From Agarivorans aestuarii (lineage in GTDB: Bacteria; Pseudomonadota; Gammaproteobacteria; Enterobacterales; Celerinatantimonadaceae), in assembly GCF_019670125.1 (NCBI RefSeq), contig NZ_AP023033.1, forward strand, positions 2,531,001 to 2,595,000: a stretch of 64,000 bases of DNA, in the 5' to 3' direction. A program made the position numbers and the translations under genes. Below, piece after piece: positions 1 through 64,000 of the stretch (within the stretch, counting starts at the first letter, position 1; the number at the start of each line of letters is the position of its first letter). The notes below the pieces were generated by a model. That model was not told where the DNA came from, did no database searches, and saw nothing but the letters and a program-made list of their open reading frames with translations.

Positions 1-99
1 CCACACCGAACTTACCGCCAACACAATAGCAGCGGAAATAATGGTTAACTCACCACGCTTTAGCTCAGCCTTGAATAAACGCCAAATTAAACTCTTCAT
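1..99 (-). CDS. ABC transporter permease, YbbP/FtsX type (N-terminus only)
   Basis: Only the first 33 codons are inside the window; the gene continues past position 1. Translation from the ATG at 99-97 begins MKSLIWRLFKAELKRGEL and runs into a hydrophobic stretch (TIISAAIVLAVSSVW), the usual cytoplasmic start and first membrane segment of the YbbP permease. An AAGGAG ribosome site precedes the ATG. It starts 10 bases after the ybbA stop on the same strand, so the two form an operon coding for ATPase and permease of a MacB-like exporter. The YbbP identity rests on this context and a short match. Confidence 0.75.
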   Translation of the reverse strand, partial: MKSLIWRLFKAELKRGELTIISAAIVLAVSSVW

Positions 100-109
100 C
101 CTTGGCTCC

Positions 110-808
110 TTAAGACTGAATGATGCGACCAGCTTGCAATGTAATTTGCCTTAAACAGCGCGCGGCCAATTTTTGTTCATGAGTCACCAATACCAAGGTT
201 GTGCCCGATTGTTGGTTAAGTTCAAATAATAAATCTTCAATAATTTGGCCGTTGTTGTTGTCGAGGTTTGCCGATGGTTCATCAGCAAACAGCACCTTAG
301 GCTGACAGATAAATGCTCGGGCTATAGCTACACGCTGTTGCTCGCCGCCTGAGAGTTGATTTGGATAGTGGTTGTGTCGCTCGGCTAAACCAACTTTAGC
401 TAGCCATTCTTCAGCCAGTTCCTTAGCGTTGGGCAAACCTTTGAGTTCGGCGGGTAACATGACATTTTCTAAAGCACTTAAGGCGGGTACAAGTAAAAAC
501 TGTTGAAAAATAAAACCTACATTATCTCGTCGTAAACTCGCACGCTGTTCTTCGTCTAGCTCTGCGAGGTTCTTCGAGCAAAGCTCCACGCTGCCCTCAC
601 TGGCGCTATCTAAGCCCGCGAGAATACTTAACAAAGTGGTTTTGCCTGAACCAGAAGCTCCCACTATCGCCAAGGATTCACCCTCTTGCACACTTAGGTG
701 AATATCATTCAGCAAATCCAAATGTCCACCGGGAGTGACAACATGATGATTGAGTCCGAGGGCGTTTATGATTATGTTAGTCGCTGAATCTGAAATGGCT
801 GTTGGCAT
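110..808 (-). CDS. ybbA: ABC transporter ATP-binding protein YbbA
   Basis: Cytoplasmic ATPase of the YbbA-YbbP complex, related to LolD/MacB ATPases; the substrate is not firmly known. The sequence shows Walker A GASGSGKTT, the signature LSGGEQQRVAIARAF, Walker B VLFADEP followed by SANLD, and the switch histidine in VLVTHEQ. I chose the ATG at 808 (MPTAISDSATN), giving 232 residues. A TTG start at 823 is also open but would leave only two bases before tesA. The gene is divergent from tesA with about 17 bases between starts, an arrangement also found in E. coli, and is followed by the permease gene 10 bases later. Confidence 0.9.
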   Translation of the reverse strand: MPTAISDSATNIIINALGLNHHVVTPGGHLDLLNDIHLSVQEGESLAIVGASGSGKTTLLSILAGLDSASEGSVELCSKNLAELDEEQRASLRRDNVGFIFQQFLLVPALSALENVMLPAELKGLPNAKELAEEWLAKVGLAERHNHYPNQLSGGEQQRVAIARAFICQPKVLFADEPSANLDNNNGQIIEDLLFELNQQSGTTLVLVTHEQKLAARCLRQITLQAGRIIQS

Positions 809-825
809 AAAGTAGGTGCTCAAAA

Positions 826-1470
826 ATGATGGTTAGACACAAAAATAAAGTTTTAACGCTATTTACACTATCTGTTTTACTCTTTTTTACATTGAGTTCA
901 AAGGCTTTTGCTAATACCAAATCTATTCTCATTCTTGGAGATAGCCTAAGTGCCGGCTATGGCATGCCAATCGAACAAGCTTGGGTTTCTTTAACCCAGC
1001 AATACTACAACGAAACCGAACAGGCTATCGATCTCATTAATGCCAGTATAAGTGGTGAAACAACAGCCGGAGGTTTAAGGCGATTACCTTTGTTGATTCA
1101 AGAACATAAGATTGACTGGCTATTGATTGAGCTAGGCGGTAACGACGGCTTACAAGGCCACCCTACTTCCAATATCGAGAATAATCTAAATGCGATTATT
1201 GCCTTGGCTAAACAAAGCGACATTAAAATCGCCTTAATGCAAATTCGCATTCCACCGAATTACGGAAAACGCTACCGCCAAGCTTTTGAAGGTTTATACC
1301 CCAAAATTGCTGAACAACAACAAGTTAGCTATTTACCCTTCTTTATAGAAGACATAGCGACCAATTCATCATTAATGCAAAACGATGGAATACATCCAAA
1401 CCAACAGGCACAGCCGCTTATTAGTCAGAAAATGAGAGAACAACTAAAAGAATTGATTAAGGCAGGCTAA
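826..1470 (+). CDS. tesA: Acyl-CoA thioesterase I / lysophospholipase L1 (SGNH hydrolase)
   Basis: Periplasmic multifunctional esterase (TesA/ApeA/PldC) that hydrolyses acyl-CoA, lysophospholipid and aryl esters. The N-terminus is a signal peptide (KNKVLTLFTLSVLLFF, probable cleavage after SKAFA). SGNH blocks are present in order: GDSLSAGYG with the nucleophile Ser, the Gly block before TTAGG, GGNDGL, and the C-terminal DGIHPN with catalytic Asp and His. Length of 214 residues fits the family. Two ATG codons are adjacent (826 and 829) and either could be used. Its 3' end overlaps the convergent zapC by three bases. Divergence from ybbA matches E. coli order. Confidence 0.95.
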   Translation: MMVRHKNKVLTLFTLSVLLFFTLSSKAFANTKSILILGDSLSAGYGMPIEQAWVSLTQQYYNETEQAIDLINASISGETTAGGLRRLPLLIQEHKIDWLLIELGGNDGLQGHPTSNIENNLNAIIALAKQSDIKIALMQIRIPPNYGKRYRQAFEGLYPKIAEQQQVSYLPFFIEDIATNSSLMQNDGIHPNQQAQPLISQKMREQLKELIKAG

Positions 1471-2018
1471 CCGGTTTGAGCAAAGCCATTAGAGTTGTGT
1501 AGCAGCTGTGATAGCGGAATTACCCTATCTTGCATCACTTTAATGGCTTCAAATTGACTAAGAGACTTGCGCTCATCTAGCTTCAGGCCACCTTCAATCG
1601 CCATCAAGGTATAGGTCTGTTCGCTCATCTCAACAATGACACAACGCGCTTGACCACTTTCGGTTTGCAACACCGCCAGTTCGCCAATTTGTAACGGCGC
1701 TTGCTGTATACTAACTCTGGTATTAAAAAACCAACTTTGCGGCATTAAAGGCTTTAAAAACTGGGCAGAGGCAACAGCGTTTAAACAAATCTGCACCTTA
1801 ATAGGATCGGACCAATTAAAGGGCTCTAGCTGCTCGAGGAATTGATAATAGAGCTGAGTGTGCTCGGTAGTGAACGGGCCGTCTTCTTGAGCATGTTGAA
1901 CACAACGCTTTTTACATAACTTAGACACAAACAACATATTCTCGCCTAACTCCAGAGTCATTACTTCCTTGTTAGTATCAAATACCCAGTGCCATTGTTT
2001 ATTAGGTTGAATTAACAT
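1467..2018 (-). CDS. zapC: Cell division protein ZapC
   Basis: ZapC binds FtsZ and promotes bundling of FtsZ filaments at the Z ring in gammaproteobacteria. The 183-residue product begins MLIQPNKQWHWVFD and contains the LELGENMLFVSKL region and the SWFFNTRVSIQQAPLQ block typical of ZapC; there is no signal or membrane segment. It sits directly downstream of pyrD on the same strand, the same order as in E. coli (pyrD-zapC), which supports the call. Its stop codon overlaps the tesA stop codon on the opposite strand. No strong ribosome site is visible before the ATG. Confidence 0.9.
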   Translation of the reverse strand: MLIQPNKQWHWVFDTNKEVMTLELGENMLFVSKLCKKRCVQHAQEDGPFTTEHTQLYYQFLEQLEPFNWSDPIKVQICLNAVASAQFLKPLMPQSWFFNTRVSIQQAPLQIGELAVLQTESGQARCVIVEMSEQTYTLMAIEGGLKLDERKSLSQFEAIKVMQDRVIPLSQLLHNSNGFAQTG

Positions 2019-2108
2019 TGCTGAAAAGAAAAACTGTCCATGTTGAGCTCACTTATTAAACAAATGTACTACGAGAACTCAACAAAGACAAATATATTTA
2101 ATTAAATA

Positions 2109-3119
2109 TTAAATAGCCTTGGCTATTTGCTTAATTAATTCTGGGCCTTTATAAATAAAACCACTATATATTTGAACCAATTTAGCTCCGGCATCCATCT
2201 TTTCTTTTGCAGCCATAGCTGAATCAATTCCGCCTACCCCTATAATTGGGATCTCTGATTTTAAATAATGATCTAGTTTTCGAATAACTTCTGTAGACTT
2301 CAACTGCAGCGGACGGCCACTTAAACCACCGGATTCACTGGCATGGTTCATCCCTTCTACCATTGAACGCTCTAGCGTTGTGTTGGTAGCAATTACACCA
2401 TCAAGCTTATATTTTAATAAAGAGTCACTAATTTGTTCTATTTCAGATTCAGATAAATCTGGTGCTATTTTGATCAATAAAGGAACATGTTTATTATATT
2501 GCTGAGAAAGTTGATCTTTACGCTCAGTTAGATCCTTTAACAGATCTTCCAAAGCTTCTCCATATTGAAGAGATCTTAAGCCTGGAGTGTTTGGGCTAGA
2601 AATATTAACCGCAATATAAGAAGCATGTGGAAACGCTTTATTCATGCCTATTAAATAATCATCTTTACCCTTTTCAACCGGAGTATCAAAGTTTTTACCA
2701 ATGTTGATCCCAAGGATCCCTTTGTATTGGCTTTGCTCAACATTATTAATTAGATTATCGATCCCTAAGTTATTAAAACCCATGCGGTTAATAATACCTT
2801 CGGCATCTAATACTCGGAAAATTCTTGGCTTGTCATTACCCGACTGCGGGCGCGGTGTTACGGTACCTACCTCTACAAAGCCAAAGCCCATTGCGTCAAA
2901 GGCTTGAATACACTCACCATTTTTATCCAACCCTGCCGCTAAACCAACTGGATTAGGGAAAGTTAAGCCCATCAACTCTACCGGGTTAGGCGCGATATTC
3001 TGGCGGTAAACACGATCTAATAAGGTTCCACCAGTGCGTTTGAACATCTCAATAGTAAGATCGTGTGCGCGTTCTGGATCAAGTTGAAAGATAAGTTTTC
3101 GAGCAAGTGGGTAATACAT
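2109..3119 (-). CDS. pyrD: Dihydroorotate dehydrogenase (quinone), class 2
   Basis: Membrane-associated flavoenzyme that oxidises dihydroorotate to orotate with ubiquinone, the fourth step of UMP synthesis. The N-terminal helix [20 protein letters not shown] is the membrane-anchoring extension of class 2 enzymes. FMN and substrate blocks are visible: [34 protein letters not shown], the catalytic Ser region [12 protein letters not shown], and the late IIGVGGIDS and [11 protein letters not shown]. The 336-residue length matches the family. zapC lies downstream on the same strand. pyrC is also in the window, 20 kb away. Confidence 0.97.
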
Positions 3120-3128
3120 TTGAACTCC

Positions 3129-3179
3129 TAGTATAAGACCCCCGAAGATGCAGGGCTTCGGGGGCAGTATTTTATACTA
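3129..3179 (-). terminator. Hairpin downstream of the NAD-GDH gene
   Basis: A perfect 9-bp stem (CCCCCGAAG / CTTCGGGGG, 3139-3147 and 3156-3164) is extended outside by TAGTATAA/TTATACTA. It sits between the NAD-GDH stop and the pyrD start. The T-run on the minus strand is weak (TCTTATA), so it may be a partial terminator or a processing hairpin. Confidence 0.6.
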
Positions 3180-6100
3180 ATTTACGGAGCAGTTTAAATT
3201 TAATAGGTTCAATTCCCTCAATAAAACCGAAAATTTTGCAAACTCGTGGGTATTTCCGGTCTTAAAGTCAGCTAACATGTGATTCCAGCGGTCTAACAAA
3301 GGCTCGTGGGCTGCTAACCAATCATCTAAGGGATCATTGCTTTCCATTTTACTGGCCCATTTCAAGGCACTTACCGTTAACTGACGCTGTTGCCAATCAA
3401 GATCCTCTCTAAAAGAAGATCTAGCTAGTGCCTGCCAATGATTATCAACACTTTGCAGATTGATCTGATCTAAGAACCAGTGCAAGCCAACCTTAGTACC
3501 TAAGTTAAAGTACAACTTAGCCACCGATACAATGTCTTGTTCGGCTTGCTCAGCCACTTCTGTTAAGTCTAATACCGAGTACAGCGAGTTCATTTTAGCC
3601 ATTGCACAAGCAATGTCGGCCGGTACTTGTTGTTCTTGTAAGAGCTTTGACTCATCGTTAACCAACTTAACTTCTTCGGCAGCCAACACATCCATAAGGT
3701 TTTTTTGTAGCTGCAGATAACTTGGCTGGTAACGCTCGATTTGTTGAGCAATGCCCAATGAGCGGTCACGCAAGGTTAAGAAGCGGCGTGTAGCACGGCG
3801 AATAATCCGACGTAAATTGTCCATCATCTTCAATTGCAGCTGGGCGCTAATTTGATTATCCAAGCCCTCAATCTTGTCGAACAATTCCCACACCCCAAAT
3901 ACTTCGCAGGCAGTGACATAACAGTTACAAATTTCAGCAGGACTTGCGCCAGTTTCTTCAACTAATCGAGTTACAAAATTGAAGCCCACATCGTCCACCA
4001 CCTTGTTCGCTAAACGGGTAGCAACAATTTCTTGTTTAAGCGGATGCTGTTGCATCTCGGCCACATAGCGTTCTTGTAACAATAACGGGAAGGAGGTGAT
4101 TAAGGTTTGGCTCAAATAGGGGTCTTCGGTTACTTCTTCAACGTTAAACCACTCTTTGAGTACCATTTTCCCATAGGCAACAAGCACCGCCAGTTCAGGA
4201 CGAGTTAAACCTTGGCCGTTGGATTGACGTTCGGTTAGTTCTTCGTCGCTAGGCAAAAACTCTAGGTTTCTATCAAGCAGATTGTCGCGCTCTAAGGCAT
4301 GCATAAAGCGGATAACTTCTTTAACGGTAGCTGCGCCTAATTGCTCAGAAATACTAATAGACTGGCCCTGACGATAAGCGTTATCTAATACAATCTCGCT
4401 GACGTTCTCGGTCATATCCACCAGTAGTTTGTTGCGTTGCTTCTCGGTTAAATCACCATTGCTGACTAAGCCATTTAGTAAGATTTTGATGTTAACTTCG
4501 TTATCTGAGCAATCTACGCCACCGACGTTATCTGTGAAATCGGTATTGATTCGACCACCGTTGGCTGCTATTTCAATCCGACCTAATTGCGTTATGCCTA
4601 AGTTACCGCCTTCACCAACAATTTTGGCGCCAAGCTGGTTGCCATTAATTCGAACGGCATCGTTAGCTCTATCTCCCACCTCTGAATCTGATTCTGAGGT
4701 GGCTTTTACATACGTGCCGATGCCGCCGTTCCAGAACAAATCCACAGAGGAGCACAAAATAAGCTTAATAAGTGCGTTGGGAGTAACGCTCTTTTCTTTG
4801 GTATTTAACAATTTTTGAATCTGCGGCGTAAGGCTAATCGACTTAGCACTGCGCAGGAAGATACCGCCTCCCTCACTAATTAAACTCTTGTCGTAATCAG
4901 TCCACGATGAACGTGGTAGTTCAAACAAGCGCTTACGTTCTTTGTAAGAGGAGGCTGAATCAGGAGTTGGGTCAATGATAATGTGCATGTGGTTAAATGC
5001 TGCCACTAGGCAGGTATGTTCGGATAACAACATACCATTACCAAATACATCGCCAGCCATGTCGCCCACAGCCACACAGCTGAAATCTGTGGTTTGGCAA
5101 TCGATTCCAATTTCGCGGAAGTGCCGCTTAACCGACTCCCATGCACCGCGAGCGGTAATGCCCATTCCTTTGTGGTCATAACCATTACTGCCACCAGAGG
5201 CAAAGGCATCACCCATCCAAAATTGATACTCTTCACTCAACTTGTTCGCAATATCGGAGAAGGTTGCCGTGCCTTTATCGGCAGCCACGACCAAATAAGG
5301 GTCGTCCTCATCGCGACGAACCACCTGAGTAGGTGGCACAATCCCACCTTTAACGTTGTTATCGGTAATGTCCAGTAAGCCGCGAATAAAGGTGCGATAG
5401 CATTCTTTACCTTCTGTTAACCAAGCATCTCTATCGCTTGGGCTTGGCAGGCGTTTACATACAAAACCGCCTTTTGCGCCAACTGGCACGATTACAGTAT
5501 TTTTAACTTGCTGGGCTTTTACCAAACCAAGCACTTCGGTTCTAAAATCTTCACGACGATCGGACCAACGCAAACCGCCACGCGCCACTTTACCACCACG
5601 CAGGTGCACCCCTTCTACCCGTGGAGAGTAAACAAAAATTTCGAACATTGGCACCGGTTGTGGCATCTCTGATATTGCACTCGGGTTCATTTTAAAAGAG
5701 ATATAATCTTTTACCTGCTTATCTTGGTTTAGCTGATAAAAGTTTGTGCGTAAAGTGGCCTTAATCATCTCTAGGTAGCGACGAATAATTCTATCGTCAT
5801 CGAGGTTTTCTACTGCGTCTAACAAAGAAATTAACTTAGCTTCAATTTTTTCTTCAGTTTTGTCTGAGCGTTTAAGGCTTGGGTTAAAACGACGTCGGAA
5901 CAGCTCTAATAACAGAACCGATATATCGGGGTAACAGGCAAAGGTTTCTTCAATGTAGCTTTGACTAAAGTTACTACCAATTTGGCGCATGTATTTTGCG
6001 TAAGCACGCAGCAGTGCAACATCTCTGCCTGAAGCTTGAGCCGCCAATACTAAGCGGTTAAAGCCGTCATCTTCCAAATCGCCAGACCAGATTTGCGCTA

Positions 6101-8009
6101 ATGCTTGCTGGAAGTTATCGCGGTTCTTTTCAATATCTAATTCGGTGGATGCAACAAAGGTCATGGCAAAATCAAGCAACCAATAAACTTTGCCGTCACT
6201 GCTGGTTAAGCGATAAGGCGTTTCGCCAATCACTCTTAAACCCATGTTTTCCAACATAGGTAGTATGTCAGACAGGTGCAAAGGTTCATTTAAGTGAAAC
6301 AGCTTTAACCGCACATGGTTGCTATCGATGTTTTCTTCTTGTGGTCGATAGAACAACATACCAAGCTGATTTTCGTCACCGAGCTCTTCAAATTGGATAA
6401 TGTCAGCCACTGCCGATCCTGGTAATACATTCTCTTTGTAGGAGCGAGGGAAAGCAGTTTGATACTTATTACTAAGTTGAATTGCACGCTCTTCACCAAA
6501 ATTTGAAATCAATGAGTCAACTAAACGATCTTCCCAAGTTCTTGCGGCTTCAATAAGGTTGGTTTGTAAGTCGCTCAAATCAAACTCCTGATCGTTATTT
6601 TCTACCCGCACTAAATAATGAGTACGCGCCATTTGCCCTTCAGTGAAATAGGTGGAAAACTCAACCTCTTCTTTCGATTTGAAGTGGTCTTTAAGTATTT
6701 GCTGGCTATGGATCCTTAGCGCAGTGTTGTAACGCTCTTTAGTGGTATAGACCAAGCAGGAATAAAAACGGCCATAAATGTCTTTACGCACAAACAGCTT
6801 CACTAAATCACGTTCTTGAATTTGCTCTACACCCAAACCGATATGTAATAATTCGTCTTCGGTGGCTTGAATAAGCTCATCTCGCGGATAGGTTTCCATT
6901 ATGTTTAACAAAGACTTATAGGCATGAGAGCCAGCCGGTAAGTCTGAGTTAACCATTATTTTCGCCAATTTTTGGTTGATTAATGGGATCTCTAAGGCGC
7001 TGCGGTTATAGATAGACGATGCATACAAACCAATAAAGCGATGCTCACCAACGACCTCACCTTTACTATCAAAAATCTTAACGCCAACATGGTCAATATA
7101 AGCTGGGCGATGAACTCGTGATTTGTGGTTACTCTTGTTTAGAACCAGTGGCACATTGTTGGTGGCTAAGTCTCTACCAGCACTGGTATAGCTGGATAAG
7201 GATACCACTTGGCTTGTTACATACTCACGGTAAAGGCCTAAGCTACCAGTTTCATCCGGTATTAGCTGTAAATCACCTTTTAGCTGTTTAAGCGAGTAAT
7301 GCCGGTACCCCATCAGGGTAAAGTTGTTGTCTGACATCCAAGATAAAAACGCGGTGCTTTGCGCTAAACATTGATCATCTTTTACGCCTTTGCTTGTCGC
7401 TAGCTCATCAGCTACCGATTTAAGCTTTTCTAGCATTAGCTGCCAGTCATTCACTACTACGTTAACTTCATCTAGAACAGTATTTAATTCTTTATTAAGA
7501 CGACGCAAAGCCTTTTCATCGCTTTGACGATCAATCTCAATCATGAATACAGTTTGGTTACCCAGTTGAGCATGTTCTACATCTTGAACCGCGATAACCT
7601 TATTGTTGCTATCTCGCTCTAGGCGCATTGGCTGATGTATTAGCAAATGGGTGTTTATGCCGCTACGCCCTAAGGCCATGCGGGTAGAATCAACCAAGAA
7701 AGGAGAGTCTGGAACCACGATTTCAATAATAGTGTGGCTAGATTGCCAACCATGGCGGCTCAGTTCGGGGTTATAAACCTTAATGTGGCGTTCGCAGGTT
7801 GAAGTATGATTAAGGGCATTCCAAAGCCCTACTCCTACTCCATATAAATCACTGTCGCTGCGATTGGCTAAATCGTCACTGCCCATGCCTGAAAACAGTC
7901 GAGAGAGAAATTCTTCGGCCAAGGGAGCAGCCGTTTTATCCAGTTTTTGATTGACGATTTGATAGACTTTTTTAAGCAGTACGGAGGCATGTTGCTGCGC
8001 TCTTGTCAT
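3177..8009 (-). CDS. gdhB: NAD-specific glutamate dehydrogenase, large (180-kDa) type
   Basis: Cytoplasmic NAD-dependent glutamate dehydrogenase of the very large bacterial class, converting glutamate to 2-oxoglutarate and ammonia, mainly for amino-acid catabolism. The 1610-residue product has a long N-terminal regulatory half with ACT-like segments (for example HTIIEIVVPDSPFLVDS). The catalytic core near residues 780-1150 includes LRGGKVARGGLRWSDR, then VPVGAKGGFVCKR with the substrate-binding Lys, then GDMAGDVFGNGML and the dinucleotide region IVGEGGNLGITQLGR. A helical C-terminal domain follows. Size and motif order are diagnostic. It lies between the DUF2835 gene and pyrD, all on the minus strand, with about 160 bases upstream for its own promoter. 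Confidence 0.95.
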   Translation of the reverse strand: MTRAQQHASVLLKKVYQIVNQKLDKTAAPLAEEFLSRLFSGMGSDDLANRSDSDLYGVGVGLWNALNHTSTCERHIKVYNPELSRHGWQSSHTIIEIVVPDSPFLVDSTRMALGRSGINTHLLIHQPMRLERDSNNKVIAVQDVEHAQLGNQTVFMIEIDRQSDEKALRRLNKELNTVLDEVNVVVNDWQLMLEKLKSVADELATSKGVKDDQCLAQSTAFLSWMSDNNFTLMGYRHYSLKQLKGDLQLIPDETGSLGLYREYVTSQVVSLSSYTSAGRDLATNNVPLVLNKSNHKSRVHRPAYIDHVGVKIFDSKGEVVGEHRFIGLYASSIYNRSALEIPLINQKLAKIMVNSDLPAGSHAYKSLLNIMETYPRDELIQATEDELLHIGLGVEQIQERDLVKLFVRKDIYGRFYSCLVYTTKERYNTALRIHSQQILKDHFKSKEEVEFSTYFTEGQMARTHYLVRVENNDQEFDLSDLQTNLIEAARTWEDRLVDSLISNFGEERAIQLSNKYQTAFPRSYKENVLPGSAVADIIQFEELGDENQLGMLFYRPQEENIDSNHVRLKLFHLNEPLHLSDILPMLENMGLRVIGETPYRLTSSDGKVYWLLDFAMTFVASTELDIEKNRDNFQQALAQIWSGDLEDDGFNRLVLAAQASGRDVALLRAYAKYMRQIGSNFSQSYIEETFACYPDISVLLLELFRRRFNPSLKRSDKTEEKIEAKLISLLDAVENLDDDRIIRRYLEMIKATLRTNFYQLNQDKQVKDYISFKMNPSAISEMPQPVPMFEIFVYSPRVEGVHLRGGKVARGGLRWSDRREDFRTEVLGLVKAQQVKNTVIVPVGAKGGFVCKRLPSPSDRDAWLTEGKECYRTFIRGLLDITDNNVKGGIVPPTQVVRRDEDDPYLVVAADKGTATFSDIANKLSEEYQFWMGDAFASGGSNGYDHKGMGITARGAWESVKRHFREIGIDCQTTDFSCVAVGDMAGDVFGNGMLLSEHTCLVAAFNHMHIIIDPTPDSASSYKERKRLFELPRSSWTDYDKSLISEGGGIFLRSAKSISLTPQIQKLLNTKEKSVTPNALIKLILCSSVDLFWNGGIGTYVKATSESDSEVGDRANDAVRINGNQLGAKIVGEGGNLGITQLGRIEIAANGGRINTDFTDNVGGVDCSDNEVNIKILLNGLVSNGDLTEKQRNKLLVDMTENVSEIVLDNAYRQGQSISISEQLGAATVKEVIRFMHALERDNLLDRNLEFLPSDEELTERQSNGQGLTRPELAVLVAYGKMVLKEWFNVEEVTEDPYLSQTLITSFPLLLQERYVAEMQQHPLKQEIVATRLANKVVDDVGFNFVTRLVEETGASPAEICNCYVTACEVFGVWELFDKIEGLDNQISAQLQLKMMDNLRRIIRRATRRFLTLRDRSLGIAQQIERYQPSYLQLQKNLMDVLAAEEVKLVNDESKLLQEQQVPADIACAMAKMNSLYSVLDLTEVAEQAEQDIVSVAKLYFNLGTKVGLHWFLDQINLQSVDNHWQALARSSFREDLDWQQRQLTVSALKWASKMESNDPLDDWLAAHEPLLDRWNHMLADFKTGNTHEFAKFSVLLRELNLLNLNCSVN

Positions 8010-8168
8010 AACGCATTCCTTATCCTAGTAGAGTAATATTATTATTGTGTAAAACAATGGCTTATTGTTTATTTCAGTGTAGTTGGCTTTACAAAATAAT
8101 CGACAAAACAACCACTTTCACCTTACAAACAATTAAACCACGTTTTTACATATTTACAACATAGATGA

Positions 8169-8387
8169 CTAGACTTTTTGAAGTGACAGGAACTTATTAT
8201 TGCTATCAGTAGACAGGACAAAACGACCACTTATTCCACTGCGGTCTAAAAAAGGTAAAAAGCGCAAAGCAGGGATCTGAATGCGCATGCCATTGCTGTC
8301 GGTAGCAATAATAGAGCGGGCCGTGCCTCGATAAACCCGCTCAAACTCTTGATAAGAAATGTGAATGTTAAAAAAGTACTGCTTCAT
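8169..8387 (-). CDS. DUF2835 family protein
   Basis: A 72-residue soluble protein beginning MKQYFFNIHISYQEFERVYRG, with the pattern IIATDSNGMRIQIPALRFLPF and ending in RFVLSTDSNNKFLSLQKV. This is the DUF2835 signature; the function is unknown. It begins 13 bases after the pepN stop on the same strand and is probably cotranscribed with pepN, an association I recall from other marine gammaproteobacteria. There is no signal peptide or transmembrane segment. Positive and hydrophobic beta-rich character suggests a small nucleic-acid or protein-binding fold, but that is a guess. Confidence 0.8.
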   Translation of the reverse strand: MKQYFFNIHISYQEFERVYRGTARSIIATDSNGMRIQIPALRFLPFLDRSGISGRFVLSTDSNNKFLSLQKV

Positions 8388-8400
8388 TGCTTAACTGTGC

Positions 8401-11025
8401 TTAGGCCTGAAGTTGTTGCAGACCATTAGTTACCTTCTCAAATAGATCTTTACTTAAGTCCTCAAGCTCAGCTAAAGCTTGTAATTGCTCAATAATAAGC
8501 ACTTTACGCTCAGCATCAAGCTTCACAGTTTGAATCAATGGGGTAATCAAGCGTGAAGCGACCTGTGGATTTTGGGTATTCAATACCCGCAAGATCTCGC
8601 CTAAGTAACGGTAACCCGAACCATCTTTTGCATGGAAATGACGAGCATTGTTATTGGCAAAACTGCCAACTAAAGAGCGAACTCGGTTAGGGTTTTCCAT
8701 ACTAAAGCTTGGGTGTTCAGCTAAGGCTTGTACTCTTGCTAAGCTGCCCTCTTTGGCATAACTGGCTTCTAAGGCAAACCACTTATCCATCACTAAGCCA
8801 TCGTGTTGCCAGTTCTGTTCGTAGTCTTTAAACATTGCCGCTCGCTGTTCAATATCGGCATTGTTAGCCGCCGACATAGCAGCCAATTTATTCGTCATGG
8901 TTGGGCTATCAAAATAGGCTGCGGCAACCAACTCTGGTTGGCTATGAGCCACATACTGCAAACATGCTGCACGTAGCGAACGTAGATTAATGTCTTCGTG
9001 TGCCAAGCTTTGCTTATCCGCTTTTGCGCAAGCCTGCTCTAAGGCAGCAAATTGCTCAGGCAATGCTAGTGCTAGGCTTCGAATGAAAAAGTCTCTAGCT
9101 TGAGCAATCGCATCAATATCTATATGGGCAAAACCATCAGCAATTTCATTCTCACTACTAATGGTAAGTAACTCAGCCAATAGGCCCTTATCAATCGCGC
9201 TATCCTCTAATAGCAGCTTAAAGGTATTAACTATCGCCTCTTCCAATTGCAGATTGTTACCCGCTTGAACTTGCGCGACAGCTTGTTTCATCCAAATGCT
9301 CACAAGCTTTTGCATTCCGTCCCAACGCGCAAAGGTGTTGTTGGCGTTATTGATGATTAGCAGCAACTGCTCTGAGCTATAGTCCATTTCTAATTTCACT
9401 GGCGCAGAGAACTCTTGCAGCATCACCAAAGTGGGTTGTTCACCAATACCATCAAACAGCCAAGTTTGCTCGGTTTCAGTTAGCTCAAGTACTGACGAGA
9501 CAGACTCTCCGTTAATCTGTAAGGCTAAACTGCTGCCATCACTAGCCAGTAGTTCAATAGACACTGGAATATGCAGCGCTTGCTTATCTTCTTGTTCAGC
9601 GGTGGCCGGAGTACGCTGATCAATGGTTAACGCAAATTGCTGTTTGTTTTGATCGTAGTGAGTTTGTACCTTAAGCACCGGTGTACCAGATTGGCTATAC
9701 CAACGTTTAAACAAGCTTAAGTCTTTACCACTGGCATCTTGCATCGCATTAACAAAATCATCGCAGGTGACTGCTTGCCCATCGTGGCGCTCCACGTAGG
9801 TTTTCATTCCCGCCTGAAAGCCCTGCTCTCCTAGCAAGGTATGCAGCATACGAATCACTTCCGAGCCTTTCTCATACACCGTTAAGGTATAAAAGTTATT
9901 CATCTCGATAACTTTATCCGGACGAATAGGATGCGCCATGGGGCCAGCGTCTTCAGCGAACTGATGACTGCGTAACAAGCGAACGTTTTTAATTCGGTTA
10001 ACTGCCCGAGAGCCGAGATCAGAGCTAAATTCTTGGTCACGGAAAACCGTTAAGCCTTCTTTAAGTGACAACTGGAACCAATCACGACAGGTGATGCGGT
10101 TACCAGTCCAGTTATGAAAATACTCATGACCAATTACCGCTTCAATGCCCAAAAAGTCATTGTCGGTAGCACTTTGTTTATTAGCCAACACGTATTTGGA
10201 GTTAAATACATTTAAGCCTTTGTTTTCCATTGCTCCCATGTTGAAGAAATCAACGGCAACAATCATATAAATATCGAGGTCGTACTCTAAACCAAAGCGC
10301 TGTTCATCCCAGCGCATCGCTTCTTTTAATGAAGCCATCGCATGTTCCGTGCGATCCAAATGGCCTTTATCTACAAACAATTCTAAGGCAATGGTTCTAC
10401 CGGATTGAGTAACAAAACTGTCTTCTAATAAGTCAAAATCTCCGGCCACTAAAGCAAATAAATAACTCGGTTTTGGGAAAGGGTCCTGCCAGCTTACCCA
10501 GTGTTTTCCGTTTGCTAGGTCACCTTGATCTACTTTGTTACCATTCGACAGCAAAAACGGATATTTGGCTTTATCGGCAATAATCTTGGTGGTGTATGTG
10601 GCCAGCACATCGGGTCTGTCTAAGAAGTAGGTAATGCGGCGAAAACCTTCTGCTTCACACTGAGTACAAAACGCCTCACCAGACTGATATAAGCCTTCGA
10701 AGGCTTTATTCTCTTTAGGGTTAAGTTGAGTTTCTATCTTTAACTCAAAGCGCTCTGGCAAATCACTGATGATCAACTGGCCATCACTAAGTTTATAAGC
10801 TTGGTGAGCTTGTTGGTTTACCGAAATGCTCAGCAGCTCGAGTTTTTCACCATCAAGCACTAAGTCGCTAATCTCATTGACCTGTCTAACAACCGTAGAC
10901 ACCGCCACCACCTTGGTTGCCGTGGCATCTAAATCAAACTCTAGGGAAACATTTTTAATGGTGTAATCTGGCGCTTGATAATCTGAACGATACTTGGCGA
11001 TGGGTTGAGCTGATGAGTCGGCCAT
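8401..11025 (-). CDS. pepN: Aminopeptidase N (M1 family)
   Basis: Cytoplasmic zinc aminopeptidase that removes N-terminal residues from peptides during protein turnover. The exopeptidase motif GAMEN and the zinc site HEYFHNWTGNR followed by the distal Glu in SLKEGLTVFRDQEF are both visible near residues 260-320. The N-terminal beta domain starts KYRSDYQAPDYTIKNVSLEFDL. The C-terminal helical DUF3458-type domain completes 874 residues, close to E. coli PepN (870). The catalytic Tyr lies in NNFYTLTVYEKGSEVIRM. DUF2835 follows 13 bases downstream. Confidence 0.97.
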   Translation of the reverse strand: MADSSAQPIAKYRSDYQAPDYTIKNVSLEFDLDATATKVVAVSTVVRQVNEISDLVLDGEKLELLSISVNQQAHQAYKLSDGQLIISDLPERFELKIETQLNPKENKAFEGLYQSGEAFCTQCEAEGFRRITYFLDRPDVLATYTTKIIADKAKYPFLLSNGNKVDQGDLANGKHWVSWQDPFPKPSYLFALVAGDFDLLEDSFVTQSGRTIALELFVDKGHLDRTEHAMASLKEAMRWDEQRFGLEYDLDIYMIVAVDFFNMGAMENKGLNVFNSKYVLANKQSATDNDFLGIEAVIGHEYFHNWTGNRITCRDWFQLSLKEGLTVFRDQEFSSDLGSRAVNRIKNVRLLRSHQFAEDAGPMAHPIRPDKVIEMNNFYTLTVYEKGSEVIRMLHTLLGEQGFQAGMKTYVERHDGQAVTCDDFVNAMQDASGKDLSLFKRWYSQSGTPVLKVQTHYDQNKQQFALTIDQRTPATAEQEDKQALHIPVSIELLASDGSSLALQINGESVSSVLELTETEQTWLFDGIGEQPTLVMLQEFSAPVKLEMDYSSEQLLLIINNANNTFARWDGMQKLVSIWMKQAVAQVQAGNNLQLEEAIVNTFKLLLEDSAIDKGLLAELLTISSENEIADGFAHIDIDAIAQARDFFIRSLALALPEQFAALEQACAKADKQSLAHEDINLRSLRAACLQYVAHSQPELVAAAYFDSPTMTNKLAAMSAANNADIEQRAAMFKDYEQNWQHDGLVMDKWFALEASYAKEGSLARVQALAEHPSFSMENPNRVRSLVGSFANNNARHFHAKDGSGYRYLGEILRVLNTQNPQVASRLITPLIQTVKLDAERKVLIIEQLQALAELEDLSKDLFEKVTNGLQQLQA

Positions 11026-11125
11026 GACACTTCCTTATTTGAGAAACGAACAAAACGTATAAGCAGTATTGCATTGTAAAAGATATTAGTATCAGCAGCT
11101 AACGCTTTGTGGCTGCTTTAAAAAC

Positions 11126-11152
11126 AAAAAAGCCGGCATCAGCCGGCTTTTT
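11126..11152 (-). terminator. Intrinsic terminator after the NSS transporter gene
   Basis: AAAAAAGCCGGC-ATCA-GCCGGCTTTTT forms a 6-bp GC stem flanked by A and T runs, so it can work in both directions. It lies just downstream of the minus-strand transporter gene. Confidence 0.85.
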
Positions 11153-11165
11153 ATACGCATTAGAT

Positions 11166-12545
11166 TTAAAGCGATATTAAACCAATAGCGTTTAAGAAAA
11201 CTACCGCAATGGCAATTGGAGAAATAAAGCGAACACTCTTCGAGAACATCTCGAATGCTTGGCTTTCTAAGCCCATGCCCTGCTTAACTTTATCTGATTG
11301 AACAATCCAACCTACAAATACAGCAATAAACAATCCGCCCAAGGGCAATAGAATGTTAGCAGTAATGTAATCTAGAACTTCAAAGAAGTTTTTACCCATT
11401 GGGCTTTCTTCAAACTGGAGGAATTCCCAACCAGCAAATGAGCCAATAGTACCTAGGCTTAATAACCAAACCGCACTACCAGAAACAATTGCAGCAACAT
11501 TACGGCGGAAACCTTTACGCTCAACTAAGTAAGCAGAAGTTGATTCAAGCAACGCCAAGGCTGAAGTAAAGGCAGCAACGGTTACCATAACGAAGAATAC
11601 CGTAGAGATCACCCCACCTAGTGGCATAGTACCAAAGGCAATTGGCAGCGATACAAACAGCAAGCCAGGACCTGCGCTTGGCTCAATACCGTTAGCAAAT
11701 ACAATTGGGTAAATTGCTAAACCAGCCATTAGCGCTACAACAGTATCTGCAATTGCGATGTAAATAGAGGTTTTAGCGATTGACGCGCCTTCTGGAAGGT
11801 AAGCGCCGTAAACCATCATAATGCCTGATGATAAACTCAAGGTGAAGAAAGCATGACCCAACGCCATAAGCACGCCGTTAATGGTTAGCTTCGAGAAATC
11901 AGGGCTGAACATAAAGCTTACTGCAGCAGCAAAATCACCGGTTACTGCTGCGTAAATCATGATGATAGTCAGCAATACAAATAGCGCAGGCATTAGTAAA
12001 GTAACAATGCGCTCTAAGCCTTTGGTTACACCTTTGGCCAAAACAACCACAGTACCTACAATGACCAAAGTCGCCCATAAAACAAGCTGCTTAGGATCTG
12101 AAGTCAAGTCGCCAAATAAGGCGCCGATTTGCTTTGCGTCACCTGCGGCGGCAGTAATATCACCGCCAGCAGATTTGAATATATACGCAACTGCCCAACC
12201 AGCAATAACAATGTAAAAGCTTAAAACCAAAAATCCAGCTAATACGCCCATGCCACCAATAAATGCCCAGTTCTTCGAACGGCCATTTTCTATAGCAACT
12301 TTTGCCACTGCGTTGGCAGGGGTCGAGCGACCTTGTTTACCTAAGTAAACTTCGGCCATCATCACCGGAATACCAATGAATAGAATACAAAGAAGATAAA
12401 CAAGAACAAAGGCACCGCCGCCGTTCTCGCCCATAATATAAGGGAATTTCCAAATGTTACCCAAGCCTACTGCAGCGCCAGTGGCAGCCAAAATGTAGGC
12501 GAAGTTACTTGACCAGCGATTACTCACTGAAGTGTTATTACTCAT
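11166..12545 (-). CDS. Sodium-dependent transporter, NSS/SNF family
   Basis: Inner-membrane Na+-coupled symporter of the neurotransmitter:sodium symporter (LeuT/TnaT-like) family, probably for an amino acid or similar amine; the substrate cannot be read from sequence. The product has about 11-12 membrane segments. The N-terminal signature WSSNFAYILAATGAAVGLGNIWKFPY (Na1/Na2 and substrate contacts of TM1) is nearly canonical, followed by NGGGAFVLVYLL. I chose the ATG at 12545 (MSNNTSVSNRW, 459 residues) because AAGAGAAA lies at good spacing; an upstream ATG at 12584 adds 13 unlikely residues. It stands alone, with a strong terminator behind it. Confidence 0.9.
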   Translation of the reverse strand: MSNNTSVSNRWSSNFAYILAATGAAVGLGNIWKFPYIMGENGGGAFVLVYLLCILFIGIPVMMAEVYLGKQGRSTPANAVAKVAIENGRSKNWAFIGGMGVLAGFLVLSFYIVIAGWAVAYIFKSAGGDITAAAGDAKQIGALFGDLTSDPKQLVLWATLVIVGTVVVLAKGVTKGLERIVTLLMPALFVLLTIIMIYAAVTGDFAAAVSFMFSPDFSKLTINGVLMALGHAFFTLSLSSGIMMVYGAYLPEGASIAKTSIYIAIADTVVALMAGLAIYPIVFANGIEPSAGPGLLFVSLPIAFGTMPLGGVISTVFFVMVTVAAFTSALALLESTSAYLVERKGFRRNVAAIVSGSAVWLLSLGTIGSFAGWEFLQFEESPMGKNFFEVLDYITANILLPLGGLFIAVFVGWIVQSDKVKQGMGLESQAFEMFSKSVRFISPIAIAVVFLNAIGLISL

Positions 12546-12743
12546 GATTTTCTCTTTTATATTGTGTTTGCTAATTGCGTCCATGATTTTAGGGCGCCAA
12601 TATAAGCATAAACAAAGGAAAATTTACAGCCCAAATGAATCTTTATGCTGAAATTATGCGGTCAGTCGGCACAAGCAATCTACAAATAGCTCAACAGTAG
12701 GTGATAAACGCTGAATAGCTAGTCCAATCTATTGCATGAAATA

Positions 12744-14120
12744 TCAGTTAAGCATTTGCCATTGTTGTTCTAACCATTCTTTTTCATAGCGTAGTACGGG
12801 ATGCAGGGTTTGTCTTTTCCTTACAGCTGTGGCTTCGGCTTCGTTCAAAGAAACCCCATTGACCATGAGAACAAATGGCCTGAACTGCCCACTTTTTTCG
12901 ATAAAGCCAACTAAGTTTATAACCCCGTTAACATAACCACTTTTCGCTCTAACTTGCTTTTTTAAAGGCGCTCTAGTAACGCTACGACGATACTTTAGGG
13001 TGCCAGTTTCACCAGCAAGAGGGAGTCGTTCAATTAGTGGCTGTAGCTTTGGATCTGATTGCCACAACAGCATAATCTGATACAACAAGTTTGCACTAAT
13101 CAGGTTCTCTCTAGATAAACCCGAGCCATCACGGATTTGAGTGCGACTAAGATCTAGCCCCAAAGCACTTAATTCCTCAACCACTACTTCACTGGCTTGC
13201 TGAAAAGTCCCTGCACGCTGCTGCTCTATGGCCAAGGTTTTAAAAATACTGTCGGCAGTTAAGTTGTCAGACTCAACCAGCATATACTCTAACAAGTCCA
13301 ACAAAGGAGCTGATTGGTGGTTAAAAAGCTCTGGGTATAGGCTAAGCTGTTGTTGATAAGCAATGCTGCCTTTATAGCTTAAGCCTGCTCTTGCCAAACC
13401 ACGCTTTAGTTTAGTACTAAAGTAACGATGTTCATCATTAATGGAAAAACGCAGCGGCATCATAGAGCGGTCAGCTTTTATGCATCCTTGTAGTGAATAC
13501 TGATTATGCTCTCCCACCAACAAATTTTGTTCGCAACGAGGATGGTTTGGACTCACAGTAACAATTTGATTGTCGATGTTGAGTAAACTTGAATCACTAA
13601 TATGTAGGCGGCTTAACTGCCCTACCTTGCCCGGCTTTAAATTACCGTTAATACAATTGTTATCAATATTTAAAGAGCTGGCTGGCGCAGCAAAACAAAT
13701 ACCGATGTCATTCCACACCTGCCCTTGGCTTCGACTATGACCGGTGAACTCACCGTCATCAACTTGAACAGAAGCCACTTTACTGCCCAATTGCGCTTTA
13801 GCCTTGCTCAATAGCGCAACTAAGTCTTGGCTAGTAAAACTAGGGTCACCACGCATATGCAAGCGAATATGCATTCCTTGCGGACTAGGTTTAACACTGA
13901 GTGAGGTAGAATAGCGATAGTCTTTACCTAACTGCTTTAAGGCGGCGGTTGCAGTGACAACTTTTAAGGTGCTAGCAGGCGTTAGCAATATATCAGCGTG
14001 TTGCGAACTATCCGGGCTAACATAACTAATCAAGGCACCTGGGGGCTCAGCAATAGCGTGTACAACAAATGATTTAAGGAAGATAAATAGGAAGATTGAA
14101 GATCTAACAATAGCGAACAT
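12744..14120 (-). CDS. dacB: D-alanyl-D-alanine carboxypeptidase/endopeptidase (PBP4, class C)
   Basis: Periplasmic low-molecular-weight penicillin-binding protein that trims or cuts peptidoglycan peptide cross-links. The three active-site motifs are present: SxxK in PASTLKVVTA, SxN in VESDNLTADS, and KSG (variant of KTG) in RAKSGYVNGVINLVG. An N-terminal hydrophobic segment (FAIVRSSIFLFIFLKSFVVHAIA) is a signal peptide. The length of about 458 residues and the large insert between the first two motifs fit class C PBP4. The ATG at 14120 is preferred over a TTG at 14129. deaD lies upstream on the same strand, separated by a terminator. Confidence 0.93.
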   Translation of the reverse strand: MFAIVRSSIFLFIFLKSFVVHAIAEPPGALISYVSPDSSQHADILLTPASTLKVVTATAALKQLGKDYRYSTSLSVKPSPQGMHIRLHMRGDPSFTSQDLVALLSKAKAQLGSKVASVQVDDGEFTGHSRSQGQVWNDIGICFAAPASSLNIDNNCINGNLKPGKVGQLSRLHISDSSLLNIDNQIVTVSPNHPRCEQNLLVGEHNQYSLQGCIKADRSMMPLRFSINDEHRYFSTKLKRGLARAGLSYKGSIAYQQQLSLYPELFNHQSAPLLDLLEYMLVESDNLTADSIFKTLAIEQQRAGTFQQASEVVVEELSALGLDLSRTQIRDGSGLSRENLISANLLYQIMLLWQSDPKLQPLIERLPLAGETGTLKYRRSVTRAPLKKQVRAKSGYVNGVINLVGFIEKSGQFRPFVLMVNGVSLNEAEATAVRKRQTLHPVLRYEKEWLEQQWQMLN

Positions 14121-14157
14121 AGTTGCCAAACTTTAATAAACAATATGCCGAGTATAT

Positions 14158-14186
14158 AAAAAAAGGTGAACCTAAGTTCACCTTTT
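14158..14186 (-). terminator. Intrinsic terminator after deaD
   Basis: An 8-bp stem AGGTGAAC/GTTCACCT with a four-base loop is followed on the minus strand by a T-rich run. It separates deaD from dacB. Confidence 0.85.
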
Positions 14187-14204
14187 CTTTAGTCAGTTAA
14201 CTGC

Positions 14205-15932
14205 CTATTGGGCAATTAACTCTAAGCGCATTGCACGTTGACGTACAAAGCTACGCTTTAAGTGATTAAATGTCTTCTCAGGCATACCACTTGGTAATTC
14301 TACGGTTGAGTAGCTATCGAACAACTTAACGCTACCAATGTAGTCACTGCTAATGTTTGCTTCGTTAGCAATAGCACCAACAATATGCTTGGTTTGCACA
14401 CCGTGTTCTTTACCTGCGTCAACGCGGTAAGTATTCATCTCTACATCTGCAGTGCGGCGTTTGCGTTTAGCGCCACCTTCACCACGGCTATCGCGCTCAG
14501 CGCCACGTTGTCCACGATGGTTGCGTTCACCACGTTCACTGCGCTCGCCACGTTGGCCTCGGTGGCCGCGCTCTTTGTCTTTGCTAAAGCGCGCTGAGCG
14601 AGGCTCTGGATCAGCAGGTAGTTTAAACGGACGTGCTGTTTGCGCTTGGAACAACAAAGCTGTAGCGAGTTCAAGTTCGCTCATGCCTAGGTTGCTGGCC
14701 AATTCAGATGCGATGCTTTGGTAATCTTCGAGCTTAGCGTTTTCTACAGCTGCAGCGAGCTTGTCTTGGAAGCTAGAAACACGCTTCTTCTCGATTTCTT
14801 CACGAGTAGGTAGCTGCATTTGCTCGATCTTTTGACGAGTTACACGTTCAATATTGCGTAACAAGCGCTGCTCACGGAAACCAACAAACATAACCGCTTT
14901 ACCGCTACGTCCTGCTCGGCCAGTACGGCCAATACGGTGAACATAAGCTTCTGCGTCGTAAGGGATGTCGAAGTTAACGACTAAACCAATACGTTCTACG
15001 TCTAAGCCACGCGCAGCTACGTCGGTTGCAACCACGATATCTAACTTACCCGCTTTTAAGCGTGTGATAGTGCGTTCACGCATGCTTTGGTTCATGTCGC
15101 CGTTTAAGGCTGCAACACTAAAGCCTTTCGCTTCTAGACGCTCTGCAATATCGGTAGTAGAGGTTTTAGTACGAGCGAAAATAATTGAAGCGCTATCGCA
15201 GTTAACTTCTAGAATGCGGGCCAACGCTTCTATTTTGTTTAAACCTGCAACATGCCAGTAGAACTGGTCGATATTTGAAACCGTTTGAGTCTTCGCAGCA
15301 ATTTTTACTTCTTTTGGCTCAGACATGTAGTTTTTGGTGATGTTTTTAATTGCTGGCGGCATAGTTGCCGAGAACAAAGCCGTTTGGCGTTCTTTTGGCA
15401 TATCACGCATAATGCGCTCAACATCATCAATAAAGCCCATACGAAGCATTTCGTCTGCTTCATCTAGTACTAAGGCTTTAAGTTGATCTAGTTTTAACTT
15501 ACCGCGATCTAGATGGTCGATAGTACGACCAGGCGTACCTACAACAATTTGCGGGCCACGACGTAGCTCTTTAATTTGCTGACCGTAATCTGCACCGCCA
15601 TAAATAGCTAATACACGTAAGCCAGGAATATTGCGGCTAAAATCTTTAATTGCATCAGCAACTTGGTTTGCTAGCTCACGCGTTGGTGCAAGAACCAACA
15701 TTTGCGGGGCATTAAGCTTTGGATCAAGTTTGGCAATTAAAGGAAGAGAAAACGCGGCCGTTTTACCGGTACCAGTTTGTGCCAAGCCAAGTACATCATG
15801 TCCTTCCAGCAGTAACGGAATGGTCTTTTCCTGAATCGGAGACGGCGTCTCAAATCCTATCTCGGAAATAGCGTTTAAAATCGTTTCAGGTAGAGCGAAT
15901 TGCTCAAAACTTGAACTGCTGGATTCTGTCAT
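14205..15932 (-). CDS. deaD: ATP-dependent RNA helicase DeaD/CsdA
   Basis: Cytoplasmic DEAD-box RNA helicase for ribosome assembly and mRNA unwinding, important in the cold. Helicase motifs occur in order: the Q motif near ETPSPIQ, AQTGTGKTAAF, PTRELANQ, VLDEADEML, FSATMP, then ARTKTSTTDIAERL, DVAARGLDVE and YVHRIGRTGRAGR. The C-terminal part carries a basic low-complexity tract rich in R, G, H and E (about residues 450-490), then a DbpA-like RNA-binding fold (VQTKHIVGAIANEANI). At 575 residues it is shorter than E. coli DeaD (629). Ribosome site before the ATG is weak. Confidence 0.95.
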   Translation of the reverse strand: MTESSSSSFEQFALPETILNAISEIGFETPSPIQEKTIPLLLEGHDVLGLAQTGTGKTAAFSLPLIAKLDPKLNAPQMLVLAPTRELANQVADAIKDFSRNIPGLRVLAIYGGADYGQQIKELRRGPQIVVGTPGRTIDHLDRGKLKLDQLKALVLDEADEMLRMGFIDDVERIMRDMPKERQTALFSATMPPAIKNITKNYMSEPKEVKIAAKTQTVSNIDQFYWHVAGLNKIEALARILEVNCDSASIIFARTKTSTTDIAERLEAKGFSVAALNGDMNQSMRERTITRLKAGKLDIVVATDVAARGLDVERIGLVVNFDIPYDAEAYVHRIGRTGRAGRSGKAVMFVGFREQRLLRNIERVTRQKIEQMQLPTREEIEKKRVSSFQDKLAAAVENAKLEDYQSIASELASNLGMSELELATALLFQAQTARPFKLPADPEPRSARFSKDKERGHRGQRGERSERGERNHRGQRGAERDSRGEGGAKRKRRTADVEMNTYRVDAGKEHGVQTKHIVGAIANEANISSDYIGSVKLFDSYSTVELPSGMPEKTFNHLKRSFVRQRAMRLELIAQ

Positions 15933-16043
15933 ATTTGGCCCACAATTATTTAAAGGATGCGCACTATACGCTTTTGATCACAAAAAGTCTCATTGATTTT
16001 AGCTTTTTATAGAAAAACATTGACCATCTTGATATGGACCAAT

Positions 16044-16068
16044 AAAAAACCGCTCTAGTGAGCGGTTT
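16044..16068 (-). terminator. Intrinsic terminator after grxD
   Basis: AAACCGCTC-TAGT-GAGCGGTTT is a perfect 9-bp stem followed on the minus strand by TTTTTTATT. It lies 25 bases beyond the grxD stop. Confidence 0.85.
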
Positions 16069-16093
16069 GTTTTCTTTAGTATAGAAGAAATTT

Positions 16094-16432
16094 CTATTCT
16101 GCTTCAGGCGCTGGGTGCTTAGCTGCAGTTTCTTTAATTAAAGGTTGTAGTTCACCGCTGCGGAACATTTCCATTACGATGTCACAGCCTCCGATTAACT
16201 CACCTTCAACCCATAGTTGTGGGAAGGTTGGCCAATCTGCGTAGTTTGGTAGCTCAGCGCGAATGTCTGGATTTTGTAGAATATCTACATAAGCAAAGCG
16301 CTCACCACACTGCATTACAGCTTCTACTGTTTGGGCAGAGAAACCACAGCTTGGGAATTTAGGCGAACCTTTCATGTAAAGTAGAATTGGGTTTTCAGCG
16401 ATTTGCTGTTTGATTTTTTCAATCGTTTCCAT
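16094..16432 (-). CDS. grxD: Monothiol glutaredoxin Grx4
   Basis: Cytoplasmic monothiol glutaredoxin that carries or delivers [2Fe-2S] clusters with glutathione and BolA partners. The hallmark CGFS active site is present in KFPSCGFSAQTVEAV, with the glutathione contacts WPTFPQLWVEGELIGGCDIV. I start at the ATG at 16432 (METIEKIKQQIAENP, 112 residues), which has an AGAGAAG ribosome site. An upstream in-frame extension to 16513 is not family-like. It is divergent from sodB with about 210 bases between, an order shared with other gammaproteobacteria. Confidence 0.95.
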   Translation of the reverse strand: METIEKIKQQIAENPILLYMKGSPKFPSCGFSAQTVEAVMQCGERFAYVDILQNPDIRAELPNYADWPTFPQLWVEGELIGGCDIVMEMFRSGELQPLIKETAAKHPAPEAE

Positions 16433-16644
16433 TTTAAACTTCTCTAATTTTTGCACTAAGTCTATTCTAGGTGTTGGGCGTATCCTAGCAACAATAGTTG
16501 CCAATTTCACCACTTTGCTCTAGATCAATTTTTTTTAGTATTTTTGCTTTGCGTGATAAAGCACTAGTGCTAAACTCTTTTGTAAAGTTTTTACTATATA
16601 AAAGATTGCGCTAATAAAGCCAATTATTACAAGGAGAGAAACAC

Positions 16645-17226
16645 ATGGCATTTACATTACCTGAATTACCATACGCACAAGACGCACTTGAGCCACACAT
16701 CTCAGCTGAGACTTTGTCTTTCCACTACAGTAAGCACCACAATACCTACGTAGTAAAACTAAACGGTTTAATTGAAGGCACTGACCTAGCAGAGAAAAGT
16801 TTAGAAGAGATTGTTAAGTCTTCTACTGGTGGCGTATTTAACAACGCAGCTCAAGTTTGGAACCACACCTTCTACTGGAACTGTTTAGCGCCAAATGCTG
16901 GTGGCCAACCAACTGGTGCTCTAGCAGCCGCTATCGATGCAAGCTTCGGTTCTTTTGAAGAGTTCAAAGCTAAATTCACCGACAGCGCTATTAACAACTT
17001 TGGTTCTAGCTGGACTTGGTTAGTTAAAAACGCTGACGGCAGCCTAGCCATTGTTAACACTAGCAACGCTGCTACCCCACTTACAGATGAAGGCGTAACT
17101 CCGCTTCTTACCTGTGACCTATGGGAACACGCTTACTACATTGATTACCGCAATGTTCGCCCTGATTACCTAAATGCTTTCTGGGCATTAGTAAACTGGG
17201 AATTCGCTTCTGCAAACTTTGCATAA
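16645..17226 (+). CDS. sodB: Superoxide dismutase [Fe]
   Basis: Cytoplasmic iron superoxide dismutase converting superoxide to oxygen and hydrogen peroxide. The metal ligands lie in [15 protein letters not shown] (first His), [12 protein letters not shown] (second His) and [15 protein letters not shown] (Asp and last His). Residue pattern [13 protein letters not shown] and the short FGSSWTWL segment point to the Fe form rather than Mn. The length of 193 residues matches SodB. A strong ribosome site, AAGGAGAG, precedes the ATG. A clear terminator follows at 17243. The upstream region is AT-rich, but no certain Fur or other operator was found in it. Confidence 0.97.
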
Positions 17227-17242
17227 GTGACAGCAATATAGG

Positions 17243-17269
17243 AAAAGGGCGCTACATGCGCCCTTTTTT
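17243..17269 (+). terminator. Intrinsic terminator after sodB
   Basis: AAAAGGGCGC-TACAT-GCGCCCTTTTTT is a 6-bp GC stem with T-run on the plus strand and A-run on the other side. It can also serve the convergent Rdx gene. Confidence 0.9.
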
Positions 17270-17286
17270 AATGCCTAAATTACACG

Positions 17287-17580
17287 CTACTTAGTGTCGC
17301 TATGCCCCAAGTCCATGTCTGGCGCAATAATATTACGTACCCGCTGTTTTAAGATCTTGGCTTCTGGAAAACCATTATCGGCCTTTCGGCACCAAATGAG
17401 TTGGCCATCGAGGTAGATTTGGAAACGCCCGCTTGAAGCGGGTTTAAGTGCCACTTCCGATAACTCTTGCGAAAAGGTCGTGAGTAATTCTTGGCTAAGC
17501 CAAGAGGCTCTTAATAACCAACCACATAAACTGCAGTAATAAATTTCAACTTTGGGTAATACTGTGTCTTGCTGTTCCAC
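17287..17580 (-). CDS. SelT/SelW/SelH (Rdx) family thioredoxin-like protein
   Basis: A 97-residue protein with the Rdx pattern: a beta strand VEIYYCSLCGWLLRA carrying CxxC, then helix, then SSGRFQIYLDGQLIWCRK and NGFPEAKILKQRVR. Family members are small redox proteins of the thioredoxin-like fold, some with selenocysteine; here both positions are ordinary cysteine codons. Function in bacteria is poorly defined. It starts with GTG at 17580, with AAGGAAG inside the end of hrpA, five bases after the hrpA stop, so it is probably cotranscribed with hrpA. Confidence 0.8.
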   Translation of the reverse strand: MEQQDTVLPKVEIYYCSLCGWLLRASWLSQELLTTFSQELSEVALKPASSGRFQIYLDGQLIWCRKADNGFPEAKILKQRVRNIIAPDMDLGHSDTK

Positions 17581-17585
17581 TTCTG

Positions 17586-20500
17586 TTACTTCCTTTTTTG
17601 CAATTCACTAATATGATTAAGGACCCGCTTTAATGACACCGGATACTTGGTACCCAATTGCTGAGCGAATAACGATACCCGCAATTCTTCTATCATCCAC
17701 CTTAACTCTTGGCCCTGTTGATCATACACAGGCAAGGCCAATTCTTTATACCGCTCTAGGGCTGTCTCAATTTGTTGCATCGCCAAGCGGTCTTTATGAG
17801 AATCGATGGCTAACTTTTCAAGGCGTCGCTCAATGGCTTTTAAGTAACGCTGCAAGTCACTCAAACGTTGCAGCCCTACTTCACGTACAAAGCCTTTATG
17901 CACTAAAGCGTTTAACTGCGCCTTAATGTCTGCGTGCGCCAATACTCTATCAAAACCTACTTTGCCCTTTAGTTGCTTATTAATTGAATAATGCAAACTA
18001 AGAATTTGCTCGACTAAGACCACAGCATCTAGGGTTTCTGTAGCAAGCTCTGCTCGCACTTTATCGCATAAAGCTTGAAATGCTGCTGGATTATTCACAC
18101 TCTCCAATTGAGAGTACTTGTCGATAACTGCTAAGCAACAATCGTCTAGCAGTACATCCACCCGACCAAAAGGATTAAAGTACAAGCCCAATTTGGCTTT
18201 GTTGGGTAAATGCTGCTGTAAGTAACTCATAGGAGAAGGAATGTTAAGCTGTAGTAACTTGCTTAACCCTCTGGTTTGACTCCAGCCTGCTTCTTCTTGT
18301 TTATCGAATAACTTCAGCGCGACAGTTTTACCTTCGTCGACCAAGGCAGGATAAGCAGTGATTTGATAACCTTGGCGCTGCTCTTCAATCAGCTCGGGCA
18401 GTTCGCCAAAACTCCACTCACTAACTTTAGCTTGCTCTGCAAAAGAGCTTGGGGCTATTTCAGCAATACTTTGCTCTACTTGGTCTTGCAGTTTCTCTTG
18501 CAAAACTTGATAAGAGCGGCCTTGCGCGACCACTTTTCCTTGGTCGTTAATCACTTTAAAGTTGACTTTAAGGTGATCGGCCACCGAATCTACATTCCAG
18601 GCATCTTCAGGGATCTTCACCCCAGTCATCCTTAAAAGCTGTTTGGTGAGAACCTCTAACAAATTCCCTTCAGCATGCGGTACGGCTTGCACAAAGGCTT
18701 TTACGTAGTTTGGTACTGGCACGAAGTTACGACGAATCGGCTTAGGCAAAGATTTAATCAAAGCATTAATTAAATCTTCTCGAAATGCAGGGATTTGCCA
18801 TTCAAAACGAGTGAAATCTAATTGATTCAACAGCGCTAAAGGAATATGAGCACTTACGCCGTCGTCACTTTGGCCCGGTTCAAACACATAACTTAAGGCA
18901 ACAGAAACCTGTTCAAATTGCCACTGATCGGGATATTGCTTTTCTGTAATATGACTCGCGTCATGCTGATAAAGCATTTGCTTGGAAAAGCTCAGCAAGT
19001 CGGCCTGCTTTTTACTGGTCTCTTTCCACCAGCGATTAAAGTGACTAGCCGAAACGATGTCTGCAGGTAAACGCTCAGCGTAAAAGTCATACAGCACTTG
19101 GTCATCAACCCGAACATCACGGCGCCTTTGCTTTTGCTCTAAGGCTTCAGCATCGTCGAGTAATAGCTGATTTTGTTTGAAGAAGGCGTGTTTTGTTTGC
19201 CACTGCCCTTCTACCAAGGCAGAACGAATAAATACCTCACGCGCCACTGCGGGATCTATTTTGCCGTAGTTAACCAGGCGTTTGTTTACCAGAGCAACGC
19301 CGTACAAACGGACACTCTCGTAAGCCATTACAGCTTGTTGTTTAGTCGACCAATGAGGTTCGCTGTATGAACGCTTTATTAAATGAATAGCTTGGTTTTC
19401 TAACCAAGCAGGTTGAATTTTGGCGACTCCGCGAGCAAATAAGCGGGATGTTTCAACCAGTTCGGCTGCAACCACCCATTTAGGTGGCTTTTTAGCCTGA
19501 CTTGAGCCAGGGAACACCACAAAGCGAGCATTGCGTGCACCTAAAAACTCCCGGTCTTTATCTTTAAAACCTAGGTGGCTAAGTAAGCCAGCAGTAATCG
19601 CTTGGTGAATCGCGTCGTAGTTCGCTTCATTTTGATTAACGCTGTAATCCAGCTCTTTAACTACCGTAGATAACTGAAAAACCAAATCCTGCCATTCACG
19701 AATACGCATATAAGCCAGAAACTCTTGCTTACATTGTTTTCTAAACTGGTTGCCCGATAAAGCCTTTTGCTGTTCTTGCAAATAGCGCCATAGCAACAAA
19801 TAGCTGGAGAAGTCGGAGTCTTTATCGACAAAGCGAGCATGTTTTTGATCTGCCGCCTGCTTACGATCATTGGGTCGCTCTCGCGGATCTTGAATCGACA
19901 AAGCAGCACAAATCACCATCATTTCTTGTACACAATCAAATTGCTTAGCGGCGACCATCATTCGAGCTAAACGTGGATCGATAGGAAACTTAATGACTTC
20001 TCTACCCAAGGCACTAAGGCTAGGTTTGCCATGTTGCTGCTTTAGCGCACCAATTTCTTCTAATAGGTTTAAACCATCTTTAATATTTCGCTGATCGGGC
20101 ATATCAATAAACGGGAAGTCTTCCAGTTTACCAAGTCTTAAGCCGAGCATTTGCAAAATAACCGACGCTAAGTTGGTTCGAAGAATTTCAGGATCAGTAA
20201 ACTCGGCGCGCCCTTCAAAATCTTCTTCGCTGTACAAGCGAATACAAATACCTTCTGCCACACGCCCACAGCGTCCTTTACGCTGGTTCGCGCTAGCTTG
20301 AGAAATTGCTTCAATAGGTAAACGCTGCACTTTGGAGCGATAGCTATAGCGACTAATCCGCGCTGTACCTGGGTCAATCACGTAACGAATGCCCGGCACG
20401 GTTAAACTTGTTTCTGCAACGTTAGTAGCTAGAACGATTCGGCGGCCACGATGAGAGGAAAATATCTTATTCTGCTCCGCATTAGATAAGCGCGAGTAGA

Positions 20501-21446
20501 GTGGCAATACTTCGGTGTCGCGCAATTGGCGCTTTTGCAGGTAATCGGTCGCGTCGCGAATTTCGCGCTCACCGTTCATGAAGATAAGGATATCGCCGGG
20601 CTTTTCTCGATACAGTTCGTCCACTGCGTCAGCTAAACCTTCCAATATATCCTTAGTTTGTTCGCCTTCATTTAAGGGGCGATAACGGGTTTCTACTGGG
20701 TAGGTACGCCCTGATACTTCAATCACCGGCGCATCGTTAAAATGTTTAGAAAAACGCTGAGGGTCAATGGTGGCAGAAGTAATAATAACTTTTAAGTCTG
20801 GTCGCTTTGGTAATAACTGCCTAAGCACGCCTAAAGTGAAGTCGATATTTAAACTACGCTCGTGCGCCTCATCAATGATCAATACTTCATACTGCGATAA
20901 AAACCGATCTTGCTGCATCTCTGCCAACAACATGCCATCGGTCATCAGTTTGATTAGGCTGTCATTCTTGATTTGATCGTTAAAGCGGATTTTGTAACCC
21001 ACTAATTCACCAACCGGAGTGTTGAGTTCTTCAGCAATTCTCGCTGCCACACTACGCGCAGCCAAGCGACGAGGCTGGGTATGACCAATAAAACCGCGGC
21101 TTCCTAACCCTAGTTCTAAACAGATTTTAGGTATTTGGGTGGTTTTACCCGAGCCAGTTTCGCCCGCAATGATAACCACTTGGTTGTCACGTACTGCGTC
21201 ATATATGGTTTGTTTTTGCTCAGCAACCGGTAGCTGTTGAGGGTACTCAATACTTGGGATGGAGGCTCGTCGGCGGCCGCTAAGCTCGGCTGAGCGCTCA
21301 AGCGCTTGAGTAAACTTAAGTAATGACGAACTGTTGTTCTTTATATCATCCGCATTTAATTTGCCAAGCTGACGCTGGAGACGAAAACGGTCTTTGGCTA
21401 AGGCCAATGATATCTGTTGTTTATAGGTAGAGAGAGCCGATTGCAA
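17586..21446 (-). CDS. hrpA: ATP-dependent RNA helicase HrpA (DEAH box)
   Basis: Large cytoplasmic DEAH helicase acting on mRNA and on collided ribosomes in E. coli. Motifs: Walker A AGETGSGKTTQIPKICLE, TQPRRLAARSVAARIAEE, DEAH in LIIDEAHERSLN, SATID, then ATNVAETSLTVPGIRYVID and QRKGRCGRVAEG. HA2/OB-fold and the long DUF3418 C-terminal region make 1286 residues, close to the E. coli protein. The reading frame has no nearby ATG; the best start is TTG at 21446. Its only visible ribosome site, GAGG at 21455-21458, lies in the 3' arm of the hairpin that terminates the preceding CBS gene. Confidence 0.95.
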   Translation of the reverse strand: MQSALSTYKQQISLALAKDRFRLQRQLGKLNADDIKNNSSSLLKFTQALERSAELSGRRRASIPSIEYPQQLPVAEQKQTIYDAVRDNQVVIIAGETGSGKTTQIPKICLELGLGSRGFIGHTQPRRLAARSVAARIAEELNTPVGELVGYKIRFNDQIKNDSLIKLMTDGMLLAEMQQDRFLSQYEVLIIDEAHERSLNIDFTLGVLRQLLPKRPDLKVIITSATIDPQRFSKHFNDAPVIEVSGRTYPVETRYRPLNEGEQTKDILEGLADAVDELYREKPGDILIFMNGEREIRDATDYLQKRQLRDTEVLPLYSRLSNAEQNKIFSSHRGRRIVLATNVAETSLTVPGIRYVIDPGTARISRYSYRSKVQRLPIEAISQASANQRKGRCGRVAEGICIRLYSEEDFEGRAEFTDPEILRTNLASVILQMLGLRLGKLEDFPFIDMPDQRNIKDGLNLLEEIGALKQQHGKPSLSALGREVIKFPIDPRLARMMVAAKQFDCVQEMMVICAALSIQDPRERPNDRKQAADQKHARFVDKDSDFSSYLLLWRYLQEQQKALSGNQFRKQCKQEFLAYMRIREWQDLVFQLSTVVKELDYSVNQNEANYDAIHQAITAGLLSHLGFKDKDREFLGARNARFVVFPGSSQAKKPPKWVVAAELVETSRLFARGVAKIQPAWLENQAIHLIKRSYSEPHWSTKQQAVMAYESVRLYGVALVNKRLVNYGKIDPAVAREVFIRSALVEGQWQTKHAFFKQNQLLLDDAEALEQKQRRRDVRVDDQVLYDFYAERLPADIVSASHFNRWWKETSKKQADLLSFSKQMLYQHDASHITEKQYPDQWQFEQVSVALSYVFEPGQSDDGVSAHIPLALLNQLDFTRFEWQIPAFREDLINALIKSLPKPIRRNFVPVPNYVKAFVQAVPHAEGNLLEVLTKQLLRMTGVKIPEDAWNVDSVADHLKVNFKVINDQGKVVAQGRSYQVLQEKLQDQVEQSIAEIAPSSFAEQAKVSEWSFGELPELIEEQRQGYQITAYPALVDEGKTVALKLFDKQEEAGWSQTRGLSKLLQLNIPSPMSYLQQHLPNKAKLGLYFNPFGRVDVLLDDCCLAVIDKYSQLESVNNPAAFQALCDKVRAELATETLDAVVLVEQILSLHYSINKQLKGKVGFDRVLAHADIKAQLNALVHKGFVREVGLQRLSDLQRYLKAIERRLEKLAIDSHKDRLAMQQIETALERYKELALPVYDQQGQELRWMIEELRVSLFAQQLGTKYPVSLKRVLNHISELQKRK

Positions 21447-21447
21447 G

Positions 21448-21476
21448 AAAAAAGCCTCGTAGGTTGCGTACGAGGC
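21448..21476 (-). terminator. Terminator hairpin overlapping the hrpA ribosome-binding site
   Basis: An 8-bp stem GCCTCGTA/TACGAGGC (arms 21469-21476 and 21454-21461) is followed on the minus strand by six T and then C and the hrpA TTG start. The 3' arm contains the GAGG that would serve as the hrpA ribosome site. Confidence 0.8.
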
Positions 21477-21510
21477 GCAAATGCTATCAACAATCCTTAA
21501 GAAAACAAGT

Positions 21511-21930
21511 CTAACTCACCTGCTTATAGCAACTATGTAGATGTTTATCGATGCCCGCTAAGACCTCTTCACGAGTAATTAGGCCCAGTAACTTGCCCTG
21601 CTCGATGACCGGATACATTTTGGGTTTTTGCATTAACATGCTTTGGGCGAGTTCTAAAATACTAGTTTCAGGGCCAACGCTTAGCACATCACAGCGCATT
21701 AAATCTTCAACTAACGAGACCGTTTCACAATGATATGTAGCTTCAAGCAAACTCTTTAAGCAGTCTTGCTCGGAGATCCAACCGATAACGTGCTTTTGTT
21801 CATCAATCACTGGAGCACCTAGTTGTTTATGTTCTAGCAAGCTATGTACAACTTCTGCGATGGGTTGTTTTGCGGTAAAGCAAACCGGGCGCATTAACAT
21901 GTAATCGCGCACTTTGAGGTTCTCGGGCAT
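21511..21930 (-). CDS. CBS-domain pair protein
   Basis: A 139-residue soluble protein made almost entirely of two CBS motifs (roughly residues 8-65 and 75-132). VRDYMLMRPVCFTAKQPIAEV opens the first and LMRCDVLSVGPETSILELAQ the second. CBS pairs bind adenosyl nucleotides such as AMP or ATP and act as energy sensors. The partner is unknown here. I chose the ATG at 21930 (MPENLKVRDYM), which has an AGGAG site 9 bases upstream; an upstream extension to 22008 looks unrelated. It precedes hrpA but is separated by a terminator hairpin. Confidence 0.85.
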   Translation of the reverse strand: MPENLKVRDYMLMRPVCFTAKQPIAEVVHSLLEHKQLGAPVIDEQKHVIGWISEQDCLKSLLEATYHCETVSLVEDLMRCDVLSVGPETSILELAQSMLMQKPKMYPVIEQGKLLGLITREEVLAGIDKHLHSCYKQVS

Positions 21931-22029
21931 AACCTTTACTCCTGCTTGTTGCCTTACTGTTAGCTTAGTTGGCGTAATCGAATTACTCCAGCTAGCCCAT
22001 ACAAGCAAACATTTAGGCTATCAAAGGCA

Positions 22030-22084
22030 AATTTCACCCATTTGGGTAATGGTGAGAATAATAACCGAGGAGTAGTATTTATAT
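22030..22084 (+). promoter_or_regulatory. Promoter with upstream palindrome, sRNA copy 1
   Basis: The palindrome ACCCATTTGGGT (22036-22047), flanked by TCACC and GGTGA, stands 26 positions before a -10-like TAGTAT (22073-22078). The start is expected about 22085. There is no good -35 box (TGGTGA at the right place), so the palindrome, centred near -43, is probably an activator site. The same layout recurs before copies 2 and 3. Confidence 0.65.
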
Positions 22085-22192
22085 CGACTGAGCTGCTAAC
22101 TCAGTCATCGCGTTTAGTTACCTATTGCTGTGTACATCTTTACACAAATTTATGCAGGCCCTTTGTTATCCAATGCAAAGGGTCTTTTTTTT
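22085..22192 (+). ncRNA. Tandem small RNA, copy 1
   Basis: A gene for a putative 108-nt RNA, not a protein. It begins with hairpin GACTGAG/CTCAGTC, followed by an unpaired core GTTACCTATTGCTGTGTA identical in all three copies. A small hairpin TGTGTA/TACACA and an intrinsic terminator (GCCCTTTG/CAAAGGGT plus eight T) close it. Stem sequences differ between copies while pairing is kept, which argues for a structured transcript. I do not recognise the family. It is not like Qrr, and has no GGA-rich loops of the CsrB kind. Ends are predicted only from the -10 box and the T-run. Confidence 0.75.
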
Positions 22193-22229
22193 ATCTTTAA
22201 TTTCATAAGCTTGAGGGGAATAAGCAGCC

Positions 22230-22284
22230 AATTTCACCCATTTGGGGAATGGTGAGAGAGTTAGTTAACAGATAGTATTTATCA
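22230..22284 (+). promoter_or_regulatory. Promoter with upstream palindrome, sRNA copy 2
   Basis: Palindrome variant ACCCATTTGGGG (22236-22247) and TAGTAT (22273-22278) stand at exactly the same spacing as in copy 1, with the flanking TCACC and GGTGA retained. Confidence 0.65.
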
Positions 22285-22390
22285 CGACTGAGTTGCTAAC
22301 TTAGTCACGCGTTTAGTTACCTATTGCTGTGTACAACCTTTACACAAATTTTACGCAAGCCCTTTTACTTATGTAAAAGGGCTTTTTTTT
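22285..22390 (+). ncRNA. Tandem small RNA, copy 2
   Basis: The second paralogue, about 106 nt. The first hairpin is GACTGAG/CTTAGTC (one G-U pair replaces the G-C of the other copies). The core GTTACCTATTGCTGTGTA is unchanged and the TGTGTA/TACACA hairpin has a different loop. The terminator stem AGCCCTTTTAC/GTAAAAGGGCT is 11 bp with eight T, and its upper part has changed on both arms relative to copies 1 and 3, a compensated change. It lies 200 bases after copy 1 and has its own promoter block, so the copies are separate transcription units. Confidence 0.75.
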
Positions 22391-22453
22391 GCTTTATTAA
22401 ACAGCTAGGGGAATGCAAGGCATTAAAATTTATGAAAAATTTATTAATTTTCA

Positions 22454-22508
22454 AATTTCACCCATTTGGGTAATAGCCTGATTAGACTAGGGTGGTTATT
22501 ATTTGTCT
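22454..22508 (+). promoter_or_regulatory. Promoter with upstream palindrome, sRNA copy 3
   Basis: Palindrome ACCCATTTGGGT (22460-22471) and -10-like TATTAT (22497-22502), again 26 positions apart. The sequence between them differs from copies 1 and 2, so the conserved spacing is not just recent duplication. Confidence 0.65.
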
Positions 22509-22611
22509 CGACTGAGTCGCTAACTCAGTCACGCGTTTAGTTACCTATTGCTGTGTAAACATTACACGATTATGCAAGCCCTTTGCTCTTGAGCAAAGGG
22601 CTCTTTTTTTT
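22509..22611 (+). ncRNA. Tandem small RNA, copy 3
   Basis: The third paralogue, about 103 nt. Hairpin GACTGAG/CTCAGTC has loop TCGCTAA; the identical core follows. The middle TGTGTA hairpin is shortened (TGTGTAAACATTACACG), and the terminator stem AGCCCTTTGCTC/GAGCAAAGGGCT is 12 bp followed by CTCTTTTTTTT. Its T-run ends two bases before the pyrC stop codon on the opposite strand, so it converges with pyrC. Confidence 0.75.
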
Positions 22612-22613
22612 GC

Positions 22614-23648
22614 CTATTTAACTTGCCAGTTTAAGGTTTCGTTAGCAAAAAATGGCACTAAGTTTTCGTCTTCAACCTTAACTGAACCAGGCACCTGCCA
22701 AGCTTCTTTACTTAATGTAATGGTATCGGTGTTTCTTGGTAGGCCATAAAAATCTGGGCCATTAAAGCTGGCAAAGGCTTCAAGTTTATCCAATATTCCT
22801 AGTTGCTCAAAAATTTCGGCATACAATTCAATGGCAGCTGGTGCACTGTAACAACCTGCACAACCACAGGCACTTTCTTTAGCCCCTTGAACATGAGGAG
22901 CCGAATCCGTTCCTAAGAATATCTTTTTGGTACCACTCGCTACGGCTTGCTGTAACGCTTGTTGGTGAGTTTGACGTTTAAGCACGGGTAAACAGTAGTT
23001 ATGAGGGCGTAAGCCCCCTGCTAGCAAATGATTACGGTTGTACATCAAATGCTGTGGCGTAATGGTGGCAGCTACATTGTCTGGCGCATTTAATACAAAC
23101 TCTGCGGCTTCAGCAGTAGTTATGTGCTCAAAGACAATTTTAAGATTAGGCAGTGACTCCACTAAACCACGCATGTGAGCGTCAATAAATGCTGCTTCTC
23201 TATCAAAGATATCGATATCGGCGTGAGTCACCTCGCCGTGAACTAACAGCAACAAACCATGTTCTGCCATTGCTTCAAATACTGGTCGAAGAGCGGCAAC
23301 GTCGGTTACGCCATGGGCAGAGTTAGTAGTGGCATTGGCAGGATACAATTTACATGCTTTAACAATTCCACTTGCCGCAGCTTCTGCGATTATCTCAGGA
23401 GTAGTGGCATCGGTTAAATAAAGCGTCATCAATGGTTCAAACTGGCTTTGCTCAGGAAGCGCCTGTTTAATGCGCTGATAATAAGCTTGAGCATCAGCAA
23501 CTTGAGTGACAGGTGGGGTTAGATTAGGCATGATGATGGCACGAGAAAAGTGCTTAGCGGTAGCATTTGCTGCTACCTCTAGCATGGCGCCATCGCGTAA
23601 GTGAAGATGCCAATCGTCTGGTCTTGTTATGGTAAGCGTTTGAGTCAC
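22614..23648 (-). CDS. pyrC: Dihydroorotase
   Basis: Zinc enzyme that cyclises carbamoyl aspartate to dihydroorotate, third step of UMP synthesis. The metal-binding HxH is in [10 protein letters not shown], the carboxylated Lys in [15 protein letters not shown], histidines in LLVHGEVTH and VFEHITT, and the catalytic Asp in FLGTDSAPH. The 344-residue length fits the class II (E. coli PyrC) type. The start is GTG at 23648 with AGGGGA about 9 bases upstream. The 275-bp inverted-repeat element lies upstream, beginning about 75 bases before the start codon, so it could affect the pyrC promoter. Confidence 0.96.
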
Positions 23649-23722
23649 AACTATCCCCTAGCTAGGTATAAATAATTGGCGCAAAGTCTACCCGAACTTG
23701 GCTAGCAAGTCTTGCTACCTTA

Positions 23723-23997
23723 GGGGCTGTTTATCTTTCGCGGTTAAATTTTGTTCGCGGGAAAATCGTTTTAGGCGCGGCAAGGACTGTGTAGCCTAGC
23801 TTCCTAGGTGAATACGCCTTAACTTAAATTCACCTAAATACGGCATAAAACGATTTTAGCCGAACCCTTCGGGCAGCGTTTGTGGCTTATCTCTACTGCG
23901 TAATCAGCCTCCCATGTAGGCTAACACATCAAAGCTTCTGCTTTGTATAAATAAGCCACAAATTGCTGCAAAATCAGCTCGAAAGATAAACAGCCCC
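23723..23997. mobile_element. MITE-like element with 18-bp terminal inverted repeats
   Basis: The ends GGGGCTGTTTATCTTTCG (23723-23740) and its exact reverse complement (23980-23997) bound 275 bp with no coding capacity. Inside are further inverted repeats: AAAATCGTTTTA with TAAAACGATTTT, TAGGTGAAT with ATTCACCTA, and TTTGTGGCTTAT (23879-23890) with ATAAGCCACAAA (23951-23962). The whole could fold into nested hairpins. No clear target duplication is visible. It is probably a non-autonomous transposon derivative; no transposase is present in the window. Confidence 0.75.
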
Positions 23998-24007
23998 CAG
24001 GTAATTA

Positions 24008-27000
24008 CTACGTATTTTTAGTCACTTGTTGCTGCATTTCCTGGACAATTTCTCCGGCGGCTTCGTAATCATATTCCTCAATAAGCGTTTGTAGTTTTTT
24101 AGCCTGCGCTGGGAAGGTTTGTAATATGCAGTCATGGCTATCGAGATAATCGTTACTCTCGCCGTCAAAGTCATCGAGTAGTTGCGCTAGTTGCTGTAAA
24201 TAAGCCAACATATCTTCATCACTAACATTTTGTGAATTGTCAGCCTCTGATACTTCGCTCGTATCTTGTTGAGTGACAAATTCTTGCAAACTTTGTTGAA
24301 GCGGTATTAGTTCCTTACCTAGCGTATCTATAGTTTTTGGCTGAACAGCTTTATCTTCTGCTTGTTGCTCTACAATTGCGGCGAGTTCTGACACTTCTTG
24401 AGCCCCCAGCGTAGCGGTAACACCTTTAATGGTATGAGCAATACGCTGCAGGTCATCAATACGCTCTTCACTATAGGCTGCATTTAAATCATCTATCGGG
24501 GTATTGTCTTCGCTGGCGAATTTACCAATTAATTTTAGGTACAAAGCTTTATTGTCAGCGGCATTGGCCAAGCCTACTTCTGTATCTAAACCATCAAACT
24601 CTGGCAAAACTAAATCTTGCTCATTCACCACCTTAGCTAAATCGCCACTTTGTGTAACCGCGTTTGGTGAAGCGGGCGTAATCCATTTCGCCATCGTGCT
24701 AAACAAGCTATTTACATTAATAGGCTTAGGAATATGGTCATTCATTCCTGCTTCAATCGCTTTCTCTCTATCACCCGCCAAGGCATTCGCGGTAAGCGCT
24801 ATCACCGGTATCTCTTTAAGCCCAAGTTGATGGCGAATAACTTTAGTTGCGGTATAACCATCCATTATCGGCATTTGACAATCCATAAGTACACCATCAA
24901 CTTCATTTTGTTTCAGGTATTCAACAGCTTGTGCACCATCATCACACACAGTGCAATTGATTCCATTAGATTTTAATAGCTCGGTAATTAGCTCTTGGTT
25001 TACATCGTTATCCTCTGCAACCAAAATATTCGCGCCCTGTAGCTGTGCAATATCTAAATTAGCGCCTTGCTGCTGAGCTTCGCGGCGAGTTTGTTCAAAT
25101 ACTTCTATCTTGCGCACTTGTACAATGGTGTCGAATAGATGAGACGGCGTAACAGGCTTAGTTAATACTGCATCAATGTTAATGACGTCAGCTTCTTTGG
25201 TGAGCTCGTCTCGACCAAAAGCCGTGACCATTATTACATCTAGATCGAAGCCTTGCTCCTGAATCTGCTGAACAGTTTGTATGCCATCCATCTCTGGCAT
25301 TTTCCAATCCATAAACACCATATCAAAGGCGGTGGTTTGGGCATGTTCTTGAATCATTGATATCGCTTCACGGCCACTTGATGCAACCTCAACCTGTAAA
25401 CCAAAACCTGCGATCACTTGCTGATTAATGTCTCGAGCATTGGCGTTATCGTCCACCACTAGCGCTTTAAGGCTGCTTAGCTGGGCAGAATTAGTATCTC
25501 GAAGTGTTTGAGCATTTTTTTGAATTTGCATTGGCAATTCAAAATAAAAGCAACTGCCCTCTCCTAGCTCACTGTTTAAAGCTATTTTCCCGCCCATCAA
25601 CTCAGTGAGTTTTAAACAGATGGCTAAACCTAAACCGGTACCACCATGCTTGCGTGTAGTGGAACTATCTGCTTGCGAGAACGGCTTAAATAGCTTGGCT
25701 TGTTGCTCTGGAGTCATACCAATACCGGTATCTCTTACTGAGAAATACAGCTGCACTTGCTCGTCGTTTTGTTGCTTGGCCTCTATCTTCACTACAACTA
25801 CGCCTTGTTCGGTAAACTTCACGGCGTTATTACACAGATTCACCAATATCTGGGTTAGGCGTAAAGGGTCACCAATTAGGGCTGTAGGTATGCTGGGGTC
25901 AATATCAAACAACAGTTCTAAGCTTTTTTGCTCTGCACGTAAGCCAACTAAATTGGCAAGGTTGTCGAGGATATCCTCTAAGCGGAAGTCGATAGTTTCC
26001 ATGTCCAGCTTGCCAGCTTCAATCTTAGAAAAATCGAGAATATCGTTAATAATGCCTAACAATGCTTCTGCTGAACGATGGACCTTATCAATGTAATTAC
26101 GCTGTTTGTTGTCTAACTCTGTTTCTAGCGCTAAATAAGACATGCCAATAATGGCATTCATAGGAGTGCGGATCTCATGTGACATATTGGCTAAGAAATC
26201 GCTCTTAGCTTGGTTGGCGCTGTCAGCCAAAGACCTCGCGTCATTAAGAGCCGCTTCTAGTTTTTTAGTTTCTTCAATGTCAACATGAATACCATTAATT
26301 CTTAGTGGCTTTCCATGCTTGTCCAGCTCGGATACTCGACCAATAGTGAGGATCCAACGGTACTGGCCATTTTTGCACCGTAAGCGAATTTCGTTACGTA
26401 GTACATCGTTCTCTCCCGCCAGATGCTGCTCAAGCTTCTCGTTATTTGTGATAACGTCGGTGGGATGAATTAGTTTCATCCAAGTAGCTGTATCACCTTT
26501 TAAGCGAGCCCACAGACCATCGCCATCACGTAACTCACCCTTGGCGTAGCCCAACATGCTTTCGTATATCGCATTCACTTCGATGCGATCTTCTTGTGGG
26601 TAGTAGTCCCACATGCCTAAACCAGCACCAGAAGCCGCTGAATCTAGACGTTCTTCACTTTCACGCAACTGCGCTTCAACCTGCTTAATTTCGCTAATAT
26701 CAAAAATTGCGCCATCGGAGAAAGCTGGGCGCCCTTCTTGGTCCATTGATACAAAAGCTTTTTGCAACATATGCTTAGTTTTGCCAGACGCATCAACAAT
26801 ACGAAATTCTTGTGAAATGGCTCCGCCCTTTTTATTAAGCTCTCTAGAGCGCGCTAAACTTTCTTCGGCATCTTCTGGATGAACCAATTCTTTGTACCGA
26901 CGAACAGGGTTTACGCCAAGGAAATCACTCACCGGGTAACCGGTTTGCTCCTCAATTTGTTCACTAACGTATAACCACTCTGGATATTCGCCATCCTTGA

Positions 27001-29086
27001 GGCGGATCCGGTAAACCACGCATTGCAGGTTGTTGGTTAGGGTTCTAAATTGGCGCTCACTATCGGCTAGTTTTTGCTGAGCTTTTCTACGGGCAGTAAT
27101 GTCTCGCACAATTCCGGTAAAATGGCGACTTCCTTTTAAGAAGACTTCTTTTACCGCCAATTCCATTGGGAACTGTTCACCATTTTTCCGCAGACCAAAT
27201 ACCTCTCGCTCGTTACCGATAACCGTGGACTCTTTTTTCGGTTTATAGTCAGCGAGTATGCGATCGTGTTGGTCACCAATATCATTTGGCATTAGCATTT
27301 TTACATTTTTACCAACCACTTCGGCTTCGCTGTAGCCAAAGATTTGCTCTGCAGCAGGGCTAAAACTACGCACAATACCTGATTGTTCAATCAGAATAAT
27401 ACCATCGGCAATAGTATCTACGATGGTACGGATCCGCTCTTCGTTATCAGCTAAGGCAAGGCGCGCTTGGTAGCGCTCGGTCATATCAATAAGTGATACT
27501 TTAACCAGATGAATGTGTCCGTCTTCATCAATGCTGGGCACAATGTTTATACTGACATTTTTTTTCTGCCCTTTGGCAGTAAAAATACTTAGTACTTCAT
27601 CGTTAAAGCTTTGACCTACAAAAGCAGCTGCTAGTAACTCTTTAGATTTTTGACGCTGCTCTTGGTTTTCCGAAAAGTCATGGAAAAACAAGTCTGCAAA
27701 ACCATCACGCTTTACTTCAATGAGTTCCGAAAAACTTAAATTGTGCTGTAAAAACCGCCCTTCCTTATCAACAGATGCATAGGCTATTGGGGCAAACTCG
27801 TACAGATCCCAAAGTGTCTTTTCGCGCTCTTGAAGCTCACTAGTACGTTGTTCAACTTGGCGCTCTAGCTCTTGCTTCGATTCACTTAATCGCAAGTTAA
27901 TTTTGCGCACCAAGGCAAACACCAGCACAAACAAAATCACACAGAATGCTAAGGCCGTGCCTAGTACTAACAACACCACATCACGAAACTGCAAGTAACC
28001 TTGCATCACTTCTTCGTGATCAATCTCCGAGACTAAGCCAATTTCTAACTCTTTATCCCAGCGCCATGAGCCGACTACGGGTACGCCCCGGTAATCTAAA
28101 TAGCCTTGAAAATTTGAACCGTTAGACTTGGCAATAATCGCATAACCACTATCAGTCCAATCTGGCTGTTCCCGGGTATAACTTGGCACTTGTAATCTAA
28201 TATTTAGGACTGACGACTGCTGCGGCTCTAACAACCCAAGCCGCACTAATTCATCTTCAAATTTACTCGGTGAAATCATATACCCAGAGCGACTGACAAG
28301 ATAAGTTTCGCCTGTTTTACCAATTCGAGCGCCTTTTAGTAATTGTGCAAACTCACGCTCGGGATCCATTCTTAAAGTAAGAATGGCCACCACTAAACCA
28401 TCGCCATTTTTAATCGGCGCGGCAATAAACATGGTTGAATGTGCATTCTTTACTTTGTTTTGTAGCATGCCATCAAAGGCAATTTCAGGACGAATTGGCG
28501 GAATAACCACCGTTTCACCGTTAAATACTCTGTTTAGCAAATGTGGGTAATGGCGAGTTATCACGTTTATCTCACCGAGGTTTTCGTCCCGCATCGATGC
28601 AATGTTGATGCGGTCGCGCGAGATGATGAAAAAACCTAAGTCATCAAATACGGTTCGGTAGTTTTCCACCGATTGGCGCAAACTTGCTAACGCAGGGTTG
28701 GCTAGCAAGCCTGCTTTACTGTGTTCAGATTCGATAAGTACATAGGAAAAATGTTGAAAGGCTGGGTCTAAGGCGATGGCATCAACTTTTGATTGCCAAC
28801 CTTGCTTCCATTCATCAAGTCCAGCATCGGCAGTGTCAAGCACAGAGCCAATAACTTCTTCCAGCTGATTGAATTGATGAAGTTTAAGTTGTTTTAAGCC
28901 TACTCCGGTAATGGCTGCGATAGCCGCAACTGCCGCAGTACATATTGCCACAATAACTAAAATGCTTTTTTTGGAACTAAGTAATAAGCTCATACTTTCG
29001 AGGTTGGCTTTACGAAGTCGATTTAATAACAGCATTATTAAGCCCATCAAGGCCAATAGTACCCATAGCAACTGCTCAACCGACAT
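24008..29086 (-). CDS. Hybrid sensor histidine kinase with dCache, multiple PAS, two receivers and Hpt
   Basis: A membrane phosphorelay kinase of about 1692 residues. In order: two membrane segments near the N-terminus, a periplasmic dCache-like sensor (about 75-360) and a membrane segment (VVLLVLGTALAFCVILFVLVFAL). A short coiled coil, three or four PAS/PAC domains (about 430-950) and HisKA with H-box FLANMSHEIRTPMNAIIG follow. HATPase carries the DTGIGM and GGTGLGLAI boxes. Two receivers (MDWKMPEMDG and MDCQMPIMDG) and an Hpt domain with AHTIKGVTATLGA end the protein. The ligand and output partner are unknown; no response-regulator gene is adjacent. I chose the ATG at 29086 because AAGGAT precedes it; an ATG at 29122 is also in frame. 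Confidence 0.93.
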   Translation of the reverse strand: MSVEQLLWVLLALMGLIMLLLNRLRKANLESMSLLLSSKKSILVIVAICTAAVAAIAAITGVGLKQLKLHQFNQLEEVIGSVLDTADAGLDEWKQGWQSKVDAIALDPAFQHFSYVLIESEHSKAGLLANPALASLRQSVENYRTVFDDLGFFIISRDRINIASMRDENLGEINVITRHYPHLLNRVFNGETVVIPPIRPEIAFDGMLQNKVKNAHSTMFIAAPIKNGDGLVVAILTLRMDPEREFAQLLKGARIGKTGETYLVSRSGYMISPSKFEDELVRLGLLEPQQSSVLNIRLQVPSYTREQPDWTDSGYAIIAKSNGSNFQGYLDYRGVPVVGSWRWDKELEIGLVSEIDHEEVMQGYLQFRDVVLLVLGTALAFCVILFVLVFALVRKINLRLSESKQELERQVEQRTSELQEREKTLWDLYEFAPIAYASVDKEGRFLQHNLSFSELIEVKRDGFADLFFHDFSENQEQRQKSKELLAAAFVGQSFNDEVLSIFTAKGQKKNVSINIVPSIDEDGHIHLVKVSLIDMTERYQARLALADNEERIRTIVDTIADGIILIEQSGIVRSFSPAAEQIFGYSEAEVVGKNVKMLMPNDIGDQHDRILADYKPKKESTVIGNEREVFGLRKNGEQFPMELAVKEVFLKGSRHFTGIVRDITARRKAQQKLADSERQFRTLTNNLQCVVYRIRLKDGEYPEWLYVSEQIEEQTGYPVSDFLGVNPVRRYKELVHPEDAEESLARSRELNKKGGAISQEFRIVDASGKTKHMLQKAFVSMDQEGRPAFSDGAIFDISEIKQVEAQLRESEERLDSAASGAGLGMWDYYPQEDRIEVNAIYESMLGYAKGELRDGDGLWARLKGDTATWMKLIHPTDVITNNEKLEQHLAGENDVLRNEIRLRCKNGQYRWILTIGRVSELDKHGKPLRINGIHVDIEETKKLEAALNDARSLADSANQAKSDFLANMSHEIRTPMNAIIGMSYLALETELDNKQRNYIDKVHRSAEALLGIINDILDFSKIEAGKLDMETIDFRLEDILDNLANLVGLRAEQKSLELLFDIDPSIPTALIGDPLRLTQILVNLCNNAVKFTEQGVVVVKIEAKQQNDEQVQLYFSVRDTGIGMTPEQQAKLFKPFSQADSSTTRKHGGTGLGLAICLKLTELMGGKIALNSELGEGSCFYFELPMQIQKNAQTLRDTNSAQLSSLKALVVDDNANARDINQQVIAGFGLQVEVASSGREAISMIQEHAQTTAFDMVFMDWKMPEMDGIQTVQQIQEQGFDLDVIMVTAFGRDELTKEADVINIDAVLTKPVTPSHLFDTIVQVRKIEVFEQTRREAQQQGANLDIAQLQGANILVAEDNDVNQELITELLKSNGINCTVCDDGAQAVEYLKQNEVDGVLMDCQMPIMDGYTATKVIRHQLGLKEIPVIALTANALAGDREKAIEAGMNDHIPKPINVNSLFSTMAKWITPASPNAVTQSGDLAKVVNEQDLVLPEFDGLDTEVGLANAADNKALYLKLIGKFASEDNTPIDDLNAAYSEERIDDLQRIAHTIKGVTATLGAQEVSELAAIVEQQAEDKAVQPKTIDTLGKELIPLQQSLQEFVTQQDTSEVSEADNSQNVSDEDMLAYLQQLAQLLDDFDGESNDYLDSHDCILQTFPAQAKKLQTLIEEYDYEAAGEIVQEMQQQVTKNT

Positions 29087-29229
29087 AAACCATCCTTGAG
29101 AAATCCATTTAGCACGAAACATTTTAGTTGAATGATTTAACTATAATGCGCAATGCTCACTAAATACAGTTCTTCACCCTAAAAGCCAAAATTCTATTAG
29201 TTTCAAACCTATAACTACGCTAGATAAAA

Positions 29230-29262
29230 CAAAAACGCCTTCACTAAGTGAAGACGTTTTTT
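29230..29262 (-). terminator. Intrinsic terminator after the dienelactone hydrolase gene
   Basis: AAAAACGCCTTCAC and GTGAAGACGTTTTTT pair with one internal mismatch; A and T runs on both sides allow bidirectional use. Confidence 0.75.
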
Positions 29263-29309
29263 GCGAAAAGCTTATGGCTATATCTAAAAAGCGCTTAAGA
29301 TCTTTTTAG

Positions 29310-30077
29310 TTAAAAAGATTCGCTAAAAAAGCTATCCATCGCGGCAAACGAACGGGCTGCTACTTTAGGGTGGTACTCTGCTTTACCAGCTCTTTTAGCT
29401 GCAGGATTAGTAAATGAATGCACAGCTCCGCCGTAAGCAATCAATTGCCAATCTACATTCGCAGCGTTCATTTCTTTTTCAAAATTGCTCACTTGTTCTG
29501 CTGGAACAAAGGGATCTATTGCGCCATGTAATACTAAAATGGGTGCTTGGATATTTTTAGCATCTTCTGTATTGGGCGTATCTAAGTTGCCATGAAATGA
29601 CACTACAGCGCCAAGCTCTTCACCTGCTCGCGCTAGTTCTAATACCGCACCACCGCCAAAACAAAAGCCGATAGCTGCGACCTTAGAAGCATCTGCTGAT
29701 TTAGGTAAACTACTTTTCATTGCTTCTAAAGCGGCTTTCGTTCTTTCACGCAGTAGTTGACGATCACTACGCAAGGCTGTTGCAGCTACCTTTGCTTCGT
29801 CGCCATTGGTTGGCCTAACGTCGCTTCCATACACGTCAGCCATCATTACCGCATAACCCATTTCGGCAATTTTTTTCGCTTTGGTCAATGAACCTTCTGT
29901 AGGTCCCATCCAATTAGGCACCATTAATACTGCTGGTAACCCCTGCTTGGCATCATCAAATACCAAGGTTGATTCAAAGCTTTTACCACCGATGGTATGA
30001 GTCACGGTTTGGCTTACCATTGCCGCATGAATATTAAAAGAAAGCGCTAGGCCAGCCAGTAAAGTACAAGTTTTCAT
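29310..30077 (-). CDS. Exported dienelactone hydrolase family protein
   Basis: A 255-residue alpha/beta hydrolase with signal peptide (MKTCTLLAGLALSFNIHAA). The catalytic Cys is in AIGFCFGGGAV, Asp in LHGAIDPFVPAEQ, and His in YGGAVHSFTNPAAKR, the Cys-Asp-His triad of the dienelactone hydrolase family. The natural substrate is unknown; family members cleave lactones and esters. It is a single gene with AAGGACAT before its ATG. A second, longer member of the same family is at 59266-60180 but has a Tat-type leader, so the two are not recent duplicates. Confidence 0.88.
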   Translation of the reverse strand: MKTCTLLAGLALSFNIHAAMVSQTVTHTIGGKSFESTLVFDDAKQGLPAVLMVPNWMGPTEGSLTKAKKIAEMGYAVMMADVYGSDVRPTNGDEAKVAATALRSDRQLLRERTKAALEAMKSSLPKSADASKVAAIGFCFGGGAVLELARAGEELGAVVSFHGNLDTPNTEDAKNIQAPILVLHGAIDPFVPAEQVSNFEKEMNAANVDWQLIAYGGAVHSFTNPAAKRAGKAEYHPKVAARSFAAMDSFFSESF

Positions 30078-30335
30078 TGTATGTCCTTATAGTCGTGGTT
30101 ACCTCAAGCATTACGCTCAGTGTAGTCGAAAAGTTTTCGAGCACTAAAAATAAGTATCTGTAGAAAGGCGCTATTACTTTATTCGCAACTTCATAATTAA
30201 GGTAATAGCATCCGCTAGCAATAACAACTGGCTGTAAACTAAACGTTTAAGCCTGCAGCTACCAAGAAGTTCAGCCATTATGTGGTATGGTTATAGAGGA
30301 TAACGAACAAGCGGAAAATAAGACTAATTATTGCG

Positions 30336-31748
30336 ATGAGCGACAACACTTTTTTATTTCATGATTACGAAACATTTGGCGTACACCCTGGGCGAGACCG
30401 CCCTTGTCAATTTGCTGCAATACGTACCGATTGGGACTTAAACCCAATAGGAAAGCCCATTGAGCTGTTTTGTCAGCCACCTAATGATTACGTACCACAT
30501 CCGCAAGCTTGCTTGGTGACAGGAATTACCCCGCAAATGGCCATGAAAAAGGGCCTTATTGAAAGTGATTTCATTGAACGAATCAATAATGAATTTAGCC
30601 AACCCGGTACCTGTGGTGTTGGCTATAACAGCATACGTTTTGATGATGAAGTTACTCGCTATACCTTATACCGTAACTTTCTCGACCCTTATGAGCGTGA
30701 GTGGAAGAATGGCAACTCTCGTTGGGATTTAATCGACATGGTTCGAGCGTGTTACGCGCTAAGACCAGAGGGCATTGAATGGCCCACCAATGACGATGGT
30801 TTAGTCAGCTTTAGGCTTGAATTGCTCACCGCTGCTAACGGCTTAAGCCACGCAAATGCGCATGATGCGGTATCAGATGTATATGCCACCATCGCTATGG
30901 CTAAATTGATTAAAGATAAGCAACCTAAGTTGTTTAACTATTTGCTTAATCTTCGAAACAAAAAATCGGTCGCTCAACAATTTGATCTACTCAACAACAA
31001 ACCTTTGGTACATATCTCGGGAATGTTTGGCGCAGCGCAAGGCTGTGCCTCTTGGGTATTGCCTATTGCTTGGCATCCGATCAACAAAAACGCCATGATA
31101 GTGGTAGATCTTAATAAAGACGCCAGTGTTTTATTGTCACTTAGTGCTGAGCAAATCCATCAGCGCCTCTATACTGCGCGTAGTGAATTAGCCACCGATG
31201 AGCTTCCCATTCCCGTTAAGCTTATTCACAGCAATAAGTGCCCAGTGCTTGCGCCGGCCAGCACCCTTACGCCAGAACGAGCCGAAGAGCTAGGTTTAAA
31301 CCGAGCTCAGTGCCGTCAAAGTTTAGATTTACTGGCAAAAAACAAAGCTGAAGTTGAACAGAAGCTGTCGCAAGTATTTGCCATAGCGCGTGAGTTTGAC
31401 CAAGACAGTGACCCCGATACTGCCTTATACAACGGATTTATTGGCAATGCCGATAAAAACCTCATGCAAGTTTTACGCTCTAGCGATCCTAACTTGATTA
31501 GTAAACAGCAGTTTCAATTTGCTGATCCAAGGCTTAACCAATTAATCCTGCGTTACAAGGCGCGCAATTACCCCGAGTGTTTAAATGAAAGCGAATTGCA
31601 GCAATGGCAAGCGCATCGACAAGCCTCAATTACCGAGCAAGTTGCGCTGGTGTTTCCAGAGTTAGAAATGCTGATGAGTGAGTATCAAAATGATACTAAT
31701 AAAATAAATATACTAAAAAGCCTCTATAACTACATAGAAAATCTTTAA
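30336..31748 (+). CDS. sbcB: Exodeoxyribonuclease I
   Basis: Cytoplasmic 3'-5' single-strand DNA exonuclease used in recombination and mismatch repair. The DEDDh acidic residues are seen in FLFHDYETFGVHPGRDRP (Exo I), YNSIRFDDEVTRYTLYRN (Exo II) and HDAVSDVYATIAMAKL (Exo III). SH3-like and C-terminal helical domains complete 470 residues, close to E. coli (475). No good ribosome site is visible before the ATG at 30336. The gene stands alone, divergent from the dienelactone hydrolase across about 260 bases. Confidence 0.96.
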   Translation: MSDNTFLFHDYETFGVHPGRDRPCQFAAIRTDWDLNPIGKPIELFCQPPNDYVPHPQACLVTGITPQMAMKKGLIESDFIERINNEFSQPGTCGVGYNSIRFDDEVTRYTLYRNFLDPYEREWKNGNSRWDLIDMVRACYALRPEGIEWPTNDDGLVSFRLELLTAANGLSHANAHDAVSDVYATIAMAKLIKDKQPKLFNYLLNLRNKKSVAQQFDLLNNKPLVHISGMFGAAQGCASWVLPIAWHPINKNAMIVVDLNKDASVLLSLSAEQIHQRLYTARSELATDELPIPVKLIHSNKCPVLAPASTLTPERAEELGLNRAQCRQSLDLLAKNKAEVEQKLSQVFAIAREFDQDSDPDTALYNGFIGNADKNLMQVLRSSDPNLISKQQFQFADPRLNQLILRYKARNYPECLNESELQQWQAHRQASITEQVALVFPELEMLMSEYQNDTNKINILKSLYNYIENL

Positions 31749-31823
31749 AACGTGAGCAAAAGACTATTTTATTTGGCTGCCTAAGTTATAATCAAGGTGT
31801 TTAGGGAAGGTAAAGTAATACAA

Positions 31824-32366
31824 ATGGAAATGCGCCAACACATCAAATGGTCGATAGCTACTGCAGCAAGTTTTGCTGTTGCTGTGACCTTGTGCTTTGC
31901 GCCCAAATGTAACGCTACCTACGAGCTGCAAAACCTCCGCCCCTCTTCACTGTTAAGGCTCAGTGCCGAACAATTTGCCCTGCTAGGCGAAATCTTCGAA
32001 AAAACCTATCAAGATACCGACTTCTCACCCACCCTAACTAATAGTTACTTTTCCGACTCAGAGCTTTATGACATGGTAGCTGTACCGGTTGTACAAACAC
32101 CGTTCAACAGCTTTAGACTAGAATTATTTAGCCACATCTACGATCCAAAGTATTCGGTATATAATCAGATACATAAAGATTCTATTTACCATAGCCTTGG
32201 TCAGCGCCAAATGTCTTACTTAGTTGATAAATCGGATATTGCGGTAGGTTTAGGGTTTGTTGCTCCGCTCAATGATACTATGTCGATGCGCACCATTATC
32301 TCTAGCCATGACATTCCCGGTTATGGAGACAGTAATTTTTCAGTGGGCCTAGAATTTAAATACTAA
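31824..32366 (+). CDS. Small exported protein of unknown function, possible outer-membrane barrel
   Basis: I do not recognise a family. Starting at the ATG at 31824, the product is 180 residues with a signal peptide (KWSIATAASFAVAVTLCF, cleavage near CNA). A region rich in acidic and aromatic residues follows, then late segments of alternating hydrophobic residues: SDIAVGLGFVAP and SNFSVGLEFKY. The terminal Tyr after a beta-like strand resembles the C-terminal signal of outer-membrane barrels, though 180 residues would allow only a small barrel. A GTG at 31797 and an ATG at 31830 are alternative starts. It follows sbcB by about 75 bases and may be cotranscribed. Confidence 0.6.
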   Translation: MEMRQHIKWSIATAASFAVAVTLCFAPKCNATYELQNLRPSSLLRLSAEQFALLGEIFEKTYQDTDFSPTLTNSYFSDSELYDMVAVPVVQTPFNSFRLELFSHIYDPKYSVYNQIHKDSIYHSLGQRQMSYLVDKSDIAVGLGFVAPLNDTMSMRTIISSHDIPGYGDSNFSVGLEFKY

Positions 32367-32380
32367 ACCCACCACTCCAT

Positions 32381-34111
32381 CTAAGCTTTCTTTTCAAATA
32401 CCACTGCACTATTTGGCGCTAAACAAATAGTTAAGCCATTAGCCGTGAATTCACTAGTAAACTGACTGTCAGCCCATAACACCTGCCACTGCGCATCTAC
32501 GTTTAGCGTTATCTCCAAGCTATTGTGCTCATCCCAGTTAAACCAATATTGGCGGATTAGCAGATCATCTTGGTATTGCTTGGCATGCTGTAAACCAAAA
32601 TCAGCAAAACGGGCGGCGTCAGCTTGGTTTTTCTGCAGCACATTGAGTACCTCTGCCTGTGCAGCATCGAGCTCAATTAAGCGATCGCCAGAGAACACCA
32701 AGCCACTACTCGCTAATAAACTCACACGGTGCCAATTGTAGGCAGCCTCGTTGGTTTGTTGATTATCAATGTTGTTCAATGTGACGCAATCTGGATCGTT
32801 GTGCCACAAACGCATGTCTTGCCAGTTACGGAAAAAGGTTTCTTTAGCAATTTGTTTGAATCGACCAATATTCCGTTCTACATCGTCAGCAATACGCATC
32901 CCATGAACCAAACCTAAAGAGGGCCACATAGGTGCGTTACAGCCGAGTATATAAGCATCGCCATTACAGGCATTATTGATAGCTTCCATGCCCATTCGAT
33001 ATGCTTCGATACGGGTTTTATTTTGGTCGGCTCGGTAACCTTTAGCTAGGGTTCCCCAGTAAATCGCATCTAGCTTAAAGTACTTCACTCCCCAGTGGTG
33101 ATACATATGGCTAAACACCTGGTGCAGATACTGGTTTACTTGCTCTTGAGTAGTATCTAGTACATACCAAGGCGTACAGCGCCAACCTCCATAAGTCACT
33201 TCTTCAGCTGCCAAAGGCTGACCGTCTTGGCCTTTCACAAACCAATCGGGATGCTGTTGAAACAAGCGAGACTCTGCTTGGGCAATAAACGGAGCAACCC
33301 AAATAGCGGGCTCTTTCCCCTGCTCTCTAATTCGTTTGCATAAACTTTCTACGCCACCACTAAAACGATCAGACGGATATAACCAATCCCCCATAAACTC
33401 TTGGTAGCCATCATCAATCAACAAGTAATCCAAATGGTCATGTGGGCTAATAAGCTGTTGAAGATTTTCCTCAATATCCTCTGCGGATACATCAGCATAA
33501 TAGTGATACCACGAGCACCAGCCATTAGGTTTACTAGGCCAATTAAGCCGGGGGTGATGTTGCTCAATCGCCTTGGCAAATTGCTCAAGTACTGCTTCTC
33601 GGCTTTCTCCACAAGCAACAAACAAGCTTTCACTCACTAGATAATGGCGAGCAGGAATTGCCAAGGTATCACTATCAATACCAATGACTAAACGGCCACT
33701 TGGATAAACCTTAAAATAGCCACTAAAGCGGTGGCTGGAACTAAAGCCGAGTAAGGTGTAATGCCCTTCACTTTCAATAAGTAATTGATTGTACGCAGTG
33801 AAATGATCGGCATCTTCGCTGAGTCGATATTCTCCAGCATCCGGGCAGCGGCCAATGGCAGTAATATTATCCGCAGAGCCGTAATTCTGCGCTAACATCT
33901 GAAAGCCTTCACCGTGAAATTTAGCGCCTTTAGGAAGCTGGCCGTCGAACAAATCAATTTGTCCTAAGCTGATACTATGAGCAGACAAATTATCCACCCT
34001 AACTACACATTCCGCCCCACTCCATTGTGGCGTATACAAACCTTGGTCTTGTGGCGAGCTTAGCTGCCATTGTCGAACCAACTGAAGAACAGAATCAAGC
34101 TTAGAAAACAC
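32381..34111 (-). CDS. Alpha-galactosidase-like glycoside hydrolase, GH36 family
   Basis: A 576-residue enzyme of the GH36/melibiase clan. The family signature runs from WCSWYHYYADVSAEDIEENL through YLLIDDGYQEFMGDW. The nucleophile Asp is in KYFKLDAIYWG and the acid/base Asp in MRIADDVERN. No signal peptide is seen, so it is probably cytoplasmic and acts on imported galactosides. Some GH36 members act on alpha-N-acetylgalactosamine or transfer sugars, so the exact substrate is open. No sugar transporter or regulator lies nearby; it is convergent with the small exported protein gene (15 bases between stops). Confidence 0.85.
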   Translation of the reverse strand: MFSKLDSVLQLVRQWQLSSPQDQGLYTPQWSGAECVVRVDNLSAHSISLGQIDLFDGQLPKGAKFHGEGFQMLAQNYGSADNITAIGRCPDAGEYRLSEDADHFTAYNQLLIESEGHYTLLGFSSSHRFSGYFKVYPSGRLVIGIDSDTLAIPARHYLVSESLFVACGESREAVLEQFAKAIEQHHPRLNWPSKPNGWCSWYHYYADVSAEDIEENLQQLISPHDHLDYLLIDDGYQEFMGDWLYPSDRFSGGVESLCKRIREQGKEPAIWVAPFIAQAESRLFQQHPDWFVKGQDGQPLAAEEVTYGGWRCTPWYVLDTTQEQVNQYLHQVFSHMYHHWGVKYFKLDAIYWGTLAKGYRADQNKTRIEAYRMGMEAINNACNGDAYILGCNAPMWPSLGLVHGMRIADDVERNIGRFKQIAKETFFRNWQDMRLWHNDPDCVTLNNIDNQQTNEAAYNWHRVSLLASSGLVFSGDRLIELDAAQAEVLNVLQKNQADAARFADFGLQHAKQYQDDLLIRQYWFNWDEHNSLEITLNVDAQWQVLWADSQFTSEFTANGLTICLAPNSAVVFEKKA

Positions 34112-34270
34112 TTATCAACACCTTTAGTTACAATAGATTACAGGCTACACAGAAACCGCTAAAACAAAGATATATTTTAACTAAACAACAATTAGGCGGA
34201 TTATAATCGAAGTCTTAGCAAAGTAATCAACATTTGTTGCTAGGTTCGACAAAATAAAGGGAAGGATGAA

Positions 34271-35116
34271 ATGTCAGAAAATACCCAAGCAGACCTACCG
34301 CTAATTACTGCCCTACAAACTGTGTTAGCCAGCAAGCAAATCCCCAATATGCTTAATAGCCAGCAAACCAAAGCACTGTGTAACAGCTTAAACTGTAATA
34401 CCATTGAACTTGCAGAGCGCATGCTGCCATTAGCCGCAAGTTTTTCTTTTGCCCCAAAGTCTGATTTTAATGTGGGTGCTATCGCCATTGATAAACAACA
34501 ACAGCTGTTTTTAGGCGCTAACTATGAATTAGAGTATGGCCCGCTTACCGGCAGTTTACATGCTGAGCAAAGTGCCATATTCAACGCGCTTAGCCACCAA
34601 GCAGACGAACTAACAGATTTGGTCATCAACGCAGCGCCTTGTGGTTATTGCCGCCAGTTTATTAATGAGTTAGCTAACGCAAATCAGCTAAAAGTGCGCT
34701 TTAACCAACAAAGCTACGACTTCCCCCAATTGCTGCCGCAATCTTTTGGCCCCAATGACCTTGGTGTTAAAGCGCCATTAGCCAAACTTAAACTTGATGC
34801 CGCTAGCCAAGCGCCTGATTTTGCCAAAGCCAGTTATGCCCCCTATAGCCAAGTTCAAAGCGCAATGTTTGCCTACCAAGGCGACAAAATAATCGCTTGG
34901 AGCTGTTATCTAGAAAACGTGGCTTTTAATCCTTCTCTCTCGCCGCTTCTCACTTTATTATCTCAATTAACGCTAAATCATCTGAGCTTAAACAATGTTG
35001 AACGTTTCGAATTATGGGAACATAAGGACAATCGATTCAGCTTTAAGCAAGAATTACAAAATTTCGCGGAACATTCTCAAAAACCAATGGTCCATCATTA
35101 CTATCCTTCAACGTAG
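34271..35116 (+). CDS. cdd: Cytidine deaminase
   Basis: Cytoplasmic zinc enzyme deaminating cytidine and deoxycytidine to uridine forms for pyrimidine salvage. The catalytic HAE is in GSLHAEQSAIFNAL and the paired zinc cysteines in AAPCGYCRQFINE. The second half is the degenerate C-terminal deaminase domain of the dimeric E. coli-like form, consistent with 281 residues. A strong GGAAGGA ribosome site precedes the ATG. purT follows after 10 bases, then a third gene after two bases, suggesting one transcript. Confidence 0.95.
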   Translation: MSENTQADLPLITALQTVLASKQIPNMLNSQQTKALCNSLNCNTIELAERMLPLAASFSFAPKSDFNVGAIAIDKQQQLFLGANYELEYGPLTGSLHAEQSAIFNALSHQADELTDLVINAAPCGYCRQFINELANANQLKVRFNQQSYDFPQLLPQSFGPNDLGVKAPLAKLKLDAASQAPDFAKASYAPYSQVQSAMFAYQGDKIIAWSCYLENVAFNPSLSPLLTLLSQLTLNHLSLNNVERFELWEHKDNRFSFKQELQNFAEHSQKPMVHHYYPST

Positions 35117-35126
35117 GAGTATTTAA

Positions 35127-36302
35127 ATGTTAGGAACTGCGCTAAGCGTTTCTGGAACTAAAGTGTTATTGCTCGGAGCAGGCGAACTTGGCAAAGAAGT
35201 TGCCATTGAATTACAACGTTTTGGGGTTGAAATTATTGCGGTAGACCGCTACCCCAACGCTCCAGCGATGCATGTAGCGCATCGCAGTTATGTTATAGAT
35301 ATGCTAGATGGCGAGGCACTAAAGGCCTTAATTCTTAAAGAAAAACCCCAGCATATTGTTCCTGAAATTGAAGCCATTGCCACCGACACCTTAGTTGAGC
35401 TGGAACAGCAAGGCTTTGCGGTAACACCTACCGCTCGCGCCACTCAACTCACCATGAACCGTGAAGGTATTCGCCGCTTAGCTGCCGAGACGCTAGGCCT
35501 GCCAACCTCTGCTTATCAATTTGCCGATAGTTTCGAAGAGTGCCAACAAGCCGTTGCCAATGTAGGTTTGCCTTGTGTACTTAAACCGGTAATGAGTTCT
35601 TCGGGCAAAGGGCAATCAACACTGCGCAATAGCGATCAAGTGACCGCTGCATGGGACTACTCACAAGAAGGCGGGCGTACCGGCGCTGGGCGCATTATTG
35701 TTGAAGGTTTTGTTGATTTTGATTACGAAATCACTTTGCTTACCGTTAGCGCCATCGATGGCATTCACTTTTGTGCGCCGATTGGTCATAGACAAGAAGA
35801 TGGTGATTATCGTGAATCTTGGCAACCACAAGCCATGTCACAGCTTGCCTTAGCTAAGTCACAAGATATCGCTAAGAAAATCGTTAGTGAGTTAGGTGGT
35901 TACGGTCTATTTGGTGTAGAGCTGTTTATTAAAGGCGATGAGGTTTACTTTAGTGAAGTCTCTCCACGCCCTCACGATACCGGTATGGTAACTTTGATTT
36001 CTCAAGATCACTCGGAGTTTGCCTTACATGCTAAAGCTATTCTAGGTTTACCCATCAAACAGATCCATCAATTTGGTGCGAGTGCCTCTGCTGTGATCAT
36101 GGGCGACGGACAGTCAAAAGACATTCGCTTTAGCGGCTTAGCCGAAGCACTAGATGCTAACGATAGCCAACTGCGTTTATTCTCTAAACCTGACATTAAT
36201 GGGCAGCGCCGTTTAGGGGTAGCCTTAAATCGCAGCGAATCCATTGATCAAGCCGTTAGCAATGCCAAGCAAGTTGCTTCCAAGGTTAAGGTAATTTACT
36301 AA
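35127..36302 (+). CDS. purT: Formate-dependent phosphoribosylglycinamide formyltransferase
   Basis: ATP-grasp ligase that formylates GAR with formate and ATP, the folate-independent alternative to PurN in purine synthesis. N-terminal [22 protein letters not shown] is the nucleotide-like Rossmann start. ATP-grasp features include [17 protein letters not shown], the loop [39 protein letters not shown] with metal ligands, and LGLPI near the end. Its 391 residues match E. coli PurT (392). AGGAGT precedes the ATG. Confidence 0.96.
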
Positions 36303-36304
36303 TA

Positions 36305-37657
36305 ATGACAGCGGGGTCGTTTTCGCTAAATGACGAAGAACTGGCGCTATTATTAGCGCCCAGTGCGGCCCCGACTTCCTCTAAATTGCTACGTGTTCTG
36401 TGGTTTCAGCAAGCGCCTAGCCACAGCAGCCATCCCATAGAGCATATTGTGACTCAGCAAGTCGATGAGCTGCAATTACAGCTTCAGCAATCTAATGAAT
36501 TTGATGCGATTGTTTTAAACTGCGCCAAACTCAATAGCCAAGAGTTAGCGCTGTTAGCCGATTTGCTAGAAGAACAGTCTCAAATTTCGGTATTTTTGGT
36601 AGGTGAAATGCCCAACATGGCATTTGATTTACCCGACTTCATCTACTGCTATGGCCAGCAGGAATTAGACGAACAGTTCGCTCATTGGGGCGACACCATC
36701 AACCGGCAATACCAACAGTGGGCTGGCAGCAAATACGTCTACTTATATAACCCCCGGCCAGGCGAGCAACTGCAACTACAGATGCATAAATTTGGCTTTA
36801 GCTTTTGTGAGCACTGGCAACCACAGCAGCAAAATGTGACCCAGCACCTCCAGCAAGCAAACTTAGTAATGCTAGTGGTCTTCGACGATGACCCACATAT
36901 AATTGATGCCCTAGAACGCCTTGCTGCTATTTTGCATCGACCAGGCTTAATTCTGGTTTTTCAAGAACAATCCAAGCTAAAAAACAGCATTATTTTGCTG
37001 GCAAAGCATTATGGGTTAAACCTATATACTTCAGTCTCTATCGAGCAATTCAAACCGCAACTTGCCTACTTAAGCCGTCAGTTTTTTCGCTTATACCGAC
37101 ACAAGCTTAATCAGCAGAGTGATGCCACTAAACATAGCCAATACCTGATTCATGCCACTACTGACAATAGCCTAATAGGTTATTGGGATTGGCCAACAAG
37201 CATTGAACAAGACCAACAATTTAACGCCCCGGTTAATGCAGTGTATTGGCACCACTTCAAGCAAGAGCTTAGCAAACAGAGTTTGTCGCTTACTCAAATA
37301 GCCGATCATTACTCGGAAATGATGTTGGTGTTTAGTCCAGAACTACCCATGGAAAACCTCACTAGCTTAGTACGTATTAAACAACAAAACGTGCAGCTAG
37401 CTTGGCAACCTAATCTAGTCGCCCAACTTAAAAACCATCCTACTGTATTGGACTTAATTGACGTATTGGTGATTTCTTTGGATATGTGGATCTTACTCAA
37501 TGTGAATAATGACAATCGTGGATTTTGGCAAGCGGTAAAACAACGCTGTCAGGAACAACAGGTGGGGTTGGCAATACTAGGTGTTCAGCCAGAACTTATT
37601 CAATATTGGCGGGATAAGGGCTTTGATTTATTGATTCACCGAGATGAAGCGGAGTAA
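36305..37657 (+). CDS. Uncharacterised protein, possible degenerate receiver plus EAL-like fold
   Basis: I do not recognise this 450-residue protein with certainty. The N-terminal third alternates strands and helices in a receiver-like way (FDAIVLNCAKLNSQELALLADLLEE then ISVFLVGEM), though without the usual acidic cluster. The last 120 residues (MMLVFSPELPMENL, LVRIKQQNVQLAWQP, VLVISLDMWILLNV, VGLAILGVQPELIQYWRDKG) match the rhythm of the end of an EAL domain, but lack the ExL motif and metal ligands. It may therefore be an inactive regulator. It has no signal or membrane segment and is rich in Gln. It begins two bases after the purT stop, so translation is probably coupled. Confidence 0.6.
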   Translation: MTAGSFSLNDEELALLLAPSAAPTSSKLLRVLWFQQAPSHSSHPIEHIVTQQVDELQLQLQQSNEFDAIVLNCAKLNSQELALLADLLEEQSQISVFLVGEMPNMAFDLPDFIYCYGQQELDEQFAHWGDTINRQYQQWAGSKYVYLYNPRPGEQLQLQMHKFGFSFCEHWQPQQQNVTQHLQQANLVMLVVFDDDPHIIDALERLAAILHRPGLILVFQEQSKLKNSIILLAKHYGLNLYTSVSIEQFKPQLAYLSRQFFRLYRHKLNQQSDATKHSQYLIHATTDNSLIGYWDWPTSIEQDQQFNAPVNAVYWHHFKQELSKQSLSLTQIADHYSEMMLVFSPELPMENLTSLVRIKQQNVQLAWQPNLVAQLKNHPTVLDLIDVLVISLDMWILLNVNNDNRGFWQAVKQRCQEQQVGLAILGVQPELIQYWRDKGFDLLIHRDEAE

Positions 37658-37668
37658 GTAGCCTGCGC

Positions 37669-37860
37669 TTAGGCTACTTCGTAGTACTTAGGTGTAATAG
37701 ATAATTCTTTATCAATGATGGTCTTTGCCATTCTGGCACATTTTCCACATTCAGAAGCAACGCCATTTTTTTTACGTACATCGGCTAAGTTTTCACAGCC
37801 TTGCTGCACTGCTTCTTTAATTTGCTTATCAGTAATGCCGTGGCATAAACATACAAACAT
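37669..37860 (-). CDS. bfd: Bacterioferritin-associated ferredoxin
   Basis: A 63-residue [2Fe-2S] protein that reduces bacterioferritin to release stored iron when iron is scarce. The four cysteines follow the Bfd pattern, CLCHG near the start and SECGKCAR about 32 residues later. A palindrome resembling a Fur box lies 36 bases upstream of the ATG, fitting induction on iron starvation. No bacterioferritin gene is in the window. It converges with the purT-linked gene. Confidence 0.93.
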   Translation of the reverse strand: MFVCLCHGITDKQIKEAVQQGCENLADVRKKNGVASECGKCARMAKTIIDKELSITPKYYEVA

Positions 37861-37895
37861 TGCTTCACCTCATCAATCACAATAAAGCAATTATA

Positions 37896-37918
37896 TTGCG
37901 AACCATTATCATTCGCAA
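37896..37918. promoter_or_regulatory. Probable Fur box upstream of bfd
   Basis: A 7-9-7 inverted repeat TTGCGAA/TTCGCAA has a centre that reads TGATAAT on the minus strand, as in Fur boxes. It lies in the 72-base gap between the Nif3-like gene and bfd, where the bfd promoter must be. Confidence 0.7.
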
Positions 37919-37932
37919 TACCTTTTTTAAGC

Positions 37933-38685
37933 TTATACCGGATTATCTACATCAATAAAGGTAACATCTAGGTCGTGGGTTTCAGCCAACCACTCTCCTA
38001 GTGCCTGCGCGCCGTAACGTTCGGTAGCGTGGTGGCCAGCGGCAAAGTAATCAATGCCCATCTCACGCGCAGTGTGTACGGTGTTCTCAGAGATTTCGCC
38101 ACTAATAAATGCATCTAAGCCCTGCTCAGCTGCTAAACCAAGATAGGATTGACCACCACCAGTGCAAATACCCACTTTTTGAATATTGTGCCCATTGGCA
38201 ATGTGCAAAGGTTTGCGCTGCAATACTTGCTCTATGCGTAGAGCAAACTCTTCACCCGAAATAGGCTCTTCTAATTTACCTACCATTGCTACGCTGCGCG
38301 GATCCCACGCTTCCAGACCGCGCTTTAAAGTAATGCCAAGGCGCTTAGCAAGCTGTGCATTATTGCCAAGCTCAGGGTGTACATCTAAGGGTAAGTGGTA
38401 GCCATAAAGGTTAATATCGTGGTTTAACAAGGCTTGCAGGCGACGACGCTTCATACCGGTAACCACTGCAGCTTCGTTTTTCCAAAAAAAGCCGTGATGA
38501 ACCAAGATAGCGTCGGCTTTATGCTCAATGGCTTGGTCAATTAAAGCTTGGCAAGCAGTAACACCAGTAACAACTCGCTTAACCTCTGCGCGACCTTCTA
38601 CTTGTAAGCCATTGGGACAGTAGTCTTTAAACTTAAAGCTTTCTAAGTGCTGGTTTAATATGTTTTCTAATCGGGTATTTTTCAT
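37933..38685 (-). CDS. Nif3-like dinuclear metal centre protein (YbgI family)
   Basis: A 250-residue protein of the Nif3/YbgI (GTP cyclohydrolase I type 2-like) family, which forms hexameric rings with a dinuclear metal site; its precise activity remains disputed. Metal-binding histidines are visible in ADAILVHHGFFWKNE and in FAAGHHATERYG, with the acid region GGGQSYLGLAAEQGLDAFISGE. The start MKNTRLENILNQHL fits. It is upstream of bfd on the same strand, but the Fur-type element between them suggests bfd is separately controlled. Confidence 0.9.
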   Translation of the reverse strand: MKNTRLENILNQHLESFKFKDYCPNGLQVEGRAEVKRVVTGVTACQALIDQAIEHKADAILVHHGFFWKNEAAVVTGMKRRRLQALLNHDINLYGYHLPLDVHPELGNNAQLAKRLGITLKRGLEAWDPRSVAMVGKLEEPISGEEFALRIEQVLQRKPLHIANGHNIQKVGICTGGGQSYLGLAAEQGLDAFISGEISENTVHTAREMGIDYFAAGHHATERYGAQALGEWLAETHDLDVTFIDVDNPV

Positions 38686-38751
38686 TACATTAACTCACAA
38701 TGGTTTGGCACATTGTAAGTAGCAGACCCAGCTTTAAACAAGCCTTATAGA

Positions 38752-38955
38752 TTAGAACAAAACAAACTGGTTAATTTTGTCAGCTTGCTGCATCCAACTT
38801 GGACGATCATTGCGCTTAATCCACTGGCGGTGTAACGCGCTATAGAAAGGCGCTCTTAGGCCAGCAAGGGCAACAAAAGGGAAAGAAACCAAACCCACTA
38901 AAAATAGTGCGATACGACGAACGATGATAATGCTGGTAGAAAATTGCTTACTCAT
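38752..38955 (-). CDS. DUF2517 (YbfA-like) small membrane protein
   Basis: A 67-residue protein with one membrane segment (ALFLVGLVSFPFVALAGL). It closely follows the E. coli YbfA pattern: an RR before the membrane span, then RAPFYSALHRQW and DRPSWMQQADK. Function is unknown. The ATG at 38955 has GAGGTG at good spacing; a GTG at 38964 would place that site inside the reading frame. It is upstream of the Nif3-like gene, separated by about 65 bases. Confidence 0.75.
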   Translation of the reverse strand: MSKQFSTSIIIVRRIALFLVGLVSFPFVALAGLRAPFYSALHRQWIKRNDRPSWMQQADKINQFVLF

Positions 38956-39091
38956 TTCGAACACCTCAACTGGTTAGACCACCAAATAGTAGCCAACATT
39001 TGGTAATAAAACTACAAAAACCGGTAAAATAGTCGAAATAAAAAGCATAACCTTTAAATAAGTGTAAATTAATAACAAAAGGATAACATTT

Positions 39092-39904
39092 GTGAATAGG
39101 CAAGCTTGGCAGAATGATTTGAATTGGTGCCTAAATGCTCCAGCCTTATTGCCCCATGCCCTACCCTTTGCTATTAATCAGGCTTGGCAAGAGTCTTGGT
39201 ACACAGTGCTTCATTCTCAACTTGGCCAAATTCCAGAGTCACAGGCGCACTCGCGGCTGGGTTTGTATTTTGAGCAATTATGGCGAGCCTTAATTAAGGC
39301 TCATCCAGATTGGCAATTACTGGCAGATAATGTGGCGGTACAACAAGATGGTCGTACCCAAGGTGCTATCGACTTTTTACTGGTGAACCATCAGCAGCAA
39401 CAGTTAGAGCATTGGGAGCTAGCAATAAAGTTTTACTTAGCCCGCTGCGCCAGCCCCAGTATCTATGACTATCTAGGCCCAAATCAGCAAGACCGGCTCA
39501 GTAACAAACTCTGTAAGCTGCTGCTTAAGCAAATCCCTTTAGGTCGCCATCCACAGATCCAAGCTTTAGCCAAAGACTACCTAGGCTATTCATTTAAACA
39601 ACGGATTTTGCTGCCAGGGTATTTGTTTCAACTAGGTAGTGCTAGCCATTCTACTCCCCAGCATTGCCATTGGTATACGCTACAACAATGGCAAAATATG
39701 CAAACTCACGGCTGGTTTGAGCTCACCAAGCAACAATGGATAAACCCTAAAGGCCACGCCCTAGAAAAGGCCGATAAGTTATTAGACTTAGCAAGAGGCC
39801 CCCTGCAGTTGTATTTACCACAGCAAGCTAAGCAACCCGAACAGCGCATATTTGTTTGCCCTAACGACTGGCTCGTCAGGGCAAACAAAGTGACTAAGCC
39901 TTAG
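39092..39904 (+). CDS. DUF1853 family protein, PD-(D/E)XK nuclease-like
   Basis: A 270-residue cytoplasmic protein beginning [19 protein letters not shown] and matching DUF1853. The segment [26 protein letters not shown] has the order Asp, then Glu-x-Lys, seen in PD-(D/E)XK phosphodiesterase folds, so a nuclease-like fold is a reasonable inference, not proof of activity. The start is GTG at 39092, with AAAAGGA at suitable distance. Its stop overlaps the convergent fbp stop by four bases. Biological role unknown. Confidence 0.8.
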
Positions 39905-40917
39905 TCGCTGCGCTCGTTCGAGGAGTACTCGCGCATCATGCCTTCAACGGTTTCTACCATATGGGTACTGCCACAGAAGAAGGGGATCCGCTGATGCAGC
40001 TCTTCTGGTTCAATATCCATAATACGGGTAAATCCGTCACTCGCTTTACCACCGGCCTGTTCAATTAAAAAGGCCATAGGGTTACATTCATACAGCAAAC
40101 GTAACTTACCTTTAGGTGCAGAGGCGGTTGAAGGGTAAATATAGATACCGCCTTTAAGCAGATTCCGGTGGAAATCTGATACTAACGAGCCAATATAACG
40201 AGAGGTGTAAGGTCGATTAGTTTCCGGCTCAATTTCTTGGCAGTACTTTAAGTACTTTTTCACCCCAGTTGGAAACTTAAGGTAATTACCTTCGTTAATC
40301 GAATAAATTACCCCGTCATCAGGAATCGTCATATTCTCGTGCGAGAGATAAAACACCCCCAAAGATGGATCACAGGTAAAACCATGTACGCCATGCCCCG
40401 TGGTATACACCAACATGGTTGACGATCCATATACCACGTATCCTGCTGCCACTTGGCGATAACCAGGCTGCAAAAAGTCTTCTAATACCGCAGGGGTACC
40501 ACAAGGACTAATACGTTTGTAAATGGAGAAAATGGTTCCCACCGACACATTCACATCAATGTTTGATGAACCATCTAAAGGGTCCATTAACACCACATAT
40601 TTACTGTCGATGGAGCGAGCACTGTCAAAACTCACAAACTCATCTTCTTCTTCCGAGGCTACACCACACACCTCACCGCGCGCTTCAAGCGCGGCTTTAA
40701 ACTTTTCGTTCGCATATAAATCTAGCTTTTGTTGCACTTCTCCTTGCACATTTTCTACGCCAGTAGCACCGATAATATCAACTAGCCCTGCTTTGTTGAT
40801 CTCACGGTTAACCACTTTAGCGGCTAAACGAATAGCCCCTAATAGCTGAGTAAGCTCCCCTGTGGCGTCGGGAAACTGGTGTTGTTTTTCTATTATGTAT
40901 TCACCAAGAGTTATCAT
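39901..40917 (-). CDS. fbp: Fructose-1,6-bisphosphatase class 1
   Basis: Cytoplasmic gluconeogenic enzyme cleaving fructose 1,6-bisphosphate to fructose 6-phosphate. The metal-binding motif is [16 protein letters not shown], preceded by [10 protein letters not shown]. The substrate region includes [23 protein letters not shown] and the late [17 protein letters not shown] with the metal-binding Glu. Its 338 residues match the class 1 family. Its gluconeogenic role would suit growth on alginate-derived 3-carbon products, but there is no direct genetic link here. Confidence 0.97.
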
Positions 40918-41069
40918 TTTAATCCCTATTCATTAGCACGCTTCCTATGAAAACCTTTTCAGTCTTCAATGTTATTTTGCAAGTATTTACGAAAAATTAC
41001 TAGCGCTTCAAGCTAATTGTCATACATATAAAGCAAAAAAACATTTGCAAAATTATTGAACAGGTAATA

Positions 41070-41100
41070 CTGTATATGCATACACTGTATAAATACACAG
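41070..41100 (+). promoter_or_regulatory. Two overlapping LexA boxes upstream of imuA
   Basis: CTGTATAAATACACAG (41085-41100) is a full CTG-N10-CAG SOS box. A second, imperfect one, CTGTATATGCATACAC (41070-41085), overlaps it by one base. They precede imuA by about 40 bases, so the cassette is expected to be repressed by LexA. Confidence 0.9.
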
Positions 41101-41137
41101 TTAAACATCGACATTGACTTAAAGCATGGAGCGAACA

Positions 41138-41764
41138 ATGGCACAACAAATTGAACAACTGCTACAAAGCAACAAGGTATGGCAAGGCAGCCAATGGCAA
41201 CACAGTCATCTTGACGTTCATGCAAGTGGCTTTGAGCAACTCGACCAGCAACTACCTAACCATGGTTGGCCACAAGGTGGGATCACCGAAGTGCTTTACG
41301 AACAGCATGGTATTGGAGAGCTGCAATTGTTGTTGCCCGCCCTGGCTAAGCTTAGCCAACAATCGCGTTGGATTATTTGGGTGGCTCCGCCTTTTATGCC
41401 CAATGCTCCAGCATTACAGCAGCATGGCGTAGACATTAGTAAGGTAATCGTGATTAGGCCTGAGCAATGTAGTGATGCACTGTGGACCATTGAGCAAGCG
41501 CTTAAAAGTGGTTCTTGTAGCGCAGTATTAGGCTGGTTAAATGGCTTAGATTTAAAAGCGAGTCGCCGCTTGCAATTAGCCGCTGAACAAGGCGATTGCT
41601 TAAGTTACCTGTTTAGACCGCTACAGCAACAACAACAAAGCTCTAGCGCCAGTGTACGAATGGCCTTACACCCTAGTAAGTCACCAGACCAAATTAACTA
41701 CCATCTGCTAAAGCGCCGTGGTGGAGCTCCACTGTATGAGCAACACATTCCACGGCTTAATTAA
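41138..41764 (+). CDS. imuA: Translesion cassette protein ImuA (RecA/SulA-like)
   Basis: RecA-fold accessory protein of the mutasome, which in other bacteria works with ImuB and ImuC to bypass DNA damage. The product has the family start MAQQIEQLLQSNKVW, followed by NHGWPQGGITEVLYEQHGIGELQLLLPALA and WIIWVAPPFMPNAPALQQHGVD, which fit the ImuA/SulA superfamily. I chose the ATG at 41138 (208 residues), which has GGAG eight bases before; an ATG at 41126 adds four residues. It is under two LexA boxes and is followed by imuB. Confidence 0.9.
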   Translation: MAQQIEQLLQSNKVWQGSQWQHSHLDVHASGFEQLDQQLPNHGWPQGGITEVLYEQHGIGELQLLLPALAKLSQQSRWIIWVAPPFMPNAPALQQHGVDISKVIVIRPEQCSDALWTIEQALKSGSCSAVLGWLNGLDLKASRRLQLAAEQGDCLSYLFRPLQQQQQSSSASVRMALHPSKSPDQINYHLLKRRGGAPLYEQHIPRLN

Positions 41765-41791
41765 CGCCGATGCTTTTTACACAAGTACAAC

Positions 41792-43174
41792 ATGTATTGG
41801 ATTTACCTTGATTTCCCTCAGCTCGCGTTGGATTTATTGCAACGCGATCACCCAAGCCAACAAGCTTTAGCGATCCATCACAACAAGCAAATCATTCAAC
41901 TTAACCAAGTAGCACATCACTTAGGGGTTTATTTAGGTTGCTCGCTTAATACCGCTTACCAATTAGCACCACAGCTCTGTTTATATCAACAAAGTGATTT
42001 ATCTTGTGATGCCTACTTTGACGCCTTAGCCCAGCAAGCTTTGCACTACTCGGCGCAAGTTGCAGTACATCCAGATAACGGGCTGTATATTAGCGGTGTC
42101 GGTATGCGTAATATTTACCCTAAGCCAGAACAACATGTCACCAAGCTAGTAACACACTACCAACACCAGCAGCTGAGCTTTCGTATTGCTCACGCCCCCA
42201 GTGCTATGGCCGCGCGCTGGTTAGCCCGCTCTCAAGATATTAAACAAGTAAACTCTGGCCTTAAGCATCTCGCCGACTTACCACTTAGCGCTAGCGATCT
42301 ACCTTCCTCTTTAGTAACTAGCCTGCAAGCTATGGGTTTATACACCCTTAAGCAGCTTAGTAGCCTGCCGCGGCCAGAGCTGCGCAAGCGCTTGGGAGAA
42401 GACAGTTTAAATTTACTTGATCAGGCTAATGGGCAACAAAGTACTCCACTCACTTTTATTAAGCCCCAAGCACGCTATCAACAAAGTTTTCCGCTATTAG
42501 CCGAGACACACACTATTCAGGGCTTAATGTTTTCACTAAAACAGGCTTGTCAGCATCTACAGCAATGGCTTAGGCAACGTCAGTTTTGCAGCAATATCTT
42601 GGTGCTTACACTAAATTTTCGCCATAAACCCAGTGAGATCATCACCGTAAAAAGTGCCCGCTTATTACAAACCAGTCACGATTGGTTGGCTTTATTTCGT
42701 TTAAAGCTAGAATCGATTCGTTTGAGCGCAGCGGTGATTGAATTTAATTTAGAGTGTCAGGCCCTGTATCCGCTTGGCCATGAAGTCTCCGGTCTCTTCG
42801 AGCCACAGCAATCGGCTTGCGACAATTTATTATTTGATCAACTAAGCGTACGTTTAGGCGAACATGCTATTAGCCGCTTAAGCTGCCAAGCTGATTTTCG
42901 CCCCGAATACGCCAGCCAATACCAGCCTTTATCGCAACACGAAGCGCTTAGCTACCCTAAAAAATTTGCTCGCCCTTGTTGGCTACTACCACAATTAAAG
43001 CCGATTAATATTCAGCATTACACCATACTCTCTGAGCCAGAGCGCATTGCCAGCGGTTGGTGGGATGAACAAAGCGTTAATCGTGATTACTACATGGCAC
43101 AAAGCCCTGATCAGGGTTTGGCATGGGTATGCCAAGAGAATCGTCAGTGGTACTTACACGGCTGGTTTGCCTAA
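41792..43174 (+). CDS. imuB: ImuB, Y-family polymerase-like protein
   Basis: Catalytically inactive relative of Y-family DNA polymerases that acts as a hub, binding the clamp, ImuA and ImuC in characterised systems. The 460-residue product begins MYWIYLDFPQLALDLL, where active polymerases have a DxD-type site, so the polymerase acidic cluster is not complete. The middle has thumb-like PSSLVTSLQAMGLYTLKQLSSLPRPELRKRLG. Length and gene order support ImuB over Pol IV. Its stop codon TAA shares its last base with the ATG of dnaE2 (TAATG), so translation is coupled. Confidence 0.92.
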   Translation: MYWIYLDFPQLALDLLQRDHPSQQALAIHHNKQIIQLNQVAHHLGVYLGCSLNTAYQLAPQLCLYQQSDLSCDAYFDALAQQALHYSAQVAVHPDNGLYISGVGMRNIYPKPEQHVTKLVTHYQHQQLSFRIAHAPSAMAARWLARSQDIKQVNSGLKHLADLPLSASDLPSSLVTSLQAMGLYTLKQLSSLPRPELRKRLGEDSLNLLDQANGQQSTPLTFIKPQARYQQSFPLLAETHTIQGLMFSLKQACQHLQQWLRQRQFCSNILVLTLNFRHKPSEIITVKSARLLQTSHDWLALFRLKLESIRLSAAVIEFNLECQALYPLGHEVSGLFEPQQSACDNLLFDQLSVRLGEHAISRLSCQADFRPEYASQYQPLSQHEALSYPKKFARPCWLLPQLKPINIQHYTILSEPERIASGWWDEQSVNRDYYMAQSPDQGLAWVCQENRQWYLHGWFA

Positions 43175-46100
43175 TGAATAACACTCCCTTTGCTGAACTT
43201 AATGCTCAAAGCAATTTTAGCTTTCTATACGGTGCTTCTCATCCTGAAGAATTGGTAGAGCAAGCGCAGCGTTACGGCTATCAAGCCATTGCCATTGCTG
43301 ATGAATGCTCATTAAGTGGAGTTGTTCGAGCTCATCAAGCCGCCGAACCATTAGCCATTAAGCTTATTGTGGGTAGCCAATTTACCACCGAAGAACAATG
43401 CCAAATAGTACTGTTAGCTAAAAACCTCAAAGGCTATCAGCAGCTGTGTCGCTTTATTACTCAAGCCAGAAAATACAGTAAAAAAGGCAGCTATAAAGTA
43501 AAGCTAGAGCAGTTCGATCAGCAGCTTGATCAATGTTTAGTCTTGGTTAAAGCAAGCCCTACCTTAACTACCAAACAGCTTAAGCAGCTACAGCAACAAC
43601 TCCCCCAACCTTTGTATCTACTACTGCACAACGATTTGTCCCAGCCAGCTAAGATATTAAATGCCTACCGGCAACTGGCTAAACAACAAGATATAGCCTG
43701 CGTGGCCGCGATTAATCCACGCATGCACTTGGCTAATAGAAAGCGCTTAGCCGACATTCTTGATGCCATTCGCCAACACAGCACTGTGCAGCAAGCGGGT
43801 TTTTTATTAAGCAGTAATGCCGAACGTCGCCTATTACAGTGGCCACATTTGCAACAGCGTTATTTTAGTCAGGAGATCGCCCTTAGCTGTGAGCTTGCTG
43901 CCCAATGCAGTTTTAGCCTTAACGAGATCCGCTATCAATATCCCAAAGACAATGTACCGCCTGGTTACACAGGCCAGCAATACTTACGAGAATTGGTTGA
44001 AGCTGGCATACAGCAGCGCTTTGGTGAACAATTCACGCCCACCTTACGCCAGCAAATAGAGCACGAATTAAGGCTGATTAGCGAACTTAACTACGAACAC
44101 TATTTTCTTACTATTTACGATATTGTGGCTTACGCCCGCCAGCAAAAAATCCTCTGCCAAGGCCGCGGCTCGGCGGCCAATTCAGTGGTGTGTTATTGCT
44201 TAAATATTACCGAGGTAAACCCCACTCAAGTGGGCTTGTTGTTTGAGCGTTTCATCTCTAAAGAACGCAATGAGCCGCCGGATATTGATGTTGACTTTGA
44301 ACACCAGCGTCGCGAAGAAGTGATTCAATATATCTATCAAAAATATGGCCGAGATCGAGCAGCCTTAGCCGCTAGCATTGTTACCTATCGCACCCGAAGT
44401 GCCATTAACGAAATAGGTAAAGCCTTAGCCATTCCCGCGCATATTCTGCATGGTCTTAATCATAATATTGATTGGCGCGATGGCAGCAGTTCAACCAGCC
44501 ACAAAATTGTTCAAGCTGGCTTATTGCCAGAAGCCAAAGCCCATAGCTTTGCCCAATTAGTTGAGCAGCTACGAGGCTTTCCCCGCCACTTATCGCAACA
44601 TGTAGGTGGTTTTGTGATTGCTCAAGACAAACTCTGTGATTTAGTACCGATAGAAAATGCCGCCATGGCCGATCGCACCATCATTCAGTGGGATAAAGAT
44701 GATTTAGAAGCACTGCATTTAATGAAAGTGGATGTACTAGCCTTAGGCATGTTAAGTGCCATTCGCCGCTGCTTAAGCAGCTTAAGCCAGCGAGAACAAC
44801 GCACTATAAGCCTTAGCGATATTCCACAGGATGATAGCGCCACTTATGACATGTTATGCCAAGGTGACAGCGTAGGCATTTTTCAGGTTGAGTCGCGCGC
44901 GCAAATGAGCATGTTACCGCGACTAAAACCGCGCAACTACTATGATTTAGTGATAGAAGTGGCGATTGTACGCCCGGGGCCAATTCAAGGCGATATGGTG
45001 CACCCATATTTACGCCGGCGTAATGGCGAAGAGCCAGTAGACTACCCTAGCCCAGAAGTAGAAGCCGTACTCGCGCGCACCCTTGGGGTACCGATTTTTC
45101 AAGAACAAGTAATTAAGCTGGCCATGGTAGCAGCGGGTTTTAGCGGCGGAGAAGCCGATCAACTGCGCCGCGCGATGGCCACCTGGAAGCGCGGCAAACT
45201 AGCCTACTTTCGCGACAAGCTAATTAACGGCATGCAACAACGAGGTTATCCTAGCGAATTTGCCGAGCGCTTATTCTCGCAAATTCAAGGCTTTGGCGAG
45301 TACGGTTTTCCCGAGTCTCACTCGGCCAGTTTTGCCTTGTTAGTGTACATTTCCTCTTGGCTTAAATGTCATGAGCCAGCGGCATTTTGCTGCGCCCTGC
45401 TCAATAGCCAGCCAATGGGTTTTTACAGCCCCAGCCAACTCATTCAAGACATACAGCGCCACGGGGTGAACATTCTTCCCATCGACATCAACCAAAGCGA
45501 TTGGGAACATAGCCTTGACTACAGCCAAGCTCCTAAAGGCGCGATTAGGCTGGGTTTAAAGCAAGTAAAAGGTTTAAACAAACAAAAATTTACTCGCTTG
45601 CTAGCTGGTCGCCCCAAGCAGGGTTTTAGCCAGCTTAGTGAACTCACCCAACAGCTCGATAAAACCAGTTTAGAATCACTGGCCACTGCCGACGCCTTTG
45701 CTTGTTTAGCCGGGCATCGCCACCAAACTCGCTGGCAGATGAGTGGCACCGAAGCCCCCTTACCTCTGTTTGATATGCCAGAAGAAGCAGCGGTCAACTT
45801 AAGTGCACCTAGCGAGGTTGAAGACATTCGCCAAGACTACCTAGCTACACGAGTAAGTTTACGCCGTCACCCTCTGCACTTATTGCGTGAACACCAGGCA
45901 CTAAAAAATTGTTACTCGCAGGCGCAATTGCATCAGTGCAAACACGGTCAGTTAGTAAAGGTGGCAGGTTTAGTAGTTGGTCGGCAACGACCGGGTTCTT
46001 CGGCCGATGTCACCTTCCTTACCCTAGAAGATGAAACCGGCAACAGCAATGTGATAGTCTGGTCAGCAACAGCTAAAGCGCAGCGCCAAGCCCTTATTTC

Positions 46101-46230
46101 GTCTCGTCTTCTTAAGGTTCACGGACGATTAGAGCGCTGCGATGAAGTAATACATATTATTGCAGGGAAGCTAGAAGACTGTTCGTGGTTACTCGCCGAT
46201 TTATCGGTACGTTCACGAGATTTTCGTTAA
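43174..46230 (+). CDS. dnaE2: Error-prone DNA polymerase DnaE2/ImuC
   Basis: C-family DNA polymerase of the SOS translesion mutasome. At 1018 residues it is shorter than replicative DnaE. The N-terminal PHP domain starts FAELNAQSNFSFLYGASHPEEL. Palm motifs include GRGSAANSVVCYCL, the catalytic PDIDVDFEHQRREEV, and VDVLALGML. FGEYGFPESHSASFALLVY and an OB-fold near the C-terminus (GLVVGRQRPGSSADVTFLTLED) complete it. Start at 43174 overlaps the imuB stop by one base; a longer in-frame start at 43123 lies inside imuB and is unlikely. Confidence 0.95.
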   Translation: MNNTPFAELNAQSNFSFLYGASHPEELVEQAQRYGYQAIAIADECSLSGVVRAHQAAEPLAIKLIVGSQFTTEEQCQIVLLAKNLKGYQQLCRFITQARKYSKKGSYKVKLEQFDQQLDQCLVLVKASPTLTTKQLKQLQQQLPQPLYLLLHNDLSQPAKILNAYRQLAKQQDIACVAAINPRMHLANRKRLADILDAIRQHSTVQQAGFLLSSNAERRLLQWPHLQQRYFSQEIALSCELAAQCSFSLNEIRYQYPKDNVPPGYTGQQYLRELVEAGIQQRFGEQFTPTLRQQIEHELRLISELNYEHYFLTIYDIVAYARQQKILCQGRGSAANSVVCYCLNITEVNPTQVGLLFERFISKERNEPPDIDVDFEHQRREEVIQYIYQKYGRDRAALAASIVTYRTRSAINEIGKALAIPAHILHGLNHNIDWRDGSSSTSHKIVQAGLLPEAKAHSFAQLVEQLRGFPRHLSQHVGGFVIAQDKLCDLVPIENAAMADRTIIQWDKDDLEALHLMKVDVLALGMLSAIRRCLSSLSQREQRTISLSDIPQDDSATYDMLCQGDSVGIFQVESRAQMSMLPRLKPRNYYDLVIEVAIVRPGPIQGDMVHPYLRRRNGEEPVDYPSPEVEAVLARTLGVPIFQEQVIKLAMVAAGFSGGEADQLRRAMATWKRGKLAYFRDKLINGMQQRGYPSEFAERLFSQIQGFGEYGFPESHSASFALLVYISSWLKCHEPAAFCCALLNSQPMGFYSPSQLIQDIQRHGVNILPIDINQSDWEHSLDYSQAPKGAIRLGLKQVKGLNKQKFTRLLAGRPKQGFSQLSELTQQLDKTSLESLATADAFACLAGHRHQTRWQMSGTEAPLPLFDMPEEAAVNLSAPSEVEDIRQDYLATRVSLRRHPLHLLREHQALKNCYSQAQLHQCKHGQLVKVAGLVVGRQRPGSSADVTFLTLEDETGNSNVIVWSATAKAQRQALISSRLLKVHGRLERCDEVIHIIAGKLEDCSWLLADLSVRSRDFR

Positions 46231-46271
46231 GCAATGCGATAAATACATAACAGTAAGTAAATAGGACAACA

Positions 46272-46907
46272 ATGTTAGACCGCTACGCCATAAAAATTAT
46301 AAAAGCGCCCTTAGATTACAGCGCAAAACAGCTCGACAACGCCGGTTTAAGTGCCAACCAAGTCACTCTTATCGGGTTTTTCATAGGCCTAAGTGCCATC
46401 CCTTTTTTAGCTTTTCAGCAATACACTATCGCCTTAGTACTTATTTTACTTAATCGAACTTTTGATGGTTTAGATGGCGCACTAGCTCGAAGACAAGGTT
46501 GTAGTGATTTTGGTGGCTACCTAGATATAGTTTGCGATTTTATTTTTTACTCTGGCGTTGTATTAGGTTTCGCCCTTGCCTCGCCTGAACAAAACGCGGT
46601 AGCGGCAAACGTACTTATTTGGACCTTTATGGGCACCGGTTCAAGTTTTCTAACCTTTGCGATTATGGCCGCTAAACGCAACATTGATAATACAGTTTAC
46701 CCACATAAGTCTTTGTATTATTTAGGTGGCTTAACCGAGGGCACCGAAACCATCGCCACCTTTGTACTATTTTGTTTGTTCCCACAGCACTTCGCTATGT
46801 TAGCACTTATCTTTGCCGCATTGTGCAGCGTAACAACGGTCACTCGAATACTGGCAGCTAAAGCCACATTTACCGACAACGGCGGCACAAGCAACACCGC
46901 TGCGTAA
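46272..46907 (+). CDS. CDP-alcohol phosphatidyltransferase family protein
   Basis: A membrane enzyme of 211 residues with about six membrane segments that transfers a phosphatidyl or related group from a CDP-linked donor to an alcohol. The full motif is visible in DGLDGALARRQGCSDFGGYLDIVCD (spaced as D-x2-D-G-x2-A-R-x8-G-x3-D-x3-D). The substrate is unknown. It follows dnaE2 by about 40 bases; the functional link is not obvious. Its end abuts the terminator that belongs to the SDR gene on the other strand. Confidence 0.87.
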   Translation: MLDRYAIKIIKAPLDYSAKQLDNAGLSANQVTLIGFFIGLSAIPFLAFQQYTIALVLILLNRTFDGLDGALARRQGCSDFGGYLDIVCDFIFYSGVVLGFALASPEQNAVAANVLIWTFMGTGSSFLTFAIMAAKRNIDNTVYPHKSLYYLGGLTEGTETIATFVLFCLFPQHFAMLALIFAALCSVTTVTRILAAKATFTDNGGTSNTAA

Positions 46908-46940
46908 ACAAAAAAACCGGTAATACGCTGTATTACCGGT
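46908..46940 (-). terminator. Intrinsic terminator for the SDR gene
   Basis: ACCGGTAATAC-GCT-GTATTACCGGT is an 11-bp perfect stem. On the minus strand it is followed by TTTTTTTG, so it serves transcription from the SDR side, 140 bases beyond the SDR stop. Confidence 0.8.
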
Positions 46941-47079
46941 GGCAAGTAGCCAAACTAAGCAATCAAAACAATAAAAGGCAGAAATTATTGCTCACCGAAC
47001 ACTTAGTGGTTTATGTAACTTGATAGCTCGAATCACTGGGCAGAGTCTTAGCTCAGCGCAGCGCAGCTTGGCCAAATAA

Positions 47080-47850
47080 CTACTCCGCAGCTAAGCTATT
47101 GTAGGCATTAATACTCATACCCGCAGTAAAGCCGCCATCTACACCAATCGTTTGTCCATTAACAAAAGCACAATCTGGCGCAGCTAGAAAGTGAATAATA
47201 GCTGCCACTTCTTCGGGCTCGGCAATGCGACCAAGCGGCACTGCTTTATGCTCCATACGCAATTGAGGCTCACCACCTTCGGCTCGTGCCATTGGTGTAT
47301 CCACAGATGTTGGACAAATGGCATTCACTCGAATATTTTGCTCACCTAACTCTAAGGCAGCGGTTTTAGTAATCCCCAATACCGCCCATTTAGAGCTTAC
47401 ATAAGGCGCTAAGTAAGGCACACCCTGTACACCCGCGGCAGAGGCAACATTCACTATGCTACCGCCTTGGGTCATATACTGTGTGGCGTGTTTAATGCCA
47501 TAAACCACACCCATGGTGTTCACATTAAAATTGAAATCAAAATCTTCTTTTTCAGATTCAAGCAACGTGTTGTAACCGCGATTAACTCCAGCGCAGTTGA
47601 CTACAATGTCGATTTTTCCGCATAGGTCGTTGGCTACGGCCATAAGGTTGCGAACCGAGTTTTCGTCTGACACATCGGTTTTTACAAAAATACCGCCAAT
47701 GTGCTCGGCAAACTCAATAGCATTCTTTCGCCCAGCGATTACCACTGTTGCGCCAGCTTTTGCCATACGCTCGGCTGCTGCTGCACCAATACCAGAAGTG
47801 CCGCCGGTAATTACCGCCACTTTACCGTCTAAATTAAATAGTTGATTCAT
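47080..47850 (-). CDS. SDR family oxidoreductase, candidate DEH reductase
   Basis: A 256-residue classical short-chain dehydrogenase. Cofactor motif TGGTSGIGAAAAERM, the VNCAG motif, catalytic Ser in NVASAAGVQG and YxxxK in APYVSSKWAVLG are all present; C-terminal FVNGQTIGVDGGF is typical. In alginate-degrading bacteria an SDR reduces 4-deoxy-L-erythro-5-hexoseulose uronate (DEH) to KDG. Its location beside a GntR-FCD regulator and SSS symporter supports that, but the substrate is an inference. A generic 3-ketoacyl or sugar-alcohol dehydrogenase is the alternative. It is convergent with the phosphatidyltransferase gene. Confidence 0.75.
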   Translation of the reverse strand: MNQLFNLDGKVAVITGGTSGIGAAAAERMAKAGATVVIAGRKNAIEFAEHIGGIFVKTDVSDENSVRNLMAVANDLCGKIDIVVNCAGVNRGYNTLLESEKEDFDFNFNVNTMGVVYGIKHATQYMTQGGSIVNVASAAGVQGVPYLAPYVSSKWAVLGITKTAALELGEQNIRVNAICPTSVDTPMARAEGGEPQLRMEHKAVPLGRIAEPEEVAAIIHFLAAPDCAFVNGQTIGVDGGFTAGMSINAYNSLAAE

Positions 47851-47900
47851 CTCTTCACCTCTTATCGTTTGTGCAGCGCTATGCCGCCTTGAATAACGAC

Positions 47901-47963
47901 AAGTTACCTAAGTTAGCCGTGGTAACAGAGTTACACACTGGAACGCTAGGTAAGTTACCTAAG
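47901..47963. repeat. Duplicated AAGTTACCTAAG with a palindrome
   Basis: AAGTTACCTAAG occurs at 47901-47912 and again at 47952-47963, 51 bases apart. The second copy is part of the perfect 15-base palindrome TAGGTAAGTTACCTA (47947-47961). Position 50-113 bases before the SDR start suggests an operator pair or an RNA-level element. Confidence 0.55.
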
Positions 47964-48227
47964 CAAAAAGACTTAGATCGAGACACAGATAAAATACTAC
48001 AAAAGCCTCGAAGCTAGGTGAATAGAATTAACTAACCCATGAAAATACACAATTGATTCAGTGGCTTACATTAGGTTACAAATTAAGCAAGCAAATAGCA
48101 GATAAATAGCCAGTAAAAGCTGCGAATAACAAATCATAAAAAAGGGGGGAAATAGACGAGGTGGATTAAAGAACAAACAAGCGGCTGATTAGACATTCGA
48201 CTCTAATCTAAACTAAAAAACATTTCT

Positions 48228-48239
48228 TTTGTAATACAT
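48228..48239 (-). promoter_or_regulatory. Candidate GntR operator, SDR side
   Basis: TTTGTAATACAT contains the palindrome TGTA-A-TACA. It reads identically, on the opposite strand, to the site at 49228. It lies just beyond the gntR terminator and about 380 bases upstream of the SDR gene. Confidence 0.5.
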
Positions 48240-48257
48240 GAAATGGATGACGACCAT

Positions 48258-48285
48258 AAAAAAACCTCGCCTTGCGAGGTTTTTT
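48258..48285 (-). terminator. Intrinsic terminator after gntR
   Basis: AAAAAAACCTCGC-CTT-GCGAGGTTTTTT overlaps the last base of the gntR stop region; A and T runs flank the 7-bp stem on both sides. Confidence 0.85.
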
Positions 48286-49000
48286 ACACTTTTACTTCTG
48301 GCAGACGGTGGTTGCTGTTATTAAGCAATGCCACATTCGCATCACGAGCTTTATCGGGATCGCCAGCCATAATTGCTTGGTAAATAGCAGTATGTTCTGA
48401 CATACAGGTTCCACCTTCTTTAGAAGAATGCTGGAAAAATCCAATGAACATTACCTGCAATACATTAGCAAAAGGAATATAAAAACTGTTTCCCGTGGCT
48501 AAATATACCGTGCGGTGAAATTGTAAATCAGTTTCTACCCAATCGCTTTGGTCTTCACTCTTGGCGATCTCAACCATACGCTGGTAATACTCAGACAATT
48601 TCATGCGTTGTTCTGCACTGGCATTAATAGCGGCTAAAGCGGCTGCTTCTGGTTCTATAGCGCGGCGTAAGGCTAGAAACTCGGTCAAGGTATCGCTTGT
48701 TTCACCCACACCAGACATCCAGCTTAGTAGTTGAGAATCTAACATATTCCAGTGTTCGCGACTTTTAACTCGAGTGCCAATTTTTGGGCGAGATTCAAGC
48801 AAGCCTTTTGAGCTAAGGTGCTTAATTGCTTCACGCAGAGCAGTTCTACTAACGCCAAATTGTTCACACAATTCCATCTCTGATGGAATAATACTGTCTT
48901 GAGGCAGCGCACCAGACAAAATACTTCTGGCAATCTCCCTTGCTACTTGTAAGTGTAAACTACGCGAAGCGCCTTCAATCATTGCAAATTCGTTAGCCAT
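48284..49000 (-). CDS. GntR family (FadR/FCD subfamily) transcriptional regulator
   Basis: A 238-residue cytoplasmic repressor. The N-terminal winged helix is around residues 15-80 (ALPQDSIIPSEMELCEQFGVSRTALREAIKHLSSKGL, GTRV wing). The C-terminal all-helical FCD ligand domain (about 95-225) has the metal or acid-binding histidines (DLQFHRTVYLATGN, MSEHTAIYQAIMAGD). FCD members often sense sugar acids or organic acids. Neighbours (SDR, SSS symporter) and shared palindromes near these and the alginate lyase suggest it senses an alginate breakdown product, for example DEH or KDG; this is an inference. Confidence 0.85.
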   Translation of the reverse strand: MANEFAMIEGASRSLHLQVAREIARSILSGALPQDSIIPSEMELCEQFGVSRTALREAIKHLSSKGLLESRPKIGTRVKSREHWNMLDSQLLSWMSGVGETSDTLTEFLALRRAIEPEAAALAAINASAEQRMKLSEYYQRMVEIAKSEDQSDWVETDLQFHRTVYLATGNSFYIPFANVLQVMFIGFFQHSSKEGGTCMSEHTAIYQAIMAGDPDKARDANVALLNNSNHRLPEVKV

Positions 49001-49227
49001 AGGTGTCCTTTTTACTATCCTATGAAATCATCCATTCATATTAATTTAGTGCAGCATATTCGATGCTGCACGACTAATGTGTGCCTACGTTAACAGATTT
49101 AAAAAATTACACTACACGAATCACGATAGTGTTTTGATATTGCTGTACTTTTTTCAATACACCCTAAGTAAAAAACAATAAAAAACTGTCGCCAATCACC
49201 GACACCAGGTCAAAATTCACACAGTTA

Positions 49228-49239
49228 ATGTATTACAAA
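49228..49239 (+). promoter_or_regulatory. Candidate GntR operator, central
   Basis: ATGTATTACAAA contains TGTA-T-TACA. It lies about 230 bases upstream of gntR and 240 upstream of the symporter. Confidence 0.5.
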
Positions 49240-49408
49240 TTGTGAGCCGATAGGCAGCCTCAAAAATAGCATTTTGTTACATTGTGTTTACCAAATGCCG
49301 CTACACTAAAAATTGCATCTATCAATTGAGACCATTTTGATGGGATCCAGATAACGTTTTTAACTGGATTAAACATAAAAGTGAGATCAGAATCGCAGTT
49401 AGCTCTAT

Positions 49409-49420
49409 ATGTCATACAAT
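49409..49420 (+). promoter_or_regulatory. Candidate GntR operator at the symporter promoter
   Basis: ATGTCATACAAT fits the pattern ATGTNNTACAAW with one departure from the palindrome. Its right half, TACAAT, is a likely -10 box, so binding would block the promoter. Confidence 0.5.
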
Positions 49421-49476
49421 AATGCCATAGTGCTTGTTAAGGTAAACCCATCTACTATGGAAGAGGAATAACAGAA

Positions 49477-51252
49477 ATGGATTTAAACGTCCTGATTGTA
49501 CTCATTTACTTTTGCTTTTTGATCGCCATTGGCTGGATGTTTAGAACATTTACCAATAACACCAGCGACTACTTTCGTGGGGGCGGTAAAATGCTCTGGT
49601 GGATGGTAGGTGCAACCGCCTTTATGACCCAGTTTAGCGCTTGGACCTTCACCGGTGCAGCTGGTAAAGCCTATACCGATGGCTTAGCCGTTGCCATTAT
49701 CTTCGTAGCCAATGCCTTTGGTTACTTTATGAACTACGCCTACTTCGCGCCTAAATTCCGTCAACTTCGTGTTGTAACGGTAATTCAAGCAATCCGCATG
49801 CGTTTTGGTAAATATAACGAACAAGTATTTACTTGGTCTGGTATGCCAAACAGTGTGGTATCTGCGGGTATTTGGCTAAATGGTTTGGCTATTATCGCTT
49901 CAGGTATTTTTGGTTTCGACATGACCTGGACCATTGTTCTTACGGGTTTAGTGGTACTCATTATGTCTGTAACAGGTGGCTCTTGGGCGGTAATCGCATC
50001 TGACTTTATGCAGATGGTCGTGATTATGGCCGTAACCGTAACCTGTTGTATTGTTGCCATAATCCACTCCGGCGGCGTAGGCAACATTTTAGATGAGTTC
50101 CCGCGTGACTTCGTCATCGGTGACAATCTTAACTACGTAAGCATCCTAACGATTTGGGCATTCTTCATCTTTGTTAAGCAGTTCAGCATTACCAATAACA
50201 TGCTTAACTCTTACCGCTACCTTGCCGCTAAAGATTCAAAAAATGCTAAAAAAGCCGCATTGCTAGCGTGTTGTTTAATGACCTTAGGTCCAGTAATTTG
50301 GTTTATCCCACCATGGTTCTTAGCAGGCCAAGGCGTTGACTTAGCAGCTATGCACCCAGAAATGGGCAGTAAAGCCGCCGATGCAGCCTACTTAGCCTTT
50401 GTTGAGCTATACATGCCAGCCGGTATGGTAGGTCTGCTAATTGCAGCAATGTTTGCCGCCACCATGAGCTCTATGGACTCTGGCCTAAACCGTAACTCTG
50501 GTATCTTTGTTAAAAACTTCTATGAACCAGTATTACGCCCAGAAGCTTCAGAAAAAGAACTAGTAGCAGTATCTAAAATCACTTCTACGGTATTTGGTAT
50601 TCTGATTATTCTCTTTGCCTTGTTCATTAACTCCTTAAAAGGCTTAAGTTTATTTGACGCCATGATGTTTGCCGGTGCCATGCTTGGCTTCCCAATGACT
50701 ATCCCTGCTTTCTTAGGCTTCTTTATCAAAAAAACGCCTGACTGGGCTGGCTGGGGAACCCTATTAGTAGGTGCTTGTGTTTCTTATATTGTTGGTTTTG
50801 TTATTGGCCCACAACATATTCAAGACTTCTTCGGCTTAGAACAAGAGCTTACTAACCGTGAGTGGAAAGATCTTAAAGTAGCAATTGCCCTAATCGGTCA
50901 CATTACTTTAACTGGCGGCTTCTTTGTAATGTCTCAACTGTTCTACAAAGGCTTAAGTGAAGAGCGTTCAAAAGACGTAGATAAGTTCTTTAACAACTTA
51001 CACACGCCACTTGTTAACGAATCAGCTGAGCAAGAAGTGTTAGATAACAAACAACGCAGCATGCTAGGTAAACTTATTGCAGCAGCCGGTGCCTTTGTAA
51101 TGTTGTTAGTAGTATTACCAAACAGCCTTGGTGACCGCTTTGTGTTTATCCTTTGTGGTGCGATTATCCTCGGCGTTGGCGTATTGCTGATAAAAGCAAA
51201 CACTAGCAATAAAAAGCCACCGCTAAACCAAGCTGTAGAAACCGAGTCTTAA
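49477..51252 (+). CDS. Sodium:solute symporter (SSS family), candidate alginate-oligosaccharide transporter
   Basis: A 591-residue inner-membrane Na+ symporter with about 13-14 membrane segments. The start MDLNVLIVLIYFCFLIAIGW, followed by SDYFRGGGKMLWWMVGATAFMTQFSAWTFTGAAGKAY, is the SSS core. The GLLIAAMFAATMSSMDSGLNRNSGIF segment is the family signature including the Na2 serines. Marine alginate degraders use SSS members (Toa proteins) to import oligoalginate or DEH; this gene is divergent from a GntR regulator and has one of its likely operators in the promoter. The substrate is inferred from context only. AGAGGA precedes the ATG. Confidence 0.85.
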   Translation: MDLNVLIVLIYFCFLIAIGWMFRTFTNNTSDYFRGGGKMLWWMVGATAFMTQFSAWTFTGAAGKAYTDGLAVAIIFVANAFGYFMNYAYFAPKFRQLRVVTVIQAIRMRFGKYNEQVFTWSGMPNSVVSAGIWLNGLAIIASGIFGFDMTWTIVLTGLVVLIMSVTGGSWAVIASDFMQMVVIMAVTVTCCIVAIIHSGGVGNILDEFPRDFVIGDNLNYVSILTIWAFFIFVKQFSITNNMLNSYRYLAAKDSKNAKKAALLACCLMTLGPVIWFIPPWFLAGQGVDLAAMHPEMGSKAADAAYLAFVELYMPAGMVGLLIAAMFAATMSSMDSGLNRNSGIFVKNFYEPVLRPEASEKELVAVSKITSTVFGILIILFALFINSLKGLSLFDAMMFAGAMLGFPMTIPAFLGFFIKKTPDWAGWGTLLVGACVSYIVGFVIGPQHIQDFFGLEQELTNREWKDLKVAIALIGHITLTGGFFVMSQLFYKGLSEERSKDVDKFFNNLHTPLVNESAEQEVLDNKQRSMLGKLIAAAGAFVMLLVVLPNSLGDRFVFILCGAIILGVGVLLIKANTSNKKPPLNQAVETES

Positions 51253-51292
51253 TAAGACCTGTAGCAACAAGGAACTGACCATTCCTTCTTTT

Positions 51293-51329
51293 GCAGTGTT
51301 TAGGGTGTTGGCCTAAACACTGCCTTTTT
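51293..51329 (+). terminator. Intrinsic terminator after the symporter gene
   Basis: GCAGTGTTTAGG and CCTAAACACTGC form a perfect 12-bp stem with a seven-base loop, followed by CTTTTTG. Confidence 0.85.
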
Positions 51330-51388
51330 GCTTTTAGCCCCTAACAAAATCAACAGGCTTTAAGCCCTTCCCTTTCAGGTAGATAAAC

Positions 51389-51420
51389 AAAAAAGCTAAG
51401 CACTAAGTGCTTAGCTTTTT
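51389..51420. terminator. Second bidirectional hairpin
   Basis: AAAAAGCTAAGCACT and AGTGCTTAGCTTTTT form a near-perfect palindrome with A and T runs on either side. It has no obvious own gene and may mark the old boundary where the LysR cassette was inserted. Confidence 0.65.
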
Positions 51421-51629
51421 ATTTGTTACCGATGTCTTTATGCGTCGCTAAATAGTCAACTTCCCGCTCACACTATTTTCTACGGACAATAAAGGTTGAA
51501 CATTACAATATAGCCTGAGCATTTTTTAGTTAAAATGCTTAGCCACCTAACTCATTGTTGCCCCAAAACGCTCTAGGAAGTAAATCTATATAATCCAATC
51601 TTTCATTTTTGCATGGATGAAAATCAAAC

Positions 51630-51675
51630 TTGTCTATTTTTGAACTTTAGAATGTTTCGTAGGATAGTGCCATCA
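51630..51675 (+). promoter_or_regulatory. Cassette promoter A, upstream of the DoxX-like gene
   Basis: TTGTCTATTTTTGA (51630-51643), a -10-like TAGGAT (51660-51665) and CCATCA (51670-51675) occur at exactly the spacing seen at 53270-53315. The DoxX-like ATG is 29 bases further on. Confidence 0.6.
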
Positions 51676-51703
51676 ACTTGCTAATACATAATGAAGGTTT
51701 GAA

Positions 51704-52219
51704 ATGAGCACATCACAACTAATTCTTGAGTTATCTCTTATAGGCACGATGCTACTCGTTACGGGTGTTTTTTTGGTTCGTAGTTATGACAAAACTGACA
51801 GCGTAGGCACAAAAATTCAAAAGATACTAACGGGTCTTCTTGGTGCCTTTATGGTGATGGCGGGAACAGTAAAATTCTTTGACCCGTTCACGACGATGTT
51901 TGCAAAACAAATTGCACTGAGCGAACTGCCTTTCCCAACTTTGTCTCGCTGGGCGGGGCAATTAGGTGAGATTTTTGCAGGTCTACTGCTGCTTGTAGTG
52001 ATGATTGGTAATAAAGTTCTACCTGCGCCGATTAAAGATAAAGCGATGCAGTTATCAACGCTATTAACGACAGCAATTATGATTGTGGCTGTGTATGTTC
52101 ACCTGCTGCCAAGTGTGCCAGCGGAGGTATTGCCACTTCAGTCTAAACCGCCTGTAATGACACTGATTATTCTTGGTTTAGCGTGGTTGAATACATTCCT
52201 ATATTTTCGTAAAAAGTAA
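51704..52219 (+). CDS. DoxX-like integral membrane protein
   Basis: A 171-residue membrane protein with four predicted segments (LILELSLIGTMLLVTGVFLV, ILTGLLGAFMVMAGTVKF, LGEIFAGLLLLVVMIG, LLTTAIMIVAVYVHLL) and a last hydrophobic stretch before FLYFRKK. The fold resembles the DoxX/YphA family; members accompany oxidoreductases or stress systems, but the function is unknown. It has the same promoter layout as the DUF2798-CMD operon and is convergent with the lysR gene, suggesting common control. A strong terminator follows. Confidence 0.65.
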   Translation: MSTSQLILELSLIGTMLLVTGVFLVRSYDKTDSVGTKIQKILTGLLGAFMVMAGTVKFFDPFTTMFAKQIALSELPFPTLSRWAGQLGEIFAGLLLLVVMIGNKVLPAPIKDKAMQLSTLLTTAIMIVAVYVHLLPSVPAEVLPLQSKPPVMTLIILGLAWLNTFLYFRKK

Positions 52220-52235
52220 TCACTAACAATACAAG

Positions 52236-52268
52236 CGCCAGATTAGTTCGTCTAGTCTGGCGTTTTTT
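52236..52268 (+). terminator. Intrinsic terminator between DoxX-like gene and lysR
   Basis: CGCCAGATTAG and CTAGTCTGGCG pair over 11 bp (one G-U), loop TTCGT, then TTTTTT on the plus strand. Confidence 0.8.
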
Positions 52269-52282
52269 CTTTCTGGTGACGA

Positions 52283-53203
52283 TTAATCTCGTTCTGAGTT
52301 TATCGAAGCTAAGAACTCTGCCGATTGACCAAAGCGTTCAAAAATCATATCTCTAAAAGCTACCACTCTGGTCGCTATCAGTTTTCTGTCTGCCCACACC
52401 AAGAATGCTTTACCTGTAGGGCATTCAACGTCTGGCAATACCTCGACTAACTTTTTTCTTTCGGCAGGCTTTTCAAAGGCGGCTCTCGGCATCATACAGA
52501 TCCCCGCACCTGCTAATGTTGCATCAATATTCAAGCGTAAACTGCTAACGGAATATCGTGGTTGATAGGGGATACTGATCGCTTTGCCATCTTCTTTTAG
52601 TTCCCAGTATGGCAAGTTATTCCCAGATAGTAGCTGATGATCAATCAACTCTTCTGCCCGCTCAGGCTGGCCATGCTTTTCGATATAGTTTGGGGATGCT
52701 GCAAGCATTAATGGTGACTCAAACAATTGGCGCTGTATTAAGTGACTGGCATGAGGTGGAATGGTCACAATCGCAAGATCTATCTGCTCATCAAAGAAAC
52801 GCTCTGTGCCTGCACTAAATTGAATCGTGACGGAGACTTCTGGGTGATTCTGCATAAACTCAATCGCCATTTTTTGCAAAAAGTTATCCGCAAATGGCTC
52901 TGGGCAAGAGACTCGGATTTCGCCCGTTAATACTGGCTGGCTATTGGAAAGCTGCGTCCACTCATCATTTAGCTGCATAAAGAGAGCAGCAAAGCGTTGG
53001 TAGTATTCGTCACCTGCTGTGGTGAGTTGGAACTGCTTTGCATTACGGTGTACCAGTTTTTCACCCAGCTTATCTTCAAGGCTTGCCACTGCCCTTGATA
53101 GTGTTGGTGCTGAAACGTGGGTTTTAAGACTCGCGGCTGCAAAACCACCGCACTCGACAGATTGGCAAAACAGGTAGAGGTTAGAGATGTCCTTTGCTTT
53201 CAT
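52283..53203 (-). CDS. LysR family transcriptional regulator
   Basis: A 306-residue LTTR. The N-terminal winged helix covers residues 1-65 (SNLYLFCQSVECGGFAAASLKTHVSAPTLSRAVASLEDKLGEKLVHR). The C-terminal periplasmic-binding-like effector domain follows (GEIRVSCPEPFADNFLQKM, IDLAIVTIPPHASHLIQR, GAGICMMPRAAFE). It is divergent from the DUF2798-CMD operon and likely controls it and the DoxX-like gene. A 13-base inverted repeat spans its own start codon, suggesting autoregulation. The effector is unknown. Confidence 0.9.
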   Translation of the reverse strand: MKAKDISNLYLFCQSVECGGFAAASLKTHVSAPTLSRAVASLEDKLGEKLVHRNAKQFQLTTAGDEYYQRFAALFMQLNDEWTQLSNSQPVLTGEIRVSCPEPFADNFLQKMAIEFMQNHPEVSVTIQFSAGTERFFDEQIDLAIVTIPPHASHLIQRQLFESPLMLAASPNYIEKHGQPERAEELIDHQLLSGNNLPYWELKEDGKAISIPYQPRYSVSSLRLNIDATLAGAGICMMPRAAFEKPAERKKLVEVLPDVECPTGKAFLVWADRKLIATRVVAFRDMIFERFGQSAEFLASINSERD

Positions 53204-53255
53204 ATTTGATCACTCTTGAGCGTTGTACTCTGAGTTAATCATTCAAATATGAAAG
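53197..53255. repeat. 13-base inverted repeat at the lysR start
   Basis: CTTTCATATTTGA (53197-53209, covering the lysR ATG on the other strand) and its exact complement TCAAATATGAAAG (53243-53255) stand 33 bases apart. The sequence beyond (ATCACTC / GAGTTAATC) is partly paired too. It could be a LysR operator pair or a duplicated lysR start. Confidence 0.6.
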
Positions 53256-53269
53256 ATTCAAGTTCAATG

Positions 53270-53315
53270 TTGTCTATTTTTGATTGAGAAGTTCAGGGCT
53301 AATATAACCCCATCA
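53270..53315 (+). promoter_or_regulatory. Cassette promoter B, upstream of DUF2798
   Basis: TTGTCTATTTTTGA (53270-53283), -10-like TAATAT (53300-53305) and CCATCA (53310-53315) match promoter A block by block, though the sequence between them differs. Confidence 0.6.
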
Positions 53316-53350
53316 GTTAGCCAAACTCGGTTAAGTATAGAGAGTTAATC

Positions 53351-53593
53351 ATGAAAAAACTTCCACGTAAATTCCAATATCCACTAATGGTTTCTATGGT
53401 TCTGCCTACTATGCTTCTTAGTATGCCAGCTATCATGGTTGCTAAGACACTCCCTGCAAATGGTGTGTTCTTTGATGCGTGGTTAAATGCAGTTTCACAA
53501 ATGGTGCCATCTGCACTGTTAGTTTTAGCCCTTGTTGCACCAACGGTTCGCCTGTTCGTAACCAAAGTGCTGCTAGAGCCTGAAGTAAAATAA
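53351..53593 (+). CDS. DUF2798 family membrane protein
   Basis: An 80-residue protein with two membrane segments (YPLMVSMVLPTMLLSMPAIMV and MVPSALLVLALVAPTVRLFV) matching DUF2798. The start KKLPRKFQYPLMVS is typical. Function is unknown; members often occur next to LysR regulators and small oxidoreductases, as here. It is the first gene of a likely operon with the CMD-family gene 36 bases downstream. Confidence 0.82.
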   Translation: MKKLPRKFQYPLMVSMVLPTMLLSMPAIMVAKTLPANGVFFDAWLNAVSQMVPSALLVLALVAPTVRLFVTKVLLEPEVK

Positions 53594-53629
53594 GTAAGCG
53601 TTAATAAGTCAGAGAATGGGAAAGAGAAA

Positions 53630-54181
53630 ATGAGCGAATTTAAACTACACACTGTTGAGTCAGCACCGGAGAAAAGCAAAGCAATCCTTGAGGGCGCACA
53701 AAAGCAAATGGGTATGGTTCCGGGTCTTTACGCGGTAATGGCAGAATCTCCTCAAATTCTAACAGCATACACGCAACTGCATCAGCAATTTACTAACACG
53801 TCATTTGATGCGGAAGAACTAACGGTAGTATGGCAAACCATTAACGTTGAGCACGAGTGTCACTACTGCGTTCCTGCACACACTGGTATCGCACACTCGA
53901 TGAAGGTTGACCCTGCACTGACTGAAGCACTGCGTAATGATGAAGCAATGCCAACTGAAAAGTTGCAAGCACTTAAAGACTTCACTCTAGCGGTAGTGCG
54001 TGAGCGTGGCAATGTATCAGAGGCAGACCTAACAGCATTCTTCTCAGCGGGTTACGGTCAGCAGCAGGTACTTGAAGTGATTCTTGGCCTATCGCAAAAG
54101 GTGATCAGCAACTACGTAAACCACGTTGCTCACACACCTGTAGACAAAGTATTTGAAAAGTTTGCTTGGTCTAAAAAATAG
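53630..54181 (+). CDS. Carboxymuconolactone decarboxylase (AhpD-like) family protein
   Basis: A 183-residue helical protein of the CMD/AhpD superfamily. The catalytic motif HECHYCVPAHTGIA contains the CxxCxxxH that in AhpD relatives acts as peroxidase or disulfide reductase, with the Glu just before it. Thus a role in handling peroxide or organic hydroperoxide is more likely than decarboxylation, but this is an inference. It lies in an operon with DUF2798 under the LysR-linked promoter. Stop is followed by a loose hairpin (CGAACAAGTAAGTTCG) and TTTCTTT, a weak terminator. Confidence 0.85.
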   Translation: MSEFKLHTVESAPEKSKAILEGAQKQMGMVPGLYAVMAESPQILTAYTQLHQQFTNTSFDAEELTVVWQTINVEHECHYCVPAHTGIAHSMKVDPALTEALRNDEAMPTEKLQALKDFTLAVVRERGNVSEADLTAFFSAGYGQQQVLEVILGLSQKVISNYVNHVAHTPVDKVFEKFAWSKK

Positions 54182-54282
54182 TCACACGAGCTAGATGTCA
54201 TAGAGCGAACAAGTAAGTTCGCTCTTTCTTTACAAAACTTCCAATTTAGACGTCTGTTAGCAACAGTACAATGAGGGAGCAT

Positions 54283-54867
54283 ATGGAGTGCAAGAAAACG
54301 GGTGTAAAAAAGCCATTTAGATTGGAGGAAATTTGGCGGATTAGAACTCGCTTAGAGCTCAGTAATAATCTGATGGAACTATCTCTTCTTAACCTTGCAA
54401 TCGATAGCAAGCTACGTTCGAATGACCTCTTATCATTAAGGGTGTCAGATGTTTCATCTAACTTCTTAGTATTCAACCGTGTTCAATATGTTCAGAAAAA
54501 GACTGGCAATGACGTTCAGTTTGAAATCACTCAGAGAACACAGCAAACGCTGAGTCATTGGATTAAAGACCAAGAACTTCAACCTAAAGACTACCTTTTT
54601 CCAAGCCCACGGAAGCCCCATCAATCTCTAAGCTATTCATATTACCGCCGAATAATTCGGAGTTGGGCACTTGCTTTAGGCCACAACCCTGATCTCTATG
54701 GCACTCATTCATTGCGCCGAACCAAGGCTACCTTGATATACCAGAAAACTAAAAATATTCGAGCAATTCAGCTTTTACTCGGGCACACCAAGATCGAAAA
54801 CACCATCAAATATTTGGGTGTTGAGTTGGAAGATGCCCTACGTTTATCTGAAGAAATTGAGAGCTGA
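54283..54867 (+). CDS. Tyrosine recombinase, catalytic domain only
   Basis: A 194-residue protein that is nearly all catalytic domain of the phage-integrase family. Active-site residues are recognisable: Arg45 in DSKLRSNDLLSLRVSDV, the Lys region after FNRVQYVQKKTGND, HxxR in YGTHSLRRTKATL, His in LLGHTKIENTIKYLG, and the Tyr nucleophile in the same block. It lacks the N-terminal arm/core-binding domain (normal integrases are about 300-400 residues). I chose the ATG at 54283, close behind GGGAG; 54271 is also possible. It ends the LysR cassette and may mark an integrated segment. Confidence 0.8.
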   Translation: MECKKTGVKKPFRLEEIWRIRTRLELSNNLMELSLLNLAIDSKLRSNDLLSLRVSDVSSNFLVFNRVQYVQKKTGNDVQFEITQRTQQTLSHWIKDQELQPKDYLFPSPRKPHQSLSYSYYRRIIRSWALALGHNPDLYGTHSLRRTKATLIYQKTKNIRAIQLLLGHTKIENTIKYLGVELEDALRLSEEIES

Positions 54868-55024
54868 TTGGTAAGGTTTAATTATCAAACATTGGCATAT
54901 TAGAGCTTTTGCTCTGACTCATTTTTGTCCAAAAACGCGTCAAACACTGTTCAAAGTTAATTGTCGACTCCTTACTTTTTTAGGGGAGTGACAGGCATTT
55001 ACGGTCAAACTATGGGCAACCTAT

Positions 55025-55726
55025 TTAGTTCTTCACTAAAGCACTAATAACTTGCGGGGTTTGCGCATAAACACGTTTGCTTTGAGCAAGTAATAATTCA
55101 GCGGTGGCTACTGCATCTGCCAGTGCATTATGTCCTGGGTATTCTGGCAGCCCATAGCGTTTACGTACTGCAGCTAAACGATAGTCTCCGATTTTTTGAC
55201 GATTTACATTCGCTAGTAAAGACTTTTCGATGCTTAAGGTATCAATCCATAACACTGGGAAGTGGCTATCTTGATAACGCTGCTGCAAATACGCTTCTAT
55301 AAATTGTTGCTCCACGCAGCGACCGTGAACCAATAAAACTTTGTTGTGCATAGCTTTGAATAGCTTATCCATTGCCGCATCTAGGCTAATGCCCTGCTCT
55401 AACATCTCTGGCACTATTTGATTAATAACGGCGGTTTCGGCTTTTACCTGGGTGCCGCTATTTACGAAATAATGCTCTGCATCCTGCACGTTGATCCGCA
55501 AGTTTTTCATTGGCACAAAACCAATGCTTAAGATTTGATCTGTGCTGGGGTCTAAACCGGTGGTTTCTATATCAAAGGCTAAAAACTCTAGGTCTTTTAT
55601 TAGCTCACTTTCTTTAGGTAGTTCAGACTTTAGAAGCTCAACGAGCTGCTTTGGTAACTGTGTAGAAGCTAAAGCCTTACTGCGCTGTTTAGTAAGTTTT
55701 GCTATGGGTTTAAAACGCTTAAACAT
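55025..55726 (-). CDS. DnaQ-like 3'-5' exonuclease (DEDDh)
   Basis: A 233-residue nuclease of the DNA polymerase III epsilon family. Exo I is LAFDIETTGLDPSTDQILSIG, Exo II lies around LLVHGRCVEQQFIEAYL, and Exo III is GHNALADAVATAELLLAQ, giving the DEDDh set. It is not DnaQ itself, as the N-terminal extension (KRFKPIAKLTKQRSKAL) differs. It starts eight bases after the stop of the CBS/DUF294 gene; the two form an operon. In relatives the pair is found close to acetate-permease genes, but none is in this window. Confidence 0.88.
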   Translation of the reverse strand: MFKRFKPIAKLTKQRSKALASTQLPKQLVELLKSELPKESELIKDLEFLAFDIETTGLDPSTDQILSIGFVPMKNLRINVQDAEHYFVNSGTQVKAETAVINQIVPEMLEQGISLDAAMDKLFKAMHNKVLLVHGRCVEQQFIEAYLQQRYQDSHFPVLWIDTLSIEKSLLANVNRQKIGDYRLAAVRKRYGLPEYPGHNALADAVATAELLLAQSKRVYAQTPQVISALVKN

Positions 55727-55734
55727 AGCTAAAA

Positions 55735-57600
55735 TTACTTCTCACTAAAACGCAGCTTGGCTGCATCTTGCAGATTACCAATAATTCTAAAGGCATCTTT
55801 TAAGTGTTCACGCTCAAAGTTACCAAAACTTTTAGGTGCGATGTAGTTGTCGGGTTGTTGCCCCTCTTTCAACGCTTTTAACTGATGGCGAAAGCGTAAC
55901 TGGGTAATAAAGCGGTAAGCACCCAATACATCTTTAAGGGCATCATCACTCAAAATATGTTGCTTGGCTGCTTGGTTAAAGCGTTGCTCGGTGCCAGTAT
56001 CATCGCTGTTTACTGCCAAGCCATAAATTCGGCCTAAATCGACAATCAGTAACAAAGCGTACTTTTTAATATCGAGCATTTCGCTGTGTTCGCCGCCTTT
56101 TTCTAACACCAAATTATTAAAAATACCCAGTGGTGGGTTAACCGAAACCGAGTCTGTCACTAAGGAGTTTAAAAAGGTTTTATTGTCATTTAGCAAACTG
56201 TACAAATACTGCTGCAATTGTTCAGACAAGCTGCCATCACCATGAATACAACGCACTTCCATAAATACCGTGGCGTTAAGCAACATGCTGTATTCTGGGT
56301 TAGAGACCCACTTACGGTAATACTCTTTCCACACATTAATGGGCTGACACCACTTAGGCGTAGCTGCCATAAATTTGCCACTACACAATGGGTAACCACA
56401 GCTATCCATCGCATTGCACACGTACATGGCTAAGTGAGTAAAGTAGATTTTGTCTGATTTACTCACGCCTTCTGGCAAAATAATTGCGCTGTCTTGATCA
56501 GAGAGCATGTGCACTTCGTTTCGGGCATGCGAGCCAGCAACCACCCAGGTATACGCACAAGGCGGTTTGCCAAGCTTTTGCTCAGCCATTTGAATAAGCC
56601 GGCGATTGTAAGCATCCATAATCATCGCCATTACGCGGCCGATTACTTCCACCCTTACTTTGCCTTCCACTAAAGCTTCAAAAATAGCTTGTCGCTCGGG
56701 AGTGAGCTTAGCTAGACCTTCTATGCTTTCGGTGTATTTGATCTTTTCAATAAGGAAAATCGCTTGTACCCGATGCTTTTGCACTAGGTGCGAGGTAGTA
56801 AGCAAGCCAAGCACCTGATTGTTTTCAACTACCGGTAAACTGCGAATATTGTGCTCCATCATTAACGAAGCTGCAGTAAGAATAAGGTCGTTAGGTTTGG
56901 TGGTAATGGCAGGTGTTGTCATCACCTCGCTGATGGGGCAGCTTATGTCATAGCCCTCTGCAATTACTCGCTTGGTCATATCTCGGTCGGTAATTAAGCC
57001 ACTAATCACACCATTTTGTTTGATTACAGCGGTTGATGAACGGCATTGCTCGCGCATTTCTTTAGCCACCGCTTGAATAGACATGTCACCAGTAACAACT
57101 GCCACCGTACCGCTAGCAACTTCAGAGACTTTTTTGAAAAACAAACCTTTTTCATTGTCTGACCACACCACATTAAGCGCCGACTGCAAGCGCACTCGGG
57201 CTTTAGAAGCAAAGCTATCCGCATATTCTGGATGCTCTTCTAGTAACTGAGTGAGTTGGCTGTGTGGCACCATGTATAACAAGGTGTTTTCTATCGCCGT
57301 AGCACTGTAACCGTCTAATGCATCTTTAAGTGGCGCTAAAAAAGTAAAACCAAATAAATCTTCCTCACCTAACTTTGAGCGTAAAACTCCATTGGGTTTA
57401 CGCTGCTCCATTGCGCCAGTGCGAATAATGTACAGAAAACACTCTTGCTTCTCGCTGCCAAAGTTGATTTTTTCGCCACGCGCCAAATAGGTAATTTGCA
57501 CCGACTCCCCTATTTGGCGCTGCAATTTAGGTGGCAACAAATTAAAGGGATAAATTTGCGAGAGGAATTCAATAATATTTGGCAGTAGGGTTTGCGGCAT
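55735..57600 (-). CDS. cNMP-binding, CBS and DUF294 nucleotidyltransferase-like protein
   Basis: A 621-residue cytoplasmic regulator. Order: cyclic-nucleotide-binding fold (about 15-130, with QECFLYIIRTGAMEQRKPNG), two CBS motifs (about 150-275; ITDRDMTKRVIAEGYDISCPI, LLTTSHLVQKHRVQ), DUF294 nucleotidyltransferase-like core (about 340-460; WVVAGSHARNEVHMLSDQDSAIILP with a GS and DxD), and a DUF294 C-terminal part. These GlnD-like cores suggest nucleotide transfer to a partner protein, but activity is unproven. It is cotranscribed with the DEDDh exonuclease. Confidence 0.88.
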   Translation of the reverse strand: MPQTLLPNIIEFLSQIYPFNLLPPKLQRQIGESVQITYLARGEKINFGSEKQECFLYIIRTGAMEQRKPNGVLRSKLGEEDLFGFTFLAPLKDALDGYSATAIENTLLYMVPHSQLTQLLEEHPEYADSFASKARVRLQSALNVVWSDNEKGLFFKKVSEVASGTVAVVTGDMSIQAVAKEMREQCRSSTAVIKQNGVISGLITDRDMTKRVIAEGYDISCPISEVMTTPAITTKPNDLILTAASLMMEHNIRSLPVVENNQVLGLLTTSHLVQKHRVQAIFLIEKIKYTESIEGLAKLTPERQAIFEALVEGKVRVEVIGRVMAMIMDAYNRRLIQMAEQKLGKPPCAYTWVVAGSHARNEVHMLSDQDSAIILPEGVSKSDKIYFTHLAMYVCNAMDSCGYPLCSGKFMAATPKWCQPINVWKEYYRKWVSNPEYSMLLNATVFMEVRCIHGDGSLSEQLQQYLYSLLNDNKTFLNSLVTDSVSVNPPLGIFNNLVLEKGGEHSEMLDIKKYALLLIVDLGRIYGLAVNSDDTGTEQRFNQAAKQHILSDDALKDVLGAYRFITQLRFRHQLKALKEGQQPDNYIAPKSFGNFEREHLKDAFRIIGNLQDAAKLRFSEK

Positions 57601-57714
57601 GGTGATAACCTATAATCAGCAATAGTAGTATTATATTGCCATTTCGCGGAAATACTATGAGCTAACTTCAATATGTCGAGATATTAACCGCTTATAACTC
57701 ACGGCCTAGAGCAA

Positions 57715-58041
57715 CTATAGCTGAGATATTGCCAGCTTTACCAAGTCCTTTATCTTTTCTAGATCTTGCGAATCACTAAATGCTAGCTCTATCCATGCAG
57801 ATCCTGCACTGCGTTTGGGATGGACAAGCGAGCGAACCGGCCTTACCAAACCCAACTTAGCAATGGTGTTTTTGCCTAACTTTAGATCAAGTTCATCAGA
57901 TTGATGAAAATGAGCAAACTCACATTCTTTATAGCGAAAACCATAAAAGCCGCCTTTATCATTTGGCCAAAACACGCTACTCACGCCTTGTTGAGCTTCT
58001 AACCAATGGTGTAACTGTTGTTTTAAGCTTGATTGTTCCAT
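57715..58041 (-). CDS. DUF5519 (luciferase-domain-like) protein
   Basis: A 108-residue soluble protein. The pattern ECEFAHFHQSDELDLKLGKNTI followed by LVRPVRSLVHPKRSAGSAWIELAF fits the DUF5519 family: histidine pair, LDL, conserved Arg-x-x-H, and late S-x-W. Despite the name there is no evidence for light emission. It follows ada by 39 bases on the same strand and may be cotranscribed. Function unknown. Confidence 0.65.
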   Translation of the reverse strand: MEQSSLKQQLHHWLEAQQGVSSVFWPNDKGGFYGFRYKECEFAHFHQSDELDLKLGKNTIAKLGLVRPVRSLVHPKRSAGSAWIELAFSDSQDLEKIKDLVKLAISQL

Positions 58042-58080
58042 GATAAAGCGCCCCTCCTTCTACCAGTAAAACAACAAGAT

Positions 58081-59121
58081 TTAGCGATTTGTCTGCTCAT
58101 GTTTTAACAGCCAATCTTTGCGGTGAATTCCCCCACCATAACCGGTTAACTGACCATTAGCGCCAACTACCCGATGGCAGGGAATAATGATACTAATGCG
58201 ATTCTGCCCATTCGCCGATGCCACAGCTCTCACGGCATTAGGAATTTGAAGATATTCGGCTTGCTCCCCGTAACTGCGCGTTTCGGCGTAAGGAATGTCC
58301 ATTAAGCCTTGCCAAACTTTTTGTCTAAACTCGGTGCTTGGGGTGTCTAGCGCCACCTCAAATTGTTTGCGGCTTCCCGCAAAATACTCTGTAATTTCCT
58401 GTTGAACTTGGTCCAAGTGCGGATTATCTCCTGGCAAAATCACCGCTTTTAATCGCTTGGTAAGATCGGCAAACTCGGTTTCTAGCATGCGTCTATCGGT
58501 AAACTCCAATAAACAAAGCCCTTTATCAGTGGCGCAGGCATACATAGGGCCGATAGGCGTAGTGAACCTCACTATATTTATAACCGCTTGGTTTTGTTCA
58601 CTTGGCGCTCCGCCAAATACTTTTTTATAGCTGTCGTTAAAGCCACTCAGCGATTCATAACCGCTATCAAAGGCGCTATTGCTTACACTATCCCCTTGTT
58701 GAATTTGGCTAAAAGCTGAGTTAATCCGCAACATCCGCTGGTACGCGTGAAAGGTAATGCCATGATGTTTCTTAAACCAACGGCGCACTTGCGCTGGATC
58801 TAAGCCTCGCTCACGCAAGTCACCATCTTGAATTCGCGTGAAGTTGTCTTGTTGAAGGTCGTCCAATAACTGCTTAATACCTAAAGGTGCAGCATCCAGC
58901 GGCTGCATCGGTTTACACACCTTGCATGCGCGATAACCGTGCTGCAGTGCTTCTTGCACGGTGTCGTAGAAAACCACATTTTCAATTTTAGGTTTACGGG
59001 CCCTGCAGCTAGGTCGACAAAAAATGCCGGTGGTTTTAACCGCGGTATAAAAGACGCCTTCATACTGAGCATCTTTGCGACTCATTGCTTGATACTTTTG
59101 CTGAAAACCTAGTGCTTTCAT
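58081..59121 (-). CDS. ada: Bifunctional Ada: DNA alkylation sensor-regulator and O6-methylguanine methyltransferase
   Basis: A 346-residue protein joining both Ada halves. The N-terminal zinc domain holds Cys residues in TTGIFCRPSCRARKPK and YRACKVCKP, the first receiving methyl groups from phosphotriesters. An AraC-type HTH follows (about 90-175; GLDPAQVRRWFKKHHGITFHAYQRMLR). The C-terminal methyltransferase carries IIPCHRVVGANGQLTGYGGG with the acceptor Cys. This repairs methylated DNA and activates the response. Located upstream of DUF5519. No operator was identified in the short upstream region. Confidence 0.96.
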   Translation of the reverse strand: MKALGFQQKYQAMSRKDAQYEGVFYTAVKTTGIFCRPSCRARKPKIENVVFYDTVQEALQHGYRACKVCKPMQPLDAAPLGIKQLLDDLQQDNFTRIQDGDLRERGLDPAQVRRWFKKHHGITFHAYQRMLRINSAFSQIQQGDSVSNSAFDSGYESLSGFNDSYKKVFGGAPSEQNQAVINIVRFTTPIGPMYACATDKGLCLLEFTDRRMLETEFADLTKRLKAVILPGDNPHLDQVQQEITEYFAGSRKQFEVALDTPSTEFRQKVWQGLMDIPYAETRSYGEQAEYLQIPNAVRAVASANGQNRISIIIPCHRVVGANGQLTGYGGGIHRKDWLLKHEQTNR

Positions 59122-59265
59122 AAACTTTTCACTACATAGAACAGACTTGGAACTACATTAACAAGTTTGCTGAGCAGCGCTACCGAAAACTGAACAAGTA
59201 TTTTTAGCTAACGAATAGGACTAGCTTCACGTGGTGAAAACTAACCCTAAACAATATAGAGATAG

Positions 59266-60180
59266 CTAGGCTAAATGCTGCTCAAAAAATGCAATAGTTC
59301 TGTTCCACGCCAGTTCTGCATTCTCTTCATCATAGCGGCCAGTAGAGTCGTTATGGAAACCATGGTTAGCTTTTGAGTACATGTGCATTTCAAAATCAAC
59401 CTTGTTGGCCATTAGGTCTTGCTCATACTCTGGCCACGTTGCGTTAACCCGCTTATCAAGTTCTGCTAATTGAATTTGTAATGGTGCTTTGATGTTGGCT
59501 CTAAGCTCTTTGGCCGCCGGCGTTCCATAAAATGGCACTCCAGCGTCAAGCTCACTGCCCATTCGCGCTGCGAGCATATTTACTACATAACCTCCAAAGC
59601 AAAAGCCCACCGCGCCAAGTTTACCATTGCTTGCATCATGTTTTTTTAGAAACTGAGCAGCAGCTAAAAAGTCCTGTTCAATTTTGCTGCGGTCTAATGA
59701 CTTCTGCATGCTGCGCCCATCATCATCATTTCCAGGATATCCGCCTAAGCTGTATAACGCGTCAGGGGCAAAGGCTATAAAGCCTTGTTTAGCTAAACGT
59801 CTTGCCACGTCTTTCACATAAGGATTAAGCCCTCGGTTTTCGTGAATAACCAATACTACGGGTGCTTTGTCCTCTAAATTTGCGGGCATAACAAGATACC
59901 CTCTACCCTCACCGTAACCTTGGGGAGAAGCAAAAGTTGCGAAGCTTGCTTTAATATCAGGATCGTTAAACGACACTTGTTCAGCCAGCGCGTAATTAGG
60001 AAGTAAAGCCGACGATAACACCGCCATTGAAAAGCCAACTGCCGCCAACTTAGACAAACGAGCTAAAAAAGTTCGGCGGTCAATAAGTCCGTGTGCATAT
60101 TCGTCATACCAATCAAATGCTTCTTGAGGAATAGAATAGGTTTGTTGAGTTGGTAGCGCTTCCGTTTTCGATGAATCCAT
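59266..60180 (-). CDS. Tat-exported dienelactone hydrolase family protein
   Basis: A 304-residue alpha/beta hydrolase. An N-terminal 30-residue cytoplasmic part (EAFDWYDEYAHGLIDRRTFLARL) precedes a hydrophobic stretch (LAAVGFSMAVLSSALLPNYALA), with DRRTFLAR as a probable twin-arginine motif. The triad is Cys in GAVGFCFGGYVVN, Asp in QLAELDKRVNATWP and His in MYSKANHGFHNDS. The family includes YghX-like proteins with this N-terminus. The substrate is unknown. It stands alone with a long AT-rich region upstream. Confidence 0.88.
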   Translation of the reverse strand: MDSSKTEALPTQQTYSIPQEAFDWYDEYAHGLIDRRTFLARLSKLAAVGFSMAVLSSALLPNYALAEQVSFNDPDIKASFATFASPQGYGEGRGYLVMPANLEDKAPVVLVIHENRGLNPYVKDVARRLAKQGFIAFAPDALYSLGGYPGNDDDGRSMQKSLDRSKIEQDFLAAAQFLKKHDASNGKLGAVGFCFGGYVVNMLAARMGSELDAGVPFYGTPAAKELRANIKAPLQIQLAELDKRVNATWPEYEQDLMANKVDFEMHMYSKANHGFHNDSTGRYDEENAELAWNRTIAFFEQHLA

Positions 60181-60733
60181 ATCTAGCTCCTTACCTTTAC
60201 CTTAATGAATGACTTTAGACCAAATAAATTGTCTTGAACTCACTTGGCTGAGTTCTTCAGCCCTTGAATAACTAAACTGACTAAGCATAACAAACAGATT
60301 AGCCGCATGTGCATCAACAGAAAACTTCATGGTCTAAACCCATGACAATACTGAAAATGTCTTAGTTGCTATATATTTAGTAACCCACCTAGCCACTCCA
60401 CACAAGTAATATTCCTCACTTGCATAGCTCTCTTAGTTCACCTCTGTTCGTTCACACTTGGCTCTCTCATTGCGGTGTACAACAGCGAACTTCAAGGGGA
60501 CTTACAGGCTCAGCTTATAAAAACGGCATAGAGCCAATTTAAGAACAGCGCTATTTTTGTCGCCTGTCTACAAGCTTATTACTTTGTAGCCGCCCACATT
60601 TAAGAGCTTAAATTCGGGTCTAATCCAGTTTGATGTCTCAAATAATTAACGCGCTAATTGACCTTCTTTTTTTGAGAAGCATCATGAGCATATTGTAGTA
60701 CAATAACTCAAAAAGAAAGCTATAGGTAAGCGA
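60181..60733. other. Intergenic region upstream of the alginate lyase gene
   Basis: About 550 bases between divergent genes. No open reading frame, tRNA or repeat family was recognised. Only the last 45 bases show supported signals: TGTAGTACA palindrome and -10-like TACAAT. A short inverted repeat (GAACTCACTTGGCTGAGTTC, 60237-60256) lies near the hydrolase. Confidence 0.55.
60692..60704 (+). promoter_or_regulatory. Candidate GntR operator at the alginate lyase promoter
   Basis: ATTGTAGTACAAT is a perfect 13-base palindrome with the core TGTA-G-TACA. Its right half TACAAT (60699-60704) is a likely -10 box, the same layout as at the symporter. It lies 30 bases before the lyase start codon. Confidence 0.6.
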
Positions 60734-61663
60734 ATGAAAATAAAAACTCTTGTTGTTATGATGCTAGGCGCGCTAAGCACCAGCCTATCTGCGGCCACGA
60801 CTACGCCAGCAGAAGTATTAGATCTATCTTGTTGGAAAGTAACCTTACCAGTGTCTTTGGACAATGGTGACCGCCCTACAGAGTTTAGCGAGAAAGAGAT
60901 TGCTAAAGGCGCAATGCATGAAGATTACTTTTACGTAGACGAAGCTAAAGATGGTGTGGTTTTTCGCTCACCGATTCAAGGCATTAAAACCTCTAAAAAT
61001 ACCAAGTATGTTCGCTCAGAACTTCGTGAAATGATGCGCTGTGGTGATACTAGCCATAAAACAAAAGGCGTTAATGGCAACAACTGGGTATTTAGTCATA
61101 ACGAGTCGGCTGAGTCATTAAAAAATGCGGCGGGTGTAGACGGTAACTTAAAAGCGACCTTATCTGTCGATCACGTCACCTCTACCGGTGAAATTTGGCA
61201 ACAAGGTCGAGTAATTATTGGCCAAATTCATGCCCCAGATGATGAGCCAGTTAAAATCTACTACCGCAAACTGCCTAACCATGAAACGGGTTCGGTATGG
61301 ATTAGTCATGAGCCAAATGGTGGAGACGACATAATTTTTCCGATGATTGGCCCAACTAAGCCAAATTACTGGAAGCAAAAAGATAAAGATATTCCAAAGT
61401 CATACAATGATGGTATCGCCTTAGGTGAAAAATTCTCCTACGAGATTGATATTAATGGCTCTGACATGACGGTAACGATTAGCCGCGAAGGTAAAGCCGA
61501 CGTTGTACAAAAGGTTGATATGCAGAACTCAGGCTACGGCTTGAAAGATCAGTGGATGTATTTTAAAGCTGGTGTTTATAACCAAAACCGTTCTGGCAAC
61601 GCAGAAGACTATGTTCAAGCAACCTTCTACAGCTTAGATGTAAGCCACGGCTCTGCTAAATAG
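60734..61663 (+). CDS. Alginate lyase, polysaccharide lyase family 7
   Basis: A secreted enzyme of 309 residues that cleaves alginate by beta-elimination. Signal peptide MKIKTLVVMMLGALSTSLSA, then a single PL7 jelly-roll. The three PL7 blocks are VRSELREM (about residues 97-104), GQIHAP, and YFKAGVYNQN; the Ile in QIH is often linked to action on polyguluronate or mixed blocks. No carbohydrate-binding module is attached. AGGTAAG precedes the ATG. It carries its own terminator. It is the only alginate lyase in the window; a SSS symporter, SDR and regulator of the likely pathway are 10-12 kb away. Confidence 0.93.
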   Translation: MKIKTLVVMMLGALSTSLSAATTTPAEVLDLSCWKVTLPVSLDNGDRPTEFSEKEIAKGAMHEDYFYVDEAKDGVVFRSPIQGIKTSKNTKYVRSELREMMRCGDTSHKTKGVNGNNWVFSHNESAESLKNAAGVDGNLKATLSVDHVTSTGEIWQQGRVIIGQIHAPDDEPVKIYYRKLPNHETGSVWISHEPNGGDDIIFPMIGPTKPNYWKQKDKDIPKSYNDGIALGEKFSYEIDINGSDMTVTISREGKADVVQKVDMQNSGYGLKDQWMYFKAGVYNQNRSGNAEDYVQATFYSLDVSHGSAK

Positions 61664-61683
61664 TTTACCAACTAACCAAAACG

Positions 61684-61719
61684 AAAAACGCGTTGAAACA
61701 AGCTTCAACGCGTTTTTTT
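61684..61719 (+). terminator. Intrinsic terminator after the alginate lyase gene
   Basis: AAACGCGTTGAA and TTCAACGCGTTT form a 12-bp stem with a six-base loop and a T-run; A-run on the left allows use by the convergent gene as well. Confidence 0.9.
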
Positions 61720-61748
61720 GTACCACCTAAACAGCCCACCTTTTGTCA

Positions 61749-62771
61749 CTAAAAGCGTTTACCAACGCTAAAGCGGAATAGATCAGCATCATCTTGGTGG
61801 CCTTTACGATCAATCACTCGGCTAATACTTACACCCAAATAGCCATCTTCAAAAAATGACCAGCTAGGATAATAGTTAGCCCCAAAGCTAATAATTCCTT
61901 TTAAGTCGTAGGCACTAGTATGCTCAACTTTATCAAGCACAAAATAACCTCCACCGCCCATTCGTCCTTCGAAACGCTTGCCTAAAGGAATCACCTTCCA
62001 TAGCTGCGTTGAAATACCGCTGCGGTCGGTAGCGCCGTTGTAGCCCCCTTCGTCGATGTATCCTAGCGATAAAGCTAAATTATTATGAAAGCGTTTTGCC
62101 AAATCAAAGCTGTATCCAACCTTTGTTTCCGGGCCACCATGATTAATTTTAGTATTGATAATCGACACCCAAGCATCATCAAACCATTGGTAACGCGTTT
62201 CCTTACGCTGATAATCGGAGTTATCGATATCCCAGCCCACTCCAATCAACAGCGAGTTGCCATTAGGTCGTGCAGCCATTAGGTAGCTATTTAATTGCAA
62301 ACGTAAGTGAGCGCTTTCGCTAAAGCGTTTTAAAGGATAGATAAACGCTAGAGTACTCATCGCCCCTAGGCGTTTTTCGTTTAACTCCAATCCTGTTTCA
62401 TCAATAGTGGTGTCAAATGACATGTACGGCCCAGCGCCAAGCTCTAAACGAAACCAGTCCGTTGGAACGTATACATAAGTGGCATGTGCGGAAAAACCAT
62501 CTCGGTGGTGATTATAAGGATGCCCTTCGTTGGCATGAATTAAGTCTACCCGCCAGTTTTTATGAAAGTGCTGAGCGAAACGAATATCAAAGGAGCGAAA
62601 CTGTTGCTTCTTTTGCTCATCGCTTGCGCCATCATCTAAGTGCGTAATACCACTACCTCCGGTAATTGAGAAGTAGCTGTCAGCCTCTGGTTTAAGCAAA
62701 GTTTTTGCATGCAGTGTTGGAGAGACAAACACCGCAAGAGCGAATAGAACAGCAATAGAAAATTTAAACAT
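61749..62771 (-). CDS. Predicted outer-membrane beta-barrel protein
   Basis: I do not assign a family. From the ATG at 62771 the product is 340 residues with a signal peptide (FSIAVLFALAVFVSPTLHA). Many alternating strands follow (FDIRFAQHF, HATYVYVP, FRLELGAGPYMSF, LRLQLNSYLM, NNLALSLGYIDEGGYNG, YLGVSISRVID), and the chain ends in LFRFSVGKRF, the terminal-Phe signal of BAM-inserted proteins. PagP/acyloxyacyl-hydrolase-like barrels have a similar look. It is convergent with the alginate lyase gene, so it may be an uptake or surface component, but no motif proves this. Confidence 0.65.
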   Translation of the reverse strand: MFKFSIAVLFALAVFVSPTLHAKTLLKPEADSYFSITGGSGITHLDDGASDEQKKQQFRSFDIRFAQHFHKNWRVDLIHANEGHPYNHHRDGFSAHATYVYVPTDWFRLELGAGPYMSFDTTIDETGLELNEKRLGAMSTLAFIYPLKRFSESAHLRLQLNSYLMAARPNGNSLLIGVGWDIDNSDYQRKETRYQWFDDAWVSIINTKINHGGPETKVGYSFDLAKRFHNNLALSLGYIDEGGYNGATDRSGISTQLWKVIPLGKRFEGRMGGGGYFVLDKVEHTSAYDLKGIISFGANYYPSWSFFEDGYLGVSISRVIDRKGHQDDADLFRFSVGKRF

Positions 62772-62927
62772 GAGGACGACCAATAGCAGCTAAAGATTTA
62801 AAATACAGCAACTTAGCCTACACCAAAGCTCATTATCATTGTCGCTAGAATACTGCATATATTAAACTTTGAAGCTTTTTGCTGATTTCGGTAGGTATAA
62901 GGGCAAACCGCCAGATCTTAGGCTGAA

Positions 62928-63458
62928 TCAAGATGGAAAATTGTAATGATATATTTGTGTATTGGCATCGCTAGTTGCCTGCAAGCTAAAACCTAATTTA
63001 AGCAATAAGCGCTTTGAAGCTTGATTGTCGCCATCCAAACCTGCGACTAAACAGTGGTAAGGAGTCTGTTGTTTTGCCCAATCGATAAAGCCACTTAACA
63101 ATTCACTGGCAATGCCTTGTCGCCAGTAAGCCTCTCCCAATAAGTAGCCAATATGAACGGTGCTTTTGCTTTGTTCATGTACAAACAAAAAGCCTATGGG
63201 TAGCGCTTGGTCTTTAAACGAAACGGCAAACAGCTGGCTTTCTGAACACACCGTGTTTAACCAGCACAAGGCGTCCTTTTCATTGTTTATCTGCTGAAAA
63301 TATGGCGGTAATGCCTCTACTACTGCTGGCCTTAGCAGTTCAACAATACGTGGTAACCAGCCAGTTTCTTGCTTGATAGCATGCTTATAGCAAACTTTGC
63401 TTACCTTCAATCGTCCAGTAGTAAAGCTCGATTCAGAACACACCTTCACCGCCCTCAT
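62928..63458 (-). CDS. GNAT family N-acetyltransferase
   Basis: A 176-residue acetyltransferase. The acetyl-CoA loop is LGEAYWRQGIASELLSGFID (Q/R-x-x-G-x-A/G pattern with GIA), and the late NQASKRLLLKLGF is the standard GNAT end motif. The start at 63458 has AGGAA just before; a TTG at 63482 would add eight residues. Its substrate is not apparent; the RimJ/RimL-like type is most similar in shape. It is divergent from mepA. Confidence 0.85.
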   Translation of the reverse strand: MRAVKVCSESSFTTGRLKVSKVCYKHAIKQETGWLPRIVELLRPAVVEALPPYFQQINNEKDALCWLNTVCSESQLFAVSFKDQALPIGFLFVHEQSKSTVHIGYLLGEAYWRQGIASELLSGFIDWAKQQTPYHCLVAGLDGDNQASKRLLLKLGFSLQATSDANTQIYHYNFPS

Positions 63459-63593
63459 TTTCCTATCTATAACTGGTGCCAAGCATTTGTTAGGCGAAAC
63501 ACATTCAGCAGCATACTGCGACTAAATGTAACTGAAACCACTGGCAAAGGCGACTACACTAGCAGGTGGACGTTATAGGGAGAGCCGAAAGGA

Positions 63594-64000
63594 ATGAAGA
63601 GTTTATCTGCCACACTGGTGTTACTTGCTTCTTGCAGCACGGCACAAGCTCAATACAATCCGTGGGAACAGGCCACCAGCACCTATCAAGCCCCAGCTGC
63701 TGCAATTGGTAGCTACGCCAACGGTTGCCTAGCCGGAGCAAAAGCGCTTCCCTTAGCTGGCGAAGGTTATCAAGTTATTCGCGCCCAACGTCATCGCTTT
63801 TATGGTCATCCAAGCCTTATTTCCTTCGTGAGTGATTACGCTAAACAACTGCGCAGCCAAGGCATTAACAATATTTTGATTGCAGACATGTCGATGCCAA
63901 GAGGAGGCCAATTTAACTATGGCCATAGTAGCCATCAAATTGGCTTAGACGTTGATATTTGGCTAAGACTAGAAGATGACTTATTGGTAACCAAGCAACT
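63594..64000 (+). CDS. mepA: Penicillin-insensitive murein endopeptidase MepA (N-terminal part)
   Basis: A gene cut by the window end; 135 codons are visible. Translation begins MKSLSATLVLLASCSTAQAQ, a signal peptide, then NPWEQATSTYQAPAAAIGSYANGCLAGA. The zinc-site pattern is in HSSHQIGLDVDIW, which is the conserved H-x2-H-x2-G-x-D-x-D of the M74 family. MepA is a periplasmic endopeptidase cutting D-Ala-mDAP cross-links. A GAAAGGA site precedes the ATG. Confidence 0.9.
   Translation, partial: MKSLSATLVLLASCSTAQAQYNPWEQATSTYQAPAAAIGSYANGCLAGAKALPLAGEGYQVIRAQRHRFYGHPSLISFVSDYAKQLRSQGINNILIADMSMPRGGQFNYGHSSHQIGLDVDIWLRLEDDLLVTKQ

Follow-up and report, generated by a model that had tools for sequence, protein, structure and literature searches.

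What are the three closely similar units that follow one another at positions 22030–22611 of the analysed stretch of Agarivorans aestuarii DNA (the window, 64,000 nucleotides in length), how far do they extend beyond this genome and what function might they have?

Organization and conservation of the array

A preliminary description of the locus had reported three tandem paralogous units with periods of 200 and 224 bases, and they were located as described. On the forward strand, positions 22030–22611 hold three head-to-tail predicted small-RNA genes of approximately 103–108 nt each, with start-to-start spacings of 200 (199 when measured on the core) and 224 bases. In each unit, a box (AATTTCACCCATTTGGGNAAT) is separated by 22 poorly conserved bases from a −10-like hexamer (TAGTAT, TAGTAT and TATTAT in copies 1, 2 and 3, respectively), after which come a 7-bp hairpin 1, the core, a 6-bp hairpin 2 and a strong intrinsic terminator. 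All the elements named beforehand (palindrome, −10-like box, GACTGAG hairpin, core, TGTGTA hairpin and terminator) were found in the three copies, and the identity of the core runs beyond the stretch first indicated, with CGCGTTTAGTTACCTATTGCTGTGTA common to all of them. The features of the array are the following, CM denoting the covariance model score:

22030–22050, + strand, copy 1 promoter box AATTTCACCCATTTGGGTAAT, putative regulator site (sequence comparison)
22073–22078, + strand, copy 1 −10 hexamer TAGTAT (function inferred)
22085–22192, + strand, copy 1 predicted sRNA (start inferred, end at the terminator T-run; CM 114.8 bits)
22086–22106, + strand, copy 1 hairpin 1 (folding and pairing across units)
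22109–22128, + strand, copy 1 invariant core CGCGTTTAGTTACCTATTGC, presumed seed (conservation)
22129–22146, + strand, copy 1 hairpin 2, TGTGTA/TACACA (folding and pairing across units)
22156–22192, + strand, copy 1 intrinsic terminator (predicted)
22230–22250, + strand, copy 2 promoter box (sequence comparison)
22273–22278, + strand, copy 2 −10 hexamer TAGTAT (function inferred)
22285–22390, + strand, copy 2 predicted sRNA (CM 111.4 bits)
22308–22327, + strand, copy 2 invariant core (conservation)
22357–22390, + strand, copy 2 intrinsic terminator (predicted)
22454–22474, + strand, copy 3 promoter box (sequence comparison)
22497–22502, + strand, copy 3 −10 hexamer TATTAT (function inferred)
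22509–22611, + strand, copy 3 predicted sRNA (CM 109.7 bits)
22532–22551, + strand, copy 3 invariant core (conservation)
22577–22611, + strand, copy 3 intrinsic terminator (predicted)

ORFs of 20–53 amino acids are present over the array; a coding (peptide) reading was discarded because indels between the copies disrupt any common reading frame. No tRNA was detected across the whole window.

The folding z-scores of copies 1, 2 and 3 were −5.03, −6.68 and −4.88, respectively, and none of the 200 shuffles of each copy was equal or better. Across the 14 distinct units of seven Agarivorans genomes, standard pairs amounted to 98.7% of 307 pair cells vs. 95.1% in shuffles, and double-sided changes were found in 12 pair cells vs. 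3.8 in shuffles (0 of 500 shuffles as high in both cases). Neither the count of doubly changed pairs (3) nor that of further pair types (10) exceeded shuffles (187 and 424 of 500 as high, respectively). Covariation in the sRNA helices is present but modest. The terminator stems vary among copies and yet remain paired, as had been proposed; the claim that covariation supports a structured RNA holds for standard pairs and double-sided cells but not for the counts of covarying pairs and pair types, and this argument is weaker than claimed. A possible closing helix, GCGU/AYGC, which would loop out the core, is paired in 14 of 14 units, with one-sided G-C/G-U alternation only.

The conservation mosaic is a stronger argument than covariation. 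Mean pairwise identity over the 19 units found in the genus reached 1.00 in the core. It was also high in the arms of hairpin 2 (0.98 and 0.93, vs. 0.49 in the loop), the box (0.94), hairpin 1 (0.90) and the surroundings of the −10 hexamer (0.81), and intermediate in the linker that precedes the terminator (0.79) and in the terminator itself (0.67). The lowest values corresponded to the sequence upstream (0.35), the stretch from the box to the −10 hexamer (0.40) and the sequence 3′ of the terminator (0.46). In addition, the distance from the GGG of the box to hairpin 1 is 38 nt in 19/19 units and the terminator U-tract is of 7 or 8 residues in all of them. Predicted folding leaves the core mostly unpaired or within weak helices.

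Distribution of the family and history of the locus

The family was found in all seven Agarivorans genomes examined (G000 to G006), at one array locus per genome, with 3, 3, 4, 3, 3, 2 and 1 copies, respectively, that is, 19 in total. The core has not been lost in relatives, being retained in 19/19 copies and 7/7 genomes of the genus. When the covariance model was run on 12 genomes of the taxonomic family, these seven scored 107–121 bits and the five others gave a single weak match (G010; 26.7 bits over 63 nt, with an E-value of 0.064, or 0.0025 in a smaller search), where the 60 bases examined did not contain the core and which was therefore rejected as a member. With stricter filters, the model returned seven matches among 295 genomes of the order, all from Agarivorans. 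The core pattern, with up to three mismatches allowed, gave 19 zero-mismatch matches in 394 genomes of the order, all in Agarivorans, together with four three-mismatch matches elsewhere; the control pattern had scattered matches as well. Neither the three-mismatch core matches of four genomes of the order (G030, G046, G294 and G306) nor the exact core matches in four unrelated genome contigs and two viral contigs had a model match at E-values up to 1. In G051, a 33-nt blastn match was limited to the terminator end of the query and was not accompanied by a model match. The array sequence had no match in 72,556 plasmid and 50,697 phage records, and it must be noted that the searches outside the genus could overlook strongly diverged relatives.

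The preliminary description had considered the family unrecognised, and a search of the whole window against Rfam 15 agreed with this, yielding no match at gathering thresholds. At permissive E-values there were 24 sub-threshold matches, of which the highest score was 26.4 bits vs. a cut-off of 65, while the lowest E-value (0.0019; 21.3 bits vs. 40) corresponded to the minus strand. Judging by titles, no sRNA work on Agarivorans was found in the literature. The best reading of these comparisons is that the array represents a new sRNA family restricted to Agarivorans, sibling sRNAs as such being already known. Less usual are its range of one to four copies at a single locus and the fact that box and sRNA gene go together one to one almost exclusively.

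In 7/7 genomes, the same amidohydrolase gene (Pfam), which we take to be pyrC-like, borders the array with its 3′ end. On the other flank, six of the seven genomes have a CBS-domain gene and a helicase gene, presumably HrpA-like, neither of which was found in the stretch examined of G006. In two genomes of the sister genus (G009 and G011), the pyrC-like and helicase genes are adjacent, with aligned ends somewhat less than 200 bp apart, and neither an sRNA nor a CBS gene was found at this place. The CBS-domain gene encodes a small protein, is located in the window at 21511–21930, between the array and the HrpA-like helicase gene, and its arrival may have coincided with that of the sRNA locus.

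In a tree of the 19 units, copies 1, 2 and 3 of four close genomes grouped by position (support 91/93, 99/95 and 98/99, respectively) and the four copies of G002 formed their own group (90/83), with weak deeper forks. The position groups and the separate G002 group indicate that either copy number changed more than once or the copies were homogenised. From the sequence comparison, the variation from one to four copies is attributed to tandem duplication, homogenisation being the alternative for the tree groups.

Further along the window, a 275-bp stretch (23723–23997), which has the pyrC-like gene on one side and a hybrid sensor kinase gene on the other, is bounded by perfect 18-nt inverted repeats (GGGGCTGTTTATCTTTCG and CGAAAGATAAACAGCCCC). 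It contains two nested inverted repeats and resembles a small mobile or palindromic element of the non-coding type.

The promoter box and known sibling sRNAs

The box pattern WTCACCCATTTGGG had 19 exact matches in the seven Agarivorans genomes, each upstream of one sRNA copy, and TCACCCATTTGGGNAAT had 20 matches in 394 genomes of the order, 19 of which were the array promoters. The lone box outside the genus (G149) had no core within 350 nt on its 3′ side and no model match at E-values up to 1. That there is one box per sRNA copy, and nearly none elsewhere, suggests one dedicated regulator. Setting the start 7 nt after the −10 hexamer, the box is centred near −43.5, which is the position of class II activators, and there is no conserved −35 hexamer. 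This suggests that the putative regulator is an activator, although it may instead be a repressor. A literature search with three spellings of the box sequence found no paper.

With one mismatch allowed, WTCACCCATTTGGG had 47 matches in the seven genomes vs. 38 for a reversed control pattern. The five such sites of G000 are distributed inside ORFs (three) and between ORFs (two), and some of them recur in other Agarivorans genomes, so there may be further weak sites of the regulator in the genus. One of these variants, TTCACCCATTTGGA (G000:C1:2046458–2046471), sits between ORFs, upstream of one of them, and recurs in G001, G003, G004 and G005; it may be a second, weak site for this regulator.

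Sibling sRNAs, either tandem or dispersed, have been reviewed for OmrA/B, PrrF, AbcR, Qrr, the streptococcal csRNAs (2–6 siblings) and others (PMC4211561). As described in that review, OmrA (88 nt) and OmrB (82 nt) are encoded by head-to-tail genes, PrrF1 and PrrF2 are in tandem in P. aeruginosa and are 95% identical, the siblings of both pairs are thought to come from duplication, and some species have only one Omr sRNA (PMC4211561). The array is alike in its head-to-tail siblings but differs from these pairs in sequence, in having no Rfam match and in reaching four copies. Moreover, it shares an internal core, whereas in OmrA and OmrB the first 21 and the last 35 nt are common to both (PMC4211561). 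The Fur-like mark of PrrF and RyhB, searched for as a single string with exact matching (GATAATGAT), was absent from 19/19 units with their promoter. The Qrr RNAs of Vibrio resemble the array in that there are several of them, highly similar to one another and differing in number between species, but their genes are dispersed and LuxO-activated, according to the same review (PMC4211561), while those of the array are in tandem. In searches for exact strings, a LuxO-type site (TTGCA-N3-TGCAA) was found in 0 of 19 array promoters and a sigma-54-type element (GG-N10-GC) in 1 of 19; the promoters as a group do not have the Qrr pattern. The repeated GGA loops that mark CsrB/RsmZ are absent, as had been noted beforehand, with no GGA in 19/19 predicted RNAs.

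VqmR of Vibrio is a single-copy RNA unrelated to the array sRNAs. The likeness to it is functional only, in that the sRNA promoter has a GG/CC palindrome bound by an activator, VqmA (PMC8284805). That palindrome is given as GG-N6-CC in the vqmR promoter and as GG-N9-CC for a phage protein (PMC8284805), whereas in the array the order is reversed (CCCATTTGGG). A bolder proposal is that, in the manner of VqmA and VqmR and without relationship to them, a single transcription factor would have the sRNA promoter as its only strong genomic operator and would be read out entirely through the dosage-amplified array of one to four copies, the number of sRNA genes acting as an evolutionary tuning knob. 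We consider it tentative, with the odds somewhat against it.

Proposed mode of action and candidate targets

The reading that we favour, with a probability of nearly 0.8, is that the array comprises three sibling genes for trans-acting base-pairing sRNAs, which would be independent transcription units switched together by one regulator, and whose Hfq-loaded products would pair through the core with mRNAs and block their translation. It must be stressed that we infer transcription, activation, Hfq binding and mode of action from the sequence. A single regulator would bind the palindromic box, centred approximately 43 bp upstream of the presumed start, and switch all copies together. Each RNA of about 105 nt would consist of hairpin 1, the largely exposed invariant core, hairpin 2 and the terminator, whose tail of 7–8 U would load Hfq. 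The core (UUAGUUACCUAUUGC) would then pair with mRNAs, most plausibly at AGGU-type Shine-Dalgarno sequences, and additional copies would increase the dosage of the RNA or the speed of the response. In this regard, the 20-nt invariant core (short form, UUACCUAU) contains ACCU and could therefore cover AGGU-type ribosome-binding sites. G000 has an hfq gene (100.6 bits vs. a cut-off of 61.7), and the U-tract, this gene, the mostly unpaired core and the separate promoters together fit trans-acting base-pairing sRNAs. The array sRNAs thus probably belong to the Hfq-dependent base-pairing class. We infer the mechanism from resemblance to this class because the target searches failed.

A search with the 13-nt core complement (CAATAGGTAACTA), allowing at most one mismatch, gave 46 matches outside the array in the seven genomes vs. 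64 for a reversed control. Four of them were exact (two in G006 and one each in G005 and G002); three of these precede an ORF start by 1–41 nt and the fourth is antisense to an ORF, with no gene common to two genomes. In the core-complement sites common to four or five genomes, a mismatch falls mid-core, and these sites are either antisense to an ORF or located some 50 nt before a start. Pairing of the core with 359 gene starts (approximately 10% of the genome, with guessed start sites, so that ranks are not genome-wide) was not clearly better than that of shuffled cores, of which 13, 5 and 4 of 60 were equal or better on the mean, the 1% tail and the 5% tail, respectively.

Individual candidates were also rejected. 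A start presumably belonging to a ychF-like gene (AATAGGTATTATTATG), present in at least five of the seven genomes, ranked 188 of 359 when duplex energies were computed for the 21-nt core; with a longer query they ranged from −13.7 to −15.6 (unranked). The start (60734) of an alginate lyase gene (window 60734–61663; Pfam Alginate_lyase2, 224.7 bits) ranked 2 of 359 with structure costs counted. The complementarity of its ribosome-binding site (ATAGGTAA) to the core is present in G000 and G001 and absent in G004 and G005, and no full-length orthologue was found in the stretches examined of G002, G003 and G006.

That the target searches gave no convincing mRNA is in line with another explanation, namely that the RNAs are decoys whose core binds a protein (CsrB/RsmZ-like or other), which the copy number would titrate. 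The presence of several copies and the invariance of the core in 19/19 units fit this as well. However, the lack of GGA argues against a CsrA/RsmA decoy, each RNA has one core instead of many binding loops, and a long U-tract is typical of Hfq sRNAs, so we regard sequestration as improbable.

The same low probability is given to an element tied to its pyrC-like neighbour, in which the core would control pyrC translation or the array would have an effect on the pyrC 3′ end that it abuts in every genome. The pyrC-like gene (window 22614–23648, − strand) has a GTG start at 23648, where the core could form a bulged duplex (about 17 bp) in four of the seven genomes; its energy there is −19.7 kcal/mol, with rank 2 of 359 in G000 and 6 of 2000 shuffled cores as good. 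Nevertheless, the duplex is weaker in the other three genomes (−15.0, −15.0 and −12.3) with an unchanged core, and the start was rejected as a target on falling to rank 75 of 359 once structure costs were counted. Furthermore, the last terminator ends before pyrC, which is on the opposite strand.

Finally, tandem copies in varying number could point to a REP/MITE-like repeat or mobile element that is non-coding and has no regulatory function. This is very improbable given the single locus per genus genome, the lack of blastn matches elsewhere in the genome of the window and in the plasmid and phage records, and the divergence of the spacers as opposed to the conserved promoter and RNA parts.

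Read as sibling base-pairing sRNAs, the array adds an undescribed and well-delimited sRNA family from a lineage in which no sRNA work was found. The pattern of one box per copy can serve as bait for finding the regulator. Moreover, since related species have 1, 2, 3 and 4 copies at one locus, the question of why sibling sRNAs persist becomes directly testable.
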